Assembly (NCBI RefSeq): GCF_001190945.1
Contig: NZ_CP011112.1
Coordinates: 1,922,001 to 1,986,000 of the forward strand
DNA: 64,000 nt
Reading direction: 5' to 3'
Origin: Luteipulveratus mongoliensis
GTDB lineage: Bacteria; Actinomycetota; Actinomycetes; Actinomycetales; Dermatophilaceae
Shown: in pieces, positions 1 to 64,000 of the stretch
Position numbering within the stretch: the first letter of the stretch is position 1
Layout: each line of letters begins with the position of its first letter
Made by a program: the position numbers and the translations under genes
Notes under the pieces: generated by a model
Told to the model about the DNA's origin: nothing
What the model saw: the letters and a program-made list of their open reading frames with translations, nothing else
Database searches by the model: none

Positions 1-725
1 GTGGTCATGTAGATCAGGTCGAACGTCTTCAGCGCCGCGATCACGGTGAGGGTGAGCGCGACCGCGATCTCGCCGCGCACGGACGGCAGCGTGACGGCGA
101 AGAACTCGCGGACCGGCCCGGCGCCATCGATGCGCGCGGCCTCGTAGAGCTCGCGAGGGATGCGGCTCATGCCGGCGAGCAGCAGCACCGTGACCAGACC
201 GCTCTCGAACCACGTGCCGATCACACCGACGGCAGGGAGCGCGAAGGTGTAGTCGCCGAGCCAGCCGCGCGTCCACGAGTCCAGGCCGATCGCCGAGAGC
301 ACCGAGTTGAGCGAGCCGTCCGGTGAGTACAGCCGCCGCCAGGCCACCGCGATCACGACCATCGCGACGACCTGCGGCAAGAACACGACCGTCCGGAAGA
401 ACGACAGGCCGCGCACCTTCGCCCGGTGCAGCACTGCGGCGAGGACCAGCCCGACGAGCAGCGGCAGCACCGCGAAGAACGCCATCAGCACGAGCGCGTG
501 CCCGAACGATGCCCGGAGCCGCTCGTCGCCGAAGACGTCCGCGTAGTTGCCCAAGCCGACCCAGGTGGCGAGCGTCAGCCCGTCCCAGTCCCAGAACGAG
601 AGGTAGACGGCTTTCAGCAGCGGGTACAGCGCGAAGGCGGCATAGACCGCGAAGGCCGGGAGGACGTACAGGTAACCGACCCGACGCGGCTCACCGGGAG
701 GGCCGGCCGTACGCGTACGGCTCAC
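1..725 (-). CDS. Sugar ABC transporter permease, MalF/UgpA type (partial)
   Basis: This is an inner-membrane permease subunit of a carbohydrate ABC importer; the C-terminus runs off the window edge. The start is a GTG at 723-725 that overlaps the stop of the binding-protein gene (GTGA), so the two are translationally coupled. The 241 visible residues hold at least five hydrophobic segments, the first beginning YLYVLPAFAVYAAFALYPLL. The family signature cytoplasmic EAA loop is present (YEAARIDGAG), which docks on the ATPase. A second permease and perhaps the ATPase should lie just outside the window. The substrate cannot be read from the sequence. Confidence 0.9.
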   Translation of the reverse strand, partial: MSRTRTAGPPGEPRRVGYLYVLPAFAVYAAFALYPLLKAVYLSFWDWDGLTLATWVGLGNYADVFGDERLRASFGHALVLMAFFAVLPLLVGLVLAAVLHRAKVRGLSFFRTVVFLPQVVAMVVIAVAWRRLYSPDGSLNSVLSAIGLDSWTRGWLGDYTFALPAVGVIGTWFESGLVTVLLLAGMSRIPRELYEAARIDGAGPVREFFAVTLPSVRGEIAVALTLTVIAALKTFDLIYMT

Positions 726-2080
726 TTGGCCGTGAACTCCTGGTAGTCCTTCTGCAGGGCTGCCATGGCCTTCTCAGGCGTGACCTTCTTGGCCAGCAGG
801 TCCTGCAGCGTGGCGCCCAAGGTGTCGCCCATCGTCGGTGTCGCCCAGTCGAGGTAGGGCACCAGCCCGTCGGCCTGCGAGATCTGACCGAACGCACCGA
901 AGACGTCCTTGCCAAGGGTGTCCGGAGGGCTCTGCTTCGAGGTCTCCACGACGGGCAGGTTGCCGTTGTCGGCCAGCACCTTCATGGCCGCCGGGCTGGT
1001 GATGAAGTTGATGTACGCGGCCGCCGCGTCAGGCTTCTTGGCCTTGCTGGTGATCGCGAACGGCAGGCCGGTCCCGCCGGTCGTGATGGTCTTACCGCCG
1101 GCCTCCGAGGGCGGCGGGAGCATGAACCGCACGTCGCCCTTCATCGCCGTGGACAGGTCGGCCTGCAGCCAGGACCCGGCGAACAGGAACACGCCGTTGC
1201 CCTTGCTGAAGCTCTGCCATGCCTGGTCGTAGTCCTGGCCGTTGAAGCCCTTGTTGAAGTAGCCCTTGTCGACCCAGCTGACGAGCGTCTGCGCGGCCTT
1301 CACGTTGTCCGGCGCGGTCCAGCTGGCGCCGGCCTGCCCGAACCCGAGCTTGCGGATCTGGTCGGCCTTGGCATAGCGACCCTGGACGATCCCGAACAGG
1401 TGCCCCGCGGGCCACTTCTCGACGTTGCCGAGGACGAGCGGGATCTGTCCCTTGGACTTCGCGGTCGCCAGCGCGGCGTCCATCGCGGCCCAGGTCTTGG
1501 GCGGTTGGATGCCGAGCTCGGTGAGCCTCTTGGCGTTGTAGTAGACGCCGACGACCTCGCCGACCTGCGGCATGCCGTAGAGGCTGCCGGACCCGAACGT
1601 CTTGCCGTCGGGGGAGTAGGACGCGACCGAGCGCACCGAGGTCGGGTAGCGCGTGTCCCAGCCGTACGCCTTGGCGTAGCCGTCGAGGCTGATCACCTGC
1701 TTGGCCTTGACGAACTCGCCCATCTGGGAGCGTGTGTTGTTGGCCTGTACGACGTCGGGTGCGTCGTTGCCTGACATCGCCAGCCGCAGCGTCTTGGTGA
1801 GGTCGTCGAACGACCGGGAGACGCGCTTGATCTTGATGTTGGGGTACGTCTTCTCGAACTGCGCGATCAGCGTGGACATCTGCTTCTGCTGGCCGCCCCG
1901 GACCTCTTGGTCCCAGACGGTCAGGGTCACGTTGCCCATCTTCGCCGCGTCGGTCGTGACGGACGCGGTCGGCGGGGCGGACGTCTTCGTGTCGTCGCCG
2001 TTGCTGCCGGGTGTGCACCCGGCCACGGTCAGCGCGCCGACGGCGAGCAGTGCCATGGAGGTTCGCTGCGTGCGGTTCAT
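722..2080 (-). CDS. Extracellular solute-binding lipoprotein of a sugar ABC importer
   Basis: This 452-residue family 1 solute-binding protein captures a sugar outside the cell and delivers it to the permease encoded just downstream. The N-terminus is a lipoprotein signal: MNRTQRTS, a hydrophobic stretch, then the lipobox VAGC with Cys near residue 22. A Ser/Thr-rich linker follows. The body contains the typical late motif GGTGLPFAIT and a C-terminal segment with ITSPAAMKVL. Length fits the family. The GTGA overlap with the permease indicates one operon. The ligand (maltose, glycerol phosphate, oligosaccharide or other) is unknown. Confidence 0.92.
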   Translation of the reverse strand: MNRTQRTSMALLAVGALTVAGCTPGSNGDDTKTSAPPTASVTTDAAKMGNVTLTVWDQEVRGGQQKQMSTLIAQFEKTYPNIKIKRVSRSFDDLTKTLRLAMSGNDAPDVVQANNTRSQMGEFVKAKQVISLDGYAKAYGWDTRYPTSVRSVASYSPDGKTFGSGSLYGMPQVGEVVGVYYNAKRLTELGIQPPKTWAAMDAALATAKSKGQIPLVLGNVEKWPAGHLFGIVQGRYAKADQIRKLGFGQAGASWTAPDNVKAAQTLVSWVDKGYFNKGFNGQDYDQAWQSFSKGNGVFLFAGSWLQADLSTAMKGDVRFMLPPPSEAGGKTITTGGTGLPFAITSKAKKPDAAAAYINFITSPAAMKVLADNGNLPVVETSKQSPPDTLGKDVFGAFGQISQADGLVPYLDWATPTMGDTLGATLQDLLAKKVTPEKAMAALQKDYQEFTAK

Positions 2081-2169
2081 CCAGTCAGTCTGGCCCGAAA
2101 GCGGGTGTTCGTTGCTGGTCCGGGAGAAATCGATTCCGAGCCCTGCGATGTCGTACGCCGGGTGTCACC

Positions 2170-2934
2170 TCAGCCGAGGAAGTCCAGCAGGAGGTCGGCG
2201 ACCTCCGCGGGCCGTTCGAGGCTGGGCAGGTGACCGGCCCAGGGGAGTGCGCGGTCCTCGGCGTCCGGGATCCGCTGAACCAGATCGGCCGCGATGTGCT
2301 GGAAGTAGTCGAGGTCGAGCGCGCCGGACACGACCAGGGTCCGGGCCGTGATCGTGGCCGGATCGACGTCGACCCACACCGGCTGGGGAGGGTTGGGCTG
2401 CTCGTCGGCGGCGAGCTGCACCTCGAACGCGCGCTGCTGCATGTCGCGAACCAGCTCGCGGGCGCTGTCGTCGGCCTCGGGTCCGACGAAGGTGCGGACG
2501 TTGAGCGCGGTGGCGGCTGCGACGTCACCCTTCTCCAGCAGCGCGTCCTCCTCCTCGCCGAACGCGCGGATCGCAGCCGTCGGCTCGTAGCCCCGTGCGT
2601 CCGAACACAGGAGGACCAGGGTGGCGACGAGTTCGCTGGTAGCAGAGGCCATTTCGAGTGCAACCCGTCCGCCGAACGATGAGGCGACCAGCCCGATGCG
2701 ATCGGCGCCCACATGAGCCAGCACCTCGCGTACGTCATCGGCGAACGACATCTCGCCCGGCCCCACCGGGCTCTGGCCGAAACCGGCGAGATCGACTCGG
2801 ATGACTCGATGACGCGCAGCCAACGCGTCCCACTGGGGATCCCACATGCGGCGGTCGGCGACACCGGCATGGATGAGGAGCACGGCGTCGTACGGGCTGG
2901 AGTCGCCGGATCCGGCGATGTCGTAGTCGATCAC
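2170..2934 (-). CDS. Alpha/beta-hydrolase fold protein
   Basis: This predicted cytoplasmic alpha/beta hydrolase has 254 residues if it starts at the GTG at 2932-2934 (VIDYDIAGSG). An ATG about 12 codons upstream is also possible because no good ribosome site marks either. It has the oxyanion region LLIHAGVADRRMW, a nucleophile elbow SSFGG (VASSFGG), and a late histidine in WAGHLPSLERP, so a Ser-Asp-His triad is likely. It is the third gene of a same-strand set with the MFS transporter and epimerase upstream, which suggests co-regulation by the divergent TetR protein. The substrate is unknown. Confidence 0.82.
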   Translation of the reverse strand: MIDYDIAGSGDSSPYDAVLLIHAGVADRRMWDPQWDALAARHRVIRVDLAGFGQSPVGPGEMSFADDVREVLAHVGADRIGLVASSFGGRVALEMASATSELVATLVLLCSDARGYEPTAAIRAFGEEEDALLEKGDVAAATALNVRTFVGPEADDSARELVRDMQQRAFEVQLAADEQPNPPQPVWVDVDPATITARTLVVSGALDLDYFQHIAADLVQRIPDAEDRALPWAGHLPSLERPAEVADLLLDFLG

Positions 2935-2996
2935 GGCGCTGACGCTATGGCCGAGTGAACAGGGGCGCCAGTGCATTTCGAGCCCATGAACCAGGC

Positions 2997-4529
2997 TCAG
3001 GCACCGGACGCGCGCTCGCCTCGACGTGCCCACGTCATCTCCGCGATCACCAGGACGCCAGCGACGAGCACGATCAGGGCGACCACCTTCAAGGCGGTCC
3101 CTGCGCTGGAGGAGTATGCGCTGATCACCTCGCCGTGGTGCGGGCGAGTTGTCGTGGCGAGCGCCTCCGCGACGGTGCGCGGAGCGTGCTCGGCAACCCG
3201 TACGTCGGGGAGCTCGCTCGTCATGTGGTGGACGAAGCCCGAGGTGAGCAGACTTCCGACGACGGCCACGCCGAGCGCGCTGCCGAGCTCGCGCGTGGTC
3301 GCTTGAAGGCCACCCGCGACACCTGCCTGGTGGGGCGGCAGGGCGTGCGCGATCACGGATGTGAGGGATGGCAGCGCGAGGGTCACGCCAGCACCGACGA
3401 GGACGAGCCATGCCCCGTACGCCGCGTAGCTCTCGTCGATGGCGGTCGCCAGTCCGAAGAGTCCGATGCCGATGACACCGAAAGCCGTTGCCAGCACAAG
3501 GCGTTCGCCGGCGCGGGCCACCAGGCTCGGGACGTAGCGGGCACCCGCCAGCAGCGGAACCGTCAGCGGGACGACGCCCAGTCCGGCCTCGAGCACGGAG
3601 AAGCCTCGGCCGTACTGCATCAAGGACGCGTTGAGGTAGAAGAGACCGAACACGCCGAAGAAGACGATCAGCATGCCCGAGCAGGCGGCTCTCAGGGCAG
3701 GGACGCGGAACAGCCGCGGATCCAGCAGTGGCTGAGCCGAACGCAGCTCGGTGCGTAGCCACGCCGCGAGCAGCACGAGGCAGGCGACGAAGGCGCCGAT
3801 GACGGGCGCACTCGCCCACCCCCGCTCGGGGCCCTCGATGATCCCCATCAGCAACGCGAGAGTGCTCAGCGTGAGCAGCACCGCGCCGGGCAGGTCGAGG
3901 CTGCGATGGTGACGATCTGTTCGAGGAGCTGCGAGGGCGACCCAGATCGCGCCGATCAACGCCACAGGAATGACCGCCGCGAAGAGCCACCGCCAGGTGC
4001 CCACGCTGAGGAAGGTTCCGCCGCCGACGTTGCCGACGACCCCGCCGACGCCGGACATCGCGGCCCAGATGGCGAGCGCGTGCGACCGCCGGCGCGGCTC
4101 TGTCGCGTGGATCAGGACGGCCAGGCCGTTCGGCAGGACACACGCGGCGCCGAGGCCGGTGGCGGCACGGCCCACGAGCATGACCGCCACGTCGCCGGCG
4201 AGCGCTGAGACTCCCGCTCCCGCGGCGAAGATGAGCAACCCGGCGATGAGCACCCCTTTGCGGCCGTAGCGGTCCCCGAGGGCGCCCGCCGGGATGACGA
4301 GACAGGCGAAGACCACGACGTACGCATCGACGATCCAGAGCAGCTGGGAGGACGACGGGCGCAGGACGCTGGACGCCAGCATCGGCACCGCGAGATTGAT
4401 CGATGCGACGAACCCGACGACCAGGATCGTGCACCAGCAGATGCCGGCCAGTACGAGCCGGTCACGAGCCCGTGGAGACGGCTCGGCGGCACGAGAGGTG
4501 AGGGGCGCGATCGCCGGTTCGGTGCGCAC
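2997..4529 (-). CDS. MFS drug transporter, DHA2 (14-helix) type
   Basis: This 510-residue proton-coupled exporter resembles the QacA/SmvA group of the major facilitator superfamily. The sequence has about 14 hydrophobic segments. It carries the conserved loop GALGDRYGRKGVL (motif A) between the second and third helices and the antiporter-type PNGLAVL segment further on. The GTG start lies 6 bases after the epimerase stop, so the two are probably co-transcribed. A divergent TetR-type gene nearby fits the common arrangement of a regulator controlling an efflux pump. Substrates cannot be inferred. Confidence 0.9.
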   Translation of the reverse strand: MRTEPAIAPLTSRAAEPSPRARDRLVLAGICWCTILVVGFVASINLAVPMLASSVLRPSSSQLLWIVDAYVVVFACLVIPAGALGDRYGRKGVLIAGLLIFAAGAGVSALAGDVAVMLVGRAATGLGAACVLPNGLAVLIHATEPRRRSHALAIWAAMSGVGGVVGNVGGGTFLSVGTWRWLFAAVIPVALIGAIWVALAAPRTDRHHRSLDLPGAVLLTLSTLALLMGIIEGPERGWASAPVIGAFVACLVLLAAWLRTELRSAQPLLDPRLFRVPALRAACSGMLIVFFGVFGLFYLNASLMQYGRGFSVLEAGLGVVPLTVPLLAGARYVPSLVARAGERLVLATAFGVIGIGLFGLATAIDESYAAYGAWLVLVGAGVTLALPSLTSVIAHALPPHQAGVAGGLQATTRELGSALGVAVVGSLLTSGFVHHMTSELPDVRVAEHAPRTVAEALATTTRPHHGEVISAYSSSAGTALKVVALIVLVAGVLVIAEMTWARRGERASGA

Positions 4530-4535
4530 GGCGCC

Positions 4536-5432
4536 TCATGCCCTTCCGTAGGCGCCGGCGTCGATGTCCTCGACCAGGCCAGCACCGGTCGGGGTCCACG
4601 GAAGCATCGCGCGGGTGAGCTCGTTGGACGCCGTCATCGTGGTGCGGAAGAACCCGCCGACGAAGCCGAAGTGCTCATCGGCGTCCCCCGGAGCGACCGA
4701 GGTCACCGGTAGGTCCAAGGCGCGGCCGAGAGCCTCGGCGATGGTCCGGGTGCTGATCGCCTCTTCGTCAACCACGTGCAGGCGTGATCTGGCCGGCGCC
4801 TGCTCCAGCCCGAGCCGGATCAGGCGTGCGGCATCGGCGCGCGCCACGGCTGACCACCGTGCGGTGCCGTCGCCGACGTAGGCGGAGACGCCGTGCTTCC
4901 GGGCCGCCGCAGCGAGGAAGCTGACGAATCCCCAGTCGCCGACGCCATGGACCGACGGGGCGAAGCGGGCGATGACGGTTCGTACGCCGCGCCCGGCGTA
5001 CTCGAGTGCGAGGTTCTCGCTGCCACCTCGCGCGGAGTCGGGTCCGACCGCCGGCGACGCGTCCGTCTCCCGGACCGGCCGTCCCTCGACGATTCCGGAG
5101 AGCGGGGCTGCTACGACGAGTGGACGGTCTGTGCCCAGGAGGGCGTCGGCCAAGGCACCGATGGCGGCGCGTTCGGACCGCTTCGTCTCGGCCGGATCGG
5201 CCCAGTCGTGCTTGTTCGCCAGGTGGACGACGCCGTCTGTCTCGGCCGCGCCGCTGCGGAGTGAGTCGAGATCATCAAGGTCGCCGCGGAGGACCTTCAC
5301 ACCCTTCTCGTCGAGCGCCGCAGCGGATGCGTCGGAACGGGCCAGCCCGATGACGTCATGGCCGGCGTCCAGCAGCTCGTCGACGGTTGCGGAGCCGATC
5401 CAGCCGGTTGCTCCAGTCACCAGTACACGCAT
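4536..5432 (-). CDS. NAD(P)-dependent epimerase/dehydratase family protein (extended SDR)
   Basis: This 298-residue extended short-chain dehydrogenase-like enzyme starts at the ATG at 5430-5432. A strong AGGAGGT ribosome site precedes it, which rules out the longer open frame upstream. The N-terminal Rossmann motif is VLVTGATGWIGSATV (TGxxGxxG). A 'GLARSDASAAALDEKGVKVLRGDLDD' style region follows, typical of atypical SDRs that bind NADP. The canonical YxxxK is not obvious, so it may be a reductase or a redox sensor of the NmrA-like side. It leads an operon with an MFS pump and a hydrolase, divergent from tetR. Confidence 0.86.
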   Translation of the reverse strand: MRVLVTGATGWIGSATVDELLDAGHDVIGLARSDASAAALDEKGVKVLRGDLDDLDSLRSGAAETDGVVHLANKHDWADPAETKRSERAAIGALADALLGTDRPLVVAAPLSGIVEGRPVRETDASPAVGPDSARGGSENLALEYAGRGVRTVIARFAPSVHGVGDWGFVSFLAAAARKHGVSAYVGDGTARWSAVARADAARLIRLGLEQAPARSRLHVVDEEAISTRTIAEALGRALDLPVTSVAPGDADEHFGFVGGFFRTTMTASNELTRAMLPWTPTGAGLVEDIDAGAYGRA

Positions 5433-5500
5433 GAGCGTGACCTCCTTGTGCCCTTGCGGGCGTCGATGGTGTGTGGCACGCGGCCGAACCGAGCAAGCGG

Positions 5501-5550
5501 TTACGAGACAGCGTGTACCGAAACTGTAGAGCATTACGAGACACTGTGTC
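5501..5550. promoter_or_regulatory. Probable TetR operator between divergent genes
   Basis: The decamer TTACGAGACA occurs twice, at 5501-5510 and 5534-5543, exactly 33 bases apart. The second copy runs into a perfect 11-base inverted repeat GACACTGTGTC at 5540-5550; the first is followed by a weaker version (GACAGCGTGTA). Both lie in the short gap between the epimerase start (5432) and the TetR start (about 5559-5568). A site placed here could repress both promoters. Binding itself is inference. Confidence 0.55.
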
Positions 5551-5567
5551 CATGTACTGTGACGCGG

Positions 5568-6176
5568 GTGACCACAGAGCAGGGCCGAGGAGGCCGACCG
5601 CGGAGTGAGCAGGCTCGTGCGGCGGTGCTGCACGCGGTCGATGACCTGTTGCTCGAAGTCGGGTACTCGGCGATGACGATGAAGGGCATCGCCGAGCGAG
5701 CCGGCGTGTCCCGGCAGACGGTCTACCGGTGGTGGTCGACGAAGGCGGAGATCCTGTTCGAGGCGAGTGCCATCGACGCGGAGCAGGAGCTGGCCGTACG
5801 CCCGGCCGGCGATCCGGTGAGCGACCTCGCGGCGTACCTCGATGCGCTGGGGCGTTTCCTGGCCGAGTCCGAGGCGGGGGCTTCCTACCGTGCGCTCCTG
5901 GGCGAGGCGCAGCACGACGCGGCCGTGGCGCAGCTACTCGGGACGAAGGATGTGATCGGAGACAGTGCCCGGACGGTCATCGATCGAGCCGTGCCGCACC
6001 TCATGGAGTCAGTACCCGCAGACCGGGCCGTCGCCCGGCTGGTCGGACCGACCTTCTTCTGGATCCTGAGCGGTCGCAGTCGAGCTGAGCTGGTCGCACA
6101 AGACCTTGCCGCGGCGTTCGTGGCCGAGATCAGGGCTGATGCAGGTCCCAGTCGAGGCGGCGCTGGAGCTCGCTGA
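5568..6176 (+). CDS. TetR/AcrR family transcriptional regulator
   Basis: This DNA-binding repressor has about 202 residues. The N-terminal helix-turn-helix is clear: MTMKGIAERAGVSRQTVYRW, followed by WSTKAEILFEA. The C-terminal ligand domain is of the TetR_C type found with RGGRPRSEQARA starts. The start is a GTG at 5568 or the in-frame GTG at 5559; no strong ribosome site separates them. It is divergent from the epimerase/MFS/hydrolase operon, with repeated sites between, so it most likely represses that operon and itself. Confidence 0.9.
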   Translation: MTTEQGRGGRPRSEQARAAVLHAVDDLLLEVGYSAMTMKGIAERAGVSRQTVYRWWSTKAEILFEASAIDAEQELAVRPAGDPVSDLAAYLDALGRFLAESEAGASYRALLGEAQHDAAVAQLLGTKDVIGDSARTVIDRAVPHLMESVPADRAVARLVGPTFFWILSGRSRAELVAQDLAAAFVAEIRADAGPSRGGAGAR

Positions 6177-6207
6177 GTGCCCGCGATCCGCGTCCAGAGC
6201 GAGTGCG

Positions 6208-7026
6208 CTACAGAGGCCCGGCCGGGGCGTCACCCGGGAGGCCGACGCGCGCCCGAGCCTGCTGGAACGCGCGAGGGTGCACGCCGGCACGACTCACCGC
6301 GGCGTCGTCATCGAGATGTCCTTCTACGAGCAGCCGGAGGGTCTCGCTGACCCGAGCGATCGTCGTACGGAACTGTGCTGCGAAGGCGCGATCGACCACG
6401 CGGCCGTGACCGACGACCACGGGCCCGGTGAGCAAGGGCATCAGTCGGTCGAGGGTCTGGGCCCACTCGTGCGGGAAGGAGTCACGGAAGCCCGGCGGGC
6501 CGCTCTCCTTGACCAGGTCGCCGACAAAGCACGCGTCCGCGTCGCTGCAGGTGACGACGATGTCGTGGTCGGTGTGCCCGCGACCGAGGTGCGTGAGGCT
6601 GACGACCCGGTCGCCGAGATCGAGCCTCTTCACGTCGTTCATGACGTCGGTGGGCGGGGTGACGGTGACCGCCGTGATCGCCGCCCGCTCATCGGGTGTG
6701 AGGTCGCGCTGCAAGAGGTTCTGGCGCAGCGGCTCCGAGGCGTCGCGCACGAAGTCCGGCGCGCGGTGGTGGGCCCAGATCGGGACGTCCGTGAAGCAGG
6801 CGTTGCCCCAGACGTGGTCCCAGTGGCCGTGGGTGTTGACCACGGCCACCAGCGGTGACGACGACAGGTCACGCAGCTGGGCGCGCAGCTCATGGCCGGA
6901 GATCTCGGAGGCGCGGGTGTCGATCAGGACCAGGCCGGTCTCGCCCTCGATCACGCCGACCGTCTCGTCGGCGAAGTCGTAGCGGCGGGTCCAGATGCGG
7001 TCGCCGATCTCGGTCCACCCGGTCAT
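6208..7026 (-). CDS. Metallo-beta-lactamase-fold hydrolase
   Basis: This 272-residue MBL-fold enzyme shows the metal-binding motif NTHGHWDHVWGN (HxHxDH). It also has a later histidine in LGRGHTDHDIV, an aspartate in FVGDLVKESG and a terminal histidine in VVGHGRVVD, so a full di-metal site is present. Its ATG overlaps the stop of the upstream HEAT-repeat gene by four bases (ATGA), so translation is coupled. The family includes thioesterases, glyoxalase II-like enzymes and lactonases; nothing here fixes the substrate. It ends convergently with tetR. Confidence 0.88.
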   Translation of the reverse strand: MTGWTEIGDRIWTRRYDFADETVGVIEGETGLVLIDTRASEISGHELRAQLRDLSSSPLVAVVNTHGHWDHVWGNACFTDVPIWAHHRAPDFVRDASEPLRQNLLQRDLTPDERAAITAVTVTPPTDVMNDVKRLDLGDRVVSLTHLGRGHTDHDIVVTCSDADACFVGDLVKESGPPGFRDSFPHEWAQTLDRLMPLLTGPVVVGHGRVVDRAFAAQFRTTIARVSETLRLLVEGHLDDDAAVSRAGVHPRAFQQARARVGLPGDAPAGPL

Positions 7027-7562
7027 GGCGCCACGTCTCCCAGGTCGCGGTCGAGGCGGCGCTCGAGGTCGCGGAGCGCTCGCTGCGCCGCGGCACGAAC
7101 AGCGGACTCCTCATCATCGAGCGCGTCCAGAACGGTCGGCGCGTGCTCGCCCTCGCCCACAGCCCCGAGCACGCGCAGGGCAGCGGCGCGTACGCGCGGT
7201 ACTTCGTCGGCGACGAGCTGAGCGGCAGGGTCGGCGGAGGCGCCGATCAGGCGGAGCGCGGCGACCTTGGCGCACATCTCGCGCACCCGCCAGTGCTCGT
7301 CGTCCAGGCCGGCCACGACCGCGCGCTCCGCGGAGTCGTCCCAGGCGTACAGCAGGGACCGCGCGCCCCACACCCTGAACCAGTAGTGGTTGACCGGCTT
7401 GGCCTTCCACGCCTCGGTGTGCGTGCTCAGCGCGCTGACGAACTCCGGGTCGGCGACACCATCGATCAGGCCCGCACACCGGCGTACGACATCCGCCTCG
7501 CCCCAGCGCGCGCAGGCTCGCGCGACCGTCTCCGATGGGTGCTCACGATCCGGACCGGGCAT
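7023..7562 (-). CDS. HEAT-repeat domain protein
   Basis: This 179-residue protein is built largely of helical HEAT-like repeats (for example WRVREMCAKVAALRLIG and VPRVRAAALRVLGAV, then SAVRAAAQRALRDLE). The ATG at 7562 has a GGAAGGATC ribosome site upstream, better than the longer open frame rich in His/Pro/Gln. Such proteins usually act as protein scaffolds or as PBS-lyase-like HEAT proteins; no catalytic motif is seen. It is coupled by a 4-base overlap to the MBL-fold gene, which suggests the two proteins work together. The function is unknown. Confidence 0.8.
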   Translation of the reverse strand: MPGPDREHPSETVARACARWGEADVVRRCAGLIDGVADPEFVSALSTHTEAWKAKPVNHYWFRVWGARSLLYAWDDSAERAVVAGLDDEHWRVREMCAKVAALRLIGASADPAAQLVADEVPRVRAAALRVLGAVGEGEHAPTVLDALDDEESAVRAAAQRALRDLERRLDRDLGDVAP

Positions 7563-7896
7563 GGGAGTGATCCTTCCAGAGTGAACGCCCTGGACCGCGG
7601 GGTGCTGGTGTGACTGGTGAGGTTGGTGGGGCTCAGGTGTCTGAACGTGCGGCAAACGTCACAGCAATGTTCGGCGAGTCGGGCGGCTCAGTGCTCCCGC
7701 ATGTCAGCCCGCCGTCGTACGGTCGGATTAGCGCGGAGGCGCCCGCCCTCGCGTTCGGGAGGCCCACCTATGGAGCGATCACCGCTCTGGACGGAGGGTC
7801 GGTATCGGCCCCACCGTCAGCGGTTGGCCTGGTCCCGGCACCTCGTCCGAGAGTAGGCCCGCGCGGCGGAAGCGTTGCGCGGTAAGGAGATCGGCC
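7563..7896. other. Intergenic region upstream of phoH-like gene
   Basis: About 330 bases lie between the HEAT gene start (minus strand) and the PhoH-like start (plus strand). It must hold two divergent promoters. A clear ribosome site AAGGAGAT at about 7881-7888 serves the PhoH-like ATG. Short open frames here have no coding character or family match that I recognise, and I see no RNA gene. Confidence 0.5.
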
Positions 7897-9243
7897 ATGG
7901 CATCAGCCCGTCAGTCCTCCCGTCCCTCGTCCGCGCGCGCCCGCACCAAGAAGCCCAAGACCCGCACCTACGTGCTGGACACCTCGGTGCTCCTGTCCGA
8001 CCCCCGCGCCATGACCCGGTTCGCCGAGCACGAGGTTGTGCTCCCTGTAGTTGTCGTGACCGAGCTGGAGGCTAAACGCCACCACCCCGAGCTGGGCTAC
8101 TTCGCCCGGCAGGCGCTGCGCATCCTGGACGACCTGCGCGTCACCCATGGACGGCTGGACTCACCCGTCCCCATCGGCGAGGGAGGCACGCTCCGCGTTG
8201 AGCTCAATCACACCGACGCCGAGTCGCTGCCTGCGGGCTTCCGCCTGGGCGACAACGACACTCGCATCCTGGCGGTCTCGCGCAACCTGGCCAACGAGGG
8301 CTTCGACGTCACAGTGGTCAGCAAGGACCTCCCGATGCGGGTCAAGGCGTCCGCGGTGGGGTTGCCTGCTGAGGAGTACCGCGCCGAGCTGGCGGTGGAC
8401 TCCGGCTGGACAGGCATCTCCGAGCTCGAGATCACCGACGCCCAGATGGACACGTTGTACGACGACGCGCGCCTCGAGCTCGACGCGGCGGCCGACCTGC
8501 CGTGCAACACGGGTGTCGTCATGCTGGGCCCGCGTGGCAGTGCCCTGGGCCGGGTGATGGCTGACAAGTCGGTCCGTCTGGTCCGCGGCGACCGCGACGC
8601 GTTCGGGCTGCACGGTCGCAGCGCCGAGCAGCGGATCGCGCTCGACATCCTGCTCGACCCGGACGTGGGCATCATCAGCCTCGGTGGCCGGGCCGGCACG
8701 GGCAAGTCGGCGCTGGCCCTGTGCGCCGGCCTGGAAGCCGTGATGGAGCGGCGGCAGCACCGCAAGGTGATCGTCTTCCGTCCGCTGTACGCCGTCGGCG
8801 GCCAGGAGCTCGGCTACCTGCCCGGCAGCGAGAACGAGAAGATGGGCCCCTGGGCCCAGGCGGTGTTCGACACCCTGAACGCCGTGGTCTCGCGTGAGGT
8901 GGTCGAGGAGGTCGTCGACCGTGAGCTGCTTGAGGTCTTACCGCTGACGCACATCCGCGGGCGTTCGCTGCACGACGCGTTCGTCATCGTCGATGAGGCG
9001 CAGTCTCTGGAACGCAACGTGCTGCTCACGGTGCTGTCCCGAGTGGGTCAGAACTCGCGCGTGGTCCTCACCCACGACGTCGCCCAGCGAGACAACCTGC
9101 GGGTCGGCCGGCATGACGGCGTGGCCGCGGTCATCGAGAAGCTCAAGGGCCACCCGCTCTTCGGCCACGTGACGCTGCACCGCTCCGAACGCAGCCCGAT
9201 CGCGGCGCTCGTGACCGATCTGCTCGAGGGCGGCGAGGCCTAG
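7897..9243 (+). CDS. PIN domain-PhoH ATPase fusion (PhoH2 type)
   Basis: This 448-residue protein joins an N-terminal PIN ribonuclease domain to a C-terminal PhoH ATPase/helicase domain. The PIN part (about residues 25-150) starts [13 protein letters not shown] and has [15 protein letters not shown], with the acidic residues of the nuclease site. The ATPase part has Walker [11 protein letters not shown] near residue 265 and Walker B FVIVDEAQ near residue 357. Family members in mycobacteria are described as RNA-unwinding ribonucleases. A good AAGGAGAT site precedes the ATG. No adjacent antitoxin-like gene is visible, so it appears to act alone. Confidence 0.92.
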
Positions 9244-9297
9244 CTCCCGCGTCCGGACGGGCTCTCCGGAGCCAGTTCGGGCGGATGACCAGACCAC

Positions 9298-9342
9298 GTG
9301 TCGGCGGTCCGACCGGTTCACACCGGGACGTACCGCCGACAC
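9298..9342 (+). terminator. Likely terminator of the phoH-like gene
   Basis: A perfect 11-base inverted repeat, GTGTCGGCGGT at 9298-9308 and ACCGCCGACAC at 9332-9342, lies about 55 bases after the stop. The 3' side reads TTGGTTGTGT rather than a pure T run, so it could be a weak intrinsic terminator or a stable 3' end. Confidence 0.5.
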
Positions 9343-9689
9343 TTGGTTGTGTCCCAAGACGTCTGCGCGACACCTTCTGTCAATTCGGCGTGCGGAGTGG
9401 ACAAGGTAGGGGCGATCATGCACAGTTGGTCCGCTGGTAACGGTTGAATAACGGGCAGAACGCCCCCCGCAAGCCCGCCCTGCCGTACCGGTAAGAACGT
9501 CTTTGGCGCTTCGTAGCGCGGATGTGACCCATCCGCATTGCGGGGCGCACTGCACGCCCGAGACACCCCCCAATGGTCTCGGAACGCGTAGGTGGTACTA
9601 CCCCCGCACCGCCCCCCAAATTGGTCACGCACGTCCACGATCAGGTTGCCGATCGGCAGCCTGTGAGCGGACGTAGGAGGTCCCCCCGG
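9343..9689. other. Long leader upstream of the secreted transglycosylase-like gene
   Basis: About 350 bases separate the phoH terminator from the next ATG. The region is rich in C-runs and G-runs (for example around 9460-9470 and 9560-9615) that could fold. I looked for the c-di-AMP (ydaO-type) riboswitch that often precedes actinobacterial wall-lytic genes and could not find its conserved GGTGAAT-type core. An AGGAGGT ribosome site at 9675-9681 serves the ATG at 9690. Confidence 0.4.
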
Positions 9690-10466
9690 ATGTCAACACC
9701 CGTCGGACGGCACCGCGCCCGTCGACAGGCCGCACTGCGCCGTCCAGCAGTTGCGGCTACGGCCACACTCTCCGCTCTTGCTGTCTCCGCCGCGGGCTAC
9801 GCCTCGGCCACCGAGCACGGCGCCTCCTCGGCTGCCGGCAACCTCAGTGGCACGGACGGCCTCGCGCCCGCGAGCAGCTCACAGCAGTACCAGAGCTTCG
9901 ACCGCAACACCTCTTCCTCGCTGCAGCAGAGGGCCTCGCGGGCACGCACCGCGGCCTCCGCCCGTGAGCGGGCGTTGCTGGCCAAGCGGGCGGCGGACGC
10001 CAAGATCAAGCAGACCTCCGCGAGCAAGGCGTCCATCGGCGTGCTGCGCCAGATGGTCACCGATCGCACGGGCAAGGCCCAGGACCTGCTCCCGGCCCGC
10101 GTCAAGGAGACCACCCCGGACGACCGCGCCTCGCGCAGCAAGCGCGACGAGCCGGTGCCGACCGGCGGCAGCCCCAAGGCGATCGCCCGGGCGATGCTCT
10201 CGTCCTACGGCTGGAGCTCGAGCCAGTTCGGCTGCCTCGACAACCTCTGGACCAAGGAGAGCGGCTGGCGCGTCTCGGCGACCAACGGCTCGTCCGGCGC
10301 GTACGGCATCCCGCAGGCGCTGCCCGGCCGCAAGATGGCCTCTATCGGCTCCGACTGGCGTACCAACGCCGCCACGCAGATCAAGTGGGGCCTGGGCTAC
10401 ATCCAGGACCGCTACGGCAGCCCGTGCAGCGCGTGGTCGCACTCGGTCGCGACCAACTGGTACTGA
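9690..10466 (+). CDS. Secreted lytic-transglycosylase-like protein
   Basis: This 258-residue exported protein probably acts on peptidoglycan. The ATG at 9690 follows an AGGAGGT site. The N-terminus has a basic stretch then a hydrophobic signal (VAATATLSALAVSAAGYASA). A low-complexity helical linker rich in Ala, Arg and Lys follows. The C-terminal part (from about residue 165) has LSSYGW...FGCLDNLWTKESGW, NGSSGAYGIPQALPG and WGLGYIQDRYG. These match the lysozyme-like/SLT fold of actinobacterial transglycosylases, with the Glu in TKESGW as the probable catalytic acid. It stands alone between two terminators. Confidence 0.85.
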   Translation: MSTPVGRHRARRQAALRRPAVAATATLSALAVSAAGYASATEHGASSAAGNLSGTDGLAPASSSQQYQSFDRNTSSSLQQRASRARTAASARERALLAKRAADAKIKQTSASKASIGVLRQMVTDRTGKAQDLLPARVKETTPDDRASRSKRDEPVPTGGSPKAIARAMLSSYGWSSSQFGCLDNLWTKESGWRVSATNGSSGAYGIPQALPGRKMASIGSDWRTNAATQIKWGLGYIQDRYGSPCSAWSHSVATNWY

Positions 10467-10484
10467 GCAAACCGCGCACCACAG

Positions 10485-10527
10485 ACGCCGGCCCGTCTCC
10501 CTCCAGGGAGGCGGGCCGGCGTTCGTT
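10485..10527 (+). terminator. Intrinsic terminator
   Basis: An 11-base stem, ACGCCGGCCCG at 10485-10495 and CGGGCCGGCGT at 10512-10522, has a loop that itself can pair (CTCCCTCCAGGGAG). It is followed by TCGTTT. It sits between the convergent transglycosylase-like gene and fumC and may serve both directions. Confidence 0.75.
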
Positions 10528-10538
10528 TGAGCCGCGGC

Positions 10539-11945
10539 TCAGACGGGTGGGCGGGTCATAGCGAGCACGTCGAGCGCGGCGTCGAGCTGCTCGAGCGTCA
10601 GGTCGCCGGAGTCGACGTGGCCTCGCTCGAGCACGATCTCGCGGATGGTGCGGCCCTCCTTGAGGGCCTGCTTTGCCACCGCAGCGGCCGCCTCGTAGCC
10701 GATGTACTGGTTGAGCGGCGTGACGATGGACGGCGAGGACTCGGCGTACGCCCGACCCCGCTCCTCGTCCGCGGTGATCCCGTCGATACACCGCGTCGCC
10801 AGCGTGCGGGTGGCGCCGGCCAGGAAGGTGATCTGCTCCATCACCGCCCGCCCGATGACCGGCAGCATCACATTGAGCTCGAACGCGCCGCTGGCTCCCG
10901 CAGTCGCGATCGTCGCGTCGTGACCGATGACCTGCGCGCAGACCATCAGCGTCGCCTCAGGGAGCACCGGGTTGACCTTGCCGGGCATGATGCTGGACCC
11001 GGGCTGCAGGTCCGGCAGCCGGATCTCGGAGAGGCCGGCGCGCGGCCCTGAGCCCATCCAGCGCAGGTCGTTACAGATCTTGGTCAGGGAGACCGCCAGC
11101 GTCCGCAGGGCGCCGGACAGGGCTACCACCGCGTCCTGGGTGCTCTGTGCCTCGAAGTGGTCGGTGGCCTCGCGCAGTGGCAGGCCGGTCTCGTCCGCCA
11201 GCCGGGCGACCACGGCTGAGGCGAAGCCGGGCTTGGCGTTGAGGCCGGTGCCGACCGCAGTGCCACCCAGGGGCAGCTCGTGCACGTACGCCGCCGCCTG
11301 GCTGATGCGCTCGCGGCTCAGCTCGATCTGGCGCGCGTAGCCACCGAACTCTTGGCCGAGCGTCACCGGCACCGCGTCCATCAGGTGCGTCCGCCCGGAC
11401 TTCACGACGTCCGCGAGCTGCTCGGCCTGGCGGATGAGGGAGTTCTGCAGCGTCTCCAGTGCCGGATCGAGCTGCTGGACCAGCGCGGTCGCAGCCGCCA
11501 GCCGGATCGCGGTCGGGAACGTGTCGTTGCTGGACTGCCCGGCGTTGACGTGGTCATTGGGGTGGATCTGCAGGTCGCTCGCGAGATGGGCGATACGCGC
11601 GACGACCTCGTTGACGTTCATGTTGGTCGAGGTGCCGGAGCCCGTCTGGAAGACATCGATCGGGAACTGGTCGTCGTGCTGCCCGTCCACGACTTCACGG
11701 GCGGCCGCCGCGATGGCTGTCGCCCGTGGTTCGTCGAGCACGCCGAGGTCAGCGTTCACGAGGGCGGCAGCGGCCTTGATGCGGGCCAGAGCGTGCACGA
11801 TCTGCGGCGGGACGCGTTCGCCCGAGATGGGGAAGTTCTCGACGGCGCGGGCGGTCTGGGCGCCGTACAGCGCATCGGCGGGGACTTGCACCTCGCCCAT
11901 CGAGTCGTGCTCGGTCCTGGTCGCATCTGCCATGCCTCCCATCAT
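10539..11945 (-). CDS. fumC: Fumarate hydratase class II
   Basis: This cytoplasmic TCA-cycle enzyme interconverts fumarate and malate. It has 468 residues, the normal class II length. The superfamily signature [11 protein letters not shown] is intact near residue 320, with the catalytic serine. Other family blocks are visible: [31 protein letters not shown] and [13 protein letters not shown]. Three nearby ATG codons (11945, 11942 and 11933) compete; the third sits only one base after GGGAGG, so one of the first two is likelier. It is transcribed alone. Confidence 0.95.
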
Positions 11946-12187
11946 GCGCCTGTGGCCGGCGTCACCTCCCCGGGGGACAGCGCGCGGGTGAGTGGGTGCT
12001 CAGTGCGCATGTTCGGCGGTGAATGGCCGCTCACTGCGCGTCAATGGCTCCCGAACCGACGACGTACGAGCCGTTTGCGCTCAGTCGCGAAGCGGCACGA
12101 GGCTGCTGACGGTCTGCCAGCCCGACGTTGACGGTGCTTGATGCGAAGGTGGTCCGCCGAGCCTCTGACGCGAGTGAGAATGGAGAC

Positions 12188-12574
12188 ATGCAGGTGCTGC
12201 AACAACGCGCGATCGCGGTCGCGTACTGGGTGATCGCTTTCGTGCTGTCGGTCCTGGCGGGCGTCGGCGGCGCAGTCATCGCCCGAGACTCTGCGCCCGA
12301 GTTCTCCAAGGAGGACGAGGGAGCAGCCGCGACCAGCGGTGCGCGAGTGCTGTTCGGAGCGATGGGTTTTGCGATCGCGGGCTTGGCCGTGGCGGCGCTG
12401 TTCGCCGGCGCGTGGATGCTGCTGTGGATCCGTCAGCGGCGGACGCAGGCACCCACTGCGATCGGCCACGACGACCCGGACCACGACCTCGCCGACCTCC
12501 TCGTGGACGAGGACGGGGCCTTCATCGACGAGGTGGCCGACCCGACGGCCGACGAGCCGGGCGCCCGTACCTGA
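12188..12574 (+). CDS. Small two-helix membrane protein
   Basis: This predicted 128-residue membrane protein starts at the ATG at 12188, preceded by GAATGGAG. It has two transmembrane segments, VAYWVIAFVLSVLAGVGGAV and VLFGAMGFAIAGLAVAALFA. A positively charged loop WIRQRR and a long acidic C-terminal tail full of Asp and Glu follow. No family is recognised. It ends three bases before the convergent coaA stop, so its function cannot be taken from operon partners. Confidence 0.7.
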   Translation: MQVLQQRAIAVAYWVIAFVLSVLAGVGGAVIARDSAPEFSKEDEGAAATSGARVLFGAMGFAIAGLAVAALFAGAWMLLWIRQRRTQAPTAIGHDDPDHDLADLLVDEDGAFIDEVADPTADEPGART

Positions 12575-12577
12575 TGC

Positions 12578-13546
12578 TCAGAGCTTGCGCAGCAGGACCT
12601 GCTGGACGGCGTGGTCCGAGCCCTTCTGCATGACCAGCGTCGCCCGGCCACGGGTGGTCTCGATGTTCTCCATCAGGTTGGGGTAGTTGATCGATTCCCA
12701 GATCTCCGTCGCGCGGTTGACCGCATCGGTGTCGGACAGCGACGCGAAGCGGTGGAAGTAGGACTGCGGGTCGGCGAAGGCCGTCTTGCGCAGGGAGAGG
12801 AAGCGGTCGACGTACCACCGACGGATGTCGCGCTCAGCCGCATCGACGTAGACCGAGAAGTCGAAGAAGTCCGACAGCGCCAGCGTCGACGGGTAGTCCA
12901 TGGACAGGGGCGCCGGCTGCAGCACGTTGAGGCCCTCGACGATCAGGACATCGGGCTGACGCACCACGATCTTCTCGTCCGGGACGATGTCGTACGACAG
13001 GTGCGAGTAGACCGGCGCGGTCACCTGAGGCTTGCCGGACTTGACCTCCGAGACGAACCTGATCAACGCGCGACGGTCGTACGACTCGGGAAAACCCTTG
13101 CGCTCCAACAGTCCTCGCTTCTTGAGCTCGGCGTTGGGCAGCAGGAATCCATCGGTCGTGATGAGCTCGACGCGAGGGGTGTCCTCCCAGCGCGAGAGCA
13201 GCTCGCGCAGCACACGGGCCGTGGTCGACTTGCCGACTGCGACGGACCCGGCGATGCCGATGATGAAGGGCGTCTTGGCCGGCCGTTCGTCCAGGAACGC
13301 CGATGTGACTCGATGCAGGCCTGACGTGGCGCCGACGTAGAAGTTGAGCAGCCGCGAGATGGGGAGGTAGACCTCCTCGACCTCGCGCAGGTCGATCGGC
13401 TCGCCGAGACCGGACAACCGGTCGACATCGGCCGCGTCGAGGCTCAGGGGGTGCGTGTGCCGGAGCCGGGCCCAGTCCTCGCGGTCCAGCTCCACGTACG
13501 GAGACGGCAGGAGGGGTATGGCCAGCTCGCCGGTGTGTCGGGTCAC
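12578..13546 (-). CDS. coaA: Type I pantothenate kinase
   Basis: The enzyme phosphorylates pantothenate in the first step of coenzyme A synthesis. The 322-residue length matches type I PanK. The P-loop is [18 protein letters not shown] near residue 95, with the family motif [16 protein letters not shown] and the substrate region [10 protein letters not shown] after it. The C-terminus has [17 protein letters not shown], as in the bacterial family. The start is a GTG at 13544-13546. It runs divergently from glmS with about 120 bases between. Confidence 0.95.
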
Positions 13547-13668
13547 CCGGACATCGTGCCAGGCGACGATGCCGGACCGACGGAGCCTGCGACGTCGGCC
13601 GGAGGAGGAGCTGGCCGAAACAGCACAGGTCGTCCAGGGTCGGCCGGGGAGGCCCTAGGCTGCCCGCC

Positions 13669-15522
13669 ATGTGTGGAATCGTCGGATACGTCGGCTCGAA
13701 CGTCGACGGCAAGGCCCAGGACGTCGTACTCGAGGGCCTGGCCCGGCTCGAATATCGCGGTTACGACTCGGCTGGAGTAGCCCTCGTCACCGGCGACAGC
13801 GTGTCGACCGCGAAGAAGGCCGGCAAGCTCGCCAACCTCCTCGAGGAGCTGCAGAGCGCGCCCCTGCCACAGTCCAGCACCGGCATCGGCCACACCCGTT
13901 GGGCGACGCACGGCGGCCCCACGGATGCCAACGCCCACCCGCATCGCGGCGGCACCGACAGCAAGCTGGCGGTCATCCACAACGGCATCATCGAGAACTT
14001 CCACGCGCTGAAGTCCACCCTGACCGCCGACGGCGTCGAGTTCGTCTCCGAGACCGACACCGAGGTCGTCGCCCAGCTCTTGTCACGGGCGTACGCCGGC
14101 GATCTCACCGAGGCGATGCGCACCGTCGTGGACCAGCTCGAGGGCGCGTTCACCCTGCTCGCGGTGCACGCCGACCAGCCTGGTGTCGTCGTCGGTGCTC
14201 GTCGCAACAGCCCGCTTGTGGTCGGACTCGGCGAGGGAGAGAACTTCCTGGGCTCCGACGTCGCGGCGTTCATCGGTTACACCCGTCACGCGCTGGAGCT
14301 GGAGCAGGACCAGATCGTCACGATCACACCCGAGGGCGCATCGGTCATCAACTTCGACGGTACGCCCGCGCAGGGCAAGGCGTTCGAGGTCACCTGGGAC
14401 GCCGCGGCCGCCGAGAAGGGCGGCTACGACACCTTCATGGAGAAGGAGATCCACGAGCAGCCGCACGCTGTCGGCGACACGCTCCTGGGTCGCACGGACG
14501 AGGCTGGACACCTCGTGCTCGACGAGCTGCGCATCTCGGAGGAGCAGCTCAAGGCCGTCGACCGGATCACGATCGTCGCCTGCGGCACGGCGGCGTACGC
14601 CGGCATGGTCGCCAAGTACGCCATCGAGCACTGGACGCGCATCCCGGTGGAGGTCGCGCTGGCGCACGAGTTCCGCTACTGCGACCCGATCGTCAGCGAG
14701 CGCACGCTCGTCGTCTCCATCAGCCAGTCCGGCGAGACCATGGACACGCTGATGGCGGTCAAGCACGCTCGCGACCTGGGCGCATTGACCGTGTCGGTCT
14801 GCAACACGCACGGCTCGACGATCCCGCGCGAGTCTGACGCGGTGCTCTACACCCACGCCGGGCCGGAGATCGCGGTCGCCTCGACCAAGGCGTTCCTGGC
14901 GCAGATCACCGCTTGCTACGTCCTCGGCCTTTACCTCGCCCAGCTGCGCGGCGGGTCGTACGCCGATGACGCGCACGCGGTCCTCAAAGAGCTGCAGGAG
15001 GTGCCGGACAAGATCGAGAAGCTGCTCGGCGACCTGGACCGCGTCCGCGAGATCGCTCGCTTCATGGCCGACACCCGCTCGGTGCTGTTCCTTGGTCGGC
15101 ACGTCGGCTATCCCGTGGCGATGGAGGGCGCGCTCAAGCTCAAGGAGCTGGCCTACATCCACGCGGAGGGTTTCGCCGCCGGTGAGCTCAAGCACGGTCC
15201 GATCGCGTTGATCGAGCCCGGACAGCCGGTGTTCATCGTGGTGCCCGGGCCGGACACTCCGCACGGCCTGCACGGCAAGGTCGTCTCCAACATCCAGGAG
15301 ATCCGCGCTCGTGGCGCCCGGACCCTGGTCATCGCGCAGGAGGGCGACACGGCGGTCGAGCCGTTCGCCGACGAGATCCTGCGGGTGCCGGCGACGTCGC
15401 CGATGCTCGCCCCGCTGCTCACCGTCGTACCCCTGCAGGTGTTCGCCCTGGAGCTGTCCACGGCCAAGGGCCTGGACGTCGACCAGCCGCGCAACCTCGC
15501 GAAGTCGGTCACGGTCGAGTGA
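13669..15522 (+). CDS. glmS: Glutamine-fructose-6-phosphate aminotransferase (isomerizing)
   Basis: GlmS makes glucosamine-6-phosphate for peptidoglycan. The 617-residue protein begins [10 protein letters not shown], so Cys2 is the N-terminal glutaminase nucleophile once Met is removed. The glutamine amidotransferase domain (about 1-230) has [18 protein letters not shown]. Two SIS sugar-isomerase domains follow, with [12 protein letters not shown] and a C-terminal NLAKSVTVE, the conserved enzyme end. Its TGA overlaps the acpS GTG, so it leads a coupled operon with acpS and nnrED. No glmS ribozyme was sought beyond the short upstream gap, and none is expected in this group. Confidence 0.97.
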
Positions 15523-15869
15523 TTGTCGGGGTCGGGATCGACGTGGTCGACGTAGCGCGGTTCGAGCAGACGCTGGAGCGGACGCCGGCTCTGCGTGACC
15601 GCCTGTTCACGGTGGACGAGGCGTCACTGCCGATCAACTCGCTGGCCGCCCGCTTCGCCGCCAAAGAAGCACTCGCCAAGGCCCTCGGTGCGCCGGCCGG
15701 TATGCACTGGACCGACGCGACGGTCGCGCGTCGCGACGGCGGACAGCCCTACCTCGTCATCACCGGCACAGTGCAGTCGCGGGCGAACGACCTGGGCATC
15801 CAGTCCTTCCACCTGTCCATGAGCCACGACGCCGGCATCGCCTCCGCGGTCGTCGTCGCGGAGGGCTGA
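15519..15869 (+). CDS. acpS: Holo-[acyl-carrier-protein] synthase
   Basis: AcpS transfers phosphopantetheine from CoA to acyl carrier protein. The 116-residue protein has the N-terminal motif [12 protein letters not shown] and the second motif [12 protein letters not shown], which hold the magnesium- and CoA-binding acidic residues. The GTG start overlaps the glmS stop by four bases. The third motif near the end, [15 protein letters not shown], is also typical. Cotranscription with glmS and nnrED is the usual actinobacterial order. Confidence 0.95.
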
Positions 15870-15871
15870 GC

Positions 15872-17329
15872 ATGATCCGGGCGTACGCCGTCGGCCAGGT
15901 GCGCGCAGCCGAGGCGTCAGCGATGGAGGACCTCTTCGACGGTGAGCTGATGCAGCGAGCCGCTCTCGGCCTGGCGGAGGTCGCCATCGCCCGACTGAGC
16001 GAGCGCGCCGGCGGCGTCGCCGTCCTCGTCGGCTCAGGCGACAACGGAGGCGATGTGTTGTACGCCGCCGCTCACCTCGCGCGCGCCGACCACCCCGTCG
16101 AGGTCGTCCTCGTCGGGAGCCATGCTCATGACGGCGGCGTGGCCGCTGCGAGTGGGGCCGGAGTGTCCGTTCTCGAGTGGCGAGGCGGCGAGGCGTCGCC
16201 CGAGGTGCGTGCGGCGCTAGCGGAGGCTGACGTAGTGCTGGACGGCATCACCGGGATCGGTGGCCGGCCCGGTCTGCCTGAGCACCTCGTCGCGCTCCCG
16301 GAGCTGATCGGCGAGGACGCCTACGTCATCGCGGTTGACCTGCCCTCAGGCGCCGATCCAGCCGGCCGGACCTGGTCCGAGACGGTGTACGCCGACGAGA
16401 CCGTGACCTTCAGCCTCACCAAACCGGTGCACCTGCTGCCTCCGACCGAGCCGGCGACGGGTCTGCTGACCGTGGTCGACATCGGTGTGGCCGAGCCGTC
16501 GAGCCCGGCCGTGGAGCGACTCACCCACGAAGACGTCGCACGGCTGTGGCCGGTGCCTGGGCCGGACGACGACAAGTACTCGCGTGGCGTCCTCGGCGTC
16601 GTTGCCGGCGGTGAGCTCTACACCGGCGCTGCGCTGATGTCGGTGACGGCCGCGGTCACGGCCGGGGTCGGGATGGTCCGCTACGTCGGACCGCGCCACC
16701 CGACCGACCTGCTCCGTGCGGCGGTCCCGGAGGCGGTCTTCGGCGTCGGTCGGGTCCAGGCCTGGTCCATCGGGTCCGGCCTGGACGTCGAGCAGGCTGA
16801 CGAGGAGCAGCTGGCCGCAGCACGCGATGCGCTGGAGTCTGATCTGCCCGTGCTGCTTGACGCCGGCGGGCTCGACCTGATCGACGAATCGCGTTCTGCT
16901 CCAACGCTTCTCACGCCTCACGCGGGCGAGCTCCTCCGCCTGGCCCGCCGACTCGAGCTCGCCGACGCCGATGACGACCAGGTCAGGCGTACGCCCGTCG
17001 ATGTCGCTCAGGCGGTGGCCGACCGGCTGGATGTGACGGTGCTGCTCAAGGGAGCGGTGACCGTCGTCGTACCCCCGACGTCGGCAGGGCTGCCGATCCG
17101 TTCACAGTCCGACGGCCCCTCGTGGCTGGCCACAGCCGGCGCCGGCGACGTGCTGGCGGGACTGGCCGGGGCATTGCTGGCCAGTGGCCTGTCGCCGCTG
17201 GACGCGGGGTCGCTCGCGGCTCTCGTGCACGGCGTCGCCGCGGATGACGCCAACCCCGGAGGCCCGGTGCGCGCGATGGATGTGGCCCACCAGCTCGGCC
17301 GGACGGTTGCCCGTCTGCTGAGCCGCTGA
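15872..17329 (+). CDS. nnr: Bifunctional NAD(P)HX epimerase / ADP-dependent NAD(P)HX dehydratase
   Basis: This 485-residue enzyme repairs hydrated NADH and NADPH. The N-terminal YjeF_N epimerase domain (about 1-215) has the loop VLVGSGDNGGDVLYAA and the acid VAVDLPSGADP. The C-terminal carbohydrate-kinase-like dehydratase domain has TLLTPHAGELLRL and the late nucleotide motif ATAGAGDVLAGLAGALLA. The start follows the acpS stop by two bases. A single gene for both activities is the normal bacterial arrangement. Confidence 0.94.
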   Translation: MIRAYAVGQVRAAEASAMEDLFDGELMQRAALGLAEVAIARLSERAGGVAVLVGSGDNGGDVLYAAAHLARADHPVEVVLVGSHAHDGGVAAASGAGVSVLEWRGGEASPEVRAALAEADVVLDGITGIGGRPGLPEHLVALPELIGEDAYVIAVDLPSGADPAGRTWSETVYADETVTFSLTKPVHLLPPTEPATGLLTVVDIGVAEPSSPAVERLTHEDVARLWPVPGPDDDKYSRGVLGVVAGGELYTGAALMSVTAAVTAGVGMVRYVGPRHPTDLLRAAVPEAVFGVGRVQAWSIGSGLDVEQADEEQLAAARDALESDLPVLLDAGGLDLIDESRSAPTLLTPHAGELLRLARRLELADADDDQVRRTPVDVAQAVADRLDVTVLLKGAVTVVVPPTSAGLPIRSQSDGPSWLATAGAGDVLAGLAGALLASGLSPLDAGSLAALVHGVAADDANPGGPVRAMDVAHQLGRTVARLLSR

Positions 17330-17350
17330 CCGCCCGGTTAACGTGCCCGC

Positions 17351-17881
17351 ATGACTGATCTTGTCCTCGGCCGCCTCTCGTGGCAGCCGCTCGCCGACCA
17401 TCCCGAGCTCGTCGCCGATGCGGTGGCGGCCGCGTCCTTGCCGGGCGACGTGTGGGTCACTCCGGTCGACCCGGACCTGGCCGACACGGCGGCGTTCTGC
17501 GAGGAGTACGGCGTCACGCTCGAGCAGTCGGCCAACTGCGTGATCGTCGAGGCGCGGCGCGGGGACCAGCGCACCCTCGCGGCGTGCATGGTCCTGGCGA
17601 CCGACCGCGCGGACATCAACAAGACCGTCCGCAAGCACCTCGACGCTCGCAAGATCTCCTTCGCCTCGATGGACGAAGCGACGTCGGCGTCTGGCATGGA
17701 GTTCGGTGGCATCACGCCGATCGGCCTGCCCCAGGACTGGCCGATCCTGGTCGATGCGCGCGTCGCGGCCGCAGGCACCGTGGTCATCGGCGGTGGCGTA
17801 CGCAGCTCCAAGATCGCGCTCGACGGCGCGCTGCTCGGTGGGCTGCCCGGCGCCGAGGTGATCGAGCTCGCCCAGCCCTGA
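17351..17881 (+). CDS. YbaK/EbsC family protein (aminoacyl-tRNA deacylase-like)
   Basis: This 176-residue protein matches the YbaK/ProX-like editing fold, whose members hydrolyse mischarged aminoacyl-tRNA in trans. The supporting blocks are QSANCVIVEARRG, ACMVLATDRADINKTVRKHL, the segment ASGMEFGGITPIGLP, and the C-terminal VVIGGGVRSSKIALDG. The lysine in NKTVRKHL would be the family's conserved catalytic residue. It lies 21 bases after nnr on the same strand, so it may ride on that operon. Which amino acid it edits is unknown. Confidence 0.86.
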   Translation: MTDLVLGRLSWQPLADHPELVADAVAAASLPGDVWVTPVDPDLADTAAFCEEYGVTLEQSANCVIVEARRGDQRTLAACMVLATDRADINKTVRKHLDARKISFASMDEATSASGMEFGGITPIGLPQDWPILVDARVAAAGTVVIGGGVRSSKIALDGALLGGLPGAEVIELAQP

Positions 17882-18008
17882 CACGGCTGCTTTCTGAGAG
17901 CCGGCTCGAGTGGTCACTGCTCGGCCCGCGGCCGCAACCGCGGCGGGAGCGACCCGGCTCACGTGTGTTGAGCGTCACTCGGTTGGGTACGCCGGGAGGC
18001 CTGATGCC

Positions 18009-19163
18009 ATGCTGGGGCCGATGAGCACGGATCAGCCCACGGCGTGGGTCACCATCGATCTTGACGCGATCGCGAGCAACGTGGCATCGCTCAAGGAGCG
18101 GGCCGGCGACGCTGCCGTCATGGCGGTCGTCAAGGGCGACGCGTACGGCCATGGCCTGGTGCCGAGTGCGCGGGCTGCCTTGCGGGGCGGAGCGACGTGG
18201 CTCGGCGTGGCTCAGATGGCCGAGGCCCTCGAGCTGCGTGCGGCCGGCGTCGACGCGCCGTTGCTCACCTGGTTGCACGCGCCGGGTGTGAACTTCGCCC
18301 CCGCGGTGCGCGAGGGCATCGACATCGGGGTCCCCGCAGTCTGGGAGATCGAGGCCGTGGCCCAGGCGGCGCGCGACGAGGGCCGGACCGCGCGCGTACA
18401 GCTCAAGGCTGACACCGGCCTCGCCCGCAACGGCGCCTACGGCAAGGACTGGGACCTGCTGCGCGATGCGGCGGCGCGGCTTCAGGCCGAGGGCGTCATC
18501 GACGTGACCGGCGTCTTCACCCACTTCGCCTACGCCGACTCACCGCAGCACCCGACCGTGCTCCAGCAGCAGGAGCTGTTCCGTGAGCGCGTCGCGGATG
18601 CCGAGCGCGCGGGTCTCAAGCCGGACGTACGCCACATGTCCAACTCAGCGGCCACCCTGACCACCCCGTCCGCGGCCTGGGACATGGTGCGTCCGGGCCT
18701 GTCCGTCTACGGCCTGACGCCGGTGCCGGACCTCGGCGACGCTGCGTCGTTCGGGCTCCGCCCGGCCATGACGATGGCCGCGCGGGCGACCGTCGTGAAG
18801 CGGGTGCCGGCGGGTCAGGGCGTGAGCTACGGGCACACCTATGTGACGCCCAGGGAGACGACGCTGGTCGACGTACCCGCCGGATATGCGGACGGTGTGC
18901 CGCGTGCCGCCTCCGCGGTGGGGCCTGTCGCCATCGAGGGCAAGCGTTTCACCGTCGCCGGGCGGGTCTGTATGGATCAGTTCGTCGTCGACGTCGGCGA
19001 TCTCCCCGTCGAGGCCGGCGCAGAGATCGTCCTCTTCGGACCCGGCGACCACGGCGAGCCGACCGCGCAGGACTGGGCGGACGCCGTCGGCACCATCTCG
19101 TACGAGATCGTCACGCGCATCAGCAGCCGGCTGCCGCGTGTCTATGTAGGAGAAGGCGCATGA
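18009..19163 (+). CDS. alr: Alanine racemase
   Basis: This PLP-dependent enzyme makes D-alanine for peptidoglycan. With the ATG at 18009 it has 384 residues; a GGGAGG ribosome site at 17994-17999 supports this over the ATG four codons later or the longer frame upstream. The PLP lysine is in MAVVKGDAYGHG and the second catalytic tyrosine is in GVSYGHTYVTPRE. VAGRVCMDQFVVDVGD is the C-terminal-domain signature. Its stop overlaps the next ATG by four bases, so the downstream hydrolase is coupled to it. Confidence 0.96.
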   Translation: MLGPMSTDQPTAWVTIDLDAIASNVASLKERAGDAAVMAVVKGDAYGHGLVPSARAALRGGATWLGVAQMAEALELRAAGVDAPLLTWLHAPGVNFAPAVREGIDIGVPAVWEIEAVAQAARDEGRTARVQLKADTGLARNGAYGKDWDLLRDAAARLQAEGVIDVTGVFTHFAYADSPQHPTVLQQQELFRERVADAERAGLKPDVRHMSNSAATLTTPSAAWDMVRPGLSVYGLTPVPDLGDAASFGLRPAMTMAARATVVKRVPAGQGVSYGHTYVTPRETTLVDVPAGYADGVPRAASAVGPVAIEGKRFTVAGRVCMDQFVVDVGDLPVEAGAEIVLFGPGDHGEPTAQDWADAVGTISYEIVTRISSRLPRVYVGEGA

Positions 19164-20326
19164 GCGACCGTCCATCGCGTTCCCTCGTCGGCCTGGGGAT
19201 CGGGCTGGCGGCGGCGGGAGCGACCGCAGCCGTCGGCTTGTCCGTCGGCCGTCTCATGCGCCGACGCGTCGAGGCCCACCGGGTCGACATCGACCCGCAG
19301 TTCGTAGAGATCCCGGACGAAGAGCTGGTCGTCATCGCCGACGACGGTGTGCCGCTGCACGTCGAGATCGACGAGCCGCGCGGTGAGGCGACCGGCGTCA
19401 CGGTGGTGCTCACGCACGGCTACACGCTCAACCTCACCGGCTGGGTGTTCCAGCGACGGGCGCTGCGCGACGCCGGCTACCGGGTCGTGCTCTGGGACCA
19501 CCGCGGCCACGGTCAGTCCGAGGAGGGCGAGGACTCGTCGTACGAGATCGCCCAGCTCGGTCGCGACCTCGCCTCCGTGATCGCTGCCGCCGCGCCCGAG
19601 GGCCCCGTCGCGCTCATCGGCCACTCGATGGGTGGCATGACCGTGATGGCGTACGCCGAGCAGCACCCCGAGGCCTTCCGCGACCGGGTGATCGGTGCGG
19701 GACTGCTCTCAACCAGCGCCGGCGGTCTGCGCGATGTGCACTGGGGACTGGGCCAGCGGCTGGGTGCGGTCGTGCACCGGCTCGGCCCGGGTGCGGTGTC
19801 ACGGCTGGGCGACCAGCAGGATCTCGTGGCGCAGGCGCTCAAGGCCGGCAAGGACGTCGAAGAGCTTGCGGTGCACCACTTCTCGTTCGGTTCACATGTG
19901 CCGCAAGAGATCATCCGGCTGACCGCGGACATGATCTTCTCGACGCGGCTGCACGTCATCGGGGCGTTCCTGCCCACGCTGCAGGAGCACCACCGCTTCG
20001 ACATCCTGCACAGCTTCGACGGCATCGAGACGCTCGTCATGAACGGCACCGTCGACCGCATCACACCGCCGGACCACTCCGAGGCGATCGTGGCGGCCAT
20101 CCCCGGCGCCGAGCACGTCGTCGTCAAGGATGGCGGGCACGTGCTCATGCTCGAGTATCCCGACCTGGTCAACGACGAGCTGCTCGCCCTGCTCAAGCGC
20201 GCGGAGCGGGCCGTCGAGAAGCCTCGCCGTCGTACGCCCCTGATGCGCCGCACGGTGACCGACATCGCCGGTCGTCGGCGCGGCTCTTCGTCCCGGTCGC
20301 GAGGTCGGGCAGGTCAGGGTGCCTGA
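19160..20326 (+). CDS. Alpha/beta-hydrolase with N-terminal membrane segment
   Basis: This 388-residue hydrolase is coupled to alr by an ATGA overlap. An N-terminal hydrophobic stretch, VGLGIGLAAAGATAAVGLSV, probably anchors it in the membrane. The catalytic elbow is LIGHSMGGMTV (GHSMGG), with oxyanion HGYTLNLTGW and a late histidine in KDGGHVLMLEYP. The C-terminus is Arg/Ser-rich. This gene sits between alr and tsaE in many actinobacteria, but its substrate is not known to me. Confidence 0.87.
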   Translation: MSDRPSRSLVGLGIGLAAAGATAAVGLSVGRLMRRRVEAHRVDIDPQFVEIPDEELVVIADDGVPLHVEIDEPRGEATGVTVVLTHGYTLNLTGWVFQRRALRDAGYRVVLWDHRGHGQSEEGEDSSYEIAQLGRDLASVIAAAAPEGPVALIGHSMGGMTVMAYAEQHPEAFRDRVIGAGLLSTSAGGLRDVHWGLGQRLGAVVHRLGPGAVSRLGDQQDLVAQALKAGKDVEELAVHHFSFGSHVPQEIIRLTADMIFSTRLHVIGAFLPTLQEHHRFDILHSFDGIETLVMNGTVDRITPPDHSEAIVAAIPGAEHVVVKDGGHVLMLEYPDLVNDELLALLKRAERAVEKPRRRTPLMRRTVTDIAGRRRGSSSRSRGRAGQGA

Positions 20327-20804
20327 GCCGGTCGTCCTCACCGCTGCTGACGCCGAGGAGACCCAAGCGCTGGGGGAGCGGCTCGGCGACCTGCTGCGAG
20401 CCGGCGACCTGGTCGTACTGACGGGTGGCCTGGGCGCGGGCAAGACGACGTTCACGCAGGGCATCGGGCGCGGTCTCAAGGTCCGCGGCCCGATCACGTC
20501 GCCGACGTTCGTGGTCGCCCGGGTGCATCCGTCGCTGGGGGACGGGCCCGAGCTGGTGCACGTCGACGCCTACCGGCTGGGTGGCGCGGCCGAGCTCGAT
20601 GACCTGGACCTCGATGCCGAGCTCGACGAGGCCGTGACGGTCATCGAATGGGGCGCCGGACTCGCCGAGAGCCTGAGCGAGCAGCGCCTGGAGATCGTGC
20701 TGACCGGCACCGACGACCGCAGTCTGCATCTGACCGCCGTAGGCGACCGCTGGGACGAGGTCCTGGCCGCCCTCGCCGGCGATCGGTCCGGACGATCAAC
20801 CTGA
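20319..20804 (+). CDS. tsaE: tRNA t6A biosynthesis ATPase TsaE
   Basis: TsaE is the P-loop ATPase that supports the TsaB-TsaD complex in making threonylcarbamoyladenosine in tRNA. The 161-residue protein has Walker A LTGGLGAGKTTFTQGIGRG near residue 30. It also has the family motifs SPTFVVARVH and VHVDAYRLGG, plus a Walker-B-like VTVIEWGAGLAE. It starts with a GTG, eight bases before the end of the hydrolase gene. tsaB follows 87 bases later. Confidence 0.94.
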   Translation: MPEPVVLTAADAEETQALGERLGDLLRAGDLVVLTGGLGAGKTTFTQGIGRGLKVRGPITSPTFVVARVHPSLGDGPELVHVDAYRLGGAAELDDLDLDAELDEAVTVIEWGAGLAESLSEQRLEIVLTGTDDRSLHLTAVGDRWDEVLAALAGDRSGRST

Positions 20805-20891
20805 CATTCCGTGCCCTCTGGGGCACGAGATGTCTGAACGATCGTCGCGGCGATTGGGTGGGGGACAGACTCGGTCGTTAGCCTGACCGGC

Positions 20892-21560
20892 GTGCTGCTA
20901 GCCATTGACACCGCGACCCAGGCGGTCACCGTCGCCGTCCACGACGGTGCCACGGTGGTCGCCGAGCACAGCACCAGTGATGCCCGCAGGCACACCGAGC
21001 TGCTGGCGCCGAGCATCCGCGACACCTTGCGGGCGGCCGGGCTGCGGCCGCGCGACCTCAGCGCGATCGCGGTCGGTGTCGGTCCGGGTCCGTTCACCGG
21101 GCTGCGCGTCGGCGTGGTGACGGCGCGGACGATGGGCCTGGCCCTCGGCGTACCCGTCCATGGTGTGTGCAGCCTCGACGCGCTCGCGCACGGTGTCATG
21201 GCCGACGGCGAGCGGACGCGGTTCCTCGTGGCGACCGACGCTCGCCGCAAGGAGGTCTACTGGGCGGCCTACGACGTGACCGACCAGGGCGTACGCCGCT
21301 CGGACGGTCCTGACGTCGCGCGTGCCGCAGACCTGCCGGCTCACCTGCGCGGTCTGCCGACCGCCGGTCGCGGACCGCTGCTCTATCCCGATGCTCTCCC
21401 GCACGCGCTGCCACAGCTCGACGTGGGTGCCGGTGCGCTGGCTACCTTCGCGATGGGTGCGTTGCGCCGTGGTGAGGAGCTGCTGGAGCCGCAGCCCCTC
21501 TATCTGCGGCGACCGGATGCCGTACCCCAGTCCGAGCGCAAGCCGGTGTCGACAGCATGA
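20892..21560 (+). CDS. tsaB: tRNA threonylcarbamoyladenosine biosynthesis protein TsaB
   Basis: TsaB is the non-catalytic partner of TsaD in t6A formation. The 222-residue protein has the ASKHA start LLAIDTATQAVTVAVHDG and the TsaB signature AIAVGVGPGPFTGLRVGV. It begins with GTG at 20892 and its stop overlaps rimI by four bases. It lies in the standard tsaE-tsaB-rimI-tsaD run. Confidence 0.95.
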   Translation: MLLAIDTATQAVTVAVHDGATVVAEHSTSDARRHTELLAPSIRDTLRAAGLRPRDLSAIAVGVGPGPFTGLRVGVVTARTMGLALGVPVHGVCSLDALAHGVMADGERTRFLVATDARRKEVYWAAYDVTDQGVRRSDGPDVARAADLPAHLRGLPTAGRGPLLYPDALPHALPQLDVGAGALATFAMGALRRGEELLEPQPLYLRRPDAVPQSERKPVSTA

Positions 21561-22087
21561 CGGCACTGCGTGAGCTGCGATGGACCGACATCGAGACGCT
21601 GGCCGAGCTGGAGCGTGCGCTGTTCGCTGACGACGCCTGGTCCCCGGCCAGCTGGTGGGGCGAGCTCGCCGGCCGGCCGCGGCGGGCGTACGTCGTCGCC
21701 GAGGACGGTGCGGACATTGTCGGGTACGCCGGGGTCGACCGAGCGGGCGACGTCGCCGATGTGATGACGGTTGCCGTTGCGCCTGCGGCGCAGGGCAGCG
21801 GGCTCGGTCAGCAGCTGATGGACTGGATGGTCGACACCGCCCGCGACGGCGGCGCCGAGTCACTTCTGCTCGAAGTGCGTGCCGACAACGCTCCCGCTCG
21901 AAAACTCTACGACCGCAACGGTTTTGAGCAGATCTCAGTGCGGCGCCGTTACTACAAGGCGACGATGCCGACCCGATCGAGCCTGCGAGAGCGGTCGGAG
22001 GAGGAGCCTGGTGGAACGGGCGCTGTCCAGCCGGGTGACGTCGACGCCCTGATCCTGCGCAAGCTGCTCAAGGAGAGCCATGTCTGA
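21557..22087 (+). CDS. rimI: Ribosomal protein S18-alanine N-acetyltransferase-like GNAT
   Basis: RimI acetylates the N-terminal alanine of ribosomal protein S18. The 176-residue protein has the GNAT acetyl-CoA motif [18 protein letters not shown] and the C-terminal [21 protein letters not shown] style region, including YYK before the tail. An extension of about 30 residues follows the usual RimI end ([11 protein letters not shown]). Its ATG overlaps tsaB and its last eight bases overlap tsaD. Confidence 0.92.
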
Positions 22088-23171
22088 CGGCGCGACCACG
22101 CCAATGGGGTCGACCCGCGGTGGGCAGTCCGACGGGCCTCTCGTCCTCGGCATCGAGTCCAGCTGCGACGAGACCGGGGTGGCGTTCGTCCGAGGCAACA
22201 TCCTTGTCGGCGACGCGCTCGCGAGCAGTGTCGACGAGCACGCGCGCTTCGGTGGCGTCGTGCCCGAGGTGGCCAGCCGCGCGCACCTGGAGTCGATCAT
22301 CCCGATGATCGAGCGGGCCTGTGAGGAGTCGGGCCACAAGCTCGACGACGTCGACGCGATCGCCGTCACCTCGGGCCCGGGTCTCGCCGGTGCGCTGATG
22401 GTCGGCGTCGCCAGTGCCAAGGCCCTTGCGCTGTGCCTCGACAAGCCGCTCTACGGCGTCAACCACCTCGCTGCCCACGTCTGCGCCGATGTGCTCGACC
22501 ACGGTCCGCTGCCCGAGCCGACCGTCGCGCTACTGGTGTCCGGCGGCCACACCAACCTGCTCGTCGTCCGCGACATCGCCTCTGACATCGAGGAGCTCGG
22601 CGGCACGATCGACGACGCGGCGGGGGAGGCGTACGACAAGGTCGCCCGGGTGCTCGGCCTGCCCTACCCGGGTGGTCCGCACATCGACCAAGCCGCTCGT
22701 GAGGGCGACCGGGACGCGATCGCCTTCCCGCGTGGCCTCACGTCCCGCAAGGACATGGACCGACACCGCTACGACTACTCCTTCTCCGGTCTCAAGACGG
22801 CCGTCGTGCGATGGGTCGAAGCGCGCGAGCGAGCCGGTGAGCCGGTCCCGGTCAACGACGTCGCGGCGAGCTTCAGCCACGCGGTGGCCGACGTGCTGAC
22901 CCGCAAGGCCGTCCTCGCATGCACTGAGCAGGGCATCGAGGATCTGCAGATCGGCGGGGGAGTGACGGCCAACTCGCAGCTGCGTGCCCTTGCCGAGGAG
23001 CGCTGCGCTGAGGCCGGAATTCGCTTGCGAGTGCCCAGGATTCGGCTCTGCACCGACAACGGCGCGATGGTCGCGGCGCTGGGCTCCCAGATGGTCCAGC
23101 GGGGTCTGCCGCCGTCGGACCTCGCCCTGCCCGCTGACTCGTCTCTCCCTGTGAGGACGGTTCAGGCATGA
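22080..23171 (+). CDS. tsaD: tRNA N6-adenosine threonylcarbamoyltransferase TsaD
   Basis: TsaD transfers the threonylcarbamoyl group to A37 of ANN-decoding tRNAs. The 363-residue protein has the metal-binding histidines in [10 protein letters not shown] and the ASKHA motifs [16 protein letters not shown] and [13 protein letters not shown]. The later [14 protein letters not shown] and [11 protein letters not shown] are family blocks. It is the last t6A gene of this cluster and its stop overlaps the next ATG by four bases. Confidence 0.97.
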
Positions 23172-24886
23172 GGACGCACGTACGCCGACCGCTGGTCATC
23201 GCCTGCGCCGCGGCTTTGCTCGCTGGCTGCTCGAGCGGCAGTGATGACGGCGCGGCGTCGCCTTCGCGGACGCTCGTTCCTTCTGCCTCTCTCCCGACCG
23301 GCAACCGATCGGTCACGCCGGTTCCCCAGCGGACGGCCGCTCCGACGCCCTCCGCGACCACTGGTCCGAGCGCTGGTCTGCCGACCGAGGCTGACCTCGC
23401 CAAGGCCCGCCAGGACGTCAGCAAGCTGCCCACCGATCGACTGGCGGCGCAGCTGATCGTCGGGTTCTACACCGGCAGCGGCGAGGACTCCATCGCCAAG
23501 GTGATCAAGAACGAGCACCTCGGCGGCGTCATCCTGTTTCCGGGCAACGTGCCCAGCGGCAGCACCATGACCCGCGACCTGCGGGCGACGTCGCAGCGCG
23601 CCCAGGACGCGATGCGCACCGACGGCCGCGACTGGCCGGCCATCATCTCGGTCGACCAGGAAGGTGGTCCGGTCGCACGGCTCGGTTCGCCGGTCACCGA
23701 GCTGCCGTCGGGGATGGCGTACGGCGCCGCGCACGATCCGGCGCTCGCGACCCGCACCGCGCAGGGCATCGGCCAGGAGCTACGTGCCCTCGGCATGACG
23801 ATGGTGTTCGCCCCAGACGCGGACGTGACGATCGGCGCGCACGACCCGACCGTCGGCGTACGCTCGCCCGGCTCCGACCCGCAGCGGGTGGCGAGCACGG
23901 CGGTGGCGCAGGTCAAGGGCTACACCCAGGCAGGCGTCGTCCCCGTCGTCAAGCACTTCCCGGGCCATGGCTCCGTGACGACCGACAGCCACGTCGGGCT
24001 GCCCGTGCAGGGTGCCTCGCTGGGCGTGCTGAAGAAGCGCGACCTGGTGCCGTTCCAGCAGCTGGTCGGGAGCGGGGCTCCGGCCGTCATGTCTGCGCAC
24101 GTCGTGCTCAACATGGTCGACCCGAGCGCGCCGTCGACCATGAGCAAGCCTGTGCTGACCGGCGTCCTGCGCCAGCAGATGGGTTTCAAGGGCCTGATCA
24201 TCACCGACGCGCTCCAGATGGGCGCCGTCCAGCAGCGCTACGGACCAGCGCGCGGGGCTGTCCAGGCGCTCAAGGCCGGTGCGGACGTGCTGCTCATGCC
24301 GGCCGACCCGAGCGCGTCCGTCAAGGCGATCACGGCCGCAGTCGGCTCCGGAGAGCTGACCCGCGACCGGCTCATCGAGTCGGCGGCGCGGATCGTGGCG
24401 ACCATGCGTCGTACGACCACCGCCCAACCCGCGGCGTCGGCCGTCGGTGCCCACCAGGCCGACGCGCTCGCGCTCGCCCGCGCCTCGGTGACCCAGATCT
24501 CCGGCACCTGCGGCCAACGTGCCGTCGGCGACGGCGTACGGGTCTCCGGTGGCACCGCTCGTGACAGGGCACGTTTCGAGGCAGCGGCGCGCAAGGCCGG
24601 GCTCCGGGTCGGCAGCGGTACGACCGTCCGCCTCCTCGGCGGAGGGGCCTACAACGCCGGCAGCGGCAAGGCCAGTGGCGATGAGGGCGGCAGCGGACAA
24701 GTCATGGTCAGTCTCGATACGCCGTACGCCCTCAGCGCGGGCCCCGCGGCTGCGACGCGGATCGCGGCCTTCGGTCGCACTTCCGCGACCTTCACAGCTG
24801 TCGTCGACGTGCTGACCGGCAAGCAGAAGGCGTCCGGCACGCTGCCGGTCGACGTCGGCCGTTGGAAGGTCGGCGCCGGCTGCTGA
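23168..24886 (+). CDS. Glycoside hydrolase family 3 lipoprotein (NagZ-like)
   Basis: This 572-residue lipoprotein is a probable beta-N-acetylglucosaminidase acting on cell-wall sugars outside the membrane. The signal ends in the lipobox LLAGC, with Cys near residue 19. The family 3 catalytic domain (about 80-400) has [18 protein letters not shown], the NagZ-type His/Asp motif, and [15 protein letters not shown] with the nucleophile Asp. A C-terminal domain of about 150 residues follows, as in larger family members. Its ATG overlaps tsaD, so it joins the t6A operon. The substrate is inferred from the family. Confidence 0.91.
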
Positions 24887-24929
24887 CGGCACCTCCCCAA
24901 AACCGTTGGCCTGCAAAGTGATCGGGCGC

Positions 24930-26339
24930 CTACCGCGCGTTGCGGAGGGTCCGCCACAGGAATGCTGACGCGACAAGAGCCAGGGCGCAGGTGGCCGAGA
25001 GGCACCAGTACGCCCGGTGGAACGACGTCTCGAGGCTGAGCCCGGACGCTGAACCGCGATAGAGCACGACGGCCAGGAGTGCGGCGCCCAGCGCACCGCC
25101 GAGCCGCATCGCGATGTTCACGAGAGCCGACGCATCAGGCATCTGGGAGCGCTGCACCGTCTTGTACGCCGCGGTCGTCGCCGGCATCGCCGCAAGCCCG
25201 ATGGCCACGCCGTTCACGAAGAGCAGCGGGCCGAGCGTGGCAGCGGAGGCCGACGCGCCAAGGAGCGCGAACGGCACGACGGTCACCAGTGTCATCGCGG
25301 AACCACAGACGACCACGATGCCGCTGCCGACGCGATCAACGATCCGACCGGCGACCGGCATCGTCAGGGCGCCGCCGAGCCCGAACGGGATGAGGGTGAG
25401 TCCGGTGTCGATCAGGCTCTTGTCATGCAGCTGCAGGAAGTAGAGCGGAAGCAGCAGCATCGTCCCGAACAGCGCCGCACCCATCAGGCACGAGACGGCC
25501 GTCGCCGACGCGAAGACCCTGTTGCGCAGCAGCTCGAGGTTCAAGATCGCGTGGGGACGGGCCCACGACCGGCGGATGAACGCGACCAGGGCGACCACGC
25601 CGAGCACGAGCGGCAGCCAGGACGACAGGCCCGTGATGGAGCCGGTTCGGCCGACCTCCCCGACCGCGTACAGCACGAGCGACAGGCCGGCCGCACTCAG
25701 GAGCAGGCCGGTGACGTCGAGAGGCCCGGCAGCGCTGCCGTCATCCCGGGGCAGATAGCGGAAGCCGAGTGCGAGGCCGACGGCTCCGATAGGGACGTTG
25801 ATCGCGAAAAGCCATGGCCAGCTGAGGTTTTCGAGCATGACGCCACCGACTGCAGGGCCGATCGCGGGCGCGCCGACCACGACGAGTCCGAGCGTGCTCA
25901 TCACGCGTCCGAGCCGCTGCGGCCCGGCGACCTGGCCGAGAATGCTCTGTCCTGTCGGCACCAGGAGGCCGGCAGACAGACCCTGGAGCACGCGTAGCGC
26001 GATCATCCACTCGATGTTGGGAGCGATCGCGCACAGCGCTGACATGAGGGTGAAGGCGGCGAGCGCACTGAGCCACAACCGTCCTGCGCCGACGCGTCGT
26101 CCGAGCCAGCTGCACGCGGGGAGGGCCACGGCCATCGCCAGCAGGTAGCCGCTCCCGATCCACTGCACGGAGTCCAACGAGGCGTGCAGATCCTTGCCGA
26201 TGCTCTCGAGGCCGATGTTGACCAGCGAGGTGTCCAACGTGCCCATGAAGGCGCCGAAGACCACGACGCACGCCACCCGCCACACCTCCCGAGGAATGGC
26301 GTCGGCGGCCTTCGGGTCGGTGATCGTGGACTGCGACAT
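24930..26339 (-). CDS. MFS drug transporter, DHA2 (EmrB/QacA-like) type
   Basis: This 469-residue exporter has about 13-14 hydrophobic segments, fitting the 14-helix drug:H+ antiporters. GTLDTSLVNIGLESIG is the first-helix motif and VLQGLSAGLLVPTGQSILGQ the antiporter motif. A GGAGG-type ribosome site precedes the ATG. It is divergent from a MarR-type gene 82 bases away, a common local-regulator arrangement. Substrates are unknown. Confidence 0.9.
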   Translation of the reverse strand: MSQSTITDPKAADAIPREVWRVACVVVFGAFMGTLDTSLVNIGLESIGKDLHASLDSVQWIGSGYLLAMAVALPACSWLGRRVGAGRLWLSALAAFTLMSALCAIAPNIEWMIALRVLQGLSAGLLVPTGQSILGQVAGPQRLGRVMSTLGLVVVGAPAIGPAVGGVMLENLSWPWLFAINVPIGAVGLALGFRYLPRDDGSAAGPLDVTGLLLSAAGLSLVLYAVGEVGRTGSITGLSSWLPLVLGVVALVAFIRRSWARPHAILNLELLRNRVFASATAVSCLMGAALFGTMLLLPLYFLQLHDKSLIDTGLTLIPFGLGGALTMPVAGRIVDRVGSGIVVVCGSAMTLVTVVPFALLGASASAATLGPLLFVNGVAIGLAAMPATTAAYKTVQRSQMPDASALVNIAMRLGGALGAALLAVVLYRGSASGLSLETSFHRAYWCLSATCALALVASAFLWRTLRNAR

Positions 26340-26383
26340 GGCAAACCTCCTAGAAAGCGGGGCGAAGCAATTGCAGACAGTAT

Positions 26384-26412
26384 CAATAGTAGGTCACACC
26401 CACAATAGGTAG
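26384..26412. promoter_or_regulatory. Possible MarR operator half-sites
   Basis: The hexamer CAATAG occurs twice, at 26384-26389 and 26403-26408, 19 bases apart, in the AT-richer gap between the divergent MFS and MarR starts. The repeat is short, so the call rests mainly on its position. Confidence 0.35.
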
Positions 26413-26421
26413 AATCCTTGA

Positions 26422-26847
26422 ATGGTCGACACAACACCGCACCCCGATGGCCTGCTCCGCTTCCCGACCTATGTGCTCGGCCTGCTGCACAAGGCGTCAC
26501 ACGCCGAGGCCGGGTCCTCGTTGCGAGACCACTGGGTGCTGGTCTGCCTGGACGAGGAGCGCGACCTGTCGCAGCAACAGCTGTCCGATGCCTTGCGCAT
26601 CGATCGCAGCGATGTGGTTCGGTTGATCGACGGTCTGGAGTCAGCGGGTTATGTTGTGCGGCAACGAGATTCGCATGACCGACGTCGCTATCAGCTGTCG
26701 ATCACTCCTGCCGGGAGGGCGCAGCGCAAGCGAGTCGACCGACAGATCGAGCAGGCTCAGGACCGGGTCCTGGCAGCATTGGATCCGGCCGAGCGCGAAC
26801 AGCTGCATCGGCTGGCGCTCAAAGCGTTGGGCCACCCTGAGTCGTGA
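26422..26847 (+). CDS. MarR family transcriptional regulator
   Basis: This 141-residue winged-helix regulator has the MarR DNA-binding block LSQQQLSDALRIDRSDVVRLIDGLESAGYV (recognition helix region), followed by the wing RDSHDRRRYQLSIT. The C-terminal helices complete the dimer domain. It is divergent from the MFS pump and probably represses it in response to a small aromatic or drug ligand. The start is the ATG at 26422. Confidence 0.9.
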   Translation: MVDTTPHPDGLLRFPTYVLGLLHKASHAEAGSSLRDHWVLVCLDEERDLSQQQLSDALRIDRSDVVRLIDGLESAGYVVRQRDSHDRRRYQLSITPAGRAQRKRVDRQIEQAQDRVLAALDPAEREQLHRLALKALGHPES

Positions 26848-26871
26848 GCGCTCGACGTCGAGCGGGTCGGG

Positions 26872-28104
26872 TCAGAACGGCGTGACGACCAGGACGACCT
26901 GGGTGGTCCGCAGCCGCGTCACCACAATGGTCACCGTCTGGTCGCCGCTCAGGCGCAGCTGTCGACGCAGCTGGTCGGCGTCCACCGACACCCCGCGCTT
27001 CTTGATCGTCACGCGTCCCGCACGCCGGTCGCGCAGCAGGGCGCGCAGCCCCTTGACGTTGTACGGGAGCACGTCCGTCACGGCGTAGCGACGTGCCCAG
27101 GGGAGCCGCATCTCGTGCGACGCGTTGACGTAGCCCAGCCCTGGCGACAGCTCCCGTCCGCCGACCGCGTTGGCCAGCGCACCGACCAGGCCGGCCCGGA
27201 TCACGGCCCGGTCCGCCTCGTAGAGGTAGCGGTCGAGCCGCCCGATCTCGGCCAACGTCGGATCGGCGTCCTTCGCCATCGTCTCGTCGACCACGGCATC
27301 CACCCGCCGGCCGAGCACGCGAGCGGACCGCCCCGGGCGGCGTACGAGAGTGCCCCACCACAGCGCGCACTCGACGACCTCGCCGTCGTACGACGTCCAC
27401 TCGGCTTCGGCGCGAGCCGGAAGCCGGCTGTGCGGGAACGCCGGCGAGAGCTTGGCCCCAGCCCCGGGAACCCGCGAGCTGAGGTCGCGAACCGCGTCCC
27501 ACGACGGGCTCAGGTCCTCCAGGCGGAACAGGCGGCGGGTCTTGCCGTTGACGTCGGCGACGCCGGGTGTGCGTCGAGCCGGGTCGAGCCAGACACCCAC
27601 ACCTCGCGCCCCCTCGCCGGTCGGCAGCGGCACCGACTCGGCGGTGGCTTCCTCGACGGCGGCGCGCGTCCACGGCCGGAGGTTGACGGCGGCGATCGCC
27701 GCCGTCACCTCGTCCGCATCCACAGCGTTGACCCGAAGTCCGGCAGCCGCGAAAGCCATTGCGTCAGAACCGATTCCGCAACCCAGGTCGTAGACGTGGC
27801 GGATCCCGGCATCGGCAAATCGTTGTGCGTGAGCCTCGGCGATCGGCCTCCGGGTGGCCTGCTCCAGACCGTCACGGGTGAGCAGCATCTCGGCTGCTGT
27901 CGGGCCGAGCTTGTCGACCGCGCGAGCGCGCAGCTGGGACTGGGTCAGCGCGGCCGCGACGAGGTCGGGCTCGAAGCCTGCGGCCCGCAGCCGGGCGCCG
28001 AGGGCGAGCGCCGTCGACTCGTCGTAGGGCGGGAGCGACTGCAGCAGGCCCCAACCCTCACCGGACGTCAGCCGGTGCACGAGCGGAAGGTCCATGACCG
28101 TCAT
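26872..28104 (-). CDS. SAM-dependent methyltransferase with THUMP-like C-terminal domain
   Basis: This predicted class I methyltransferase has 410 residues when started at the ATG at 28104; a second ATG three codons later is equally possible. The SAM-binding motif is VYDLGCGIGSDAMAF near residue 105, with VNAVDADEVTA after it. The C-terminal part from about residue 310 (KGLRALLRDRRAGRVTIKKRG) resembles the THUMP-like domain annotated in actinobacterial methyltransferases. Members probably act on nucleic acid, but the target is unknown to me. It is divergent from the ktrB-like gene. Confidence 0.85.
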   Translation of the reverse strand: MTVMDLPLVHRLTSGEGWGLLQSLPPYDESTALALGARLRAAGFEPDLVAAALTQSQLRARAVDKLGPTAAEMLLTRDGLEQATRRPIAEAHAQRFADAGIRHVYDLGCGIGSDAMAFAAAGLRVNAVDADEVTAAIAAVNLRPWTRAAVEEATAESVPLPTGEGARGVGVWLDPARRTPGVADVNGKTRRLFRLEDLSPSWDAVRDLSSRVPGAGAKLSPAFPHSRLPARAEAEWTSYDGEVVECALWWGTLVRRPGRSARVLGRRVDAVVDETMAKDADPTLAEIGRLDRYLYEADRAVIRAGLVGALANAVGGRELSPGLGYVNASHEMRLPWARRYAVTDVLPYNVKGLRALLRDRRAGRVTIKKRGVSVDADQLRRQLRLSGDQTVTIVVTRLRTTQVVLVVTPF

Positions 28105-28150
28105 CTTGGCGCACGTGCTCCGGAGCGTGGGAAGGAGCCGGTGACATGCT

Positions 28151-29533
28151 GTGGACGATCTCCGTCCAACGTCCGACTGTTCGAGGAGCACCTGCAGCGT
28201 GGTCCGTGCATCCCTTGGCCGCCCGACCCGGATGGTGGTGCTCGCCTATCTCCTCGCGGCGGCCATCGGCACCGTGCTGCTCATGATCCCGGCGGCCACG
28301 ACCCAGGAGGGCTCGGGCGACTTCCGGGATGCGCTGTTCACGAGCGTGAGCGCCGTCTGCATCACGGGTATGTCCACGGTGGACGTCTCGACCTACTGGA
28401 CGCCGTTCGGGCAGAGCGTCATCCTCTGCCTGGTCCAGATCGGCGGCCTCGGCATCATGACGCTGGCCATGCTGCTGGTGCTGGTCGTACGCGGCCGGCT
28501 CGGCCTGCGTGACACGCTCGCCGCCCAGGCCGACGCGCACACGCTGACGTTCGGCGACGTACGCCGCCTGCTGCGGCGGATCGTCACCCTGTTCGTGGTC
28601 GTCGAGCTGGTCGTGGCGGTGCTGCTGACCATCAGGTTCAGGGCCGCGTACGACGCTGGCATCGGCCAGGCGCTCTGGCACGGGGTCTTCCACGGGGTGT
28701 CGTCGGTCAACAACGCCGGCTTTGCTCTCTACCCCGACGGGATGATCAGCTTCGTCGGCGACATCTGGATCATCGGCCCGCTGTGTCTCGGGGTGCTGCT
28801 GGGCGGTCTCGGCTACCCCGTGCTGTTCGAGCTGCGGCAGCGCGGCCGCCGGTACCGCCAGTGGTCGATGCACCTGCAGCTGACGATCAAGGGCACGGTT
28901 CTGCTGTTCGTGGTCGGACTGGTGGCGTTCGTCGGGTTCGAGTGGAGCAACCCGGGCACGCTCGGGCCTCTCGGCGTCTGGGACAAGACCGTCGGCGGAC
29001 TGGCCGGCACGGTCTTCCCGCGGACCTCGGGATTCAACTCGGTCGACTACGCCCAGATCCGTCCCGAGACGATGACCATCAGCTACGTGCTGATGTTCAT
29101 CGGTGGTGGCAGTGCGGGCACGGCAGGCGGCATCAAGCTGACGACGTTCCTGATCCTGGCCGCCGTGATGTGGGCCGAGATCCGCGGTGAGCGCGACGTC
29201 ACCGTCGGCCACCGCAGGATCCCGGCCGAGACGCAGCGGCAGGCCCTCACCGTCGCGCTGCTCGGCGTCGCGTGCGTGATGCTTGGCACGATCGTCATGG
29301 TGTCGGTGACGTCGTTGCCGTTGGAGCTGGCGATGTTCGAGGTGATCTCGGCGTTCTCGACCGTAGGCCTGTCCGCGAACGTCACGCCCCAGCTGCCTGC
29401 CGCCGGTGAGGCGGTGCTGATGGTGCTGATGTTCATCGGCCGCGTCGGCATCATCACCGTGGCGTCCTCGTTGGCGTTGAGCAGCCGGCGTCGCCGCTAC
29501 CAGCTGCCCGAGGAACGACCGATCGTGGGCTAG
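28151..29533 (+). CDS. Potassium uptake channel subunit, TrkH/KtrB family
   Basis: This 460-residue membrane protein forms the ion-conducting part of a Ktr/Trk potassium system. Four pore-loop glycines of the selectivity filter are visible in turn: CITGMST, NNAGFAL, RTSGFNSVD and STVGLSANV. About eight hydrophobic segments fit the TrkH fold. The start is taken as the GTG at 28151. The gating subunit KtrA-like gene lies at 30520, past a divergent OsmC/OhrR pair. Its TAG and the OsmC stop share the same four bases (CTAG). Confidence 0.92.
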   Translation: MDDLRPTSDCSRSTCSVVRASLGRPTRMVVLAYLLAAAIGTVLLMIPAATTQEGSGDFRDALFTSVSAVCITGMSTVDVSTYWTPFGQSVILCLVQIGGLGIMTLAMLLVLVVRGRLGLRDTLAAQADAHTLTFGDVRRLLRRIVTLFVVVELVVAVLLTIRFRAAYDAGIGQALWHGVFHGVSSVNNAGFALYPDGMISFVGDIWIIGPLCLGVLLGGLGYPVLFELRQRGRRYRQWSMHLQLTIKGTVLLFVVGLVAFVGFEWSNPGTLGPLGVWDKTVGGLAGTVFPRTSGFNSVDYAQIRPETMTISYVLMFIGGGSAGTAGGIKLTTFLILAAVMWAEIRGERDVTVGHRRIPAETQRQALTVALLGVACVMLGTIVMVSVTSLPLELAMFEVISAFSTVGLSANVTPQLPAAGEAVLMVLMFIGRVGIITVASSLALSSRRRRYQLPEERPIVG

Positions 29534-29970
29534 GACGCCAGCGACGCGTCCAGCGTGATCTCGACACCGGTCAGGGCCTTGCTGACCGGGCACCCGGCCT
29601 TAGCGGCTGCGGCTGCCTCGGCGAACCCATCGGCGTCCAGGCCCTCGACCTCGCCCTCGACGGTCAGGGCGATGCCCGTCAGATGGAAACCACCGGCGGG
29701 GTCCGGGCCGAGGGAGACGTCAGCCTTCACGTCAAGGGCAATCGGCGTACCTCCGGCCTCGGCGATGACCGCAGAGAGCTGCATGGCGAAGCAAGCGGAG
29801 TGCGCAGCGGCGATGAGCTCCTCGGGGCTCGTGACGCCTGCGGCGTCGTCAGCCGCGCGACGGGGGAACGACATCTCGTACGTGCCGAGGCCCGAGCTGG
29901 TCAGCTCGACCTGGCCGGAGCCGTTCTCGAGGGTGCCGTTCCAGGCAGTACGAGCGGTGCGTGTGGGCAT
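29530..29970 (-). CDS. OsmC/Ohr family peroxiredoxin
   Basis: This 146-residue thiol peroxidase detoxifies organic hydroperoxides. The two redox cysteines are in HSACFAM near residue 60 and AGCPVSKAL near residue 126, and the first glutamate-rich helix SPEELIAAAHS matches the family. It runs divergently from the MarR-type gene that starts at 30057, and it ends convergently with ktrB. Pairing of Ohr with OhrR is common, so this gene is probably the main target of that regulator. Confidence 0.92.
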   Translation of the reverse strand: MPTRTARTAWNGTLENGSGQVELTSSGLGTYEMSFPRRAADDAAGVTSPEELIAAAHSACFAMQLSAVIAEAGGTPIALDVKADVSLGPDPAGGFHLTGIALTVEGEVEGLDADGFAEAAAAAKAGCPVSKALTGVEITLDASLAS

Positions 29971-29999
29971 GGTGTGCTCCTGTCATCAGGGTGGAGACT

Positions 30000-30026
30000 T
30001 TGCTTGCGAGCAACTAAAGTGTACAC
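30000..30026. promoter_or_regulatory. Probable OhrR operator region
   Basis: Two perfect palindromes lie in the divergent gap: TTGCT-TGCG-AGCAA at 30000-30013 and GTGTACAC at 30019-30026. They are between the OsmC start (29970) and the OhrR start (30057). Either could bind a MarR-type dimer; the sequence alone does not say which. Confidence 0.5.
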
Positions 30027-30056
30027 AAGGTAACTTGGGTGGCGAAGGAGATCCCG

Positions 30057-30500
30057 ATGGCTGACGATGGACACCCGGCGCTCGCCGAGATGCTCTGCTT
30101 CGACCTGTACGCGGCGTCGCGTGCCGTGACCGCGGTCTACCGTCCGCTGCTTGCGGAGATCGGCCTGACCTACCCGCAGTACCTCGTGCTCGTGGTGCTG
30201 TGGCGCGAGAAGGAGTGCACGGTCAAGGAGCTGAGCGGCGCACTGCAGCTCGACTACGGGACGCTCACGCCGCTGCTGCGCCGGATGGAGAAGTCGGCCC
30301 TGATCACCCGCCGTCGTCGTGACGACGACGAGCGCTCGGTCACGATCAGTCTCACCGAGGCGGGCGCTGCGCTCCGGTCTCACGAGCGCCCTGTCCAGGC
30401 CAGGATCGCCAAGGCGACCGGTCTTGCCGTGACCGAGGTGGCCGAGCTGCAGCGCACCTTGCGTGCCCTCACCGCGTCCGCGGCCGACGCCGGGTCATGA
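30057..30500 (+). CDS. ohrR: MarR family peroxide-sensing regulator, OhrR type
   Basis: This 147-residue repressor controls organic-peroxide resistance. The ATG at 30057 follows an AAGGAG site, which is better than the GTG at 30039. The reactive cysteine is in EMLCFDLYAASR near residue 14, the conserved sensor position of OhrR. The winged helix is VKELSGALQLDYGTLTPLLRRM, with the wing RRRRDDDERSVTISLT. It is divergent from the OsmC/Ohr gene and 19 bases before the ktrA-like gene. Confidence 0.9.
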   Translation: MADDGHPALAEMLCFDLYAASRAVTAVYRPLLAEIGLTYPQYLVLVVLWREKECTVKELSGALQLDYGTLTPLLRRMEKSALITRRRRDDDERSVTISLTEAGAALRSHERPVQARIAKATGLAVTEVAELQRTLRALTASAADAGS

Positions 30501-30519
30501 TGGGCCCTGTGGAGCAGAC

Positions 30520-31215
30520 ATGCCGGTGAGAAGCCGCAGACCCGACCGCAGTCGTTCGGCCCTGGTGGTCGGACTGGGCCGTTTCGGCACGTCGGTCGCG
30601 AGCAGCCTCGTGGACCAGGGCTGGGAGGTCATCGCGGTCGATGAGTCGCAGGAGCTGGTGCAGCGCTGGTCGGACGCCATCACCTTCACCGTCCAGGCCG
30701 ACACGACCGATCAGGAGGCGTTGGAGCAGCTCGGCGCCGGCACCTTCGACCGCGCGGTCGTCGCGATCGGGACCGACATCGAGGCCAGCGTCCTGACGGT
30801 CGTCAACCTCGTCGACATCGGGGTGTCCGAGATCTGGGCGAAGGCCATCAACTCCCAGCACGCCCGCATCCTGCAACGGATCGGTGCGCATCACGTGGTC
30901 CTGCCGGAGTCGGCCATGGGAGCGCGGGTCGCACACATGCTGACCGGTTCCATGACCGACTACCTCGAGTTCGACGACGGGTTCGCCATCGCGCGTACGA
31001 CCGCCCCTCCGTCCGCGTGCGGGCGCACCTTGGCCGAGTCGGCGTTGCGGACGAAGTTCGGCATCACCGTCGTGGGAGTGAAGGCCAGCGCCCAGGACTT
31101 CGACTACGCCCGCCCGGAGACCGTCGTCCGCAGCGGCGAGGAGCTGGTCATCTGTGGGCCGACGGCGAAGGTCGATGCGTTCTGCGCGGCCGCCAGTGCG
31201 GAGCGCGCCAGCTAG
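30520..31215 (+). CDS. Potassium uptake regulatory subunit, TrkA/KtrA family
   Basis: This 231-residue cytoplasmic protein gates the KtrB-like channel by binding nucleotides. The ATG at 30520 follows GGAG. The N-terminal RCK/TrkA_N Rossmann motif is ALVVGLGRFGTSVASSL (GxGxxG). The C-terminal RCK_C domain has RTLAESALRTKFGITVVGV. It is separated from its channel partner at 28151-29533 by about 1 kb holding the OsmC/OhrR pair, an unusual split. Confidence 0.92.
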   Translation: MPVRSRRPDRSRSALVVGLGRFGTSVASSLVDQGWEVIAVDESQELVQRWSDAITFTVQADTTDQEALEQLGAGTFDRAVVAIGTDIEASVLTVVNLVDIGVSEIWAKAINSQHARILQRIGAHHVVLPESAMGARVAHMLTGSMTDYLEFDDGFAIARTTAPPSACGRTLAESALRTKFGITVVGVKASAQDFDYARPETVVRSGEELVICGPTAKVDAFCAAASAERAS

Positions 31216-31257
31216 TCCGGCAGGGGAGGCCAGGCAACCCGGGGGCTGACGCTTGGC

Positions 31258-32280
31258 TCACGCCTGACCGAGAGCGGCTGGGCGAACGTGCTCTAGCAGC
31301 GTCACCAAGAAGTGGCCAGGCTCTTCGTACATCGCCATGTGCGCAGAGTCCTCGAACCATTCCACGGCCAGACTCGGCACGTTGAGCCGCTCGAGCCACG
31401 CCTCGACGGGCGCCGTTGGCGTCATCGCGTCGTGCCTTCCGAGCACCTGCACCATCGGCACAGGAAACGTGGCGACCTGTCGCAGGTCGAGGCCCAGGAA
31501 GTGCGGCACCAGAGCGGCCGAGGTCAGCTCATTGCCGGCTGACAACGCCTCCAGGTCGGCGGTCGTGTAATCAGGCGAAACACCCGACATGAAGTAGTCG
31601 CAGTCCGACCGGCCTGCGGCGAACCCACCGCTGCGGCCGACCCACTCGCGCTCAACGATGATCTGCGGGAGCAGGTCGGCCGCGGCGTCCGGGTAGGGGT
31701 GCAAGGCGTCGAGGGCTGCCACGCCGTCTTCGAGCCCTTGTTGCTCGGCCGCCGCGCGGGTGAGCTCCCAGCTCACCGGCTCCGCCTCCTCGAACGAGAC
31801 CACCTGACCCACGCCGACGTAAACGCTGAACAGGTCGGGCGCCTGAACAACGGCGAGCGTTGCCACCGCTGAACCCCAGCTGTGCCCGCAGACCGCGACC
31901 TTCGGCACGCCCATCTCTTGGCACAACCAGCGTGCGATCTCTACCGCGTCGTCGACGTACTGCCCTAGCCGCAGCGTGGGGCGTACGACGCCGGCGTCCG
32001 TCAGTGCGTGCGTGCGACCAGCGGCACGCTGGTCGTAGTGGACGACGGTGAAATACTCCTCGACCGGCCGCTGCCACATCCACCCCGTCGGCGCCAGCGG
32101 CGTCGCAGGGCCGCCGTGGACCATCAGCAGCACGGGGTTGCGCCGGTCGCGACCGCGCATCGAGACCACGTGAGGTAGTCCGCCAGCCTCCACGACGTGG
32201 GTCTCCTGGATGCCGTGAGGCGTCACGATCCGGTTGAGCTCGGCCAGAACGGTGATCGGAGACATTTCTTCGTCGCTCAT
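31258..32280 (-). CDS. Alpha/beta-hydrolase, prolyl iminopeptidase-like
   Basis: This 340-residue hydrolase has the S33-peptidase oxyanion motif LLMVHGGPATPLAP and the nucleophile elbow VCGHSWGSAVA. The triad aspartate is in QVLGRHDAMTPT and the histidine is in DSAHMAMYEEP near residue 320. The length and cap fit proline iminopeptidases. It is transcribed alone, with a 259-base gap to the divergent prs-like gene. The exact peptide or ester substrate is not shown. Confidence 0.86.
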   Translation of the reverse strand: MSDEEMSPITVLAELNRIVTPHGIQETHVVEAGGLPHVVSMRGRDRRNPVLLMVHGGPATPLAPTGWMWQRPVEEYFTVVHYDQRAAGRTHALTDAGVVRPTLRLGQYVDDAVEIARWLCQEMGVPKVAVCGHSWGSAVATLAVVQAPDLFSVYVGVGQVVSFEEAEPVSWELTRAAAEQQGLEDGVAALDALHPYPDAAADLLPQIIVEREWVGRSGGFAAGRSDCDYFMSGVSPDYTTADLEALSAGNELTSAALVPHFLGLDLRQVATFPVPMVQVLGRHDAMTPTAPVEAWLERLNVPSLAVEWFEDSAHMAMYEEPGHFLVTLLEHVRPAALGQA

Positions 32281-32539
32281 GTCCAGATAGTAGGTCTCAG
32301 GTGATCGACCGTTTGAATCTCATTGTGTAGCAAAGCAATTCGCTTGCGCGACCGAATCGGTGCCTTCGATCGAGTTGCTTCTGCAGCCCCGCCGCACAGC
32401 GGGGTCTCACCGCAGCGCATATCGCGGACCGACGACGGATGCACGTTGATAGTCCGGCGTACGGACCGCACCGCGCGCTGCCACAGCGGTGACGGCTACT
32501 CTCGCGACCATCGGCCTCGCCACGTCAAGGAGCTCCTCC

Positions 32540-33517
32540 ATGCGCGACATCGTGGTCTTTTCCGGGTCCGCCCATCACGCCCTTGCGAGCAGCATCTGCT
32601 CCGCTCTCGGCGTGGGTCTGTCGGCCGTCGACATCAAGCGTTTCAGCAATGACTGCCTGCAGGCTCAGCTGCTGGCCAACTGTCGCCAGCGCGACGTCTA
32701 CATCGTCCAGCCCCTGGTGCCGCCCACCCAGGAGCACCTCATGGAGCTGCTCCTCATGATCGACGCTGCCCGCGGTGCGTCGGCGGCCCAGATCACTGCC
32801 GTCATCCCGCACTACGCGTACGCCCGCTCGGACAAGAAGGACTCCTCCCGCATCTCGCTCGGCGGGCGTCTGGTCGCGGACATGCTGGCCACGGCGGGCG
32901 TCAGCCGGGTGCTGACGATGGCGCTGCACGCGCCTCAGGTGCACGGGTTCTTCTCGGTCCCGGTCGACCACCTGACGGCGATCGGCGTGCTGGCCGACCA
33001 CTTCCGCGGCCGCGACCTCACCGACACGGTCGTGGTCTCACCCGACCTCGGCAACGCCAAGACCGCCACGCAGTTCGCGCGGCTCCTCGGCCTGCCCGTC
33101 GCGGCCGGCAGCAAGCAGCGCAAGGCCGACGACAAGGTCGTCATCGACGCGATCGTGGGTGACGTGTCCGGCCGCCGGGCCATCGTGCTCGACGACGAGA
33201 TCGCCACCGGCGGTTCGGTGATCGAGCTGATGGACCGTCTCAAGGAGTTCGGCTGCACCGATGCCGCGGTCGCGTGCACGCACGGACTGTTCTCCGGTCG
33301 GGCCGTGGAGCGACTGAGCAGTCACCCGATGATCAGCGAGGTCGTCACCACGGACACCGTGCCGGCGCCCGACTGGCCCGAGCTCAAGGTGCGGTCGATC
33401 GCTGACCTGTTCGCCCAGGCGATCGCCCGCATCCACGGGGGCGAGTCCGTCAGCAGCCTGTTCGACGGGGTCGACCCGGCTCACGCCCCGCCGCAGGCGA
33501 CGTTGCCGCTCGGCTGA
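32540..33517 (+). CDS. Ribose-phosphate pyrophosphokinase family protein (Prs-like)
   Basis: This 325-residue protein resembles PRPP synthetase. It starts at the ATG at 32540 behind an AAGGAG site. The PRPP-binding loop is VVLDDEIATGGSV, and the ATP/ribose region includes VQPLVPPTQEHLMELLLMIDA, HYAYARSDKKDSSR and VVSPDLGNAKTA. The first block FSGSAHHALASSIC is more diverged than in housekeeping Prs (FSGN/ANP type), so it may be a secondary homologue. It is followed by the three-gene membrane operon. Confidence 0.84.
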   Translation: MRDIVVFSGSAHHALASSICSALGVGLSAVDIKRFSNDCLQAQLLANCRQRDVYIVQPLVPPTQEHLMELLLMIDAARGASAAQITAVIPHYAYARSDKKDSSRISLGGRLVADMLATAGVSRVLTMALHAPQVHGFFSVPVDHLTAIGVLADHFRGRDLTDTVVVSPDLGNAKTATQFARLLGLPVAAGSKQRKADDKVVIDAIVGDVSGRRAIVLDDEIATGGSVIELMDRLKEFGCTDAAVACTHGLFSGRAVERLSSHPMISEVVTTDTVPAPDWPELKVRSIADLFAQAIARIHGGESVSSLFDGVDPAHAPPQATLPLG

Positions 33518-33574
33518 GCCCAGGCGTACGTCCTCCGCGAGGAACCGTCGTCGCGCGCCTGGCGTCTTGTCACC

Positions 33575-34678
33575 ATGTGGTCTTCGTGGTTCCGCAGCCG
33601 ACACGTGCGCACCGCCGCTGCGCTGCTCGTCCTGCTGGCACTCATCGGCGCGTGGATCGTGCACGTGCAGGTACGTGATCGTCTCAAGGCCGGCGAGAGC
33701 CGCACTGGCGAGTACTCCCTGTCTTCTGACTTCCGCTCGAGCTCGACGTTCGAGCTGCCTGACGGCGGCCTGAGCGTCACCGTCGAGGTCGGCGAGGAAG
33801 CCACGAAGTACGACGACTGGTCGGATCGGACGCGGGTGCGGGCTCCTCGCGGTGGCCGGCTGGTCGAGGTCAGCTGGTCGCCTCAGAGCCGCCAGAGTGA
33901 CCGGACGATCGGGGTCACGCAGCGCCCGAGCAGCCTCAGCCTTCGTTCCGGCGGTCGCACGATCCTGCTGGAGGGCTCGATCGAGCAGTCCGACGACACC
34001 TCCTCCGGCGAGACGAGCAAGGAGCGGCTGGTCGCGGTGCCCGGCGACCTGGCGGATCTCGAGATCGTCGCAGGGTTCGCCGGCCGACAGCAGAGCGTGC
34101 GGGTCCTGACCGGCAAGCGTGAGCTCGGCGACTTCGCGACCCTCTACCGTCCCCGCAGTGACCTGGCGCTGCAGCCCGTGGACGTCGGACCGGACAACGA
34201 CCGATACGTCCGCGGCAACGGTTTTCGGTGGGAGCTCCGGCCGGTCGTCGGCCAGACCAGCCGGAGGCCCTACGTCGAAGGGCTCGGCTGGGCCGCTGCC
34301 GGGCGAGAGTGGTTCGTGGTGCAGGGGTCGGGCTACTACAGCCTCCTGGGCTCCGCCGCCGAGTGGAGCAGTGAGACCGCAACGGCGGACTACAACGCCA
34401 CCCGCGTCACCACCACGGTCACGGCCAACGGCACCCGCCCGAGCCGCACGGTGACGCCGTCCCGCAACCAGCAGGACCCCTCGACCGATCGCGTGATCAG
34501 CGACCTGACCTTCTCGGTCGTCAGTGGCGCCCCGGTCACCCTCAGCACGGTCGTCGACGCACCCCTGACGCGCGATGACCGCCACGGCGCCGAGACCGAG
34601 GCGCCTAAGACCGCCACCCTGCACCGGACCTCCGTACTGGCCTACCCCGGCGTCGTTGACCCACGAAAGGCTTCCTGA
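33575..34678 (+). CDS. Membrane-anchored protein, first of three related genes
   Basis: This 367-residue protein has one N-terminal transmembrane helix (TAAALLVLLALIGAWIVHV) and a large predicted extracellular part. The body has the blocks GGRLVEVSWSPQS, TILLEGSIEQS and PYVEGLGWAAAGREWFVV. The last two recur in the next two genes. No known family is recognised. The gene has no clear ribosome site and starts 57 bases after the prs-like stop. Its TGA shares one base with the ATG of the next gene. Confidence 0.72.
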   Translation: MWSSWFRSRHVRTAAALLVLLALIGAWIVHVQVRDRLKAGESRTGEYSLSSDFRSSSTFELPDGGLSVTVEVGEEATKYDDWSDRTRVRAPRGGRLVEVSWSPQSRQSDRTIGVTQRPSSLSLRSGGRTILLEGSIEQSDDTSSGETSKERLVAVPGDLADLEIVAGFAGRQQSVRVLTGKRELGDFATLYRPRSDLALQPVDVGPDNDRYVRGNGFRWELRPVVGQTSRRPYVEGLGWAAAGREWFVVQGSGYYSLLGSAAEWSSETATADYNATRVTTTVTANGTRPSRTVTPSRNQQDPSTDRVISDLTFSVVSGAPVTLSTVVDAPLTRDDRHGAETEAPKTATLHRTSVLAYPGVVDPRKAS

Positions 34679-35724
34679 TGAGCACCTCGGATGCGGCAAC
34701 GGGCGCCGGGGGTGCCGGCCGACGATGGCAGCTGTGGACGGCCGCCGTCGTACTCCTCGTCCTCGTGGTCGGTGTGGCGACCTGGCGCCTCACCAGGGAC
34801 GACGTCCACATCGGCGACCGGCTGGACAACGCCACGTTCTTCAACGACCAGTCCGAGGATCGGATGATGTCGGTGTCGCTTCCGCTGACCGCTCTGAGCC
34901 TCCAGGTCGGCGTCGGCCGCACGATCGGCCCCTCCGATGACCGGCTCACCGCGCCGGACGGTGCGACCTTCGTCAAGGTGTCCTGGTCGCCGACGACCTA
35001 CAGCGGGACCCCGCCTGTCTGGCCGCTGGCGACGGTGGCTCAGCGGCGCGACCCGGGTTCCGCGCTCGCCCTTGTCGCCGGAGGCCAGCGTTATCCGCTC
35101 GTCACCGGTCTGACGGCCGCCGACCAAGGGTCCTCCGCCGTGGTGGTCGCCAAGGGCGACGGCTCGGACGTACGGATCGAGGCGACGTACGCCGGCCGCA
35201 CCGTCACGTCGACCGTGCGCAGCGAGCCGAGCACGGCGTCCGCCATCAAGCGGCCCTCCCTCGACGCGAATCGTGGTTGCGACGCGGCGCCACCGGACAC
35301 GTTCTTGTGGGTCTCGTGCACCGTCCGCTTCCACCGCGGCCTCTATGTGCCCGGACTCGGCGCGGCTCCGGCCGGTCAGGAGTGGCTCCTGGTCCACAGC
35401 AGCTCGGCGTCCCGCAAGGAGGACCGGGCCAGGCAGTACAAGAATCATCAAGGTGCGGAGTACCTGCCGTCCGGGCCTGCATCGTTCACGGTCTCCGTCG
35501 GCTCCGCGGCGCCTGCGCGTCAGGTCGGCCGCGATGTCGTGTCCGGCGATCGCGTACGACTCGCTGACCGGGCCTTCCTCGTGCCGGCCGGGAAGCCCGT
35601 CGCGATCCGCACCCGCTACCGCCTGCCCATGACGCTGGACGCCGAGCGCAGCGAGTGGAAGTCGGCGCCGAAGACCTACCTGATCGATGTCGGGTCCTCC
35701 GGGACCTACACGGACGTCGAGTAG
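34678..35724 (+). CDS. Membrane-anchored protein, second of three related genes
   Basis: This 348-residue protein has an N-terminal transmembrane segment near residues 20-38 (WTAAVVLLVLVVGVATWRL) and an extracellular body. It shares the blocks FVKVSWSPTTYSGTPP and LYVPGLGAAPAGQEWLLV with the flanking genes. It has two cysteines (NRGCDAAPP and FLWVSCTVRF), unlike the first paralogue, which has none in this region. It starts on the TGATG overlap with the first gene, so the two are coupled. Confidence 0.72.
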   Translation: MSTSDAATGAGGAGRRWQLWTAAVVLLVLVVGVATWRLTRDDVHIGDRLDNATFFNDQSEDRMMSVSLPLTALSLQVGVGRTIGPSDDRLTAPDGATFVKVSWSPTTYSGTPPVWPLATVAQRRDPGSALALVAGGQRYPLVTGLTAADQGSSAVVVAKGDGSDVRIEATYAGRTVTSTVRSEPSTASAIKRPSLDANRGCDAAPPDTFLWVSCTVRFHRGLYVPGLGAAPAGQEWLLVHSSSASRKEDRARQYKNHQGAEYLPSGPASFTVSVGSAAPARQVGRDVVSGDRVRLADRAFLVPAGKPVAIRTRYRLPMTLDAERSEWKSAPKTYLIDVGSSGTYTDVE

Positions 35725-35741
35725 CCCTACAGTCCGATCCC

Positions 35742-36830
35742 ATGTCGTCCTCCCCTGAGCCATCCGTACGTCGCACGCGAGTCGCGCTGCTGGCTGGGCT
35801 GGCCGTCGTCGTGCTTGCGGCAGTCGCCGCACTGGGCGCGTGGTCGGTCCTGAAGGATCGTGCCGAGGCCGGTCAGGTGATCCGCGGCGGTCTCACAGAC
35901 GTCTCGGGCCGCTCCCGGCCGGTGCTGCTGCCTCTCGGACAGGTCGACGTCACGGTCAGTGAGCCGGTCGAGTCCGTGCCTGAGGGAGCGTCTGTCGATG
36001 CTCCGCGTGCGCCGTGGGGCGGCAGCTTCGTCGGTGTGAGCTGGGAGACGGGCTACATGGGCGGCTTCCCGACCTGGGCCACCGTGCCGCTGGGGATGGC
36101 GCCTGTGCAGCCGCACGTGCACCTCGTCGTCGGCGGTCATCGCTACCCCGTGCCGGGAGCGAGCGGCGGCGACATCGTCGGTCGGCGCAAGGAGACCATC
36201 CACGGTGAGGGGAAGGCGTGGATCGCCGTCGACGGCGAGCCCAAGCAGCCGGTCATCGAGATCGAGTACGACGGTGTCACGCAGCGCGTGGACATCGCCA
36301 CCGGTCGACGTGAGTCGGGTCGGGCTGCGCCGCTGTACTCCCTGGATCGTCAAGGCGCCCACTTCCGGACCTGCCCGGCGCCCCGGATCAGTGGCCTCGG
36401 CGGTGTGCTGTCGGTGGACGCGAAGTGCGGGGTCGCGACACCGCTGCGACTGCCGTACGTCTCGGGCCTGGGTTGGGCGAAGCCCGGCCGTGAGTGGGCG
36501 GTCATCAACGCATCCGTGTCGTTGCCGAGCGATGGGGAGTGGCGTGCCGCGGCCGGCTCCGGCCCGGCCGCTGACTACGACCTGGAGCCGGTGAGCACGA
36601 CGTTCACTCTCGACGGTCGAGCGCCGCGACCCACGCCCGAGCTCAAGGACGCGGCGTTCGACGCCACGCGTGGCACCGGCTCGGTGGTTTTCGACGTGCC
36701 CGTGAACGGCACGGGCACGCTGCGGATCATGCAGCGGGCGCGGGCCGAGCTCGACGACGTGAACGGCGCACGGCCGCCCCAGAGCGATGCGTCGATCATC
36801 CTCGACCGGGCGATGACGCTCGCACCTTGA
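35742..36830 (+). CDS. Membrane-anchored protein, third of three related genes
   Basis: This 362-residue protein begins at the ATG at 35742, 17 bases after the second gene. It has an N-terminal transmembrane helix (ALLAGLAVVVLAAVAALGAW) and an extracellular body with FVGVSWETGYMGGFP and LPYVSGLGWAKPGREWAVI, matching the other two. It carries two cysteines (FRTCPAPR and DAKCGVAT). The gene ends convergently with a quinone-oxidoreductase-like gene. No function is known to me. Confidence 0.72.
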   Translation: MSSSPEPSVRRTRVALLAGLAVVVLAAVAALGAWSVLKDRAEAGQVIRGGLTDVSGRSRPVLLPLGQVDVTVSEPVESVPEGASVDAPRAPWGGSFVGVSWETGYMGGFPTWATVPLGMAPVQPHVHLVVGGHRYPVPGASGGDIVGRRKETIHGEGKAWIAVDGEPKQPVIEIEYDGVTQRVDIATGRRESGRAAPLYSLDRQGAHFRTCPAPRISGLGGVLSVDAKCGVATPLRLPYVSGLGWAKPGREWAVINASVSLPSDGEWRAAAGSGPAADYDLEPVSTTFTLDGRAPRPTPELKDAAFDATRGTGSVVFDVPVNGTGTLRIMQRARAELDDVNGARPPQSDASIILDRAMTLAP

Positions 36831-36845
36831 GGCGGCCGACCGCGC

Positions 36846-37763
36846 TCACGGCACGAGCACGTAGCGGCCCCTGACGCCGCCCGCCGCAACCTTGTCCAGC
36901 GCGACCGCGACATCGGCCAGCGGCACGGTCGCGTGCACACGGGTCGGCAGCGTGCCCGCCACAGTGAGGTCGAGCAGCCGCTGCTGCCGCGCACGATCCG
37001 CGTGCACCTTGACCGCCGCGGTCGTGATCCCGCGTACGGAGGCGGGGACGTTCGCAGGCACCACGCCGACGTAGTGACCGCCGTCCCGCACCACGGCGAG
37101 GACCGGGTCGACGAGTGCAGCGGCATCGAAGGCCGCATCGACCGACGACACCTCGTCCACGGAGGCGATCGGTCGGGCGCCGGCGTCTGCCACCGCGTCG
37201 CGGTCGGACTCCCGTGCCAGCCCGACGACCTCCCAGCCGGCCAAGACGGCGAGACGGACGGCGTACTCGCCCACGGCGCCCGCGGCGCCCGTGACGAGCA
37301 GGGTGCGGCCATCGGCCTCGCCCAGCAGGTCCAGCGCCTGGTCCGCGGTGAGTGAGTTCATCGGAACCGTTGCGGCCGCGACGAGATCCAGCTCTTCGGG
37401 TACGACGACCGCGGCCTCCGCGGGGACCAGGACCTGGTCGGCGTACGGCCCCGTAGCGTGGTCGAGGCCCTCGTGCAGTGCGGCGACGCGCGTCCCGACC
37501 GCCAGTTCCGGGTGCTCGCGGGCCGCGTCGGCACCGACAGCGGTGATCCGGCCGGCGATGTCCCAGCCCAGGCCGGTGTGCTCCGGCTGGTCGATCCAGC
37601 CGATGCTGTGGAAGAAGCCCGAGACCACCATCAGGTCGACGGGGTTGACCGTCGCCCCTTCGACCGCGATGCGGATCTCGTGCGGTGCGGGTTCGGGAGT
37701 GGCGACCTCGATCACCTCGACCGAGGCGTCGGGGCCGGGAGTACGGACGACGGCTGCGCGCAT
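36846..37763 (-). CDS. Zinc-independent NADP-dependent alcohol dehydrogenase/quinone reductase
   Basis: This 305-residue medium-chain dehydrogenase-like protein has the Rossmann motif LLVTGAAGAVGEYAV near residue 145 and an N-terminal GroES-like fold with IRIAVEGATVNPVDL. It lacks the catalytic-zinc Cys/His set, so it belongs to the quinone-oxidoreductase group. The ATG at 37763 follows a GGAG site, better than the ATG nine codons upstream. It is divergent from the HxlR-type gene, with an inverted repeat between. Confidence 0.88.
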   Translation of the reverse strand: MRAAVVRTPGPDASVEVIEVATPEPAPHEIRIAVEGATVNPVDLMVVSGFFHSIGWIDQPEHTGLGWDIAGRITAVGADAAREHPELAVGTRVAALHEGLDHATGPYADQVLVPAEAAVVVPEELDLVAAATVPMNSLTADQALDLLGEADGRTLLVTGAAGAVGEYAVRLAVLAGWEVVGLARESDRDAVADAGARPIASVDEVSSVDAAFDAAALVDPVLAVVRDGGHYVGVVPANVPASVRGITTAAVKVHADRARQQRLLDLTVAGTLPTRVHATVPLADVAVALDKVAAGGVRGRYVLVP

Positions 37764-37809
37764 GACTGCTCCTTCGTGAATGGATGACATGGCGGCTACT
37801 CTGAGTCAG

Positions 37810-37844
37810 GCACTCTCTCGTGGGAAGTAGGCACCTGAGAGTGC
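37810..37844. promoter_or_regulatory. Probable HxlR operator, inverted repeat
   Basis: GCACTCTC at 37810-37817 and its reverse complement GAGAGTGC at 37837-37844 form a perfect 8-base inverted repeat with 19 bases between. AGGCAC also recurs as a direct repeat (37808 and 37829). The site lies between the divergent oxidoreductase and HxlR starts, so it is a likely binding site for the regulator. Confidence 0.6.
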
Positions 37845-37866
37845 GTAACCAACGCAAGGGGATGTG

Positions 37867-38268
37867 ATGGCCACCAAGACCGCCGCTCGCCGCCGCACCG
37901 AGGCCAAGGTCGAGTACGACGCGTTCATGGCCGCGTGCAAGAGCCGTCAGCTGCTCGACCGGCTCACGGACAAGTGGGTGACGCTGGTGATCAGTGCGCT
38001 CAGCGAGCGGGACATGCGCTACTCCGAGCTGTCGCGCCGGGTCGCCGGCGTCAGCCAGAAGATGCTGACCCAGACGCTGCGCAACCTCGAGCGCGACGGT
38101 CTCGTGACGCGCACCGTCACGGCCACCGTGCCGGTCACGGTCGACTACGCCCTGACCGACCTCGGAGGCTCGCTGCACACGGTTGTTCAGCACCTCAAGG
38201 ACTGGGCCGAGGACAACATGGACGACGTACTGGCCGCCCGGGAGGCGCACGACCGGCGTACGGCCTGA
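37867..38268 (+). CDS. HxlR family transcriptional regulator
   Basis: This 133-residue winged-helix regulator has the HxlR core: a cysteine near the start (MAACKSRQLLDRLTDKWV), then MRYSELSRRVAGVSQKMLTQTLRNL with the recognition helix, and the wing GLVTRTVTATVPVTVDYAL. The conserved Cys may sense redox or electrophile stress, as in related YodB/QorR proteins. It probably regulates the divergent quinone-oxidoreductase gene. The start is the ATG at 37867; a GTG at 37864 is adjacent. Confidence 0.88.
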   Translation: MATKTAARRRTEAKVEYDAFMAACKSRQLLDRLTDKWVTLVISALSERDMRYSELSRRVAGVSQKMLTQTLRNLERDGLVTRTVTATVPVTVDYALTDLGGSLHTVVQHLKDWAEDNMDDVLAAREAHDRRTA

Positions 38269-38298
38269 CCGGGGAGCGCCTCCTGATCGCGAGACGCT

Positions 38299-38325
38299 CT
38301 GGCACTCGAGTTGACCGAGTGCTAA
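38299..38325 (+). promoter_or_regulatory. CIRCE element (HrcA operator), upstream copy
   Basis: CTGGCACTC at 38299-38307, nine bases, then GAGTGCTAA at 38317-38325 match the CIRCE inverted repeat (TTAGCACTC-N9-GAGTGCTAA) with two mismatches on the left arm. It overlaps a -35-like TTGACC at 38311-38316, with TAGATT at 38334-38339 17 bases later. HrcA bound here would block the groES promoter. Confidence 0.88.
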
Positions 38326-38344
38326 TCGCGACTTAGATTCGGAC

Positions 38345-38371
38345 TTGGCACTCGCCTGGGGCAAGTGCCAG
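38345..38371 (+). promoter_or_regulatory. Second CIRCE-like element
   Basis: TTGGCACTC at 38345-38353, nine bases, then AAGTGCCAG at 38363-38371 form a second CIRCE-like inverted repeat 46 bases after the first (centre to centre). The arms depart from consensus in the same positions but keep the N9 spacer. Two operators suggest tighter HrcA repression. Confidence 0.75.
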
Positions 38372-38492
38372 CCACGGTACGAGCACCGACCCCCGCGACG
38401 GCGGCGCTCGTGACCAGCCGGCACGACCCAGGCGTCACGTATCCACACCTGCCCGTCTGGGCAGGCCTTTCACGCATAAGGAAGGTCACACC

Positions 38493-38786
38493 GTGTCGGT
38501 GAACATCAAGCCGCTCGAGGACCGCATCGTGGTCAAGTCGGTCGAGGCCGAGCAGACGACGGCGTCCGGTCTCGTCATCCCGGACACTGCCAAGGAGAAG
38601 CCCCAGGAGGGCGAGGTCCTGGCCATCGGTCCGGGTCGCATCGACGACAACGGCCAGCGCGTCCCGCTCGATGTCGCGGTCGGCGACAAGGTCATCTACA
38701 GCAAGTACGGCGGCACTGAGGTCAAGTACGCCGGCGAGGAGCTGCTCATCCTCTCGGCCCGCGACGTGCTCGCGGTCCTCGCCTGA
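38493..38786 (+). CDS. groES: Co-chaperonin GroES
   Basis: GroES caps the GroEL chamber during protein folding. The 97-residue protein shows the family start [18 protein letters not shown], the mobile loop [12 protein letters not shown] and [16 protein letters not shown]. An AAGGAAGGT-like site precedes the GTG start at 38493. Two CIRCE elements lie upstream and groEL lies 106 bases downstream. Confidence 0.97.
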
Positions 38787-38802
38787 GTCGACATCTCGTC
38801 TG

Positions 38803-38856
38803 CGACGTACGCCCCGGTCCCGCTGCCATCAGCAGCCGGGGGCGGGGCGTACGTCG
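38803..38856 (+). promoter_or_regulatory. Intercistronic hairpin between groES and groEL
   Basis: CGACGTACGCCCC at 38803-38815 and GGGGCGTACGTCG at 38844-38856 form a perfect 13-base stem, with an inner GCTGC/GCAGC pairing. It is not followed by a T run, so it is more likely a processing or mRNA-stability element than a terminator. It sits in the 106-base gap of the groESL operon. Confidence 0.65.
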
Positions 38857-38871
38857 TACCCCGCTCTTTGA

Positions 38872-40503
<1,632 letters not shown>

Positions 40504-40530
40504 GGCCCGCTAGCCGTACGCCTCACTGAG

Positions 40531-40578
40531 GGGCCGGCGTCGTCCGAGTGCAGACTCGGACGACGCCGGCCCTTCTTC
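40531..40578 (+). terminator. Strong intrinsic terminator after groEL
   Basis: A perfect 19-base stem, GGGCCGGCGTCGTCCGAGT at 40531-40549 and its complement at 40554-40572, with a four-base GCAG loop, is followed by TTCTTCG. It ends the groESL transcript. Confidence 0.85.
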
Positions 40579-40638
40579 GTCCCCAGGGGCCCACTGGTGG
40601 CCGATGATGGCTGCGACGACGAGGTGCGAGGGGGAGCG

Positions 40639-41232
40639 GTGAGCAGACAGATCGACGCGGGGCAGCTGTCCGAGCAGGTGCTCGACCTGATCGCCGGCCT
40701 ACAGCCGGGCGACGACCTGGTGATCACGCGCGCCGGCGAGCCCATCGCGACGATCACGCCCTACGACAGCGTCCTCGAGGGCACGGTCATGCTGCCGGAC
40801 GCACCGGCCGACGTGCCGCCCAGCACGGCGTACGACGGAGTCACGGTGGTGGCCACGGCGATGAAGCTGTCGGCCGAGGCACGCAGCCGCCTGTCGGCCG
40901 AGATGGGCGGCGAGGTCGCCGTGATCGACATGATGGATGTGGTGCCCGGCATCGAGGTCAATGTCCTGCTGATCCCGGCGGCGAGCGCGCACGCCGTGGG
41001 CATCCTGAGGCGGCAGTTCCCCGTGGCTCGGATCGTCGTCACGGAGATCGAGGACGAAGAGCTCAACGTCAGCTACGCGGGGCCGGTGCGGCGCCTGCTC
41101 GAGGCCGGCGCTGACTCCTACTTGGCGTCCTCGACGATTAGCCACCTCGCCACACAGCTCGAGGCGGAGGTCCTACCGGCACGTCGTCAGCTCGAGAGTG
41201 GCGGGGGAGCCCGGTACGAGCTGGAGGGCTGA
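40639..41232 (+). CDS. Phd-like N-terminal domain protein of unknown function
   Basis: This 197-residue protein starts at the GTG at 40639 behind a GGGGGAG site. The first 45 residues (SRQIDAGQLSEQVLDLIAGL, then DDLVITRAGEPIATITPYDS) resemble the Phd/YefM antitoxin fold. The rest is unlike a toxin-binding tail: it has VIDMMDVVPGIEVNVLLIP and IVVTEIEDEELNVSYAGPVRRLL, alternating strands and helices of a possible Rossmann-like fold. No toxin gene is adjacent. It may be a stand-alone regulator; the function is unknown. Confidence 0.68.
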   Translation: MSRQIDAGQLSEQVLDLIAGLQPGDDLVITRAGEPIATITPYDSVLEGTVMLPDAPADVPPSTAYDGVTVVATAMKLSAEARSRLSAEMGGEVAVIDMMDVVPGIEVNVLLIPAASAHAVGILRRQFPVARIVVTEIEDEELNVSYAGPVRRLLEAGADSYLASSTISHLATQLEAEVLPARRQLESGGGARYELEG

Positions 41233-41256
41233 CGGGACAGCGCACCCCGGCGGTGC

Positions 41257-41490
41257 TCAGGGTTCGGACCGGACCACCGTCATCACGGCGCCGGGCAGCT
41301 CGACACGTGACCCAGGGCGTACTTGCCGGGCCCGGCGCGTCTCGACCTCGCCGTCGACGCTCACCCGGCCGGTCTGGATCAGCTCGCGCGCCTCGGCGCC
41401 GTCCTCGACCAGACCGGACAGCTTGAGCAGCTGTCCGAGCTTGATGGCCTCGTCGCGGATAGGGACCTCGATGACCGGTTCGGACGTCAT
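41257..41490 (-). CDS. Small S4-domain RNA-binding protein (YbcJ/RqcP-like)
   Basis: This 77-residue protein is essentially one S4 domain: IKLGQLLKLSGLVEDGAEARELIQTGRVSVDGEVETRRARQVRPG shows the alpha-L motif and basic surface that bind structured RNA. Similar small proteins bind ribosomal RNA or act in ribosome quality control. It runs convergently to the Phd-like gene and divergently from sigD. The RNA target is unknown. Confidence 0.83.
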   Translation of the reverse strand: MTSEPVIEVPIRDEAIKLGQLLKLSGLVEDGAEARELIQTGRVSVDGEVETRRARQVRPGSRVELPGAVMTVVRSEP

Positions 41491-41679
41491 GGAGGCATCG
41501 TGTCATCCCGAATCTTTGCCAAAGGCTGCAAAACACCCTCTTGCCGACGGCCGCGGGATCGGTCAGTGTTTAGCGCCTGGAGCTCGCGCAGTTTGGCCTC
41601 CACCGTTTGACGTATGCCGGGTGCATCTGTCTACGGTGACTGCGCTAGTTGACGTTGCGACGAGTTGGACGGAGGCCTG

Positions 41680-42368
41680 GTGCGCTCGGGCAGTACGAAC
41701 GCGGGTGAAATTTCCCCTGCTGGAGACGCATGGAGCAGCGCCACAGACTCGTCAGTGTCCAAGCGCGTAACGCTTTATCAATCCCAGGCGATAGATGGAC
41801 AGATTGCGCAGGTTCCCCTGCGCGACCTGGCAGCTGCCGCTCGGGAGGGCGACCAGTCTGCAGTCGATCAGTTGATGGGGGCAGTGCATCAGATCGCGGT
41901 TCGGTACGCCCGAGCCCGGCTGGGCGCTTTTCCCGGAGCAGCGGACGCCGCACAGGATGCGGCACAGGAGGTGTGCGTGGCCGTGCTGACAGCGCTCCCT
42001 CGCTATGCCGACCGTGGCGTCCCCTTCGAGGCCTTCGTCTACCGCATCGCTTCGCACAAGGTGGCCGACGTCCAGCGTGGCGTGATCCGCCGTCCGGTGC
42101 CCACCGAGGACGTCCCGGACACGGTCGACCTCTCGGCCGGTCCGGAGGAGTCCGCGCTGCGCGCAGATCAGGCCGCCCGCGTCTGGTCTCTCATGGACAA
42201 GCTCTCGCCGCAGCACCGCGAGATCATCACGCTTCGAGTCGCCGTCGGCATGTCCGCGGAGGAGACCGCGCAGGCCCTGGGCATGACGGCCGGCGCCGTT
42301 CGCGTTGCTCAGCACCGCGCGCTCGGCCGGCTGCGCGACATGATCGAGAACGACGATCAGGGGCTGCG

Positions 42369-42372
<4 letters not shown>
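41680..42372 (+). CDS. sigD: RNA polymerase sigma-70 family factor, SigD/ShbA-like
   Basis: This roughly 230-residue ECF-type sigma factor has region 2 ([25 protein letters not shown]) and region 4 ([41 protein letters not shown]). The GTG at 41680 has GGAGG four bases upstream; a TTG at 41665 and a GTG at 41755 also exist. Its stop overlaps the following gene by four bases. The position upstream of an RsdA-like anti-sigma gene and guaB matches the mycobacterial sigD locus. Confidence 0.86.
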
Positions 42373-44796
<2,424 letters not shown>

Positions 44797-44815
44797 CCCC
44801 AGCTGTTCCCCGTAC

Positions 44816-44853
44816 GCCGCCGGTCACCCCTCGGGGAGACCGGCGGCTTTCGT
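44816..44853 (+). terminator. Intrinsic terminator after guaB
   Basis: GCCGCCGGTC at 44816-44825 pairs with GACCGGCGGC at 44838-44847, with an inner CCCC/GGGG pairing in the loop, and is followed by TTTCGT. Confidence 0.85.
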
Positions 44854-44872
44854 CGTACCCCAGCGAGGTTAT

Positions 44873-44934
44873 TCAACCAAATGGTTGACGACGTGTGGCT
44901 TGACGCGTACGGTCGTACTCAACCAATCAGTTGA
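44873..44934. promoter_or_regulatory. Two TCAACCA-type inverted repeats before the DHFR-family gene
   Basis: TCAACCA-AA-TGGTTGA at 44873-44888 is a perfect 7-base inverted repeat. TCAACCAATCAGTTGA at 44919-44934 repeats the left arm with a shorter right arm (TCAAC/GTTGA). They are 46 bases apart and lie just before the reductase start at 44949. This is a likely operator, but no obvious regulator gene is next to it. Confidence 0.6.
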
Positions 44935-44948
44935 GGACGGTGATCGTG

Positions 44949-45545
44949 ATGAGCACGGTGATCATGCAGGCGGTGTGCTCCGTGGACGGGTTCATCGCCG
45001 ACGAGAACGACCAGATCGGCACGATGTTCGAGTGGTACGACAACGGCGACGTCGAGCTGCCGCTCTTCGAGGGCACGATGATCACCCACCTGTCGCAGGC
45101 CTCGGCGGACTACCTCAAGCCGTTCTGGGACCAGATCAAGGTGACGATCATCGGACGGCGCCTGTTCGACATCACTCACGGCTGGGGCGGCCGGCCGCCG
45201 ACCGGTGATCACGTGATCGTGGTCAGTCACCGCCCGCCGCCCGCCGAGTGGCTGGAGGAGTTCCCCGATGCGCCCTACATCTTCGCGACCAGCGTCGAGG
45301 ATGGCATCGCCAAGGCGAAGGAGCTCGCCGGCGACGGCATCGTGTGTGTCTGCGCGGGTGACGTGGCGGGCCAGGCGTTCGCGGCCGGACTGGTCGATGA
45401 GGTCGAAATGGATGTCGCACCAGCGGTTTTCGGATCCGGCAAGCGCTTCTTCGGATCGTACGACGGCGCCGAGGTCGTCCTCGAGGACCCGACCGTGGTG
45501 CAGGGTGACCGAGTCACCCACGTGCGCTACCAGGTCCGCCGCTGA
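44949..45545 (+). CDS. Dihydrofolate-reductase-family protein (RibD C-terminal type)
   Basis: This 198-residue protein matches the DHFR/RibD_C-like family of NADPH-dependent reductases. It starts CSVDGFIADENDQIG and has the cofactor segment VTIIGRRLFDITHGWGG and the C-terminal FGSGKRFFGSYD. The ATG at 44949 is chosen over an upstream TTG. Its true substrate is unknown; members of this family are often stand-alone. It runs convergently to the VOC gene, seven bases apart. Confidence 0.85.
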   Translation: MSTVIMQAVCSVDGFIADENDQIGTMFEWYDNGDVELPLFEGTMITHLSQASADYLKPFWDQIKVTIIGRRLFDITHGWGGRPPTGDHVIVVSHRPPPAEWLEEFPDAPYIFATSVEDGIAKAKELAGDGIVCVCAGDVAGQAFAAGLVDEVEMDVAPAVFGSGKRFFGSYDGAEVVLEDPTVVQGDRVTHVRYQVRR

Positions 45546-45552
45546 CTCGACC

Positions 45553-45960
45553 TCACGCGTTGAGCTGGCCGATGCGGAGGTTGTTGCCGAACGGGTCGCG
45601 GATGCCGAAGTCCGTGCCGTACGGCTGCTCCATCGGCTCCTGGGTGATGTCGACTCCCGCTGCTTGCATCTTCTCGAACGCCGCGTGTACGTCGTCGGTC
45701 GTGAAGGTGAGCCAGCCGCCGCCGGCGCCCTTGGTGACCATCTCGCGGATCTGCTCGGCGGTGGCGTCGTCCCAGCCGGGAGGGCCGGGCTTCTCCAGGA
45801 AGATCTCGTGTGTGTCCCCGGGGACCCGGACACTGAGCCAGCGCATCGGTCCGAAGTCGGTGTCGACCGCGACCTCGAGACCGAGGACGCCGACGTAGAA
45901 GTCCTTCGCCTGATCCTGGTCGAGGACGAAGATCTGGGAAAGGTTGTTGCGAGTCAACAT
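45553..45960 (-). CDS. VOC family protein (glyoxalase/bleomycin-resistance-like)
   Basis: This 135-residue protein has two beta-alpha-beta-beta-beta units of the vicinal oxygen chelate fold: an N-terminal NNLSQIFVLDQDQAKDFYVG and a C-terminal YGTDFGIRDPFGNNLRIGQL. It may isomerise or bind a small molecule. It lies 54 bases downstream of the AraC gene on the same strand and is probably regulated with it. The substrate is unknown. Confidence 0.87.
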   Translation of the reverse strand: MLTRNNLSQIFVLDQDQAKDFYVGVLGLEVAVDTDFGPMRWLSVRVPGDTHEIFLEKPGPPGWDDATAEQIREMVTKGAGGGWLTFTTDDVHAAFEKMQAAGVDITQEPMEQPYGTDFGIRDPFGNNLRIGQLNA

Positions 45961-46014
45961 GATTCGGCTCCTTGATGAGTGATGAATCTGGTCCGTACTT
46001 CGATGAGACAGACG

Positions 46015-46443
46015 CTATTCGGGTCGCTCGGAGCGTGCTTCTCCAAAACTGCTCGGCCTGTTCCAGCGCATTGCGAACATCGTCGGAGCGACGTGGGGGA
46101 GGCCGCGCGTTCGTACGCGATAGGCGGTCGGCGTCTCGCCGACGATGGCGGTGAAGGTGCGGCTGAACGTACCGAGGCTGGTGAACCCGACTGCCATGCA
46201 GATGTCGGTCACGGAGTCGTGCTTGTGCTGCAGCAGGAACATCGCCCGCTCGACGCGGCGGCGCTGCAGGTATCGGTAGGGAGGTTCGCCGAAGACGCGT
46301 TTGAACTCGCGGATGAAGTGCGCCTGGGACATCAGCGCGACGCGAGCGAGCTCGGCGACCTGCAGCGGCTCGGCGAACGTGCGGTCCATCCGGTCGCGAG
46401 CGCGCAGCAGCCGGCGATTGGTGTCCTCGACCTCGCGGCTCAC
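46015..46443 (-). CDS. AraC family transcriptional regulator (minimal)
   Basis: This 142-residue regulator is nearly all DNA-binding domain: two helix-turn-helix motifs, LQVAELARVALMSQAHFIREF and VTDICMAVGFTSLGTFSRTF, with the family GETPTAYR. It lacks a large sensor domain, so any signal must come another way. The start is a GTG at 46443, nine bases after the DUF2867 stop; it precedes the VOC gene. It may activate both neighbours. Confidence 0.88.
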   Translation of the reverse strand: MSREVEDTNRRLLRARDRMDRTFAEPLQVAELARVALMSQAHFIREFKRVFGEPPYRYLQRRRVERAMFLLQHKHDSVTDICMAVGFTSLGTFSRTFTAIVGETPTAYRVRTRGLPHVAPTMFAMRWNRPSSFGEARSERPE

Positions 46444-46452
46444 CGCCTCAGG

Positions 46453-47064
46453 CTAGGCGCTCGTCCGCCGCACCGCCTCCCAGTCAGACGCGATGCCGCG
46501 CAGGAGCGCCGGGTAGACCACGAAGTGGCGGATCGGCTTGATTCCGGCCATGTAGAGCCGCCCGAAGAGGCCGTTCGGCTTGGTCAGGACGGCCATCTGA
46601 CCGCGGTAGCTGCCGTCCGGCGTACGGACCCAGCTGTAGTGGGCGAGCGCGTGCACGGTCTTGTTGGCGAGCTCGTCGACGAACTCGTTCTCGGTCAGGT
46701 AGACGGGGCGGAAGGGCGCGTTCGGTGTCTCCGGTCCGGCGGGACCGTCGCGCAGGTCCTGGGGGAGGCGTTCGCGCAGAGAGTGAACGCGCTGTTCGAG
46801 CCCGTCGTCGTCGCCGTCCCAGCCTAGGAGTGCGCCGAGCTTCCAGCGGATGGAGAGCATCGTGCGTACGACGAACGAGGAGTTGTCGTACGCGTCGGCC
46901 GCGGCGCACAGCTCCAGCAGGTAGCGGAAGTCGTCCGGTCCGCCCGGGGTCGGCAGAGCCCAGACGTCCTCGACGATGAAGTCCGGCGCGATCTCGTGGA
47001 TACGCCAGGGCTGGTCGGTGTGTGCGCTGGGCGGGAGCCGTACGCCGGTGCGTTCAGTGCTCAT
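46453..47064 (-). CDS. DUF2867 family protein
   Basis: This 203-residue protein matches DUF2867, a family of unknown function seen in actinobacteria: DFIVEDVWALPTPGGPDDF, VRTMLSIRWKLGALLGW and PFRPVYLTENEFVDELANKT are its blocks, ending in GIKPIRHFVVYPALLR. The ATG at 47064 is preferred over a GTG three codons earlier. It lies upstream of the AraC gene in the same direction. The function is unknown. Confidence 0.83.
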   Translation of the reverse strand: MSTERTGVRLPPSAHTDQPWRIHEIAPDFIVEDVWALPTPGGPDDFRYLLELCAAADAYDNSSFVVRTMLSIRWKLGALLGWDGDDDGLEQRVHSLRERLPQDLRDGPAGPETPNAPFRPVYLTENEFVDELANKTVHALAHYSWVRTPDGSYRGQMAVLTKPNGLFGRLYMAGIKPIRHFVVYPALLRGIASDWEAVRRTSA

Positions 47065-47208
47065 GTGACTCACGATGGCGGTGGTGGCCCTTCCGTCGCC
47101 TCCCGCTCGCGCGCGACGCGCTCACCCGTCCGAGGGAGCCCGGCCGTAAACGTAAGGACCTCCAAGAGGCCAGGCTCCTGAAATCCGGCATGAAGCTGCA
47201 GTCGAAAC

Positions 47209-49497
47209 TCACTCATCAGTTGCGATCTGTAGACCGCTCAACTCAGCTCGCAATTCCTTTGCTTCCGCCTTGCAGCCGACCTCGACCAGGAAGATGATGT
47301 AGTTGGCTAATGACATCGCCAGGTCGGGGGTGTAGGCCGCGGCATTCTGGGCGACCAGCCTGCGGCGCAGGCGGATGGCTTCCGCGGCCGGGCCCAGGGA
47401 CTCGGCGCGTCGGCCGACCTCAGTCAGCCGGACGGCGTAGTTGTGCAACGACGCCGCCAGGTCGGGGGTGTATGCGGCCGGATTCTCAGTGACCAGCGCG
47501 CGGCGCAAGGTGACGGCCTCGTGGGCACGAGTCAGGGCCTCTGGGTGACGGCCTACCGCAGCGAGTCGATTAGCGTAGTTGTGCAATGACAACGCCAGAT
47601 CGAGGTTGTAGGCGGCGGAGTTCTTGGTGGCTAGGGACCGGTAGAAGTTGACGGCCTCTTCTGCGGGCGCCAGGGCCGCTGGGTGGCGGCCTGCTTCGGC
47701 GAGTCGGTTGGCGTAGTTCTGCAACGCTCCCGCGAGGTCTGGGGTGTATGTGTCGGGGCTCTCGGTGGCTAGGGACCGGTAGAAGTTGACGGCCTCTTCT
47801 GCGGGCGTCAGGGCTTCGGCGCTGCGGCCTTCCTCGGCGAGTCGGTTGGCGTAGTTGTTTAACGCTCCCGCGAGGTCTGGGGTGTGGCCGGCCGGGTTCT
47901 CGATGACAAGGGCGCGGCGCAAGGTGACGGCTTCCTTGGCCGGTGCCACAGCTTCGGCGCGGCGGCCCTCTTCGGCGAGCCGGTTGGAGTAGTTCGTCAA
48001 CGACATCGCGAGGGCGGGTGTGTAGGCGCCGAGGTTCTCGGTGGCCAAGGTTCGGTAGAAGGTGACGGCTTCCTCGGCAGGGGCGAGGGCGTCGGTGCGG
48101 CGGCCTACCTCGGCGAGCTGGTTGGAGTAGTTGGTCAATGAACCCGCCAGGCCGCTCGTGTAGGCGCCCGGGTTCTCGGTTGCCAGGGTTCGGTAGAAGG
48201 TGACGGCTTCCTCGGCAGGGGCGAGGGCGTCGGTGCGGCGGCCAACTTCGGCGAGCCGGTTGGCATGATTGATCAAGGACATCGCGAGGACGGGTGTGTA
48301 GGCGGCTGGGCTTTCGGTGGCCAGCGTTCGGTAGAAGGTGACGGCCTCCTCGGCAGGGGCCAGGGCGTCGGTGCGGCGGCCGACCGCGGCGAGTCGGTTT
48401 GCGTAGTTGGTCAATGATCCTGCGAGGTCGGGGGTGTAGGCGGCGGGGTTGTCAGTGGCAAGCGCGCGGCGCAAGGCGACGGTTTCCTCGGCGGGGGCGA
48501 GGGCTTCTGTATGACGCCCTACCGCGGCGAGCCGGCTGGCGTAGTTGTTCAACGCTCCCGCGAGATCGACGGAGTAGGCGGCCGGGTCCTCGGCGGCCAG
48601 GGTTCGGTAGGAAGTGAGGGCGTCCTCGGCGGGAGCCAAGGCGTCTATGTGGCGGCCGACTCCGGCGAGCCGGTTGGCGTAGTTGTTCAACGACATCGCG
48701 AGGTCGGTGTTGTAAGCGGCCGGGTCCTCGGCGGCCAGGGTTCGGTAGGAGGTCAGGGCCTCCTGGGCGCAGGTCAGGGCTTCTATATGGCGGCCAACTT
48801 CCGTGAGGATGTTGCCGTAGTTGTTCAACGCTCCCGCGAGGTCGGGGGTGTAGGCATCCGGATCCATCCTGGCCAGATCCTGGTACGAAGTGACGGCTTC
48901 CTTGGCAGGGGCGAGGGCGTCGGTGCGACGGCCTACCTCGGCGAGTCGGCTGGAGTAGTTGTTCAACGCCATCGCAAGGTTGGGGGCGTAGGCGGCCGGA
49001 TTCTGGGTACTGAGAACTCGAAAGGATCTGACAGCCTCCTCCGCCGGGGCCACGGCTTCCGTCCGGCGTCCGGCTTGGGCGAGTCGGTTGGCGTAGTTGT
49101 TTAGTGATCCCGCGAGGTCGTGAGCGTAGATGGCTGGTGCTTCCTTGGCGAGCGCTCGATAGGTGTCTGATGCGGCGCGCGCCAGGGAGAGTGCCAAGGC
49201 GGCAAGAACGTGATTGCTGCCGGGAACGGAGCTGTCTGCCGCCGACAGGTCGTTCGGGGGAAGGCGCGTTCCGACGGCATCTGTCAGGCTTGCGAGAGCG
49301 GCAGGGACGCAAATTAGACGTGCTCGATACCGTTCCCGGTCGGTTGATTCACAAACTGCATGCTTGACCAATGGAATCAATCGACCCGAAAGAACTGATA
49401 CTACGGTCTCAGCCATTTGCTCTGAGTCTGCGAGAGCACGTGGAAGCACGACAAGCGGCCGTTCTAGGATTGAAGAGTGGCGTTGAGGATCGAGCAC
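47209..49497 (-). CDS. Tetratricopeptide-repeat protein (C-terminal half of the broken NLR-like gene)
   Basis: If the TGA at 49627 is a true stop, translation could restart at the GTG at 49497 to give 762 residues. The first 132 residues are a helical bridge, then 13 exact-length repeats of 46 residues follow, of the form NNYANRLAEVGRRTDALAPA then AEEAVTFYRTLATENPAAYT. A partial capping repeat ends the protein. There is no ribosome site before the GTG, so independent expression is doubtful. TPR arrays of this kind sense a ligand in NLR-like proteins. Confidence 0.72.
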   Translation of the reverse strand: MLDPQRHSSILERPLVVLPRALADSEQMAETVVSVLSGRLIPLVKHAVCESTDRERYRARLICVPAALASLTDAVGTRLPPNDLSAADSSVPGSNHVLAALALSLARAASDTYRALAKEAPAIYAHDLAGSLNNYANRLAQAGRRTEAVAPAEEAVRSFRVLSTQNPAAYAPNLAMALNNYSSRLAEVGRRTDALAPAKEAVTSYQDLARMDPDAYTPDLAGALNNYGNILTEVGRHIEALTCAQEALTSYRTLAAEDPAAYNTDLAMSLNNYANRLAGVGRHIDALAPAEDALTSYRTLAAEDPAAYSVDLAGALNNYASRLAAVGRHTEALAPAEETVALRRALATDNPAAYTPDLAGSLTNYANRLAAVGRRTDALAPAEEAVTFYRTLATESPAAYTPVLAMSLINHANRLAEVGRRTDALAPAEEAVTFYRTLATENPGAYTSGLAGSLTNYSNQLAEVGRRTDALAPAEEAVTFYRTLATENLGAYTPALAMSLTNYSNRLAEEGRRAEAVAPAKEAVTLRRALVIENPAGHTPDLAGALNNYANRLAEEGRSAEALTPAEEAVNFYRSLATESPDTYTPDLAGALQNYANRLAEAGRHPAALAPAEEAVNFYRSLATKNSAAYNLDLALSLHNYANRLAAVGRHPEALTRAHEAVTLRRALVTENPAAYTPDLAASLHNYAVRLTEVGRRAESLGPAAEAIRLRRRLVAQNAAAYTPDLAMSLANYIIFLVEVGCKAEAKELRAELSGLQIATDE
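47308..49101. repeat. Tandem 138-bp coding repeats (13 copies)
   Basis: Thirteen copies of a 138-base unit encode the 46-residue TPRs. The spacing is exact in every copy and several units are very close in sequence (for example copies 6, 7 and 8, each with the ALAPAEEAVTFYRTLATE core). This suggests recent duplication or gene conversion. Copy number may therefore vary between strains. Confidence 0.9.
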
Positions 49498-49626
49498 CGC
49501 CTCAATAGCAGCGAAGCAAGAAGAAAGTTTGATTGAGACCAGATATTCCCCAAGCGTATCCGGTTCGAGTTGGCCCCAGCGGGGAGGCTGGGGTGTGTCC
49601 GCTTCGGTCGGGTAGATCCGACAGAG

Positions 49627-50706
49627 TCACGAGTCGATCCTCCGAAGCTCCCGCTCTGGGCGGTCGGATGAGTCTGGGAGCAAGGACAGCAGCCTAAGGG
49701 CTTCCGCGGCGTTGGTTGTGCTGGTCAATGTGGCCAAAGCAACCGCTTCCGCCAGAGATTCATCATCGATCGGAAAGCCGTTGCCTTTCCAGGTGGCGCG
49801 CCAGTGCCGTTCTTCGTGTCCAAGTATCGCATCGAACATTGCTTCACGGGTAGAAGGTATTCGCGTCCCGCGCGCGCTTAAGAATGCTGCCATCAGTACT
49901 GTCAAGGGCTGAGCATACAGCCGGTCGTCGAGATCTGGATCTGGTACTTCTGTGGAACTGCCTTCTTGGCAAAGGCTGAAGGCTGCCACGGCTTCGGAGA
50001 AGAGCGCGGCCTTCTCGGACGGAGTGAGGGGAGTGGTGTCAAGCACGGTCTCCGTTGCTGTGTCTATGACGATGTCTGCCGCTTCGTCATCGGCGCGAAC
50101 GGCATCGACCCACGCCGAAGCCTGTGACCTGAGAGATGGTCGTAAAGGCGCCGGTCGACGGACCAGTAGGAGTACGCGTGCTGGGGTATGTGTGACGGCG
50201 GTATCGTGAAGTGCGGGTAGTAGTCGTCGCAACTGCTCCGGACGATTCTCGGCGTAGTCGATAACGATGAGTCGGGGAGCGGGCAAAGCGGCCAAGCCGT
50301 CAAGTTGGCTGGGAGCGACATCAGATGGCAGGAAGCCGGCGAGCCATGCTGTGGCGTCCGTCGGTGGAGTCAACTCGTTCAAAGTGATACACAGTTCGGT
50401 GGCTAACCGAGTTTTTCCGGTTCCTCCTGCCCCTCCGAGAATGCGAATGGCGAACGGGTCATTTGTGGTTGCCCATCTCTGGAGATCATCGATAACTCCG
50501 GATCGATTCACAAAAGGAACCGGCGTGGATCGTGGCCGCAAGAGCCGCGCGACGCTTGCTGTTGGCGGCAAGTGGGGTCGTTGGGGTCGGTCCAGTAGGG
50601 TGATTTGGTCGCCGCCAACGATCGACACCACGGAGTTGACCGCTTGAACAATATGATGTCCGTGAGCGTGTAACAGAATGCGCTCGTCGTTCGACGTCTG
50701 AGACAT
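49627..50706 (-). CDS. NTPase domain of NLR-like protein (N-terminal part of the broken gene)
   Basis: This 359-residue part carries a P-loop NTPase of STAND type: Walker A ILGGAGGTGKTRL near residue 95 and Walker B RLIVIDYAEN near residue 149, with the helical LLLVRRPAPLRP after it. Residues 16-35 hold the motif GHHIVQAVNSVVSIVGGDQ, shared with the upstream small protein. The start is the ATG at 50706; a GTG three codons before it (50715) is an alternative, 4 bases after the upstream gene's stop. It ends at the in-frame TGA. Confidence 0.8.
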   Translation of the reverse strand: MSQTSNDERILLHAHGHHIVQAVNSVVSIVGGDQITLLDRPQRPHLPPTASVARLLRPRSTPVPFVNRSGVIDDLQRWATTNDPFAIRILGGAGGTGKTRLATELCITLNELTPPTDATAWLAGFLPSDVAPSQLDGLAALPAPRLIVIDYAENRPEQLRRLLPALHDTAVTHTPARVLLLVRRPAPLRPSLRSQASAWVDAVRADDEAADIVIDTATETVLDTTPLTPSEKAALFSEAVAAFSLCQEGSSTEVPDPDLDDRLYAQPLTVLMAAFLSARGTRIPSTREAMFDAILGHEERHWRATWKGNGFPIDDESLAEAVALATLTSTTNAAEALRLLSLLPDSSDRPERELRRIDS

Positions 50707-50718
50707 GGCGCACACCGG

Positions 50719-51108
50719 CTATGAGTTATTCTGCTCGCGGTCCCAGTTTACATTCACGGTCGAGTTCGTCGCCTGGACGATATGATTGCCGATCGCGCTT
50801 TGATAGGTCTGCGGGGCTTCCTTCTCCACGCGTCCGATGAGTTCGTGCAACTCTGCCATGCTGTCCTGGTCAACAATCTCGGCGTCGATAATGTCCGCGA
50901 GTCGGGCGATGGCAGAGGGGCTGTCTGGCGCCTCTGCCACGAGATCAAGTTCCTTGCTCGAGCTCAACTTTTGGCGCAACCAGTGCACGATCTTGCCCCC
51001 GAGGCCGGCTGCGCCGTCCACGGCGCTTTCGGCAGCGCGATCAAGGGACTTCTCCGCCATCTTCGCTACCACTGCTGCTGTGATTACGCCCAACGTCAGC
51101 GGATCCAT
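50719..51108 (-). CDS. Small helical effector-like protein (Bell-type) with C-terminal amyloid-like motif
   Basis: This 129-residue protein starts at the ATG at 51108 behind a GGGAGGT site. The N-terminal 100 residues are predicted helical, beginning MDPLTLGVITAAVVAKMAEK, which resembles the Bell and HeLo-like domains of cell-death effectors. The last residues, GNHIVQATNSTVNVNWDREQ (107-126), echo the N-terminus of the neighbouring NTPase. The gene lies 12 bases upstream of it in the same direction. In known systems such a protein is the pore-forming effector seeded by the NLR. This role is inferred. Confidence 0.72.
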   Translation of the reverse strand: MDPLTLGVITAAVVAKMAEKSLDRAAESAVDGAAGLGGKIVHWLRQKLSSSKELDLVAEAPDSPSAIARLADIIDAEIVDQDSMAELHELIGRVEKEAPQTYQSAIGNHIVQATNSTVNVNWDREQNNS

Positions 51109-51253
51109 TCTGACCTCCCCAGTTTGGTCGGCGCGATACGAGAGCCGACGACAGTTAAGCCTAGATCTGATAACGCGGCTTGGGGGACGAGTCAGACTAT
51201 TGGGCGTCTGGCTGGGGCGACGACGGAGTATGGTGCTGTCCCTCCCCGGGGCG

Positions 51254-54200
51254 TCACTGGAAATCGCGGGACGTGGTCTGGACGTGGATGGCGAGGTGCT
51301 CGATGCGGTCGGCCAGCAGGTTGACCACACCTTCGGGGGAGCGCTCGACGATGCCGCGGATCACCATGGCTGAGGACGTGCGCGCGATTCGGCGGTAACG
51401 ATGCCAAACCCCTTTGGTCACAATGACATTGAGGATGCCGGTCTCGTCCTCAAGGTTCACGAACGTCACGCCGCCCGCCGTCGCCGGCCGTTGCCGGTGC
51501 GTCACCACGCCACCCACTTCGAACCGCCTGCCCGACTCCACGGTCATGACCTCTTTGATGCTCAGCGCACCACGCACGCGCATCTGCGTGCGGCAATGAT
51601 TCATGGGGTGGTCGGCTGGGCTGATCCCGGTGGCCTGCAGGTCATGGACCAGCATCTCGCCCGGCGTCATCAGCGGCAGCAGCGGCGGCTGGTAGGCGAC
51701 CGGCACCTCCAGCTGACCGGGCCTGGATGCTGCCGCCTCACCCGCCTGCCACAACGCTCCACGCCGCGATCCCGCCAGGTCATCCAGAGCGCCGGCCAGC
51801 GAAAGTGCTTCCAGCTGCTCGGTATCCAGGTCAGCGCGCCGTGCCAGGTCGGCCAGGTCGAGGAAGTCTCCGCCGTCCTCCCGGGCGGCGACGATGCGCT
51901 TGGCGACGGCGTCGCCCAGCTGACTGATGTCTGCCAGACCCAGGCGAACGGCGTACTGGTCGTCGCGTCGATGCGCCGCCGAGTCGTCGGGCGTGCTCGG
52001 GTCGAACTTGCCCGCCTCACCATCGGGATGGTCCAGCAGACAGGACTCCAGTCCGCCTGGTGCATCAGTGGATTCGGGGGTGAGTGGTTCGAGGTCAGCC
52101 TGGACACTGGAGAGCATGAGGTCGGGCGAGCGTACGACGACGCCGTGCCTCCGTGCGTCACCCACCAAGGTCTGACCCGAGTAGAATCCCATCGGCTGTG
52201 ACCGCAGCAGAGCGGCGAGGAACGCAGCGGGGTAGTGGAGCTTGAGCCACGAGCTGGCGTAGACCAGCACGGCAAAACTGAGGGCGTGCGACTCGGCGAA
52301 GCCGAAGTTGGCGAAGGCCTCGATCCGGTTGTAGATCTCGTCGGCAAGCTGTCCCTCGATGCCGTTGGAGGCCATTCCGGCGAACAGCTTGTCGCGAAGT
52401 GCGCCGATCTTCTCGATGCCGCGTTTCGAACCCATCGCTCGACGCAGGAGGTCGGCGTCGGCCGGTGTGCAGTTGCCCACCGTGGTGGCCATCTGCATCA
52501 GCTGCTCCTGGAAGAGCGGGACGCCCTTGGTGCGTTCGAGGACCGGCTCGAGCATCGGGTGCGGGTAGGTGATGTCCTCTTTCCCGGTCGCACGCCGAAT
52601 GTAGGGGTGCACCGCGCCGCCCTGGATCGGCCCAGGCCGGATGAGTGCGATCTCGATGGCCAGGTCGTAGTAGCAACGCGGTTGCAGCCGGGGGAGAGTG
52701 CCCATCTGCGCCCGGCTCTCGACCTGGAAGACACCGATCGAGTCAGCTCGGCAGAGCATGTCGTAGACCCCGGGCTCGGCCTTGGGGATCTCCTCGATGC
52801 GCCACTTCTCGCCCAGGTGCCGAGCGACCATGTCGAAGGTGTGCTGCAGGGCCTCCAGCATGCCGAGGCCGAGCAGGTCGAACTTCACCAGTCCCATCCA
52901 CGCGCAGTCGTCCTTGTCCCACTGCAGGACGGTGCGGTCCTCCATCCGGGCGTGCTCGATCGGGCAGACCTCGCCGACCGGCTGCTCGGTGAGCACCATG
53001 CCGCCGGAGTGGATGCCGAGGTGCCGTGGGAAGCCCAGGACCTGGGTGGCGAGTCCGATGACCTGGTCGGGGATCTCGTGGTCCTGGCTCTCGATGTCGG
53101 CGCCCCAGCGCTCGACCTGCTTGGTGTACGCATCCTGCTGCCCCTGGCTGTGACCGAGCGCCTTGGCCATGTCGCGCACAGCGTTCTTGGGGCGATAGGT
53201 CACGACGTTGGCGACCTGGGCGGCATTGCGTCGGCCGTAGGTGCGGTAGACGTACTGGATGACCTCCTCGCGGCGGCCGGAGTTGAAGTCGACATCGATG
53301 TCTGGCGCCTCGGTGCGCAGCTCGGACAGGAAGCGTTCGAACGGCAGGTTGTACGCGATCGCGTCGATCACGGTGATGTCCAGGACGTAGCAGACGACTG
53401 AGGCGGCCGCGGATCCCCTTCCCTGGTAAAGGATTCCGTTCTGCCTCGCGAACATGGCGATGTCGTGAACGATGAGGAAGTAGCCGGGGAAGTCATTGTC
53501 CTCGATGACTTTGAGCTCTTGCTCGATCCGCTCCCAGGCGACTGCAGACCCTGCCGCGGCTCGTGGGTAGTGCTGCTCTCCTCGACTCTCGACCAGCTCA
53601 CGGAGGTAGCTCATTGGGGTGTGACCGCGAGGTACTTCGAGCTTGGGGAGCCGCGGCGAGGCGGAGCGCAGCGAGAAGCCGCAGTCCCTCGCGATGTCGA
53701 CGGTCAGCTCGACGGCACCTGGGAAGCGAGCGAACCGCCGTGCCATCTCGGCACCACTGCGCACATGTGCCATGGGTGTCGACGGCAGCCAGCCGTCCAG
53801 CTCTTCGAGGCTACGTCGAGCGCGAACCGCGGAAACCACTGTGGCCAACGGGAATCCGTCGGGCGTTGCGTAGTGCACGGCGTTGGTGGCGACCACGGGC
53901 ACACCGGCGACCTGGGCGACCTCGGCCAGCTGGTCATTGCGCGTGCTGTCCCAGGGGTCCCCGTGGTCGGTCAGCTCGACCAGCACGTTGTCGCGGCCGA
54001 ACAGGTCTTTGAGGCGCTCGACCTCACGGACCGCTGCATCGTGCCCACCTGAGGCGAGCGCCCGGCGTACGGCACCTTTGCGGCAGCCGGTGAGGACCGT
54101 CCAGTGGCCGCTCGCCTCATCGGACAGGGCGCCCAGATCGTAGACAGGGCGGCCCTTTTCGGCGCCTTCGGCCAGATGTGCCTCGGTCAGCGCACGCGCC

Positions 54201-54673
54201 AGCCGACGGTAGCCTTCCTGCCTGCGGGCGATCACGACCAGGTGGGTGCCCTCGGGGTCGGCGATGCCGTTCTGCGGACCGGTGAGACCCAGCGAGAGCT
54301 CGGCGCCGTAGCAGGTGTCGATCTCGCCGTACGCCTCCGCCGCCTCGGCGAAGCGCACCACTCCGTAGAGCCCGTCGTGGTCGGTCAGCGCGATGCCGCT
54401 CAGCCGCTGGCGGACGGCCTCGGTCATCAGGTCCTCGGGGGAGGACGCACCGTCGAGGAAGCTGTAGTGGGAGTGAGCGTGCAGCTCGGCGTAGGGCACG
54501 GCCGGTCCGTCGAGATCGCCAGTGTCCTTGGCGCGGAACGGCATTCGCTTGCGTGACCACCCGGGACCGTCGCCACCGTCGGCAGGGTACGCCGACCAGC
54601 TGGCCGGACGTACGCCGTCGGAGAGCGCCCGCTCCAGCTGCGACCACGGGATCGGCGGGTTATCCCATCCCAT
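51254..54673 (-). CDS. dnaE2: Error-prone DNA polymerase III alpha subunit DnaE2
   Basis: DnaE2 is the mutagenic C-family polymerase of the ImuA'-ImuB-DnaE2 mutasome. The 1139-residue protein has an N-terminal PHP domain (YAELHAHSHYSFLDGAS), the polymerase motif APDIDVDFNSGRREEVI with catalytic aspartates, and a C-terminal OB-fold region (TFVNLEDETGILNVIV). Length matches DnaE2 rather than the longer replicative DnaE1. It is 77 bases after imuB in the same direction, so it probably shares the SOS promoter upstream of imuA'. Confidence 0.95.
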   Translation of the reverse strand: MGWDNPPIPWSQLERALSDGVRPASWSAYPADGGDGPGWSRKRMPFRAKDTGDLDGPAVPYAELHAHSHYSFLDGASSPEDLMTEAVRQRLSGIALTDHDGLYGVVRFAEAAEAYGEIDTCYGAELSLGLTGPQNGIADPEGTHLVVIARRQEGYRRLARALTEAHLAEGAEKGRPVYDLGALSDEASGHWTVLTGCRKGAVRRALASGGHDAAVREVERLKDLFGRDNVLVELTDHGDPWDSTRNDQLAEVAQVAGVPVVATNAVHYATPDGFPLATVVSAVRARRSLEELDGWLPSTPMAHVRSGAEMARRFARFPGAVELTVDIARDCGFSLRSASPRLPKLEVPRGHTPMSYLRELVESRGEQHYPRAAAGSAVAWERIEQELKVIEDNDFPGYFLIVHDIAMFARQNGILYQGRGSAAASVVCYVLDITVIDAIAYNLPFERFLSELRTEAPDIDVDFNSGRREEVIQYVYRTYGRRNAAQVANVVTYRPKNAVRDMAKALGHSQGQQDAYTKQVERWGADIESQDHEIPDQVIGLATQVLGFPRHLGIHSGGMVLTEQPVGEVCPIEHARMEDRTVLQWDKDDCAWMGLVKFDLLGLGMLEALQHTFDMVARHLGEKWRIEEIPKAEPGVYDMLCRADSIGVFQVESRAQMGTLPRLQPRCYYDLAIEIALIRPGPIQGGAVHPYIRRATGKEDITYPHPMLEPVLERTKGVPLFQEQLMQMATTVGNCTPADADLLRRAMGSKRGIEKIGALRDKLFAGMASNGIEGQLADEIYNRIEAFANFGFAESHALSFAVLVYASSWLKLHYPAAFLAALLRSQPMGFYSGQTLVGDARRHGVVVRSPDLMLSSVQADLEPLTPESTDAPGGLESCLLDHPDGEAGKFDPSTPDDSAAHRRDDQYAVRLGLADISQLGDAVAKRIVAAREDGGDFLDLADLARRADLDTEQLEALSLAGALDDLAGSRRGALWQAGEAAASRPGQLEVPVAYQPPLLPLMTPGEMLVHDLQATGISPADHPMNHCRTQMRVRGALSIKEVMTVESGRRFEVGGVVTHRQRPATAGGVTFVNLEDETGILNVIVTKGVWHRYRRIARTSSAMVIRGIVERSPEGVVNLLADRIEHLAIHVQTTSRDFQ

Positions 54674-54750
54674 GGCTACTCACCCACCGGCGAAAGTTGG
54701 TGGTGGGTACAGGTATGCGTGTGCGGCTGGCCAACTTTTGCCGGAGGGTC

Positions 54751-56352
54751 CTAGTCATATCTGGCCTCGGCCCACCATTGGGTGCCGTCGGTGAGCAGCA
54801 GCCATGCCTGCGACCGGTCGTCGACCACCTGGAACCGATCGAAGCGGTGATGAGCGCGCCACCAGCGTTGTCGCACCGGCCACGGCCCGGCCCACCCGGT
54901 GACCCGATGTCCCTCGGACGCCTGCCCCGACGAGAGCCAGCCCAGGGGAGCCGAGACCTCGCCACGCTGGTCGATGCGGATCGGCGTGCGGTCGGCGGCG
55001 AGCACCAGCACCGGCCGTGCCTGCGCGAACACTGTCGCGGGTGCCGGCCCCGGCAGCCCACCCGGCCATGGCTGATCGACGCGACGCTCCCACGCATCTG
55101 GCAGCGCATCGCCCCAAGGGCGCAGGACGCGGCGCTCGTGGAGCAGCCGTCCGCCGCTGATCGTGGAGACCAGCACGCCGTGGTAGCCGAGCTGGTGCTG
55201 CAGTCCGGTCAGCGTCTGGACGACGTGCTCATCGGGTCGTTCGCCCCACAGCCCCTGCGCGTGGTGTGCCATGTCATCGACGGACTCGGGCGCGATCTCG
55301 ATCGTGATGACCGCGCGGCTCAGGAAAGGGTCGTCATCGCCGGTGCTGGTCGTCGCGACATCCTCCAGCTGCCAGCGCACCCGGTCGGCGATCTCGGCCG
55401 CGGTGAAGTGCCACGGGTGACGCCAGCTGCGCTGATCGGCCGGACCGGACTCGGTGTGGATGGACAGACGAATCTCGTTGCACACCAACGACGCTGACGT
55501 CAGCCTGGCAACCAGGTCGTCGATGTGCGGCTCACACTCGGCGATGATGTGCTCGACCTGCTCTGAAGCCGGCTCGAACGCAACCCGGACAGAGAGATCG
55601 CGAGGGACGTCGCGCGGGTTGAGCACGGGAGCGTCCTCACCCGAGGCGAGCTGGTGAGCTCGCCACCCGCCCTCACCGAGGCGAGCGTGGACGTCGGCGC
55701 GAGGGATGGCGGTCAGATCGCCGAGCGTGCGAATCCCCATACGCCGCAACAGGTTGGTCATGCGTTTGTCGCCGGTCTGAGCCTCGACCGCAGTGACCGG
55801 AAGATGAGCGAGGAACTCCGCTGACGTGCCCTCCGGAATGCTGACGAAAGCAGACTCGGCCGTGGTCGTGAACGCTGCCTGCTCAGCCGCGAACAGCCCG
55901 TCGGCGACGGCGACGCGGACGTCGGGACCGGCGTACGGCCTGAGTCGGGTGAGCAGGGTCATGGCGGCTGCCCGGTCGCCGCCGTAGAAGCGGCTGGCCC
56001 CCTTGGCTCGGACAGCAGCCAGTCCTGCCCGCACCAGATGAACCCCCGGGACGGTCTCCTCGATGGCGCGCATGATCGGCTCGAAGACCTGCAGCTCAAG
56101 AGCCGGGTCATGTGGAAGCACCGTCATGTCCGGGCACCGATGCTGGGCCTGGCGGACACGTAGCCCCGGCGTGACGCCTTCGGCCTGCGCCGTCGCAGAG
56201 CAGGCGACGACGACGCCTTTGTCGACGAGCGCGAGCTGGTCGTCGGGGTTGATGCCCTGGCTGCGCTGCACGGCCACGACCGACCAGTCAGGGCACCAGA
56301 CCAGCAGCACCCGCAGCGGCCTGGTGACGACAGGAGCCAGGGCCGGCGTCAT
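54751..56352 (-). CDS. imuB: Y-family polymerase homologue ImuB
   Basis: ImuB is the hub protein that links the mutasome to the beta clamp; it is Y-family in fold but catalytically inactive. The 533-residue protein begins with RVLLVWCPDWSVVAVQ, which lacks the acidic catalytic pair of active DinB proteins. The helix-hairpin-helix region is LLRRMGIRTLGDLTAIP. The ATG at 56352 overlaps the imuA' stop by four bases, so the longer frame upstream is not used. Confidence 0.92.
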   Translation of the reverse strand: MTPALAPVVTRPLRVLLVWCPDWSVVAVQRSQGINPDDQLALVDKGVVVACSATAQAEGVTPGLRVRQAQHRCPDMTVLPHDPALELQVFEPIMRAIEETVPGVHLVRAGLAAVRAKGASRFYGGDRAAAMTLLTRLRPYAGPDVRVAVADGLFAAEQAAFTTTAESAFVSIPEGTSAEFLAHLPVTAVEAQTGDKRMTNLLRRMGIRTLGDLTAIPRADVHARLGEGGWRAHQLASGEDAPVLNPRDVPRDLSVRVAFEPASEQVEHIIAECEPHIDDLVARLTSASLVCNEIRLSIHTESGPADQRSWRHPWHFTAAEIADRVRWQLEDVATTSTGDDDPFLSRAVITIEIAPESVDDMAHHAQGLWGERPDEHVVQTLTGLQHQLGYHGVLVSTISGGRLLHERRVLRPWGDALPDAWERRVDQPWPGGLPGPAPATVFAQARPVLVLAADRTPIRIDQRGEVSAPLGWLSSGQASEGHRVTGWAGPWPVRQRWWRAHHRFDRFQVVDDRSQAWLLLTDGTQWWAEARYD

Positions 56353-56957
56353 GGTGACTCCGGGACCATGATGCGTACGCTGCGCCGCCGGTGCCGCTCG
56401 ACCACGTCGAGCTGGAGGTGCTGGCGCACCAGGCATCCGTGGCCCTGGCCGAGCCCGTCCCACCCGACAGTGGTGGCGTGGATGGTGGCCGCCGGGTGCT
56501 CCCACGGCCCGGTCACGATGAGGGAGGACCGTCGCGTACGCAGTCGTGCGGTGAGGCGTTGGACGTCACCGGCCGTGATCCGGCCGGGCGGGCAGGCGAC
56601 CACCAGGTCGGCCACCTCGGCCAGCGCGGCGACGGCTGTCACCCACTGCTCGGGCGAAGGAGAGGGCACCAGCACCAGGTGGTCGAGGTCGACACCCCAG
56701 GCGGCTGCCGCCTCCACCCCGAGGTCGGGCAGCCCGACGATGCCGGACCAGGAGCCGCGCTGCGAGGACCCGGCGAGCAGCGCCAGCGCGACCGAGACCG
56801 ACCCGACGAGCGAGTAGACGGCACCCCGCCGCAGCCCGGCCGGAAAAGCCGGCGCCAGGCGAGGGTGCACCGGCAACGTGTCGGCGGCAGCCGTCGTACC
56901 GCGCTGCTGGAGCATCTCCTGCAGCTCGGCGACGGTGTCGGTGGCGGGCTGGGTCAC
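56349..56957 (-). CDS. imuA': ImuA'-type RecA-like protein of the mutasome
   Basis: This roughly 202-residue protein is a RecA-fold partner of ImuB. It has the core GLRRGAVYSLVGSVSVALAL and DLVVACPPGRITAGDVQRL. The GTG at 56957 is placed after GGAGGA; it may instead start slightly further in. It lies directly behind a perfect SOS box, so the whole imuA'-imuB-dnaE2 unit should be DNA-damage induced. Confidence 0.86.
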   Translation of the reverse strand: MTQPATDTVAELQEMLQQRGTTAAADTLPVHPRLAPAFPAGLRRGAVYSLVGSVSVALALLAGSSQRGSWSGIVGLPDLGVEAAAAWGVDLDHLVLVPSPSPEQWVTAVAALAEVADLVVACPPGRITAGDVQRLTARLRTRRSSLIVTGPWEHPAATIHATTVGWDGLGQGHGCLVRQHLQLDVVERHRRRSVRIMVPESP

Positions 56958-56967
56958 TCCTCCATGA

Positions 56968-56983
56968 TCGAACGCATGTTCGA
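56968..56983 (-). promoter_or_regulatory. SOS box (LexA site) of the mutasome
   Basis: TCGAAC-GCAT-GTTCGA is a perfect actinobacterial LexA palindrome, 11 bases upstream of the imuA' GTG. It should put the three-gene mutasome under LexA control. Confidence 0.92.
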
Positions 56984-57030
56984 TAAGGTCAAGGTGGGAG
57001 AGGTCATAGCGGACAGGTGCCGCTCGCGCG

Positions 57031-57687
57031 TCAGGCGACGCGCAGCACGCCACCCACCCCGGCGACGGCGGCCAGGGCGAAGTAGATCCCGGCAACCGCC
57101 ATCCGGCTGCGCCGTCCGTCTCGAGACGACTGATCCGTACGCCGGCTGCGGAACCGGTCGCCGGCCGCGGAGGCGGCGAGGGCGTACGTGATGTCGATCA
57201 GCAGGGCAATCACGAAGACGCCGGCGCCGAGTGCGACCAGCTGGCCGCGCAGCTCGGTGACACTCGCGCCCGGGCGGGTGAACTGGGGCAGGAACGCCAT
57301 GAAGAACAGCGCCACCTTGGGGTTGAACAGGTTGACCAGCACGCCCTCGCGGTAGGCCCGCCGCAGCGAGCTGGACGACGCCGCGACGCCGCCGGACCCG
57401 TGAGAGCGCAGCGTCCGGATCCCCAGCAGGACGAGGTAGCCCACGCCGAGGTAGGTGATCGCCGAGTACGCGACCGGCGATGCGGCAACGACCGCCACCA
57501 GCCCGAGAGCGGTCGCGAGCGCGTAGACGAACGTGCCGGTCTCGACGCCGAGCGCGCACAGCAGCCCGACTCGGCGGCCGTGCGCGACGGACTGGGTGCA
57601 GATGTAGAGGATGTTCGGCCCCGGCATCCCGACCAGCACGATCGTGGCGCCGACGAATGCGGCGAGATATCCCAGGTTCAGACTCAT
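57031..57687 (-). CDS. LysE family amino-acid exporter
   Basis: This 218-residue membrane protein has six hydrophobic segments and the LysE/RhtB signatures MPGPNILYICTQSVAHGRRVG and LVNLFNPKVALFFMAFLPQF. It starts at the ATG at 57687 with a GAGGGAG site. It probably exports amino acids or related metabolites; it is divergent from the MocR gene, whose product may regulate it. Confidence 0.92.
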   Translation of the reverse strand: MSLNLGYLAAFVGATIVLVGMPGPNILYICTQSVAHGRRVGLLCALGVETGTFVYALATALGLVAVVAASPVAYSAITYLGVGYLVLLGIRTLRSHGSGGVAASSSSLRRAYREGVLVNLFNPKVALFFMAFLPQFTRPGASVTELRGQLVALGAGVFVIALLIDITYALAASAAGDRFRSRRTDQSSRDGRRSRMAVAGIYFALAAVAGVGGVLRVA

Positions 57688-57703
57688 GACGACTCCCTCG
57701 ATT

Positions 57704-57742
57704 GGACTGCTTCCCCTAGCATGTGGTCTGGGGGAGCAGTCC
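57704..57742. promoter_or_regulatory. 13-base inverted repeat between LysE and MocR genes
   Basis: GGACTGCTTCCCC at 57704-57716 and GGGGGAGCAGTCC at 57730-57742 form a 13-base inverted repeat with one mismatch and 13 bases between. It covers most of the gap between the divergent starts. It is a strong candidate for the MocR operator. Confidence 0.75.
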
Positions 57743-57764
57743 ACCCGAGCCAATGGAGGTCGAA

Positions 57765-59243
57765 GTGGACCGTTATCGGGACGCGGCGCAGCTGTCAGAC
57801 GCGCTGGGCGAGTGGATGTCCGGCACGGCGCCGCTCTTCAGGCGGCTGGCGGACGGCGTCGCCGCGCTGGTCGGCCAGGGCCGCCTGGTGGCCGGCGACA
57901 CGCTCCCCGCGGAGCGCGCTCTGGCCACCGCGCTGGCGGTCAGCCGCTCGACGGTCGTGGCGGCGTACGACGACTTGCGTAGCCGAGGCCTCATCGAGAG
58001 TCGGCGCGGCAGCGGCAGCCGTGTGGCCGGCTCAGCAGCAGCGGGTACGACGGTGCGTGACCGTCGGGTGGACGGCGGCCATGGCGCATCGATCTTCCAA
58101 CGCATCGTCGCCGGACCGAGCGACGACATCTCGATGATCTACGCCGTCGACCCGGCGGCGCCCGAGCTGGCGGAGACCCTCCAGCAGGTGGTGGACGAGG
58201 ATCTCCCTCTCCTGCTCGACGATCTGGGCTACCACCCCCGCGGGCTGCTCGTGCTGCGTGAGCGGGTGGCCGCGCACCTGACCCGCACGGGCCTGCCGAC
58301 CACCAGCGATCAGGTCGTCATCACCACCGGCGCGCACCAGGCCATCTCGTTGATCGCCCAGATGTACGTCCGACCTGGCGCCACTGTTGTCGTCGAATCA
58401 CCAAGCTGGCCAGGGTGTTTCGACCTCTTCGATGCGGCGAGCGCGGCCGTGGTCGGCGTGCCGATGGACGAGGACGGCATCGCGATTCCACCGCTGGCGG
58501 CCGCCTTGAAACGGCATCAGCCTGCCCTGCTGTTCGTGATGCCGACGTTCCACAACCCGACCGGTCACCTGATGTCGGTCTCACGTCGACGGCAGGTGGC
58601 TGACCTCGCGCGGCGCTACGACGTGCCTCTGGTCGAGGACAACGCGTACGGCTCGGCGCCGGGGATACGTGACCTGCCCGCCCCGGTGGCCGCGCACGCC
58701 CACGGTGATCAGCAGGTGCTGACGGTCGGGTCGTTGTCGAAGGCGGTGTGGGGAGGCCTGCGAATAGGGTGGATTCGCACTTCGGCGCCCATCGCCGAGC
58801 GGCTCTCACGACACAAGGCACTCGCTGACCTCGGCAGCCCGATCCTGGACCAGGCGATCGCCGCCCGGCTGATGCCGCGGCTGCCGGAGCTGCTGGCGCG
58901 CCGGTCCGAAGAGGGAGCGGCCCGACTCCGAGCGATGGAAGACCTGCTGCACGACCGGTTGCCGGACTGGCGGTGGGACACGCCGGCGGGCGGGTCGGCG
59001 CTGTGGATCGAGCTGCCGGACACCGACGCTCGCGTCTTCGCTCAGGTCGCGCGGCGGCACGGTGTGGAGGTCGTGGCCGGACGCGCGATGGACCCGACCG
59101 GTGCGCACGACGCGTACCTCCGGCTGCCGTTCACCTACTCGCAGGAGCGGATGACGCAGGCCGTCGACCGCTTGGCGGCTGCGTGGACCGAGCTGCGACG
59201 GCATGGCCCCGGACCGACCGGGGACGCGCGCCCCGTCATCTGA
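57765..59243 (+). CDS. MocR/PdxR-type regulator: GntR domain plus aminotransferase domain
   Basis: This 492-residue regulator has an N-terminal GntR winged helix (LPAERALATALAVSRSTVVAAYDDLRSRGLI) and a C-terminal aminotransferase class I domain. The PLP lysine lies in VGSLSKAVWGGLRIGW, with FHNPTGHLMS before it. The GTG at 57765 has a GGAGGT site; an ATG four codons earlier is possible. MocR proteins bind PLP-linked amino acids and regulate transport or PLP genes. The divergent LysE exporter and inverted repeat fit that role. Confidence 0.9.
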   Translation: MDRYRDAAQLSDALGEWMSGTAPLFRRLADGVAALVGQGRLVAGDTLPAERALATALAVSRSTVVAAYDDLRSRGLIESRRGSGSRVAGSAAAGTTVRDRRVDGGHGASIFQRIVAGPSDDISMIYAVDPAAPELAETLQQVVDEDLPLLLDDLGYHPRGLLVLRERVAAHLTRTGLPTTSDQVVITTGAHQAISLIAQMYVRPGATVVVESPSWPGCFDLFDAASAAVVGVPMDEDGIAIPPLAAALKRHQPALLFVMPTFHNPTGHLMSVSRRRQVADLARRYDVPLVEDNAYGSAPGIRDLPAPVAAHAHGDQQVLTVGSLSKAVWGGLRIGWIRTSAPIAERLSRHKALADLGSPILDQAIAARLMPRLPELLARRSEEGAARLRAMEDLLHDRLPDWRWDTPAGGSALWIELPDTDARVFAQVARRHGVEVVAGRAMDPTGAHDAYLRLPFTYSQERMTQAVDRLAAAWTELRRHGPGPTGDARPVI

Positions 59244-59270
59244 GGCGCGCGACCGGCGTACGGGATCTGG

Positions 59271-60425
59271 TCAGGCTGAGTGATGCGGGTGCTGCGCCGA
59301 ACGTCCTTGGAACGAAAGGATGTTCGGGTTGATGATGCGTCCCTCGCGGATCTCGATGGCGCGACTGATCGTCTCGTCCTCGTCCCACGCGGCGGGCCCG
59401 TCCATGACCATGTTGAGGAACGGCAGCAACGCTTCGCTGTTCTCCCAGGTGGCGGAGTTCCAGAGGTACGACGGGCTGTGGTCGACCGCGTAGTAGTCGA
59501 TGTGGTCACCGACCTGGAACATCGGCTCGTCGAACGTCGTCGGCCGCGCCCAGCTGAAGCCCATCCCTTCGTCGCACGAGACGTCGATGATCAGCGTCCC
59601 CCGCCGGAAGCCGGGGAGATCCTCGGTCGTCAGGTAGGTCAGCGGGTGGTCGGTGTCCTGCAGCGTGCAGTTGACGATGATGTCTCGCTCAGCAAGGAAC
59701 GGTGCCAACGGAACTCGGCCGCGGCCGGTGATCACGTGGCTGAGGTAGGGCGCCTTGTCGTCGTGGTCGAACTGGGTGATCTGAACCGAGTGGATCGGCG
59801 AACCCACAGCAGCCACACCGCGATTCGTCAGCACGTGGACGTCGTGGACACCGTGCGCGTTGAGCGCGGTCACGGCTCCTCGTGCGGTCGCGCCGAAGCC
59901 GATGACCACGGCGTTCAGCCGGCGGCCGTAGTCGCCCGTCGAGCCGGTGAGCTCAAGAGCCTGGAGCACCGAGCAGTAGCCCGCGAGCTCGTTGTTCTTG
60001 TGGAAGACGTGGACACCGACGGCGCCGTCGATCGTCCAGTGGTTCATCGCCTCGAAGGCGATCAAGGTGAGGTTGCGGTCGATCGCGATCTGCGTCAGCA
60101 CCGGGTCCTGCACACAGTGCGGCCAGCCCCAGAGGACGGCGCCCTCACGGAGGGCAGCGACGTCCGAGTGCTGCGGCTTGGGCAGCACGACGACATCGGA
60201 CTCGGCCACCACTCGCTCACGGGGCGCGAAGCCGCGCACCAGGTGCGCAAGGTCGGCGTCGGCGTACCCGAACCGCGCGCCGTAGCCCTCCTCGAGGGTC
60301 ATGTGGTCGCGGATCGACTGATCGATGCGCTCCAGGTGGGCCGGGTGAAGCGGTAGCCGGTGCTCGTTCTCCTTGGCGGACGTGCCGACGACCCCGATGG
60401 TCGAGGTCTTGATGGCCGCCGTCAC
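59271..60425 (-). CDS. N5-(carboxyethyl)ornithine synthase-like enzyme
   Basis: This 384-residue enzyme resembles the alanine-dehydrogenase/transhydrogenase group, most closely N5-carboxyethylornithine synthase, which reductively joins pyruvate and ornithine. The N-terminus has NEHRLPLHPAHLERID and the Rossmann motif AVVIGFGATARGAV near residue 175. The active region has AVDHSPSYLWNSATW. The start is a GTG that overlaps the stop of a 43-codon gene. The substrate is inferred from family similarity, and the product has no obvious local use. Confidence 0.8.
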   Translation of the reverse strand: MTAAIKTSTIGVVGTSAKENEHRLPLHPAHLERIDQSIRDHMTLEEGYGARFGYADADLAHLVRGFAPRERVVAESDVVVLPKPQHSDVAALREGAVLWGWPHCVQDPVLTQIAIDRNLTLIAFEAMNHWTIDGAVGVHVFHKNNELAGYCSVLQALELTGSTGDYGRRLNAVVIGFGATARGAVTALNAHGVHDVHVLTNRGVAAVGSPIHSVQITQFDHDDKAPYLSHVITGRGRVPLAPFLAERDIIVNCTLQDTDHPLTYLTTEDLPGFRRGTLIIDVSCDEGMGFSWARPTTFDEPMFQVGDHIDYYAVDHSPSYLWNSATWENSEALLPFLNMVMDGPAAWDEDETISRAIEIREGRIINPNILSFQGRSAQHPHHSA

Positions 60426-60553
60426 TTCTTCTTGGGGTCGAGCTTGTCGTGGAAGGTCTGCTGCTCGGCCTTGGCGCGCTTGTCGGCGCGCTTCTCCTTG
60501 ATGGACTTGCCCGACTTCTTGGACATGGTGTGCCGTGGCGACTTGTCGCTCAT
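60422..60553 (-). CDS. Small basic Lys-rich protein (43 aa)
   Basis: The ATG at 60553 follows AAGGGA. The protein is highly basic: MSDKSPRHTMSKKSGKSIKE, then KRADKRAKAEQQ and a KKK end. It overlaps the downstream enzyme start by four bases (GTGA). It may bind nucleic acid or simply couple translation; no family is recognised. Confidence 0.62.
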   Translation of the reverse strand: MSDKSPRHTMSKKSGKSIKEKRADKRAKAEQQTFHDKLDPKKK

Positions 60554-60660
60554 CGTGGTGTCCCTTGGTGGGAAGCCTGAATGGCTCCGTCTCGCAACCG
60601 TACGCCCCGGAACGCGCGCGACTGACCACCTTTTCCCGGAGCCGTACGTACGGTGGAGGC

Positions 60661-61083
60661 ATGAACACCGTGGCGCGTGCGCTGCTCGGCCCGGCACTGG
60701 CCGTGCTGATGCTGTCCGCGTGTTCCACCGATCCCGACCTCCCGGACCGGTCGGACCCGCAGGTGGTCCGGCAGACGTCGGCGCTGAAGGCTCAGCTCAC
60801 CGCGGAGTCGATGGGTTTCGGGACCAAGACCGAGCAGTGGAGCTGCGCGGTCAGACTGCTCGGATATCGCGAAGGTGATGCCCTCGGGTGGGCGTCCTGC
60901 ATGGGTCGCACCGGCGCCCACAAGCAGGGTTCCTCAGGTCCTGTACGCGTGTCTCCCGCGGGCGTGGTCCGCCAGCCTCAGGACGGCAACGCTTACGCCA
61001 CATCGGTGCGGCAGATGTTCGGCGACGAGCTCGGCGGCTGGGTCCTGGATCATCGGGACGAGCTCGCCAAGGACGCGGTCTGA
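60661..61083 (+). CDS. Putative lipoprotein
   Basis: This 140-residue protein has a signal ending in LSAC (MNTVARALLGPALAVLMLSAC), so it is probably lipid-anchored outside the membrane. The rest has a few cysteines (WSCAVRLLG and WASCMGRTG) that could pair. No family is recognised. It is followed by a GTCGCG repeat and the convergent AAA+ gene. Confidence 0.7.
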   Translation: MNTVARALLGPALAVLMLSACSTDPDLPDRSDPQVVRQTSALKAQLTAESMGFGTKTEQWSCAVRLLGYREGDALGWASCMGRTGAHKQGSSGPVRVSPAGVVRQPQDGNAYATSVRQMFGDELGGWVLDHRDELAKDAV

Positions 61084-61086
61084 TCC

Positions 61087-61116
61087 GTCGCGGTCGCGGT
61101 CGCGGTCGCGGTCGCG
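61087..61116. repeat. Hexanucleotide microsatellite GTCGCG x5
   Basis: Five perfect copies of GTCGCG lie in the gap between the stop of the lipoprotein gene and the stop of the convergent AAA+ gene. Copy-number change here would not affect either protein. Confidence 0.9.
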
Positions 61117-61117
61117 T

Positions 61118-62242
61118 CTAGCGTTCGAGTCCGCGATCCGGGCGTTGGCCTGGCGTGGGGTGCTGTACGGGTCGGGGCAGCTGGGCGGCGGGGACGCCAC
61201 TGCGTTGGGCCTGGGCGACACGCTCGGCTAGTGAGCCGGGTCGGGCGATGGCTGGCACGTCGTGCTGCGGTGGCTGGATCTGGAGGTCCGGTCGGGCCTG
61301 CATAGCGCGGCTGACCGCGGGAAGCGCGGCGCGGACATGGTGATCGGTGATGCGAGCGCCCGGACCGGGGTAACCAGCGGTCTTCCAGGTCTCATCGCCG
61401 ATGACCTGCAGCACGTGGGGGTGGCCCCGGGTGAGGTCGGAGGCGGTGCGCAGGGCGTCGTGGTCCCAGAGCACTCCGACATCTTGCGCGGGCCTCGCCA
61501 GCGCAACAGCGACGGTGTCCGGGCTGAGGGGCTCGAGGTCGGAGTACGCGAAGCGGTCGGCGATGGGCGCGGCCTGGGAGAGCACGGCACGGGTGTGTGG
61601 CAGGCCAGTCGCGAAGATGCCAGCGGGCAGGTCAGGACGTTCGCGCTGGAAGTTCTCCCAGGCGTAGAAGAGGTTGCGCACACTCGCGGCGTCCGCCTGG
61701 TCGATGTCGTCGATGAGCAGGACCAGACCGGTGTGTCCCTGCTTGCGCGCCAACTCGGTTGCCGTCGACAGCAGGTCCTCGGTTTGCGCGATCGAGGGAA
61801 TGGCACCCGATGCCGGGCCGCGCTCTACACCCGGTCGACCCTCACGGCTCCACTCGACCTCGGCGCCAGCGACGCCAGGTACGCCCGCCTTCACCTTGAA
61901 CGCGCCATGCTCCCGGATGGAGTTCAGGACTCGTCGGATACGTCCTGTGCTCTGCCCATCGGATGCTTGGCCGAGCTGGCCGGCGATCGTAGGGAGTAGG
62001 GGTGCCGCCCCGCACTGAGCCCAGACGGTCGCCACACCTCGTCTGCGCGCGCGCTGTTGGGTGTGCCACAGCAGCGACGTCTTGCCCGTACCAGACGGGC
62101 CTGTGTCGACTCGTGTCTGCGGGATCAGCCGTTGGAAGGACTTCAGGTAGTCCAACCGCTCGTCGATCGCGGCCCGCTGCTGATTGCGACCGGCGATGCG
62201 CGGTGTGATCGCCCCTGGGCTATACGGGCTCGGCTGATCCAC
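61118..62242 (-). CDS. AAA+ ATPase of STAND/Orc1-Cdc6-like type
   Basis: This 374-residue ATPase starts at the GTG at 62242, overlapping the upstream small gene by 23 bases. Walker A is DTGPSGTGKTSLL, Walker B is VLLIDDIDQAD, and an arginine-rich second half follows (RIGQ-type sensor is not clear). The region IVAGR-like 'GRNQQRAAIDERL' at the start is the usual ORC/Cdc6-like entry. The Pro/Gln/Arg-rich tail is unusual. Function may be in sensing or DNA-related work; it pairs with the small gene upstream. Confidence 0.76.
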   Translation of the reverse strand: MDQPSPYSPGAITPRIAGRNQQRAAIDERLDYLKSFQRLIPQTRVDTGPSGTGKTSLLWHTQQRARRRGVATVWAQCGAAPLLPTIAGQLGQASDGQSTGRIRRVLNSIREHGAFKVKAGVPGVAGAEVEWSREGRPGVERGPASGAIPSIAQTEDLLSTATELARKQGHTGLVLLIDDIDQADAASVRNLFYAWENFQRERPDLPAGIFATGLPHTRAVLSQAAPIADRFAYSDLEPLSPDTVAVALARPAQDVGVLWDHDALRTASDLTRGHPHVLQVIGDETWKTAGYPGPGARITDHHVRAALPAVSRAMQARPDLQIQPPQHDVPAIARPGSLAERVAQAQRSGVPAAQLPRPVQHPTPGQRPDRGLER

Positions 62243-62495
62243 GGTTACTCGTTGGCCCGTAGGTGTACAGAATGGCGTGCTCCAGAGCTTCCGGAACCGG
62301 AATACCTGCGCGATCTGCCGCATCATCAAGCAGCTCGCTCACGCTGGCTGCGAGGTCGGTCTCCAGTTCAACGGTGACCTCTCGCTTCGGAACCGGCAGC
62401 CCGAGCCGCTCGCGTGCCCGCTTGACGTTCTCGGGCTCGTCGCGATCCGCGAACTCCATGCCGTCCGCCTGACCGTCCTGAGTGCTCTCAGTCAT
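62220..62495 (-). CDS. Small possible ribbon-helix-helix-type protein (91 aa)
   Basis: The ATG at 62495 follows GGGGAGATC. The 91-residue protein has the segment VPKREVTVELETDLAASVSE, then LLDDAADRAGIPVPEALEHA, a strand-then-two-helix pattern like RHH or Arc-type repressors. It could be a regulator or antitoxin-like partner of the AAA+ protein whose gene overlaps it. The match is weak and no family is certain. Confidence 0.6.
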   Translation of the reverse strand: MTESTQDGQADGMEFADRDEPENVKRARERLGLPVPKREVTVELETDLAASVSELLDDAADRAGIPVPEALEHAILYTYGPTSNRGSAEPV

Positions 62496-62615
62496 CAGAA
62501 GATCTCCCCTGTCCGTAAGTCCGCTGCCTTGACTGATATCGACCCTGCCACATCTGCGGCGGGCACGGGTGCCCGGCTGCGCGGTTGAAGACCTGGCCAC
62601 CAGTAGCCTGACCCG

Positions 62616-63737
62616 GTGACTGAGATCGAGATCGGCAAAGGCAAGCGCGGCCGTCGCGCGTACTCCTTCGACGACATCGCCGTGGTGCCCTCCCGTCGTA
62701 CCCGCGACCCGGAGGAGGTGTCCACCTCCTGGCAGATCGACGCCTACCACTTCGAGCTGCCGGTCATGGCCGCGCCGATGGACTCGGTGATGTCACCGCA
62801 GACCGCGATCGCGTTCGGTCAGCTCGGCGGCCTCCCGGTGCTCGACCTCGAAGGTCTGTGGACACGGCACGAGACACCCGAGCCGTTGCTCGCCGAGATC
62901 GCTGGTCTCGACCCGGCCGTCGCAACTGCCCGGATGCGCGAGATCTATGCGGAGCCGATCAACCCTGACCTGATCTCGTTGCGGTTGGGCGAGATTCGCG
63001 ATGCCGGCGTGACCGTCGCCGGTGCATTGAGCCCGCAGCGCACCCAGGAGCACTGGAAGACCGTCGTCGACGCCGGTGTCGACCTGTTCGTCATCAGAGG
63101 TACGACCGTGTCGGCCGAGCATGTCTCCGGCAAGGCCGAGCCGCTCAACCTCAAACGATTCATCTACGAGCTCGACGTGCCGGTGATCGTCGGCGGTGCG
63201 GGGACCTACACCGCGGCACTGCACCTCATGCGCACTGGCGCGGCGGGCGTACTCGTCGGCTTCGGCGGGGGAGCGGCGCACACGACGCGGCGCACGCTCG
63301 GCATCCACACGCCGCTCGCGACCGCGGTCGCCGATATCGCCGGCGCGCGACGTGACTACATGGATGAGTCCGGTGGTCGCTATGTCCACGTCATCGCGGA
63401 CGGCGGCGTGGGCACCTCCGGCGACATCGTCAAGGCGGTCGCCTGCGGTGCGGACGCCGTGATGCTCGGCGCGGCACTCGCGCGGGCGAGCGACGCTCCG
63501 GGCCGCGGCTTCCACTGGGGCTCCGAGGCGCACCACCACGACCTGCCGCGCGGCGAGCGCGTCGAGGTCGGCACGGTCGGCACGCTGCAGGAGATCCTCA
63601 ACGGCCCGGGTCGTGGTGCGGATGGCACCACCAATCTGGTCGGTGCGCTGCGCCGAGCCATGGCGACGACGGGCTACTCCGACCTCAAGGAGTTCCAGCG
63701 TGTCGAGGTCGTGGTCGCGCCTTACCAGCGCTCCTGA
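62616..63737 (+). CDS. guaB3: IMP-dehydrogenase family protein GuaB3
   Basis: This 373-residue protein belongs to the IMPDH/GMP-reductase family but has no CBS domains. The usual catalytic Cys loop is replaced by GFGGGAAHTTRRTLG, as in the GuaB3 group of actinobacteria. The N-terminal YSFDDIAVVPSRRTRDPEEV and ADGGVGTSGDIVKAVACGADAVM are family blocks. The start is a GTG at 62616. Its role in guanine nucleotide metabolism is not settled. Confidence 0.92.
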   Translation: MTEIEIGKGKRGRRAYSFDDIAVVPSRRTRDPEEVSTSWQIDAYHFELPVMAAPMDSVMSPQTAIAFGQLGGLPVLDLEGLWTRHETPEPLLAEIAGLDPAVATARMREIYAEPINPDLISLRLGEIRDAGVTVAGALSPQRTQEHWKTVVDAGVDLFVIRGTTVSAEHVSGKAEPLNLKRFIYELDVPVIVGGAGTYTAALHLMRTGAAGVLVGFGGGAAHTTRRTLGIHTPLATAVADIAGARRDYMDESGGRYVHVIADGGVGTSGDIVKAVACGADAVMLGAALARASDAPGRGFHWGSEAHHHDLPRGERVEVGTVGTLQEILNGPGRGADGTTNLVGALRRAMATTGYSDLKEFQRVEVVVAPYQRS

Positions 63738-63807
63738 CCCGCGTACGGATTCGGCGACATCGCCGAACGCGGGCGTCTCGACGTGAGATCATGACGGCTA
63801 CAGCAAG

Positions 63808-63847
63808 GCCTCCGCGCACCGGTTTCCGGTGTGCGGAGGCTTTTGTT
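63808..63847 (+). terminator. Strong intrinsic terminator after guaB3
   Basis: GCCTCCGCGCACCGG at 63808-63822 pairs with CCGGTGTGCGGAGGC at 63826-63840 (one G-T pair), with a TTT loop and TTTTGTT after it. It is directly against the ATG of the next gene. Confidence 0.9.
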
Positions 63848-64000
63848 ATGACACCTTCTCTGCGCGTTGCTGGCCCCGCCGACCGCGAGCTGCTCGAACG
63901 CTTCTGGCTGCTCTTCCGCCACGACATGTCCGCCTTCACCGGCGCGCTGCCGTTCCCCGACGGCAGCTTCCGTCGCGAACGCCTCGACGCGGCGCTCACC
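63848..64000 (+). CDS. Probable GNAT-type acetyltransferase (start only)
   Basis: Fifty-one codons are visible: TPSLRVAGPADRELLERFWL, then LFRHDMSAFTGALPFPDGSF. This looks like the beginning of a GNAT-fold acetyltransferase, but the acetyl-CoA site is beyond the window. The start at 63848 has no ribosome site and abuts a terminator; an in-frame ATG at 63791 would put the hairpin inside the coding region. Confidence 0.55.
   Translation, partial: MTPSLRVAGPADRELLERFWLLFRHDMSAFTGALPFPDGSFRRERLDAALT

Follow-up and report, generated by a model that had tools for sequence, protein, structure and literature searches.

TipC is the immunity protein of the type VII toxin TelC in Streptococcus and its relatives and carries an N-terminal membrane segment and an inhibitory domain located in the inner wall zone (PMC6193138). 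The soluble domain consists of three helices and a seven-stranded sheet, and tipC-bearing bacteria mostly encode several paralogs, four of which are adjacent in one species (PMC6193138). The proteins analyzed here resemble TipC in having one N-terminal membrane segment, a soluble domain predicted to lie outside, and several diverged paralogs nearby. TipC, however, is an alpha/beta protein encoded in operons with telC, whereas these genes are coupled in pairs, the model of one of their products is all beta, and no adjacent toxin gene was recognized; the two systems are compared by description (PMC6193138).

The locus comprises three consecutive genes, P1 (A-type), P2 (B-type), and P3 (C-type), in a window of 64,000 nucleotides from Luteipulveratus mongoliensis. 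The positions of these genes, their motifs, and the flanking features are collected in Table 1.

Table 1 Features of the P1-P3 locus and its flanks (window positions).
Feature	Position	Strand	Remarks
prs-like gene (ribose-phosphate pyrophosphokinase-like)	32489..33517	+	flank; no evidence for membership in the system
P1, A-type gene	33575..34678	+	367 aa; cysteine-free; hydrophobic helix at the N terminus (~residues 13-31), then a long C-terminal body
VEVSWSP block of P1	33863..33883	+	residues 97-103; coordinates by arithmetic
YVEGLGWAAAGREW block of P1	34271..34312	+	residues 233-246; within the ten-residue stretch of highest conservation in the A clade (0.69)
TGATG	34676..34680	+	P1 stop and P2 start share one base
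P2, B-type gene	34678..35724	+	348 aa; helix 14-40; two cysteines (201 and 214)
P2 body (predicted)			residues ~48-178, beta domain; loose linker; residues ~208-344, beta domain
VKVSWSP block of P2	34972..34992	+	residues 99-105; in the model, largely within a strand of the N-terminal beta domain
YVPGLGAAPAGQEW block of P2	35344..35385	+	residues 223-236
P3, C-type gene	35742..36830	+	362 aa; third, solitary paralog
VGVSWE block of P3	36030..36047	+	residues 97-102
YVSGLGWAKPGREW block of P3	36456..36497	+	residues 239-252
GCACTC-N9-GAGTGC inverted repeat	38302..38322	+	flank; upstream of groES
groES	38493..38786	+	flank
groEL	38893..40503	+	flank; groES-groEL is the neighbor common to arrays of two families

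Results

P1, P2, and P3 define a family of predicted anchored, beta-rich proteins

An earlier note on this DNA described three paralogous open reading frames with one N-terminal helix each, joined by a TGATG overlap and a 17-base gap, and this description is borne out. BLASTP relates P1 to P2 at 4e-18 (30% identity), P1 to P3 at 4e-15 (28% identity), and P2 to P3 at 3e-8 (34% over 185 columns). Kyte-Doolittle hydropathy reaches its maximum near the N terminus (2.34, 2.04, and 2.73 for P1, P2, and P3) and later maxima of 1.33, 1.07, and 0.94, giving one strongly hydrophobic segment per protein. The coordinates confirm both junctions, with 17 bases separating P2 from P3. Searching the organism's own genome with P1 residues 1-308 returns P1, P2, and P3 only. 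The GC content of the three genes (0.70-0.71, compared to 0.66-0.70 in the surroundings) gives no sign of foreign DNA.

Two sequence blocks had been assigned to all three proteins, in both cases too broadly. The WSP/VSW-type block takes the form VSWSP in P1 and P2, and P3 has VSWE instead. The second block reads YVEGLGWAAAGREW, YVPGLGAAPAGQEW, and YVSGLGWAKPGREW in P1, P2, and P3, respectively, with GLGA rather than GLGW in P2. We define the family as R-x-x-Y-V-x-G-L-G-W-A-x-x-G-x-x-W proteins that yield a profile match over most of their length, and profile searches place relatives of P1-P3 in the window's own bacterial family and class. Members combine an N-terminal anchor (one helix or a lipobox) with a beta-rich body, as judged from hydropathy profiles for the 32 members listed, from the P2 and P3 models, and from lipobox-like starts identified by eye. 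Conservation is 0.39 in strands versus 0.33 in loops, and the helix is the least conserved part of B across genera (0.27).

Database and fold comparisons

The earlier note did not recognize the family, and neither did the databases: Pfam and NCBIfam provide no family name for P1-P3, and PADLOC-DB models return 0 families at E ≤ 1. Our first guess for both blocks, as the same strand in two tandem domains, was DUF4352 (PF11611), a group of telokin-like, MPT63-like Ig domains. By eye, the two share an extracytoplasmic beta domain with similarly placed 'G-x-F/Y-V-x-V' and 'F-x-V-P' strands. Pfam and profile comparison led us to reject this assignment. DUF4352 is absent among the Pfam matches of P1-P3 at E ≤ 10, its profile-profile (hhalign) probabilities of 1.2% and 3.5% are far from significant (the best of 60 column shuffles each, 0.65% and 0.38%, lie below these values), and a PF11611 search of the organism's own genome yields two matches, both away from P1-P3. 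The possibility that the body halves are repeats of one domain was likewise rejected by sequence (hhalign 0.8%, compared to 0.6% for the best of 40 column shuffles).

Structure prediction covered P2 and P3. The P2 model (mean pLDDT 79) displays two beta domains and is all beta outside the membrane; the mean pLDDT of the P3 model is 66. Foldseek finds no PDB match at E ≤ 0.001, with TM values of ~0.1-0.2 among the matches listed. VIA-align gives P2 a best Z of 6.9 (3fbq), followed by 5.1 and lower, with the first domain barely tested, and gives the lower-confidence P3 model a best Z of 7.9 in a flat list composed mostly of Ig chains at Z ~7-8; the program warns that Z values of such size are common, and families missing from its lists carry no weight. 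Structurally, the second beta domain bears a middling resemblance to 3fbq and to Ig-like beta sandwiches of a generic kind (PD-L1, Fab constant domains), but no sequence relation was found, Z remains below 8, and a shared function is not implied. Fold comparison against a viral library returned nothing useful.

Gene pairs, not triplets, are repeated

What recurs in relatives is a pair of genes, A-B, of the P1-P2 type, and not a triplet. P1 falls in an A clade and P2 in a separate B clade (support of 97/97 and 99/99 in one tree, 88/88 and 100/99 in another), which span three and four genera, respectively. Cut or broken rows were dropped from the trees (G143, the second gene of G001, the first gene of G026, the broken B of G131, and the contig-end gene of G146), as were all but one of the G131 contig-6 duplicates. 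The triplet had been proposed as the unit, but the order A-B-C recurs in none of the others among the 11 array-bearing genomes of the bacterial family that were read, to which the A-B pair is common with one to about five copies each; the nearest arrangement is that of G131, where a C-like gene stands ahead of the pairs. What survives of the proposed old triplication into a three-part assembly is the old divergence, evident in the generic spread of both clades, and not the A-B-C unit. We regard it as likely that P1-P3 belong together in an extracytoplasmic complex.

Neighboring genes in bacterial operons commonly overlap by four bases. Across two bacterial families, A and B overlap by exactly 4 bases in 26 of 28 scored pairs, counting array pairs alone. 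The window's family accounts for 14 of 15 first-second junctions, the fifteenth being the window's own overlap of 1 base, and the second family for 12 of 13 pairs, the exception being G963 with a gap of 48; for two of those 12 overlaps (G974 and G996), the start codon was taken as the one giving the overlap and not the one first chosen. The usual overlap in relatives is ATGA or GTGA. Because the A stop overlaps the B start, the two proteins are probably made together and in a fixed ratio. Junctions between successive pairs vary (69, 70, 134, 45, 5, and -14 bases), and loci contain 2, 3, 4, 6, or about 12 genes and from 0 to about 5 pairs, with a tandem period of 2.2 kb in G021. No repeats of 40 bases or more are present in the window and G130 arrays. 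Copies are broken or truncated in G131, in G001 (its second gene), and in G026, whose first gene carries two frame changes.

Judging from tree comparisons, the pair arrangement may have arisen more than once within this one protein family. Three kinds of pair are seen: A-B as here, a second type common to genera of two bacterial families, and a kind whose first gene is lipoprotein-like. Four groupings of the g39 pair relative to A-B were compared and give p-AU values of 0.056-0.22. A 70-row tree requires 6 changes per position label, 3-4 of them forced by starred branches; this tree derives from a rapid search in which SH-aLRT was the only support measure, leaves 25 forks open, contains two long branches that join, and draws on 32 chosen from 45 listed rows.

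P3 lacks the overlap, and its place is not fixed. It retains a TG..G.AA.LY segment and a cysteine pair, as many single-copy relatives do. Among the loci compared, its closest counterpart is the first gene of the G131 array, which is located on the opposite side of the pairs; the tree neither supports nor rejects these two as one clade (p-AU 0.5), and placement of P3 within A gives a p-AU of 0.069. P3 is a third, more ancestral-looking relative that resembles single-copy lipoprotein relatives. The single-copy relatives from Actinomycetes (e.g., L168, L170, L171, and L065) belong to the same family by profile, have an alignable body and the cysteine pair, and share a lipobox-like or helical start with a Y-x-x-G-x-G/E-W-A type motif. 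Unlike A-B pairs, they stand alone, and several are lipoprotein-like. Since many relatives are single genes, a partner is not required by all members. In G065, a single-copy relative has an FtsK-like gene and a prepilin peptidase in its vicinity.

A and B diverge as matched partners

The distances that separate A proteins are mirrored in those that separate their B partners (r = 0.916, 10 pairs), a value reached by 0 of 5000 permutations; G001, G026, and the G131 pair whose B is broken were excluded from this test. With G130 and G131 alone, the real pairing is the only one of 720 to reach its r, and 1 of 24 pairings does so when only G131 is permuted. The second pair type behaves similarly (r = 0.910, 14 pairs, 0 of 5000 permutations). 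Operon co-inheritance alone can also yield gene overlap and co-divergence.

Array proteins change much faster than the adjacent groEL or prs: between the window and its congener G001, A is 35% identical, compared to 95% for groEL and 62% for TrkH. Whole-length dN/dS for array genes ranges from 0.27 to 0.81 and is below 1 in all 17 comparisons, leaving positive selection unsupported, while dN equals dS or the order is reversed in a few short segments. Neighboring genes give 0.11-0.22 in seven comparisons and 0.47-0.59 in three, and the TrkH/TrkA values approach the lower array values. The pattern of a variable body on a constant anchor is apparent in only about 6 of 14 paralog comparisons, the remaining 8 being flat or reversed.

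Genomic neighborhood and distribution

In genus g173, which belongs to another bacterial family, 15 of 60 positive genomes carry a copy within ~1.6 kb upstream of groES on the same strand; in the window's family, the array lies ~0.2 kb upstream of groES in G001, G130, and G131. The array is situated away from groES in G021 and the g39 genomes, and groESL has no array there in G002, G029, and G005. In other genomes, this interval is taken up by unrelated genes, which may mean no more than that the site is tolerant. The inverted repeat upstream of groES matches the CIRCE core, and groES is thus probably under its own control. As for the suggested check for triplets beside prs-like genes, arrays do adjoin a prs-like gene in G130 and G131, but the link is local, the wider one being to groES-groEL; a prs-specific association was dropped, given that the G021 and g39 arrays have no adjacent prs. 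No toxin gene was recognized beside the window genes or other arrays read, either by eye or, for some neighbors, with Pfam. Flank gene lists came from a simple ORF picker and were read by eye, and they miss some array genes. A mobile-element origin was set aside, as neighbors like the FtsK-like gene and prepilin peptidase of G065 were not seen beside arrays.

The family is common in the large genus g173, with at least 60 positives among 147 sampled genomes, but its presence is patchy, and most genomes searched gave no match. Only part of the candidates was scored per genome (e.g., 5 or 6 of dozens; 10; 14), which makes the numbers of positive genomes minimum values and leaves absences tentative. 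A genome-contig scan with P3 alone found nothing; with the B alignment, it found one locus, in Flexivirga endophytica, that encodes all four G130 proteins unchanged. Copies were not found in plasmids (queries P3 and P2), phages (P1), or viral contigs (B alignment). Weak matches in G039 and G142 (E = 2.6e-5 and 2.7e-4) are in pieces or antisense to other genes, and several class- or order-level matches at E > 1e-5 cover the anchor or a short stretch alone; none of these were counted as members.

Discussion

On balance, we think it probable that A-B is a membrane-anchored surface heterocomplex that diversifies as matched pairs. P1 and P2 would form the two halves of one such complex, with each chain having a short end in the cytoplasm, crossing the membrane through one helix, and exposing a beta-rich body outside (two domains in the P2 model). 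We infer mutual binding of A and B and an outward orientation. The pair is the unit that is copied, moved, lost, and rewritten in evolution, with A and B shifting as matched partners. A recognition or immunity role for A-B pairs is plausible. More tentatively, the complex could recognize a changing target, such as a competitor's toxin, a phage, or a neighboring cell, and extra diverged pairs could broaden its repertoire.

We know of no immunity genes that occur as coupled pairs. That the loci are extracytoplasmic immunity arrays, in which each pair or protein neutralizes a toxin from competing Gram-positive bacteria and the extra diverged copies would act as orphan immunity genes against variants of rivals' toxins, seems to us rather unlikely: the copies are tandem, diverged, patchy, fast-changing, and sometimes broken, and the layout is TipC-like (PMC6193138), but the arrays read have no recognized toxin gene beside them, PADLOC gives no match, the repeated groESL linkage is unlike a mobile immunity island, and the all-beta extracytoplasmic part of the P2 model contrasts with the helices and sheet described for TipC (PMC6193138). 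It is similarly doubtful that these are ligand-binding or adhesive surface proteins whose beta domains bind glycan, peptide, or a neighboring cell wall and whose variation follows the ligand without an arms race. No recognizable ligand site accompanies the middling fold matches, and no transporter or sortase gene common to the neighborhoods was seen; such a role would nonetheless suit the two beta domains of the P2 model (the second weakly Ig-like), the single-copy lipoprotein-like relatives across the class, and the somewhat higher conservation of strands than of loops.

An envelope-stress or surface-folding role tied to the chaperonin operon would explain the groES-upstream site in two families, as seen in the 15 of 60 g173 positives (a count of family members alone) and in G001, G130, and G131. 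We consider it improbable, since 45 of the 60 have no copy at this site, the G021 and g39 copies lie elsewhere, groES has its own CIRCE-like repeat downstream of the array, and groESL occurs without an array (G002, G029, and G005) or with unrelated genes in the interval. Broken copies and the many searched genomes without a match could also indicate decaying duplicates with little or no function, a very improbable reading given that dN stays under dS over the whole length in all 17 comparisons, that dozens of copies preserve length, overlap, and motif, and that the window's three genes are intact.

Extending the heterocomplex model, it is possible, though we would not call it likely, that the arrays constitute an unrecognized actinobacterial recognition system of obligate two-chain units on the membrane's outer side, in which the ectodomains diversify as matched pairs, the pair perhaps originated more than once, and tandem pair copying, often upstream of groES-groEL, enlarges the repertoire. 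Fast-changing surface proteins in tandem arrays are often the sign of a conflict with toxins, phages, or neighbors. In this case, it is coupled pairs and not single genes that are repeated, and their family has no name in Pfam, NCBIfam, or PADLOC. Should the paired proteins bind one another as well as a changing target, they would provide a natural set for studying the co-evolution of two interacting chains and a lead to a new actinobacterial competition or defense system.

Three homologous proteins with a predicted membrane anchor

The three genes encode mutually homologous proteins (BLASTP 4e-18, 4e-15 and 3e-8), each with a single stretch of strong hydrophobicity, close to the N terminus, in agreement with the earlier note, which had described paralogs with one N-terminal helix each. 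Its account of the junctions also holds: P1 and P2 share one base (TGATG), and 17 bases separate P2 from P3. The two sequence blocks that it named, a WSP type and a GLGW type, are present, except that P3 reads VSWE in place of WSP and P2 reads GLGA in place of GLGW.

Coordinates of the three paralogous genes in the window
Gene	Type	Position	Strand	Length
P1	A	33575-34678	+	367 aa
P2	B	34678-35724	+	348 aa
P3	C	35742-36830	+	362 aa

That note had not recognised the family, and none of P1-P3 reaches a Pfam or NCBIfam cut-off (weak matches are scattered) or matches PADLOC. PHROGs yielded one weak stretch, in P3 only (E 0.0021, annotated as unknown function). Comparison of 22 family members with Pfam likewise produced weak, scattered matches, and profile tests did not place P1-P3 in DUF4352. 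No paper on the family was found among the matches listed for open-licence papers, which is weak evidence of absence.

The AlphaFold2 model of P2 (seven sequences; mean pLDDT 79, pTM 0.69) predicts a helix at 14-40, a beta domain at about 48-178, a loose linker and a beta domain at about 208-344, and the P3 model (mean pLDDT 66) has a similar order of elements. As sequence repeats, the two halves of the body have no detectable similarity. The best fold matches, Z 6.9 for P2 (3fbq, 120 residues, 5.0 Å) and Z 7.9 for the P3 model, lie within the tool's common range.

The A-B pair is the repeated unit

The earlier note took the triplet as the unit; the arrays and trees point instead to the A-B pair. 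The array is A-B-A-B in genome G130 and A-B-A-B-A-B in G021, where the repeat period of 2.2 kb equals one A plus one B. In G131 (about 12 genes, one B broken) it opens with a C-like gene, after which A and B genes alternate. G026 has A-B with A broken, and G001 has A with a truncated B. Repeats of at least 40 bases are absent from the window and G130 arrays. The six G021 genes (locus L019, 5047-11623) have a third-position GC of 0.69-0.73, slightly below the 0.76-0.84 of the other ORFs listed there. The end of G131 contig C1 (L056) and the start of contig C6 (L057) bear the same array stretch; a frame change in the first gene sets the two copies apart, and the repetition resembles an assembly overlap more than a duplication.

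A and B form separate clades, supported at 97/97 and 99/99 in one tree and 88/88 and 100/99 in another. The A clade spans three genera (the broken A of G026 was left out) and the B clade four, so the A/B split predates those genera. The extra pairs of G021 are lineage copies, while G131 and G130 have extra pairs that group into subtypes common to both genomes. A and B overlap by exactly 4 bases at 14 of 15 scored junctions in the window's family (the window has 1 base), and pair-to-pair spacings range from -14 to 134 bases.

The more two A proteins differ, the more their B partners differ (r=0.916, 10 pairs, 0/5000 permutations). Between species, shared descent alone yields such a correlation. 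Within G130 and G131 alone, only the real one of 720 pairings reaches its r value, and together these results mean that each pair is duplicated as a whole and keeps its own partners. When G131 alone was permuted, 1/24 pairings reached the value, which shows each pair to move as a unit.

P3 represents a third type beside A and B. Among the loci compared, it best matches the gene that opens the G131 array (33%, 8e-23), and a tree test of the two as sisters gave p-AU 0.5, neither supporting nor rejecting that grouping. As in many single-copy relatives, P3 carries both a TG-x-x-x-x-G-x-AA-x-LY segment, absent from P2, and a cysteine pair, absent from P1; since it keeps both, we infer that, among the three, P3 has changed least.

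Distribution and a probable old site upstream of groES

Searched with a profile, 186 genomes of the window's family yielded at least 19 with a match (E<=0.001), of which G039 and G142 were discounted as members. Eleven carry at least two neighbouring genes, counting broken ones (G000, the window genome; G001, G021, G026, G130, G131 and G144-G148), and in G143 a single copy lies at the end of a contig. G130 is Flexivirga endophytica, placed by NCBI taxonomy in Dermacoccaceae. Genome searches scored part of the candidates per genome, so genome counts are lower bounds: at least 5/297 in the order-level sample with alignment A2, at least 17/396 with alignment A3 (many weak) and at least 21/394 in the class sample. 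Nine of these 21, with most strong matches, belong to genus g173 of another family, f45; in the sample of g173, at least 60/147 genomes are positive at E<=1e-6, with one to six copies each and 118 matches in total. Pairs with the 4-base overlap recur in g173 (12/13 scored in the loci examined), and a quick tree places a second pair type in both g173 and g39, a genus of the window's family. A TetR gene and a gene that we take to be DUF2200-like flank the pair in other g39 genomes; in G142 (L070, 7365-8651), also of g39, the two adjoin with no pair between, a natural empty site.

Other copies in the wider family stand alone, several with lipobox-like starts. One lipoprotein-like single-copy relative with an extra N-terminal stretch (L022, 2856-9022) has an FtsK/SpoIIIE gene and a prepilin peptidase in its vicinity, a setting suggestive of an integrated element. 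An island common to two genomes (L188, L189) has two single family members flanking a group of uncharacterised genes, whose products measure about 500 aa, about 1,300 aa (in L189 as two ORFs that overlap), about 330 aa and 475-477 aa; the last has SVGAYSSLIAAAAAKNELLH close to its N terminus.

The window array is flanked by a prs-like gene on one side and, on the other, by a convergent alcohol-dehydrogenase/quinone-oxidoreductase (QOR)-like gene and an HxlR regulator, beyond which lie groES and groEL. A GCACTC-N9-GAGTGC repeat at 38302, presumably the CIRCE core, precedes groES. The array lies 1.7 kb upstream of groES in the window (two genes between), about 0.2 kb upstream in G001, G130 and G131, and about 4.4 kb upstream in G026; it is absent upstream of groES in G002, G029 and G005. 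Counted from coordinates, groES is preceded by a same-strand copy at no more than about 1.6 kb in 15/60 positive g173 genomes (G604, G963, G1016, G980, G985, G720, G906, G1019, G993, G996, G904, G987, G734, G533 and G1009), where chance would give far below one among 60 by a rough estimate (118 copies x 1.6 kb / 4.5 Mb). In G942, also of g173, a copy lies about 3 kb from groES in the opposite direction. The same interval holds unrelated genes in other genomes. Across positions 33517-38493 of the window and L020, L102, L103, L105, L106, L107 and L108, this variable site contains the array, a QOR+HxlR cassette, TrkH/TrkA, an ABC transporter, SDR/TetR genes or nothing, and the array precedes the cassette in G000 and follows it in G001.

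Array genes change fast

Compared with its congener G001, the window shows 35% identity in A, against 95% in groEL and 62% in TrkH. Whole-length dN/dS of array genes is 0.27 to 0.81 in 17 comparisons (NG86); for neighbouring genes, seven comparisons give 0.11-0.22 and three give 0.47-0.59 (TrkH twice, TrkA once). No whole-length array value exceeds 1, so the array genes change fast, with positive selection not proven. Of 14 paralog comparisons, about 6 have DNA that is clearly more alike at the 5' end or anchor than in the body, most strongly between two G131 A genes (84-93% vs 50-79%); the remaining 8 show no such difference or the opposite one. Across genera, conservation of B is 0.27 in the helix, 0.39 in strands and 0.33 in loops.

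Discussion

We favour, with somewhat better than even confidence, a coupled A-B heterocomplex, a claim with which the likelihoods given below for other readings overlap. A and B would be produced together and would lie adjacent in the membrane, their bodies turned outward as one complex; P3 is a related chain that may join this complex or act alone.

A plain ligand-binding role for these proteins is conceivable, and we hold it doubtful. The recurrent position near groES raises an envelope role related to groESL, which we consider improbable; we read the groES-upstream stretch as a long-standing home site from which copies are often lost, and not as proof of a job shared with the chaperonin. 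Decay, to which the broken genes might point, is the least credible reading.

The nearest worked example known to us is TipC, a membrane-anchored immunity protein with several paralogs, only the first of which bound toxin in the two species tested (PMC6193138). An immunity function for the array proteins is nevertheless rather unlikely, because the searches made for the array family turned up neither a toxin gene nor a defence match nor a mobile copy. Copy-number change, patchy presence, fast change with partners kept and sporadic broken copies are consistent with recognition by the A-B heterocomplex in contest with other cells, toxins or phages.
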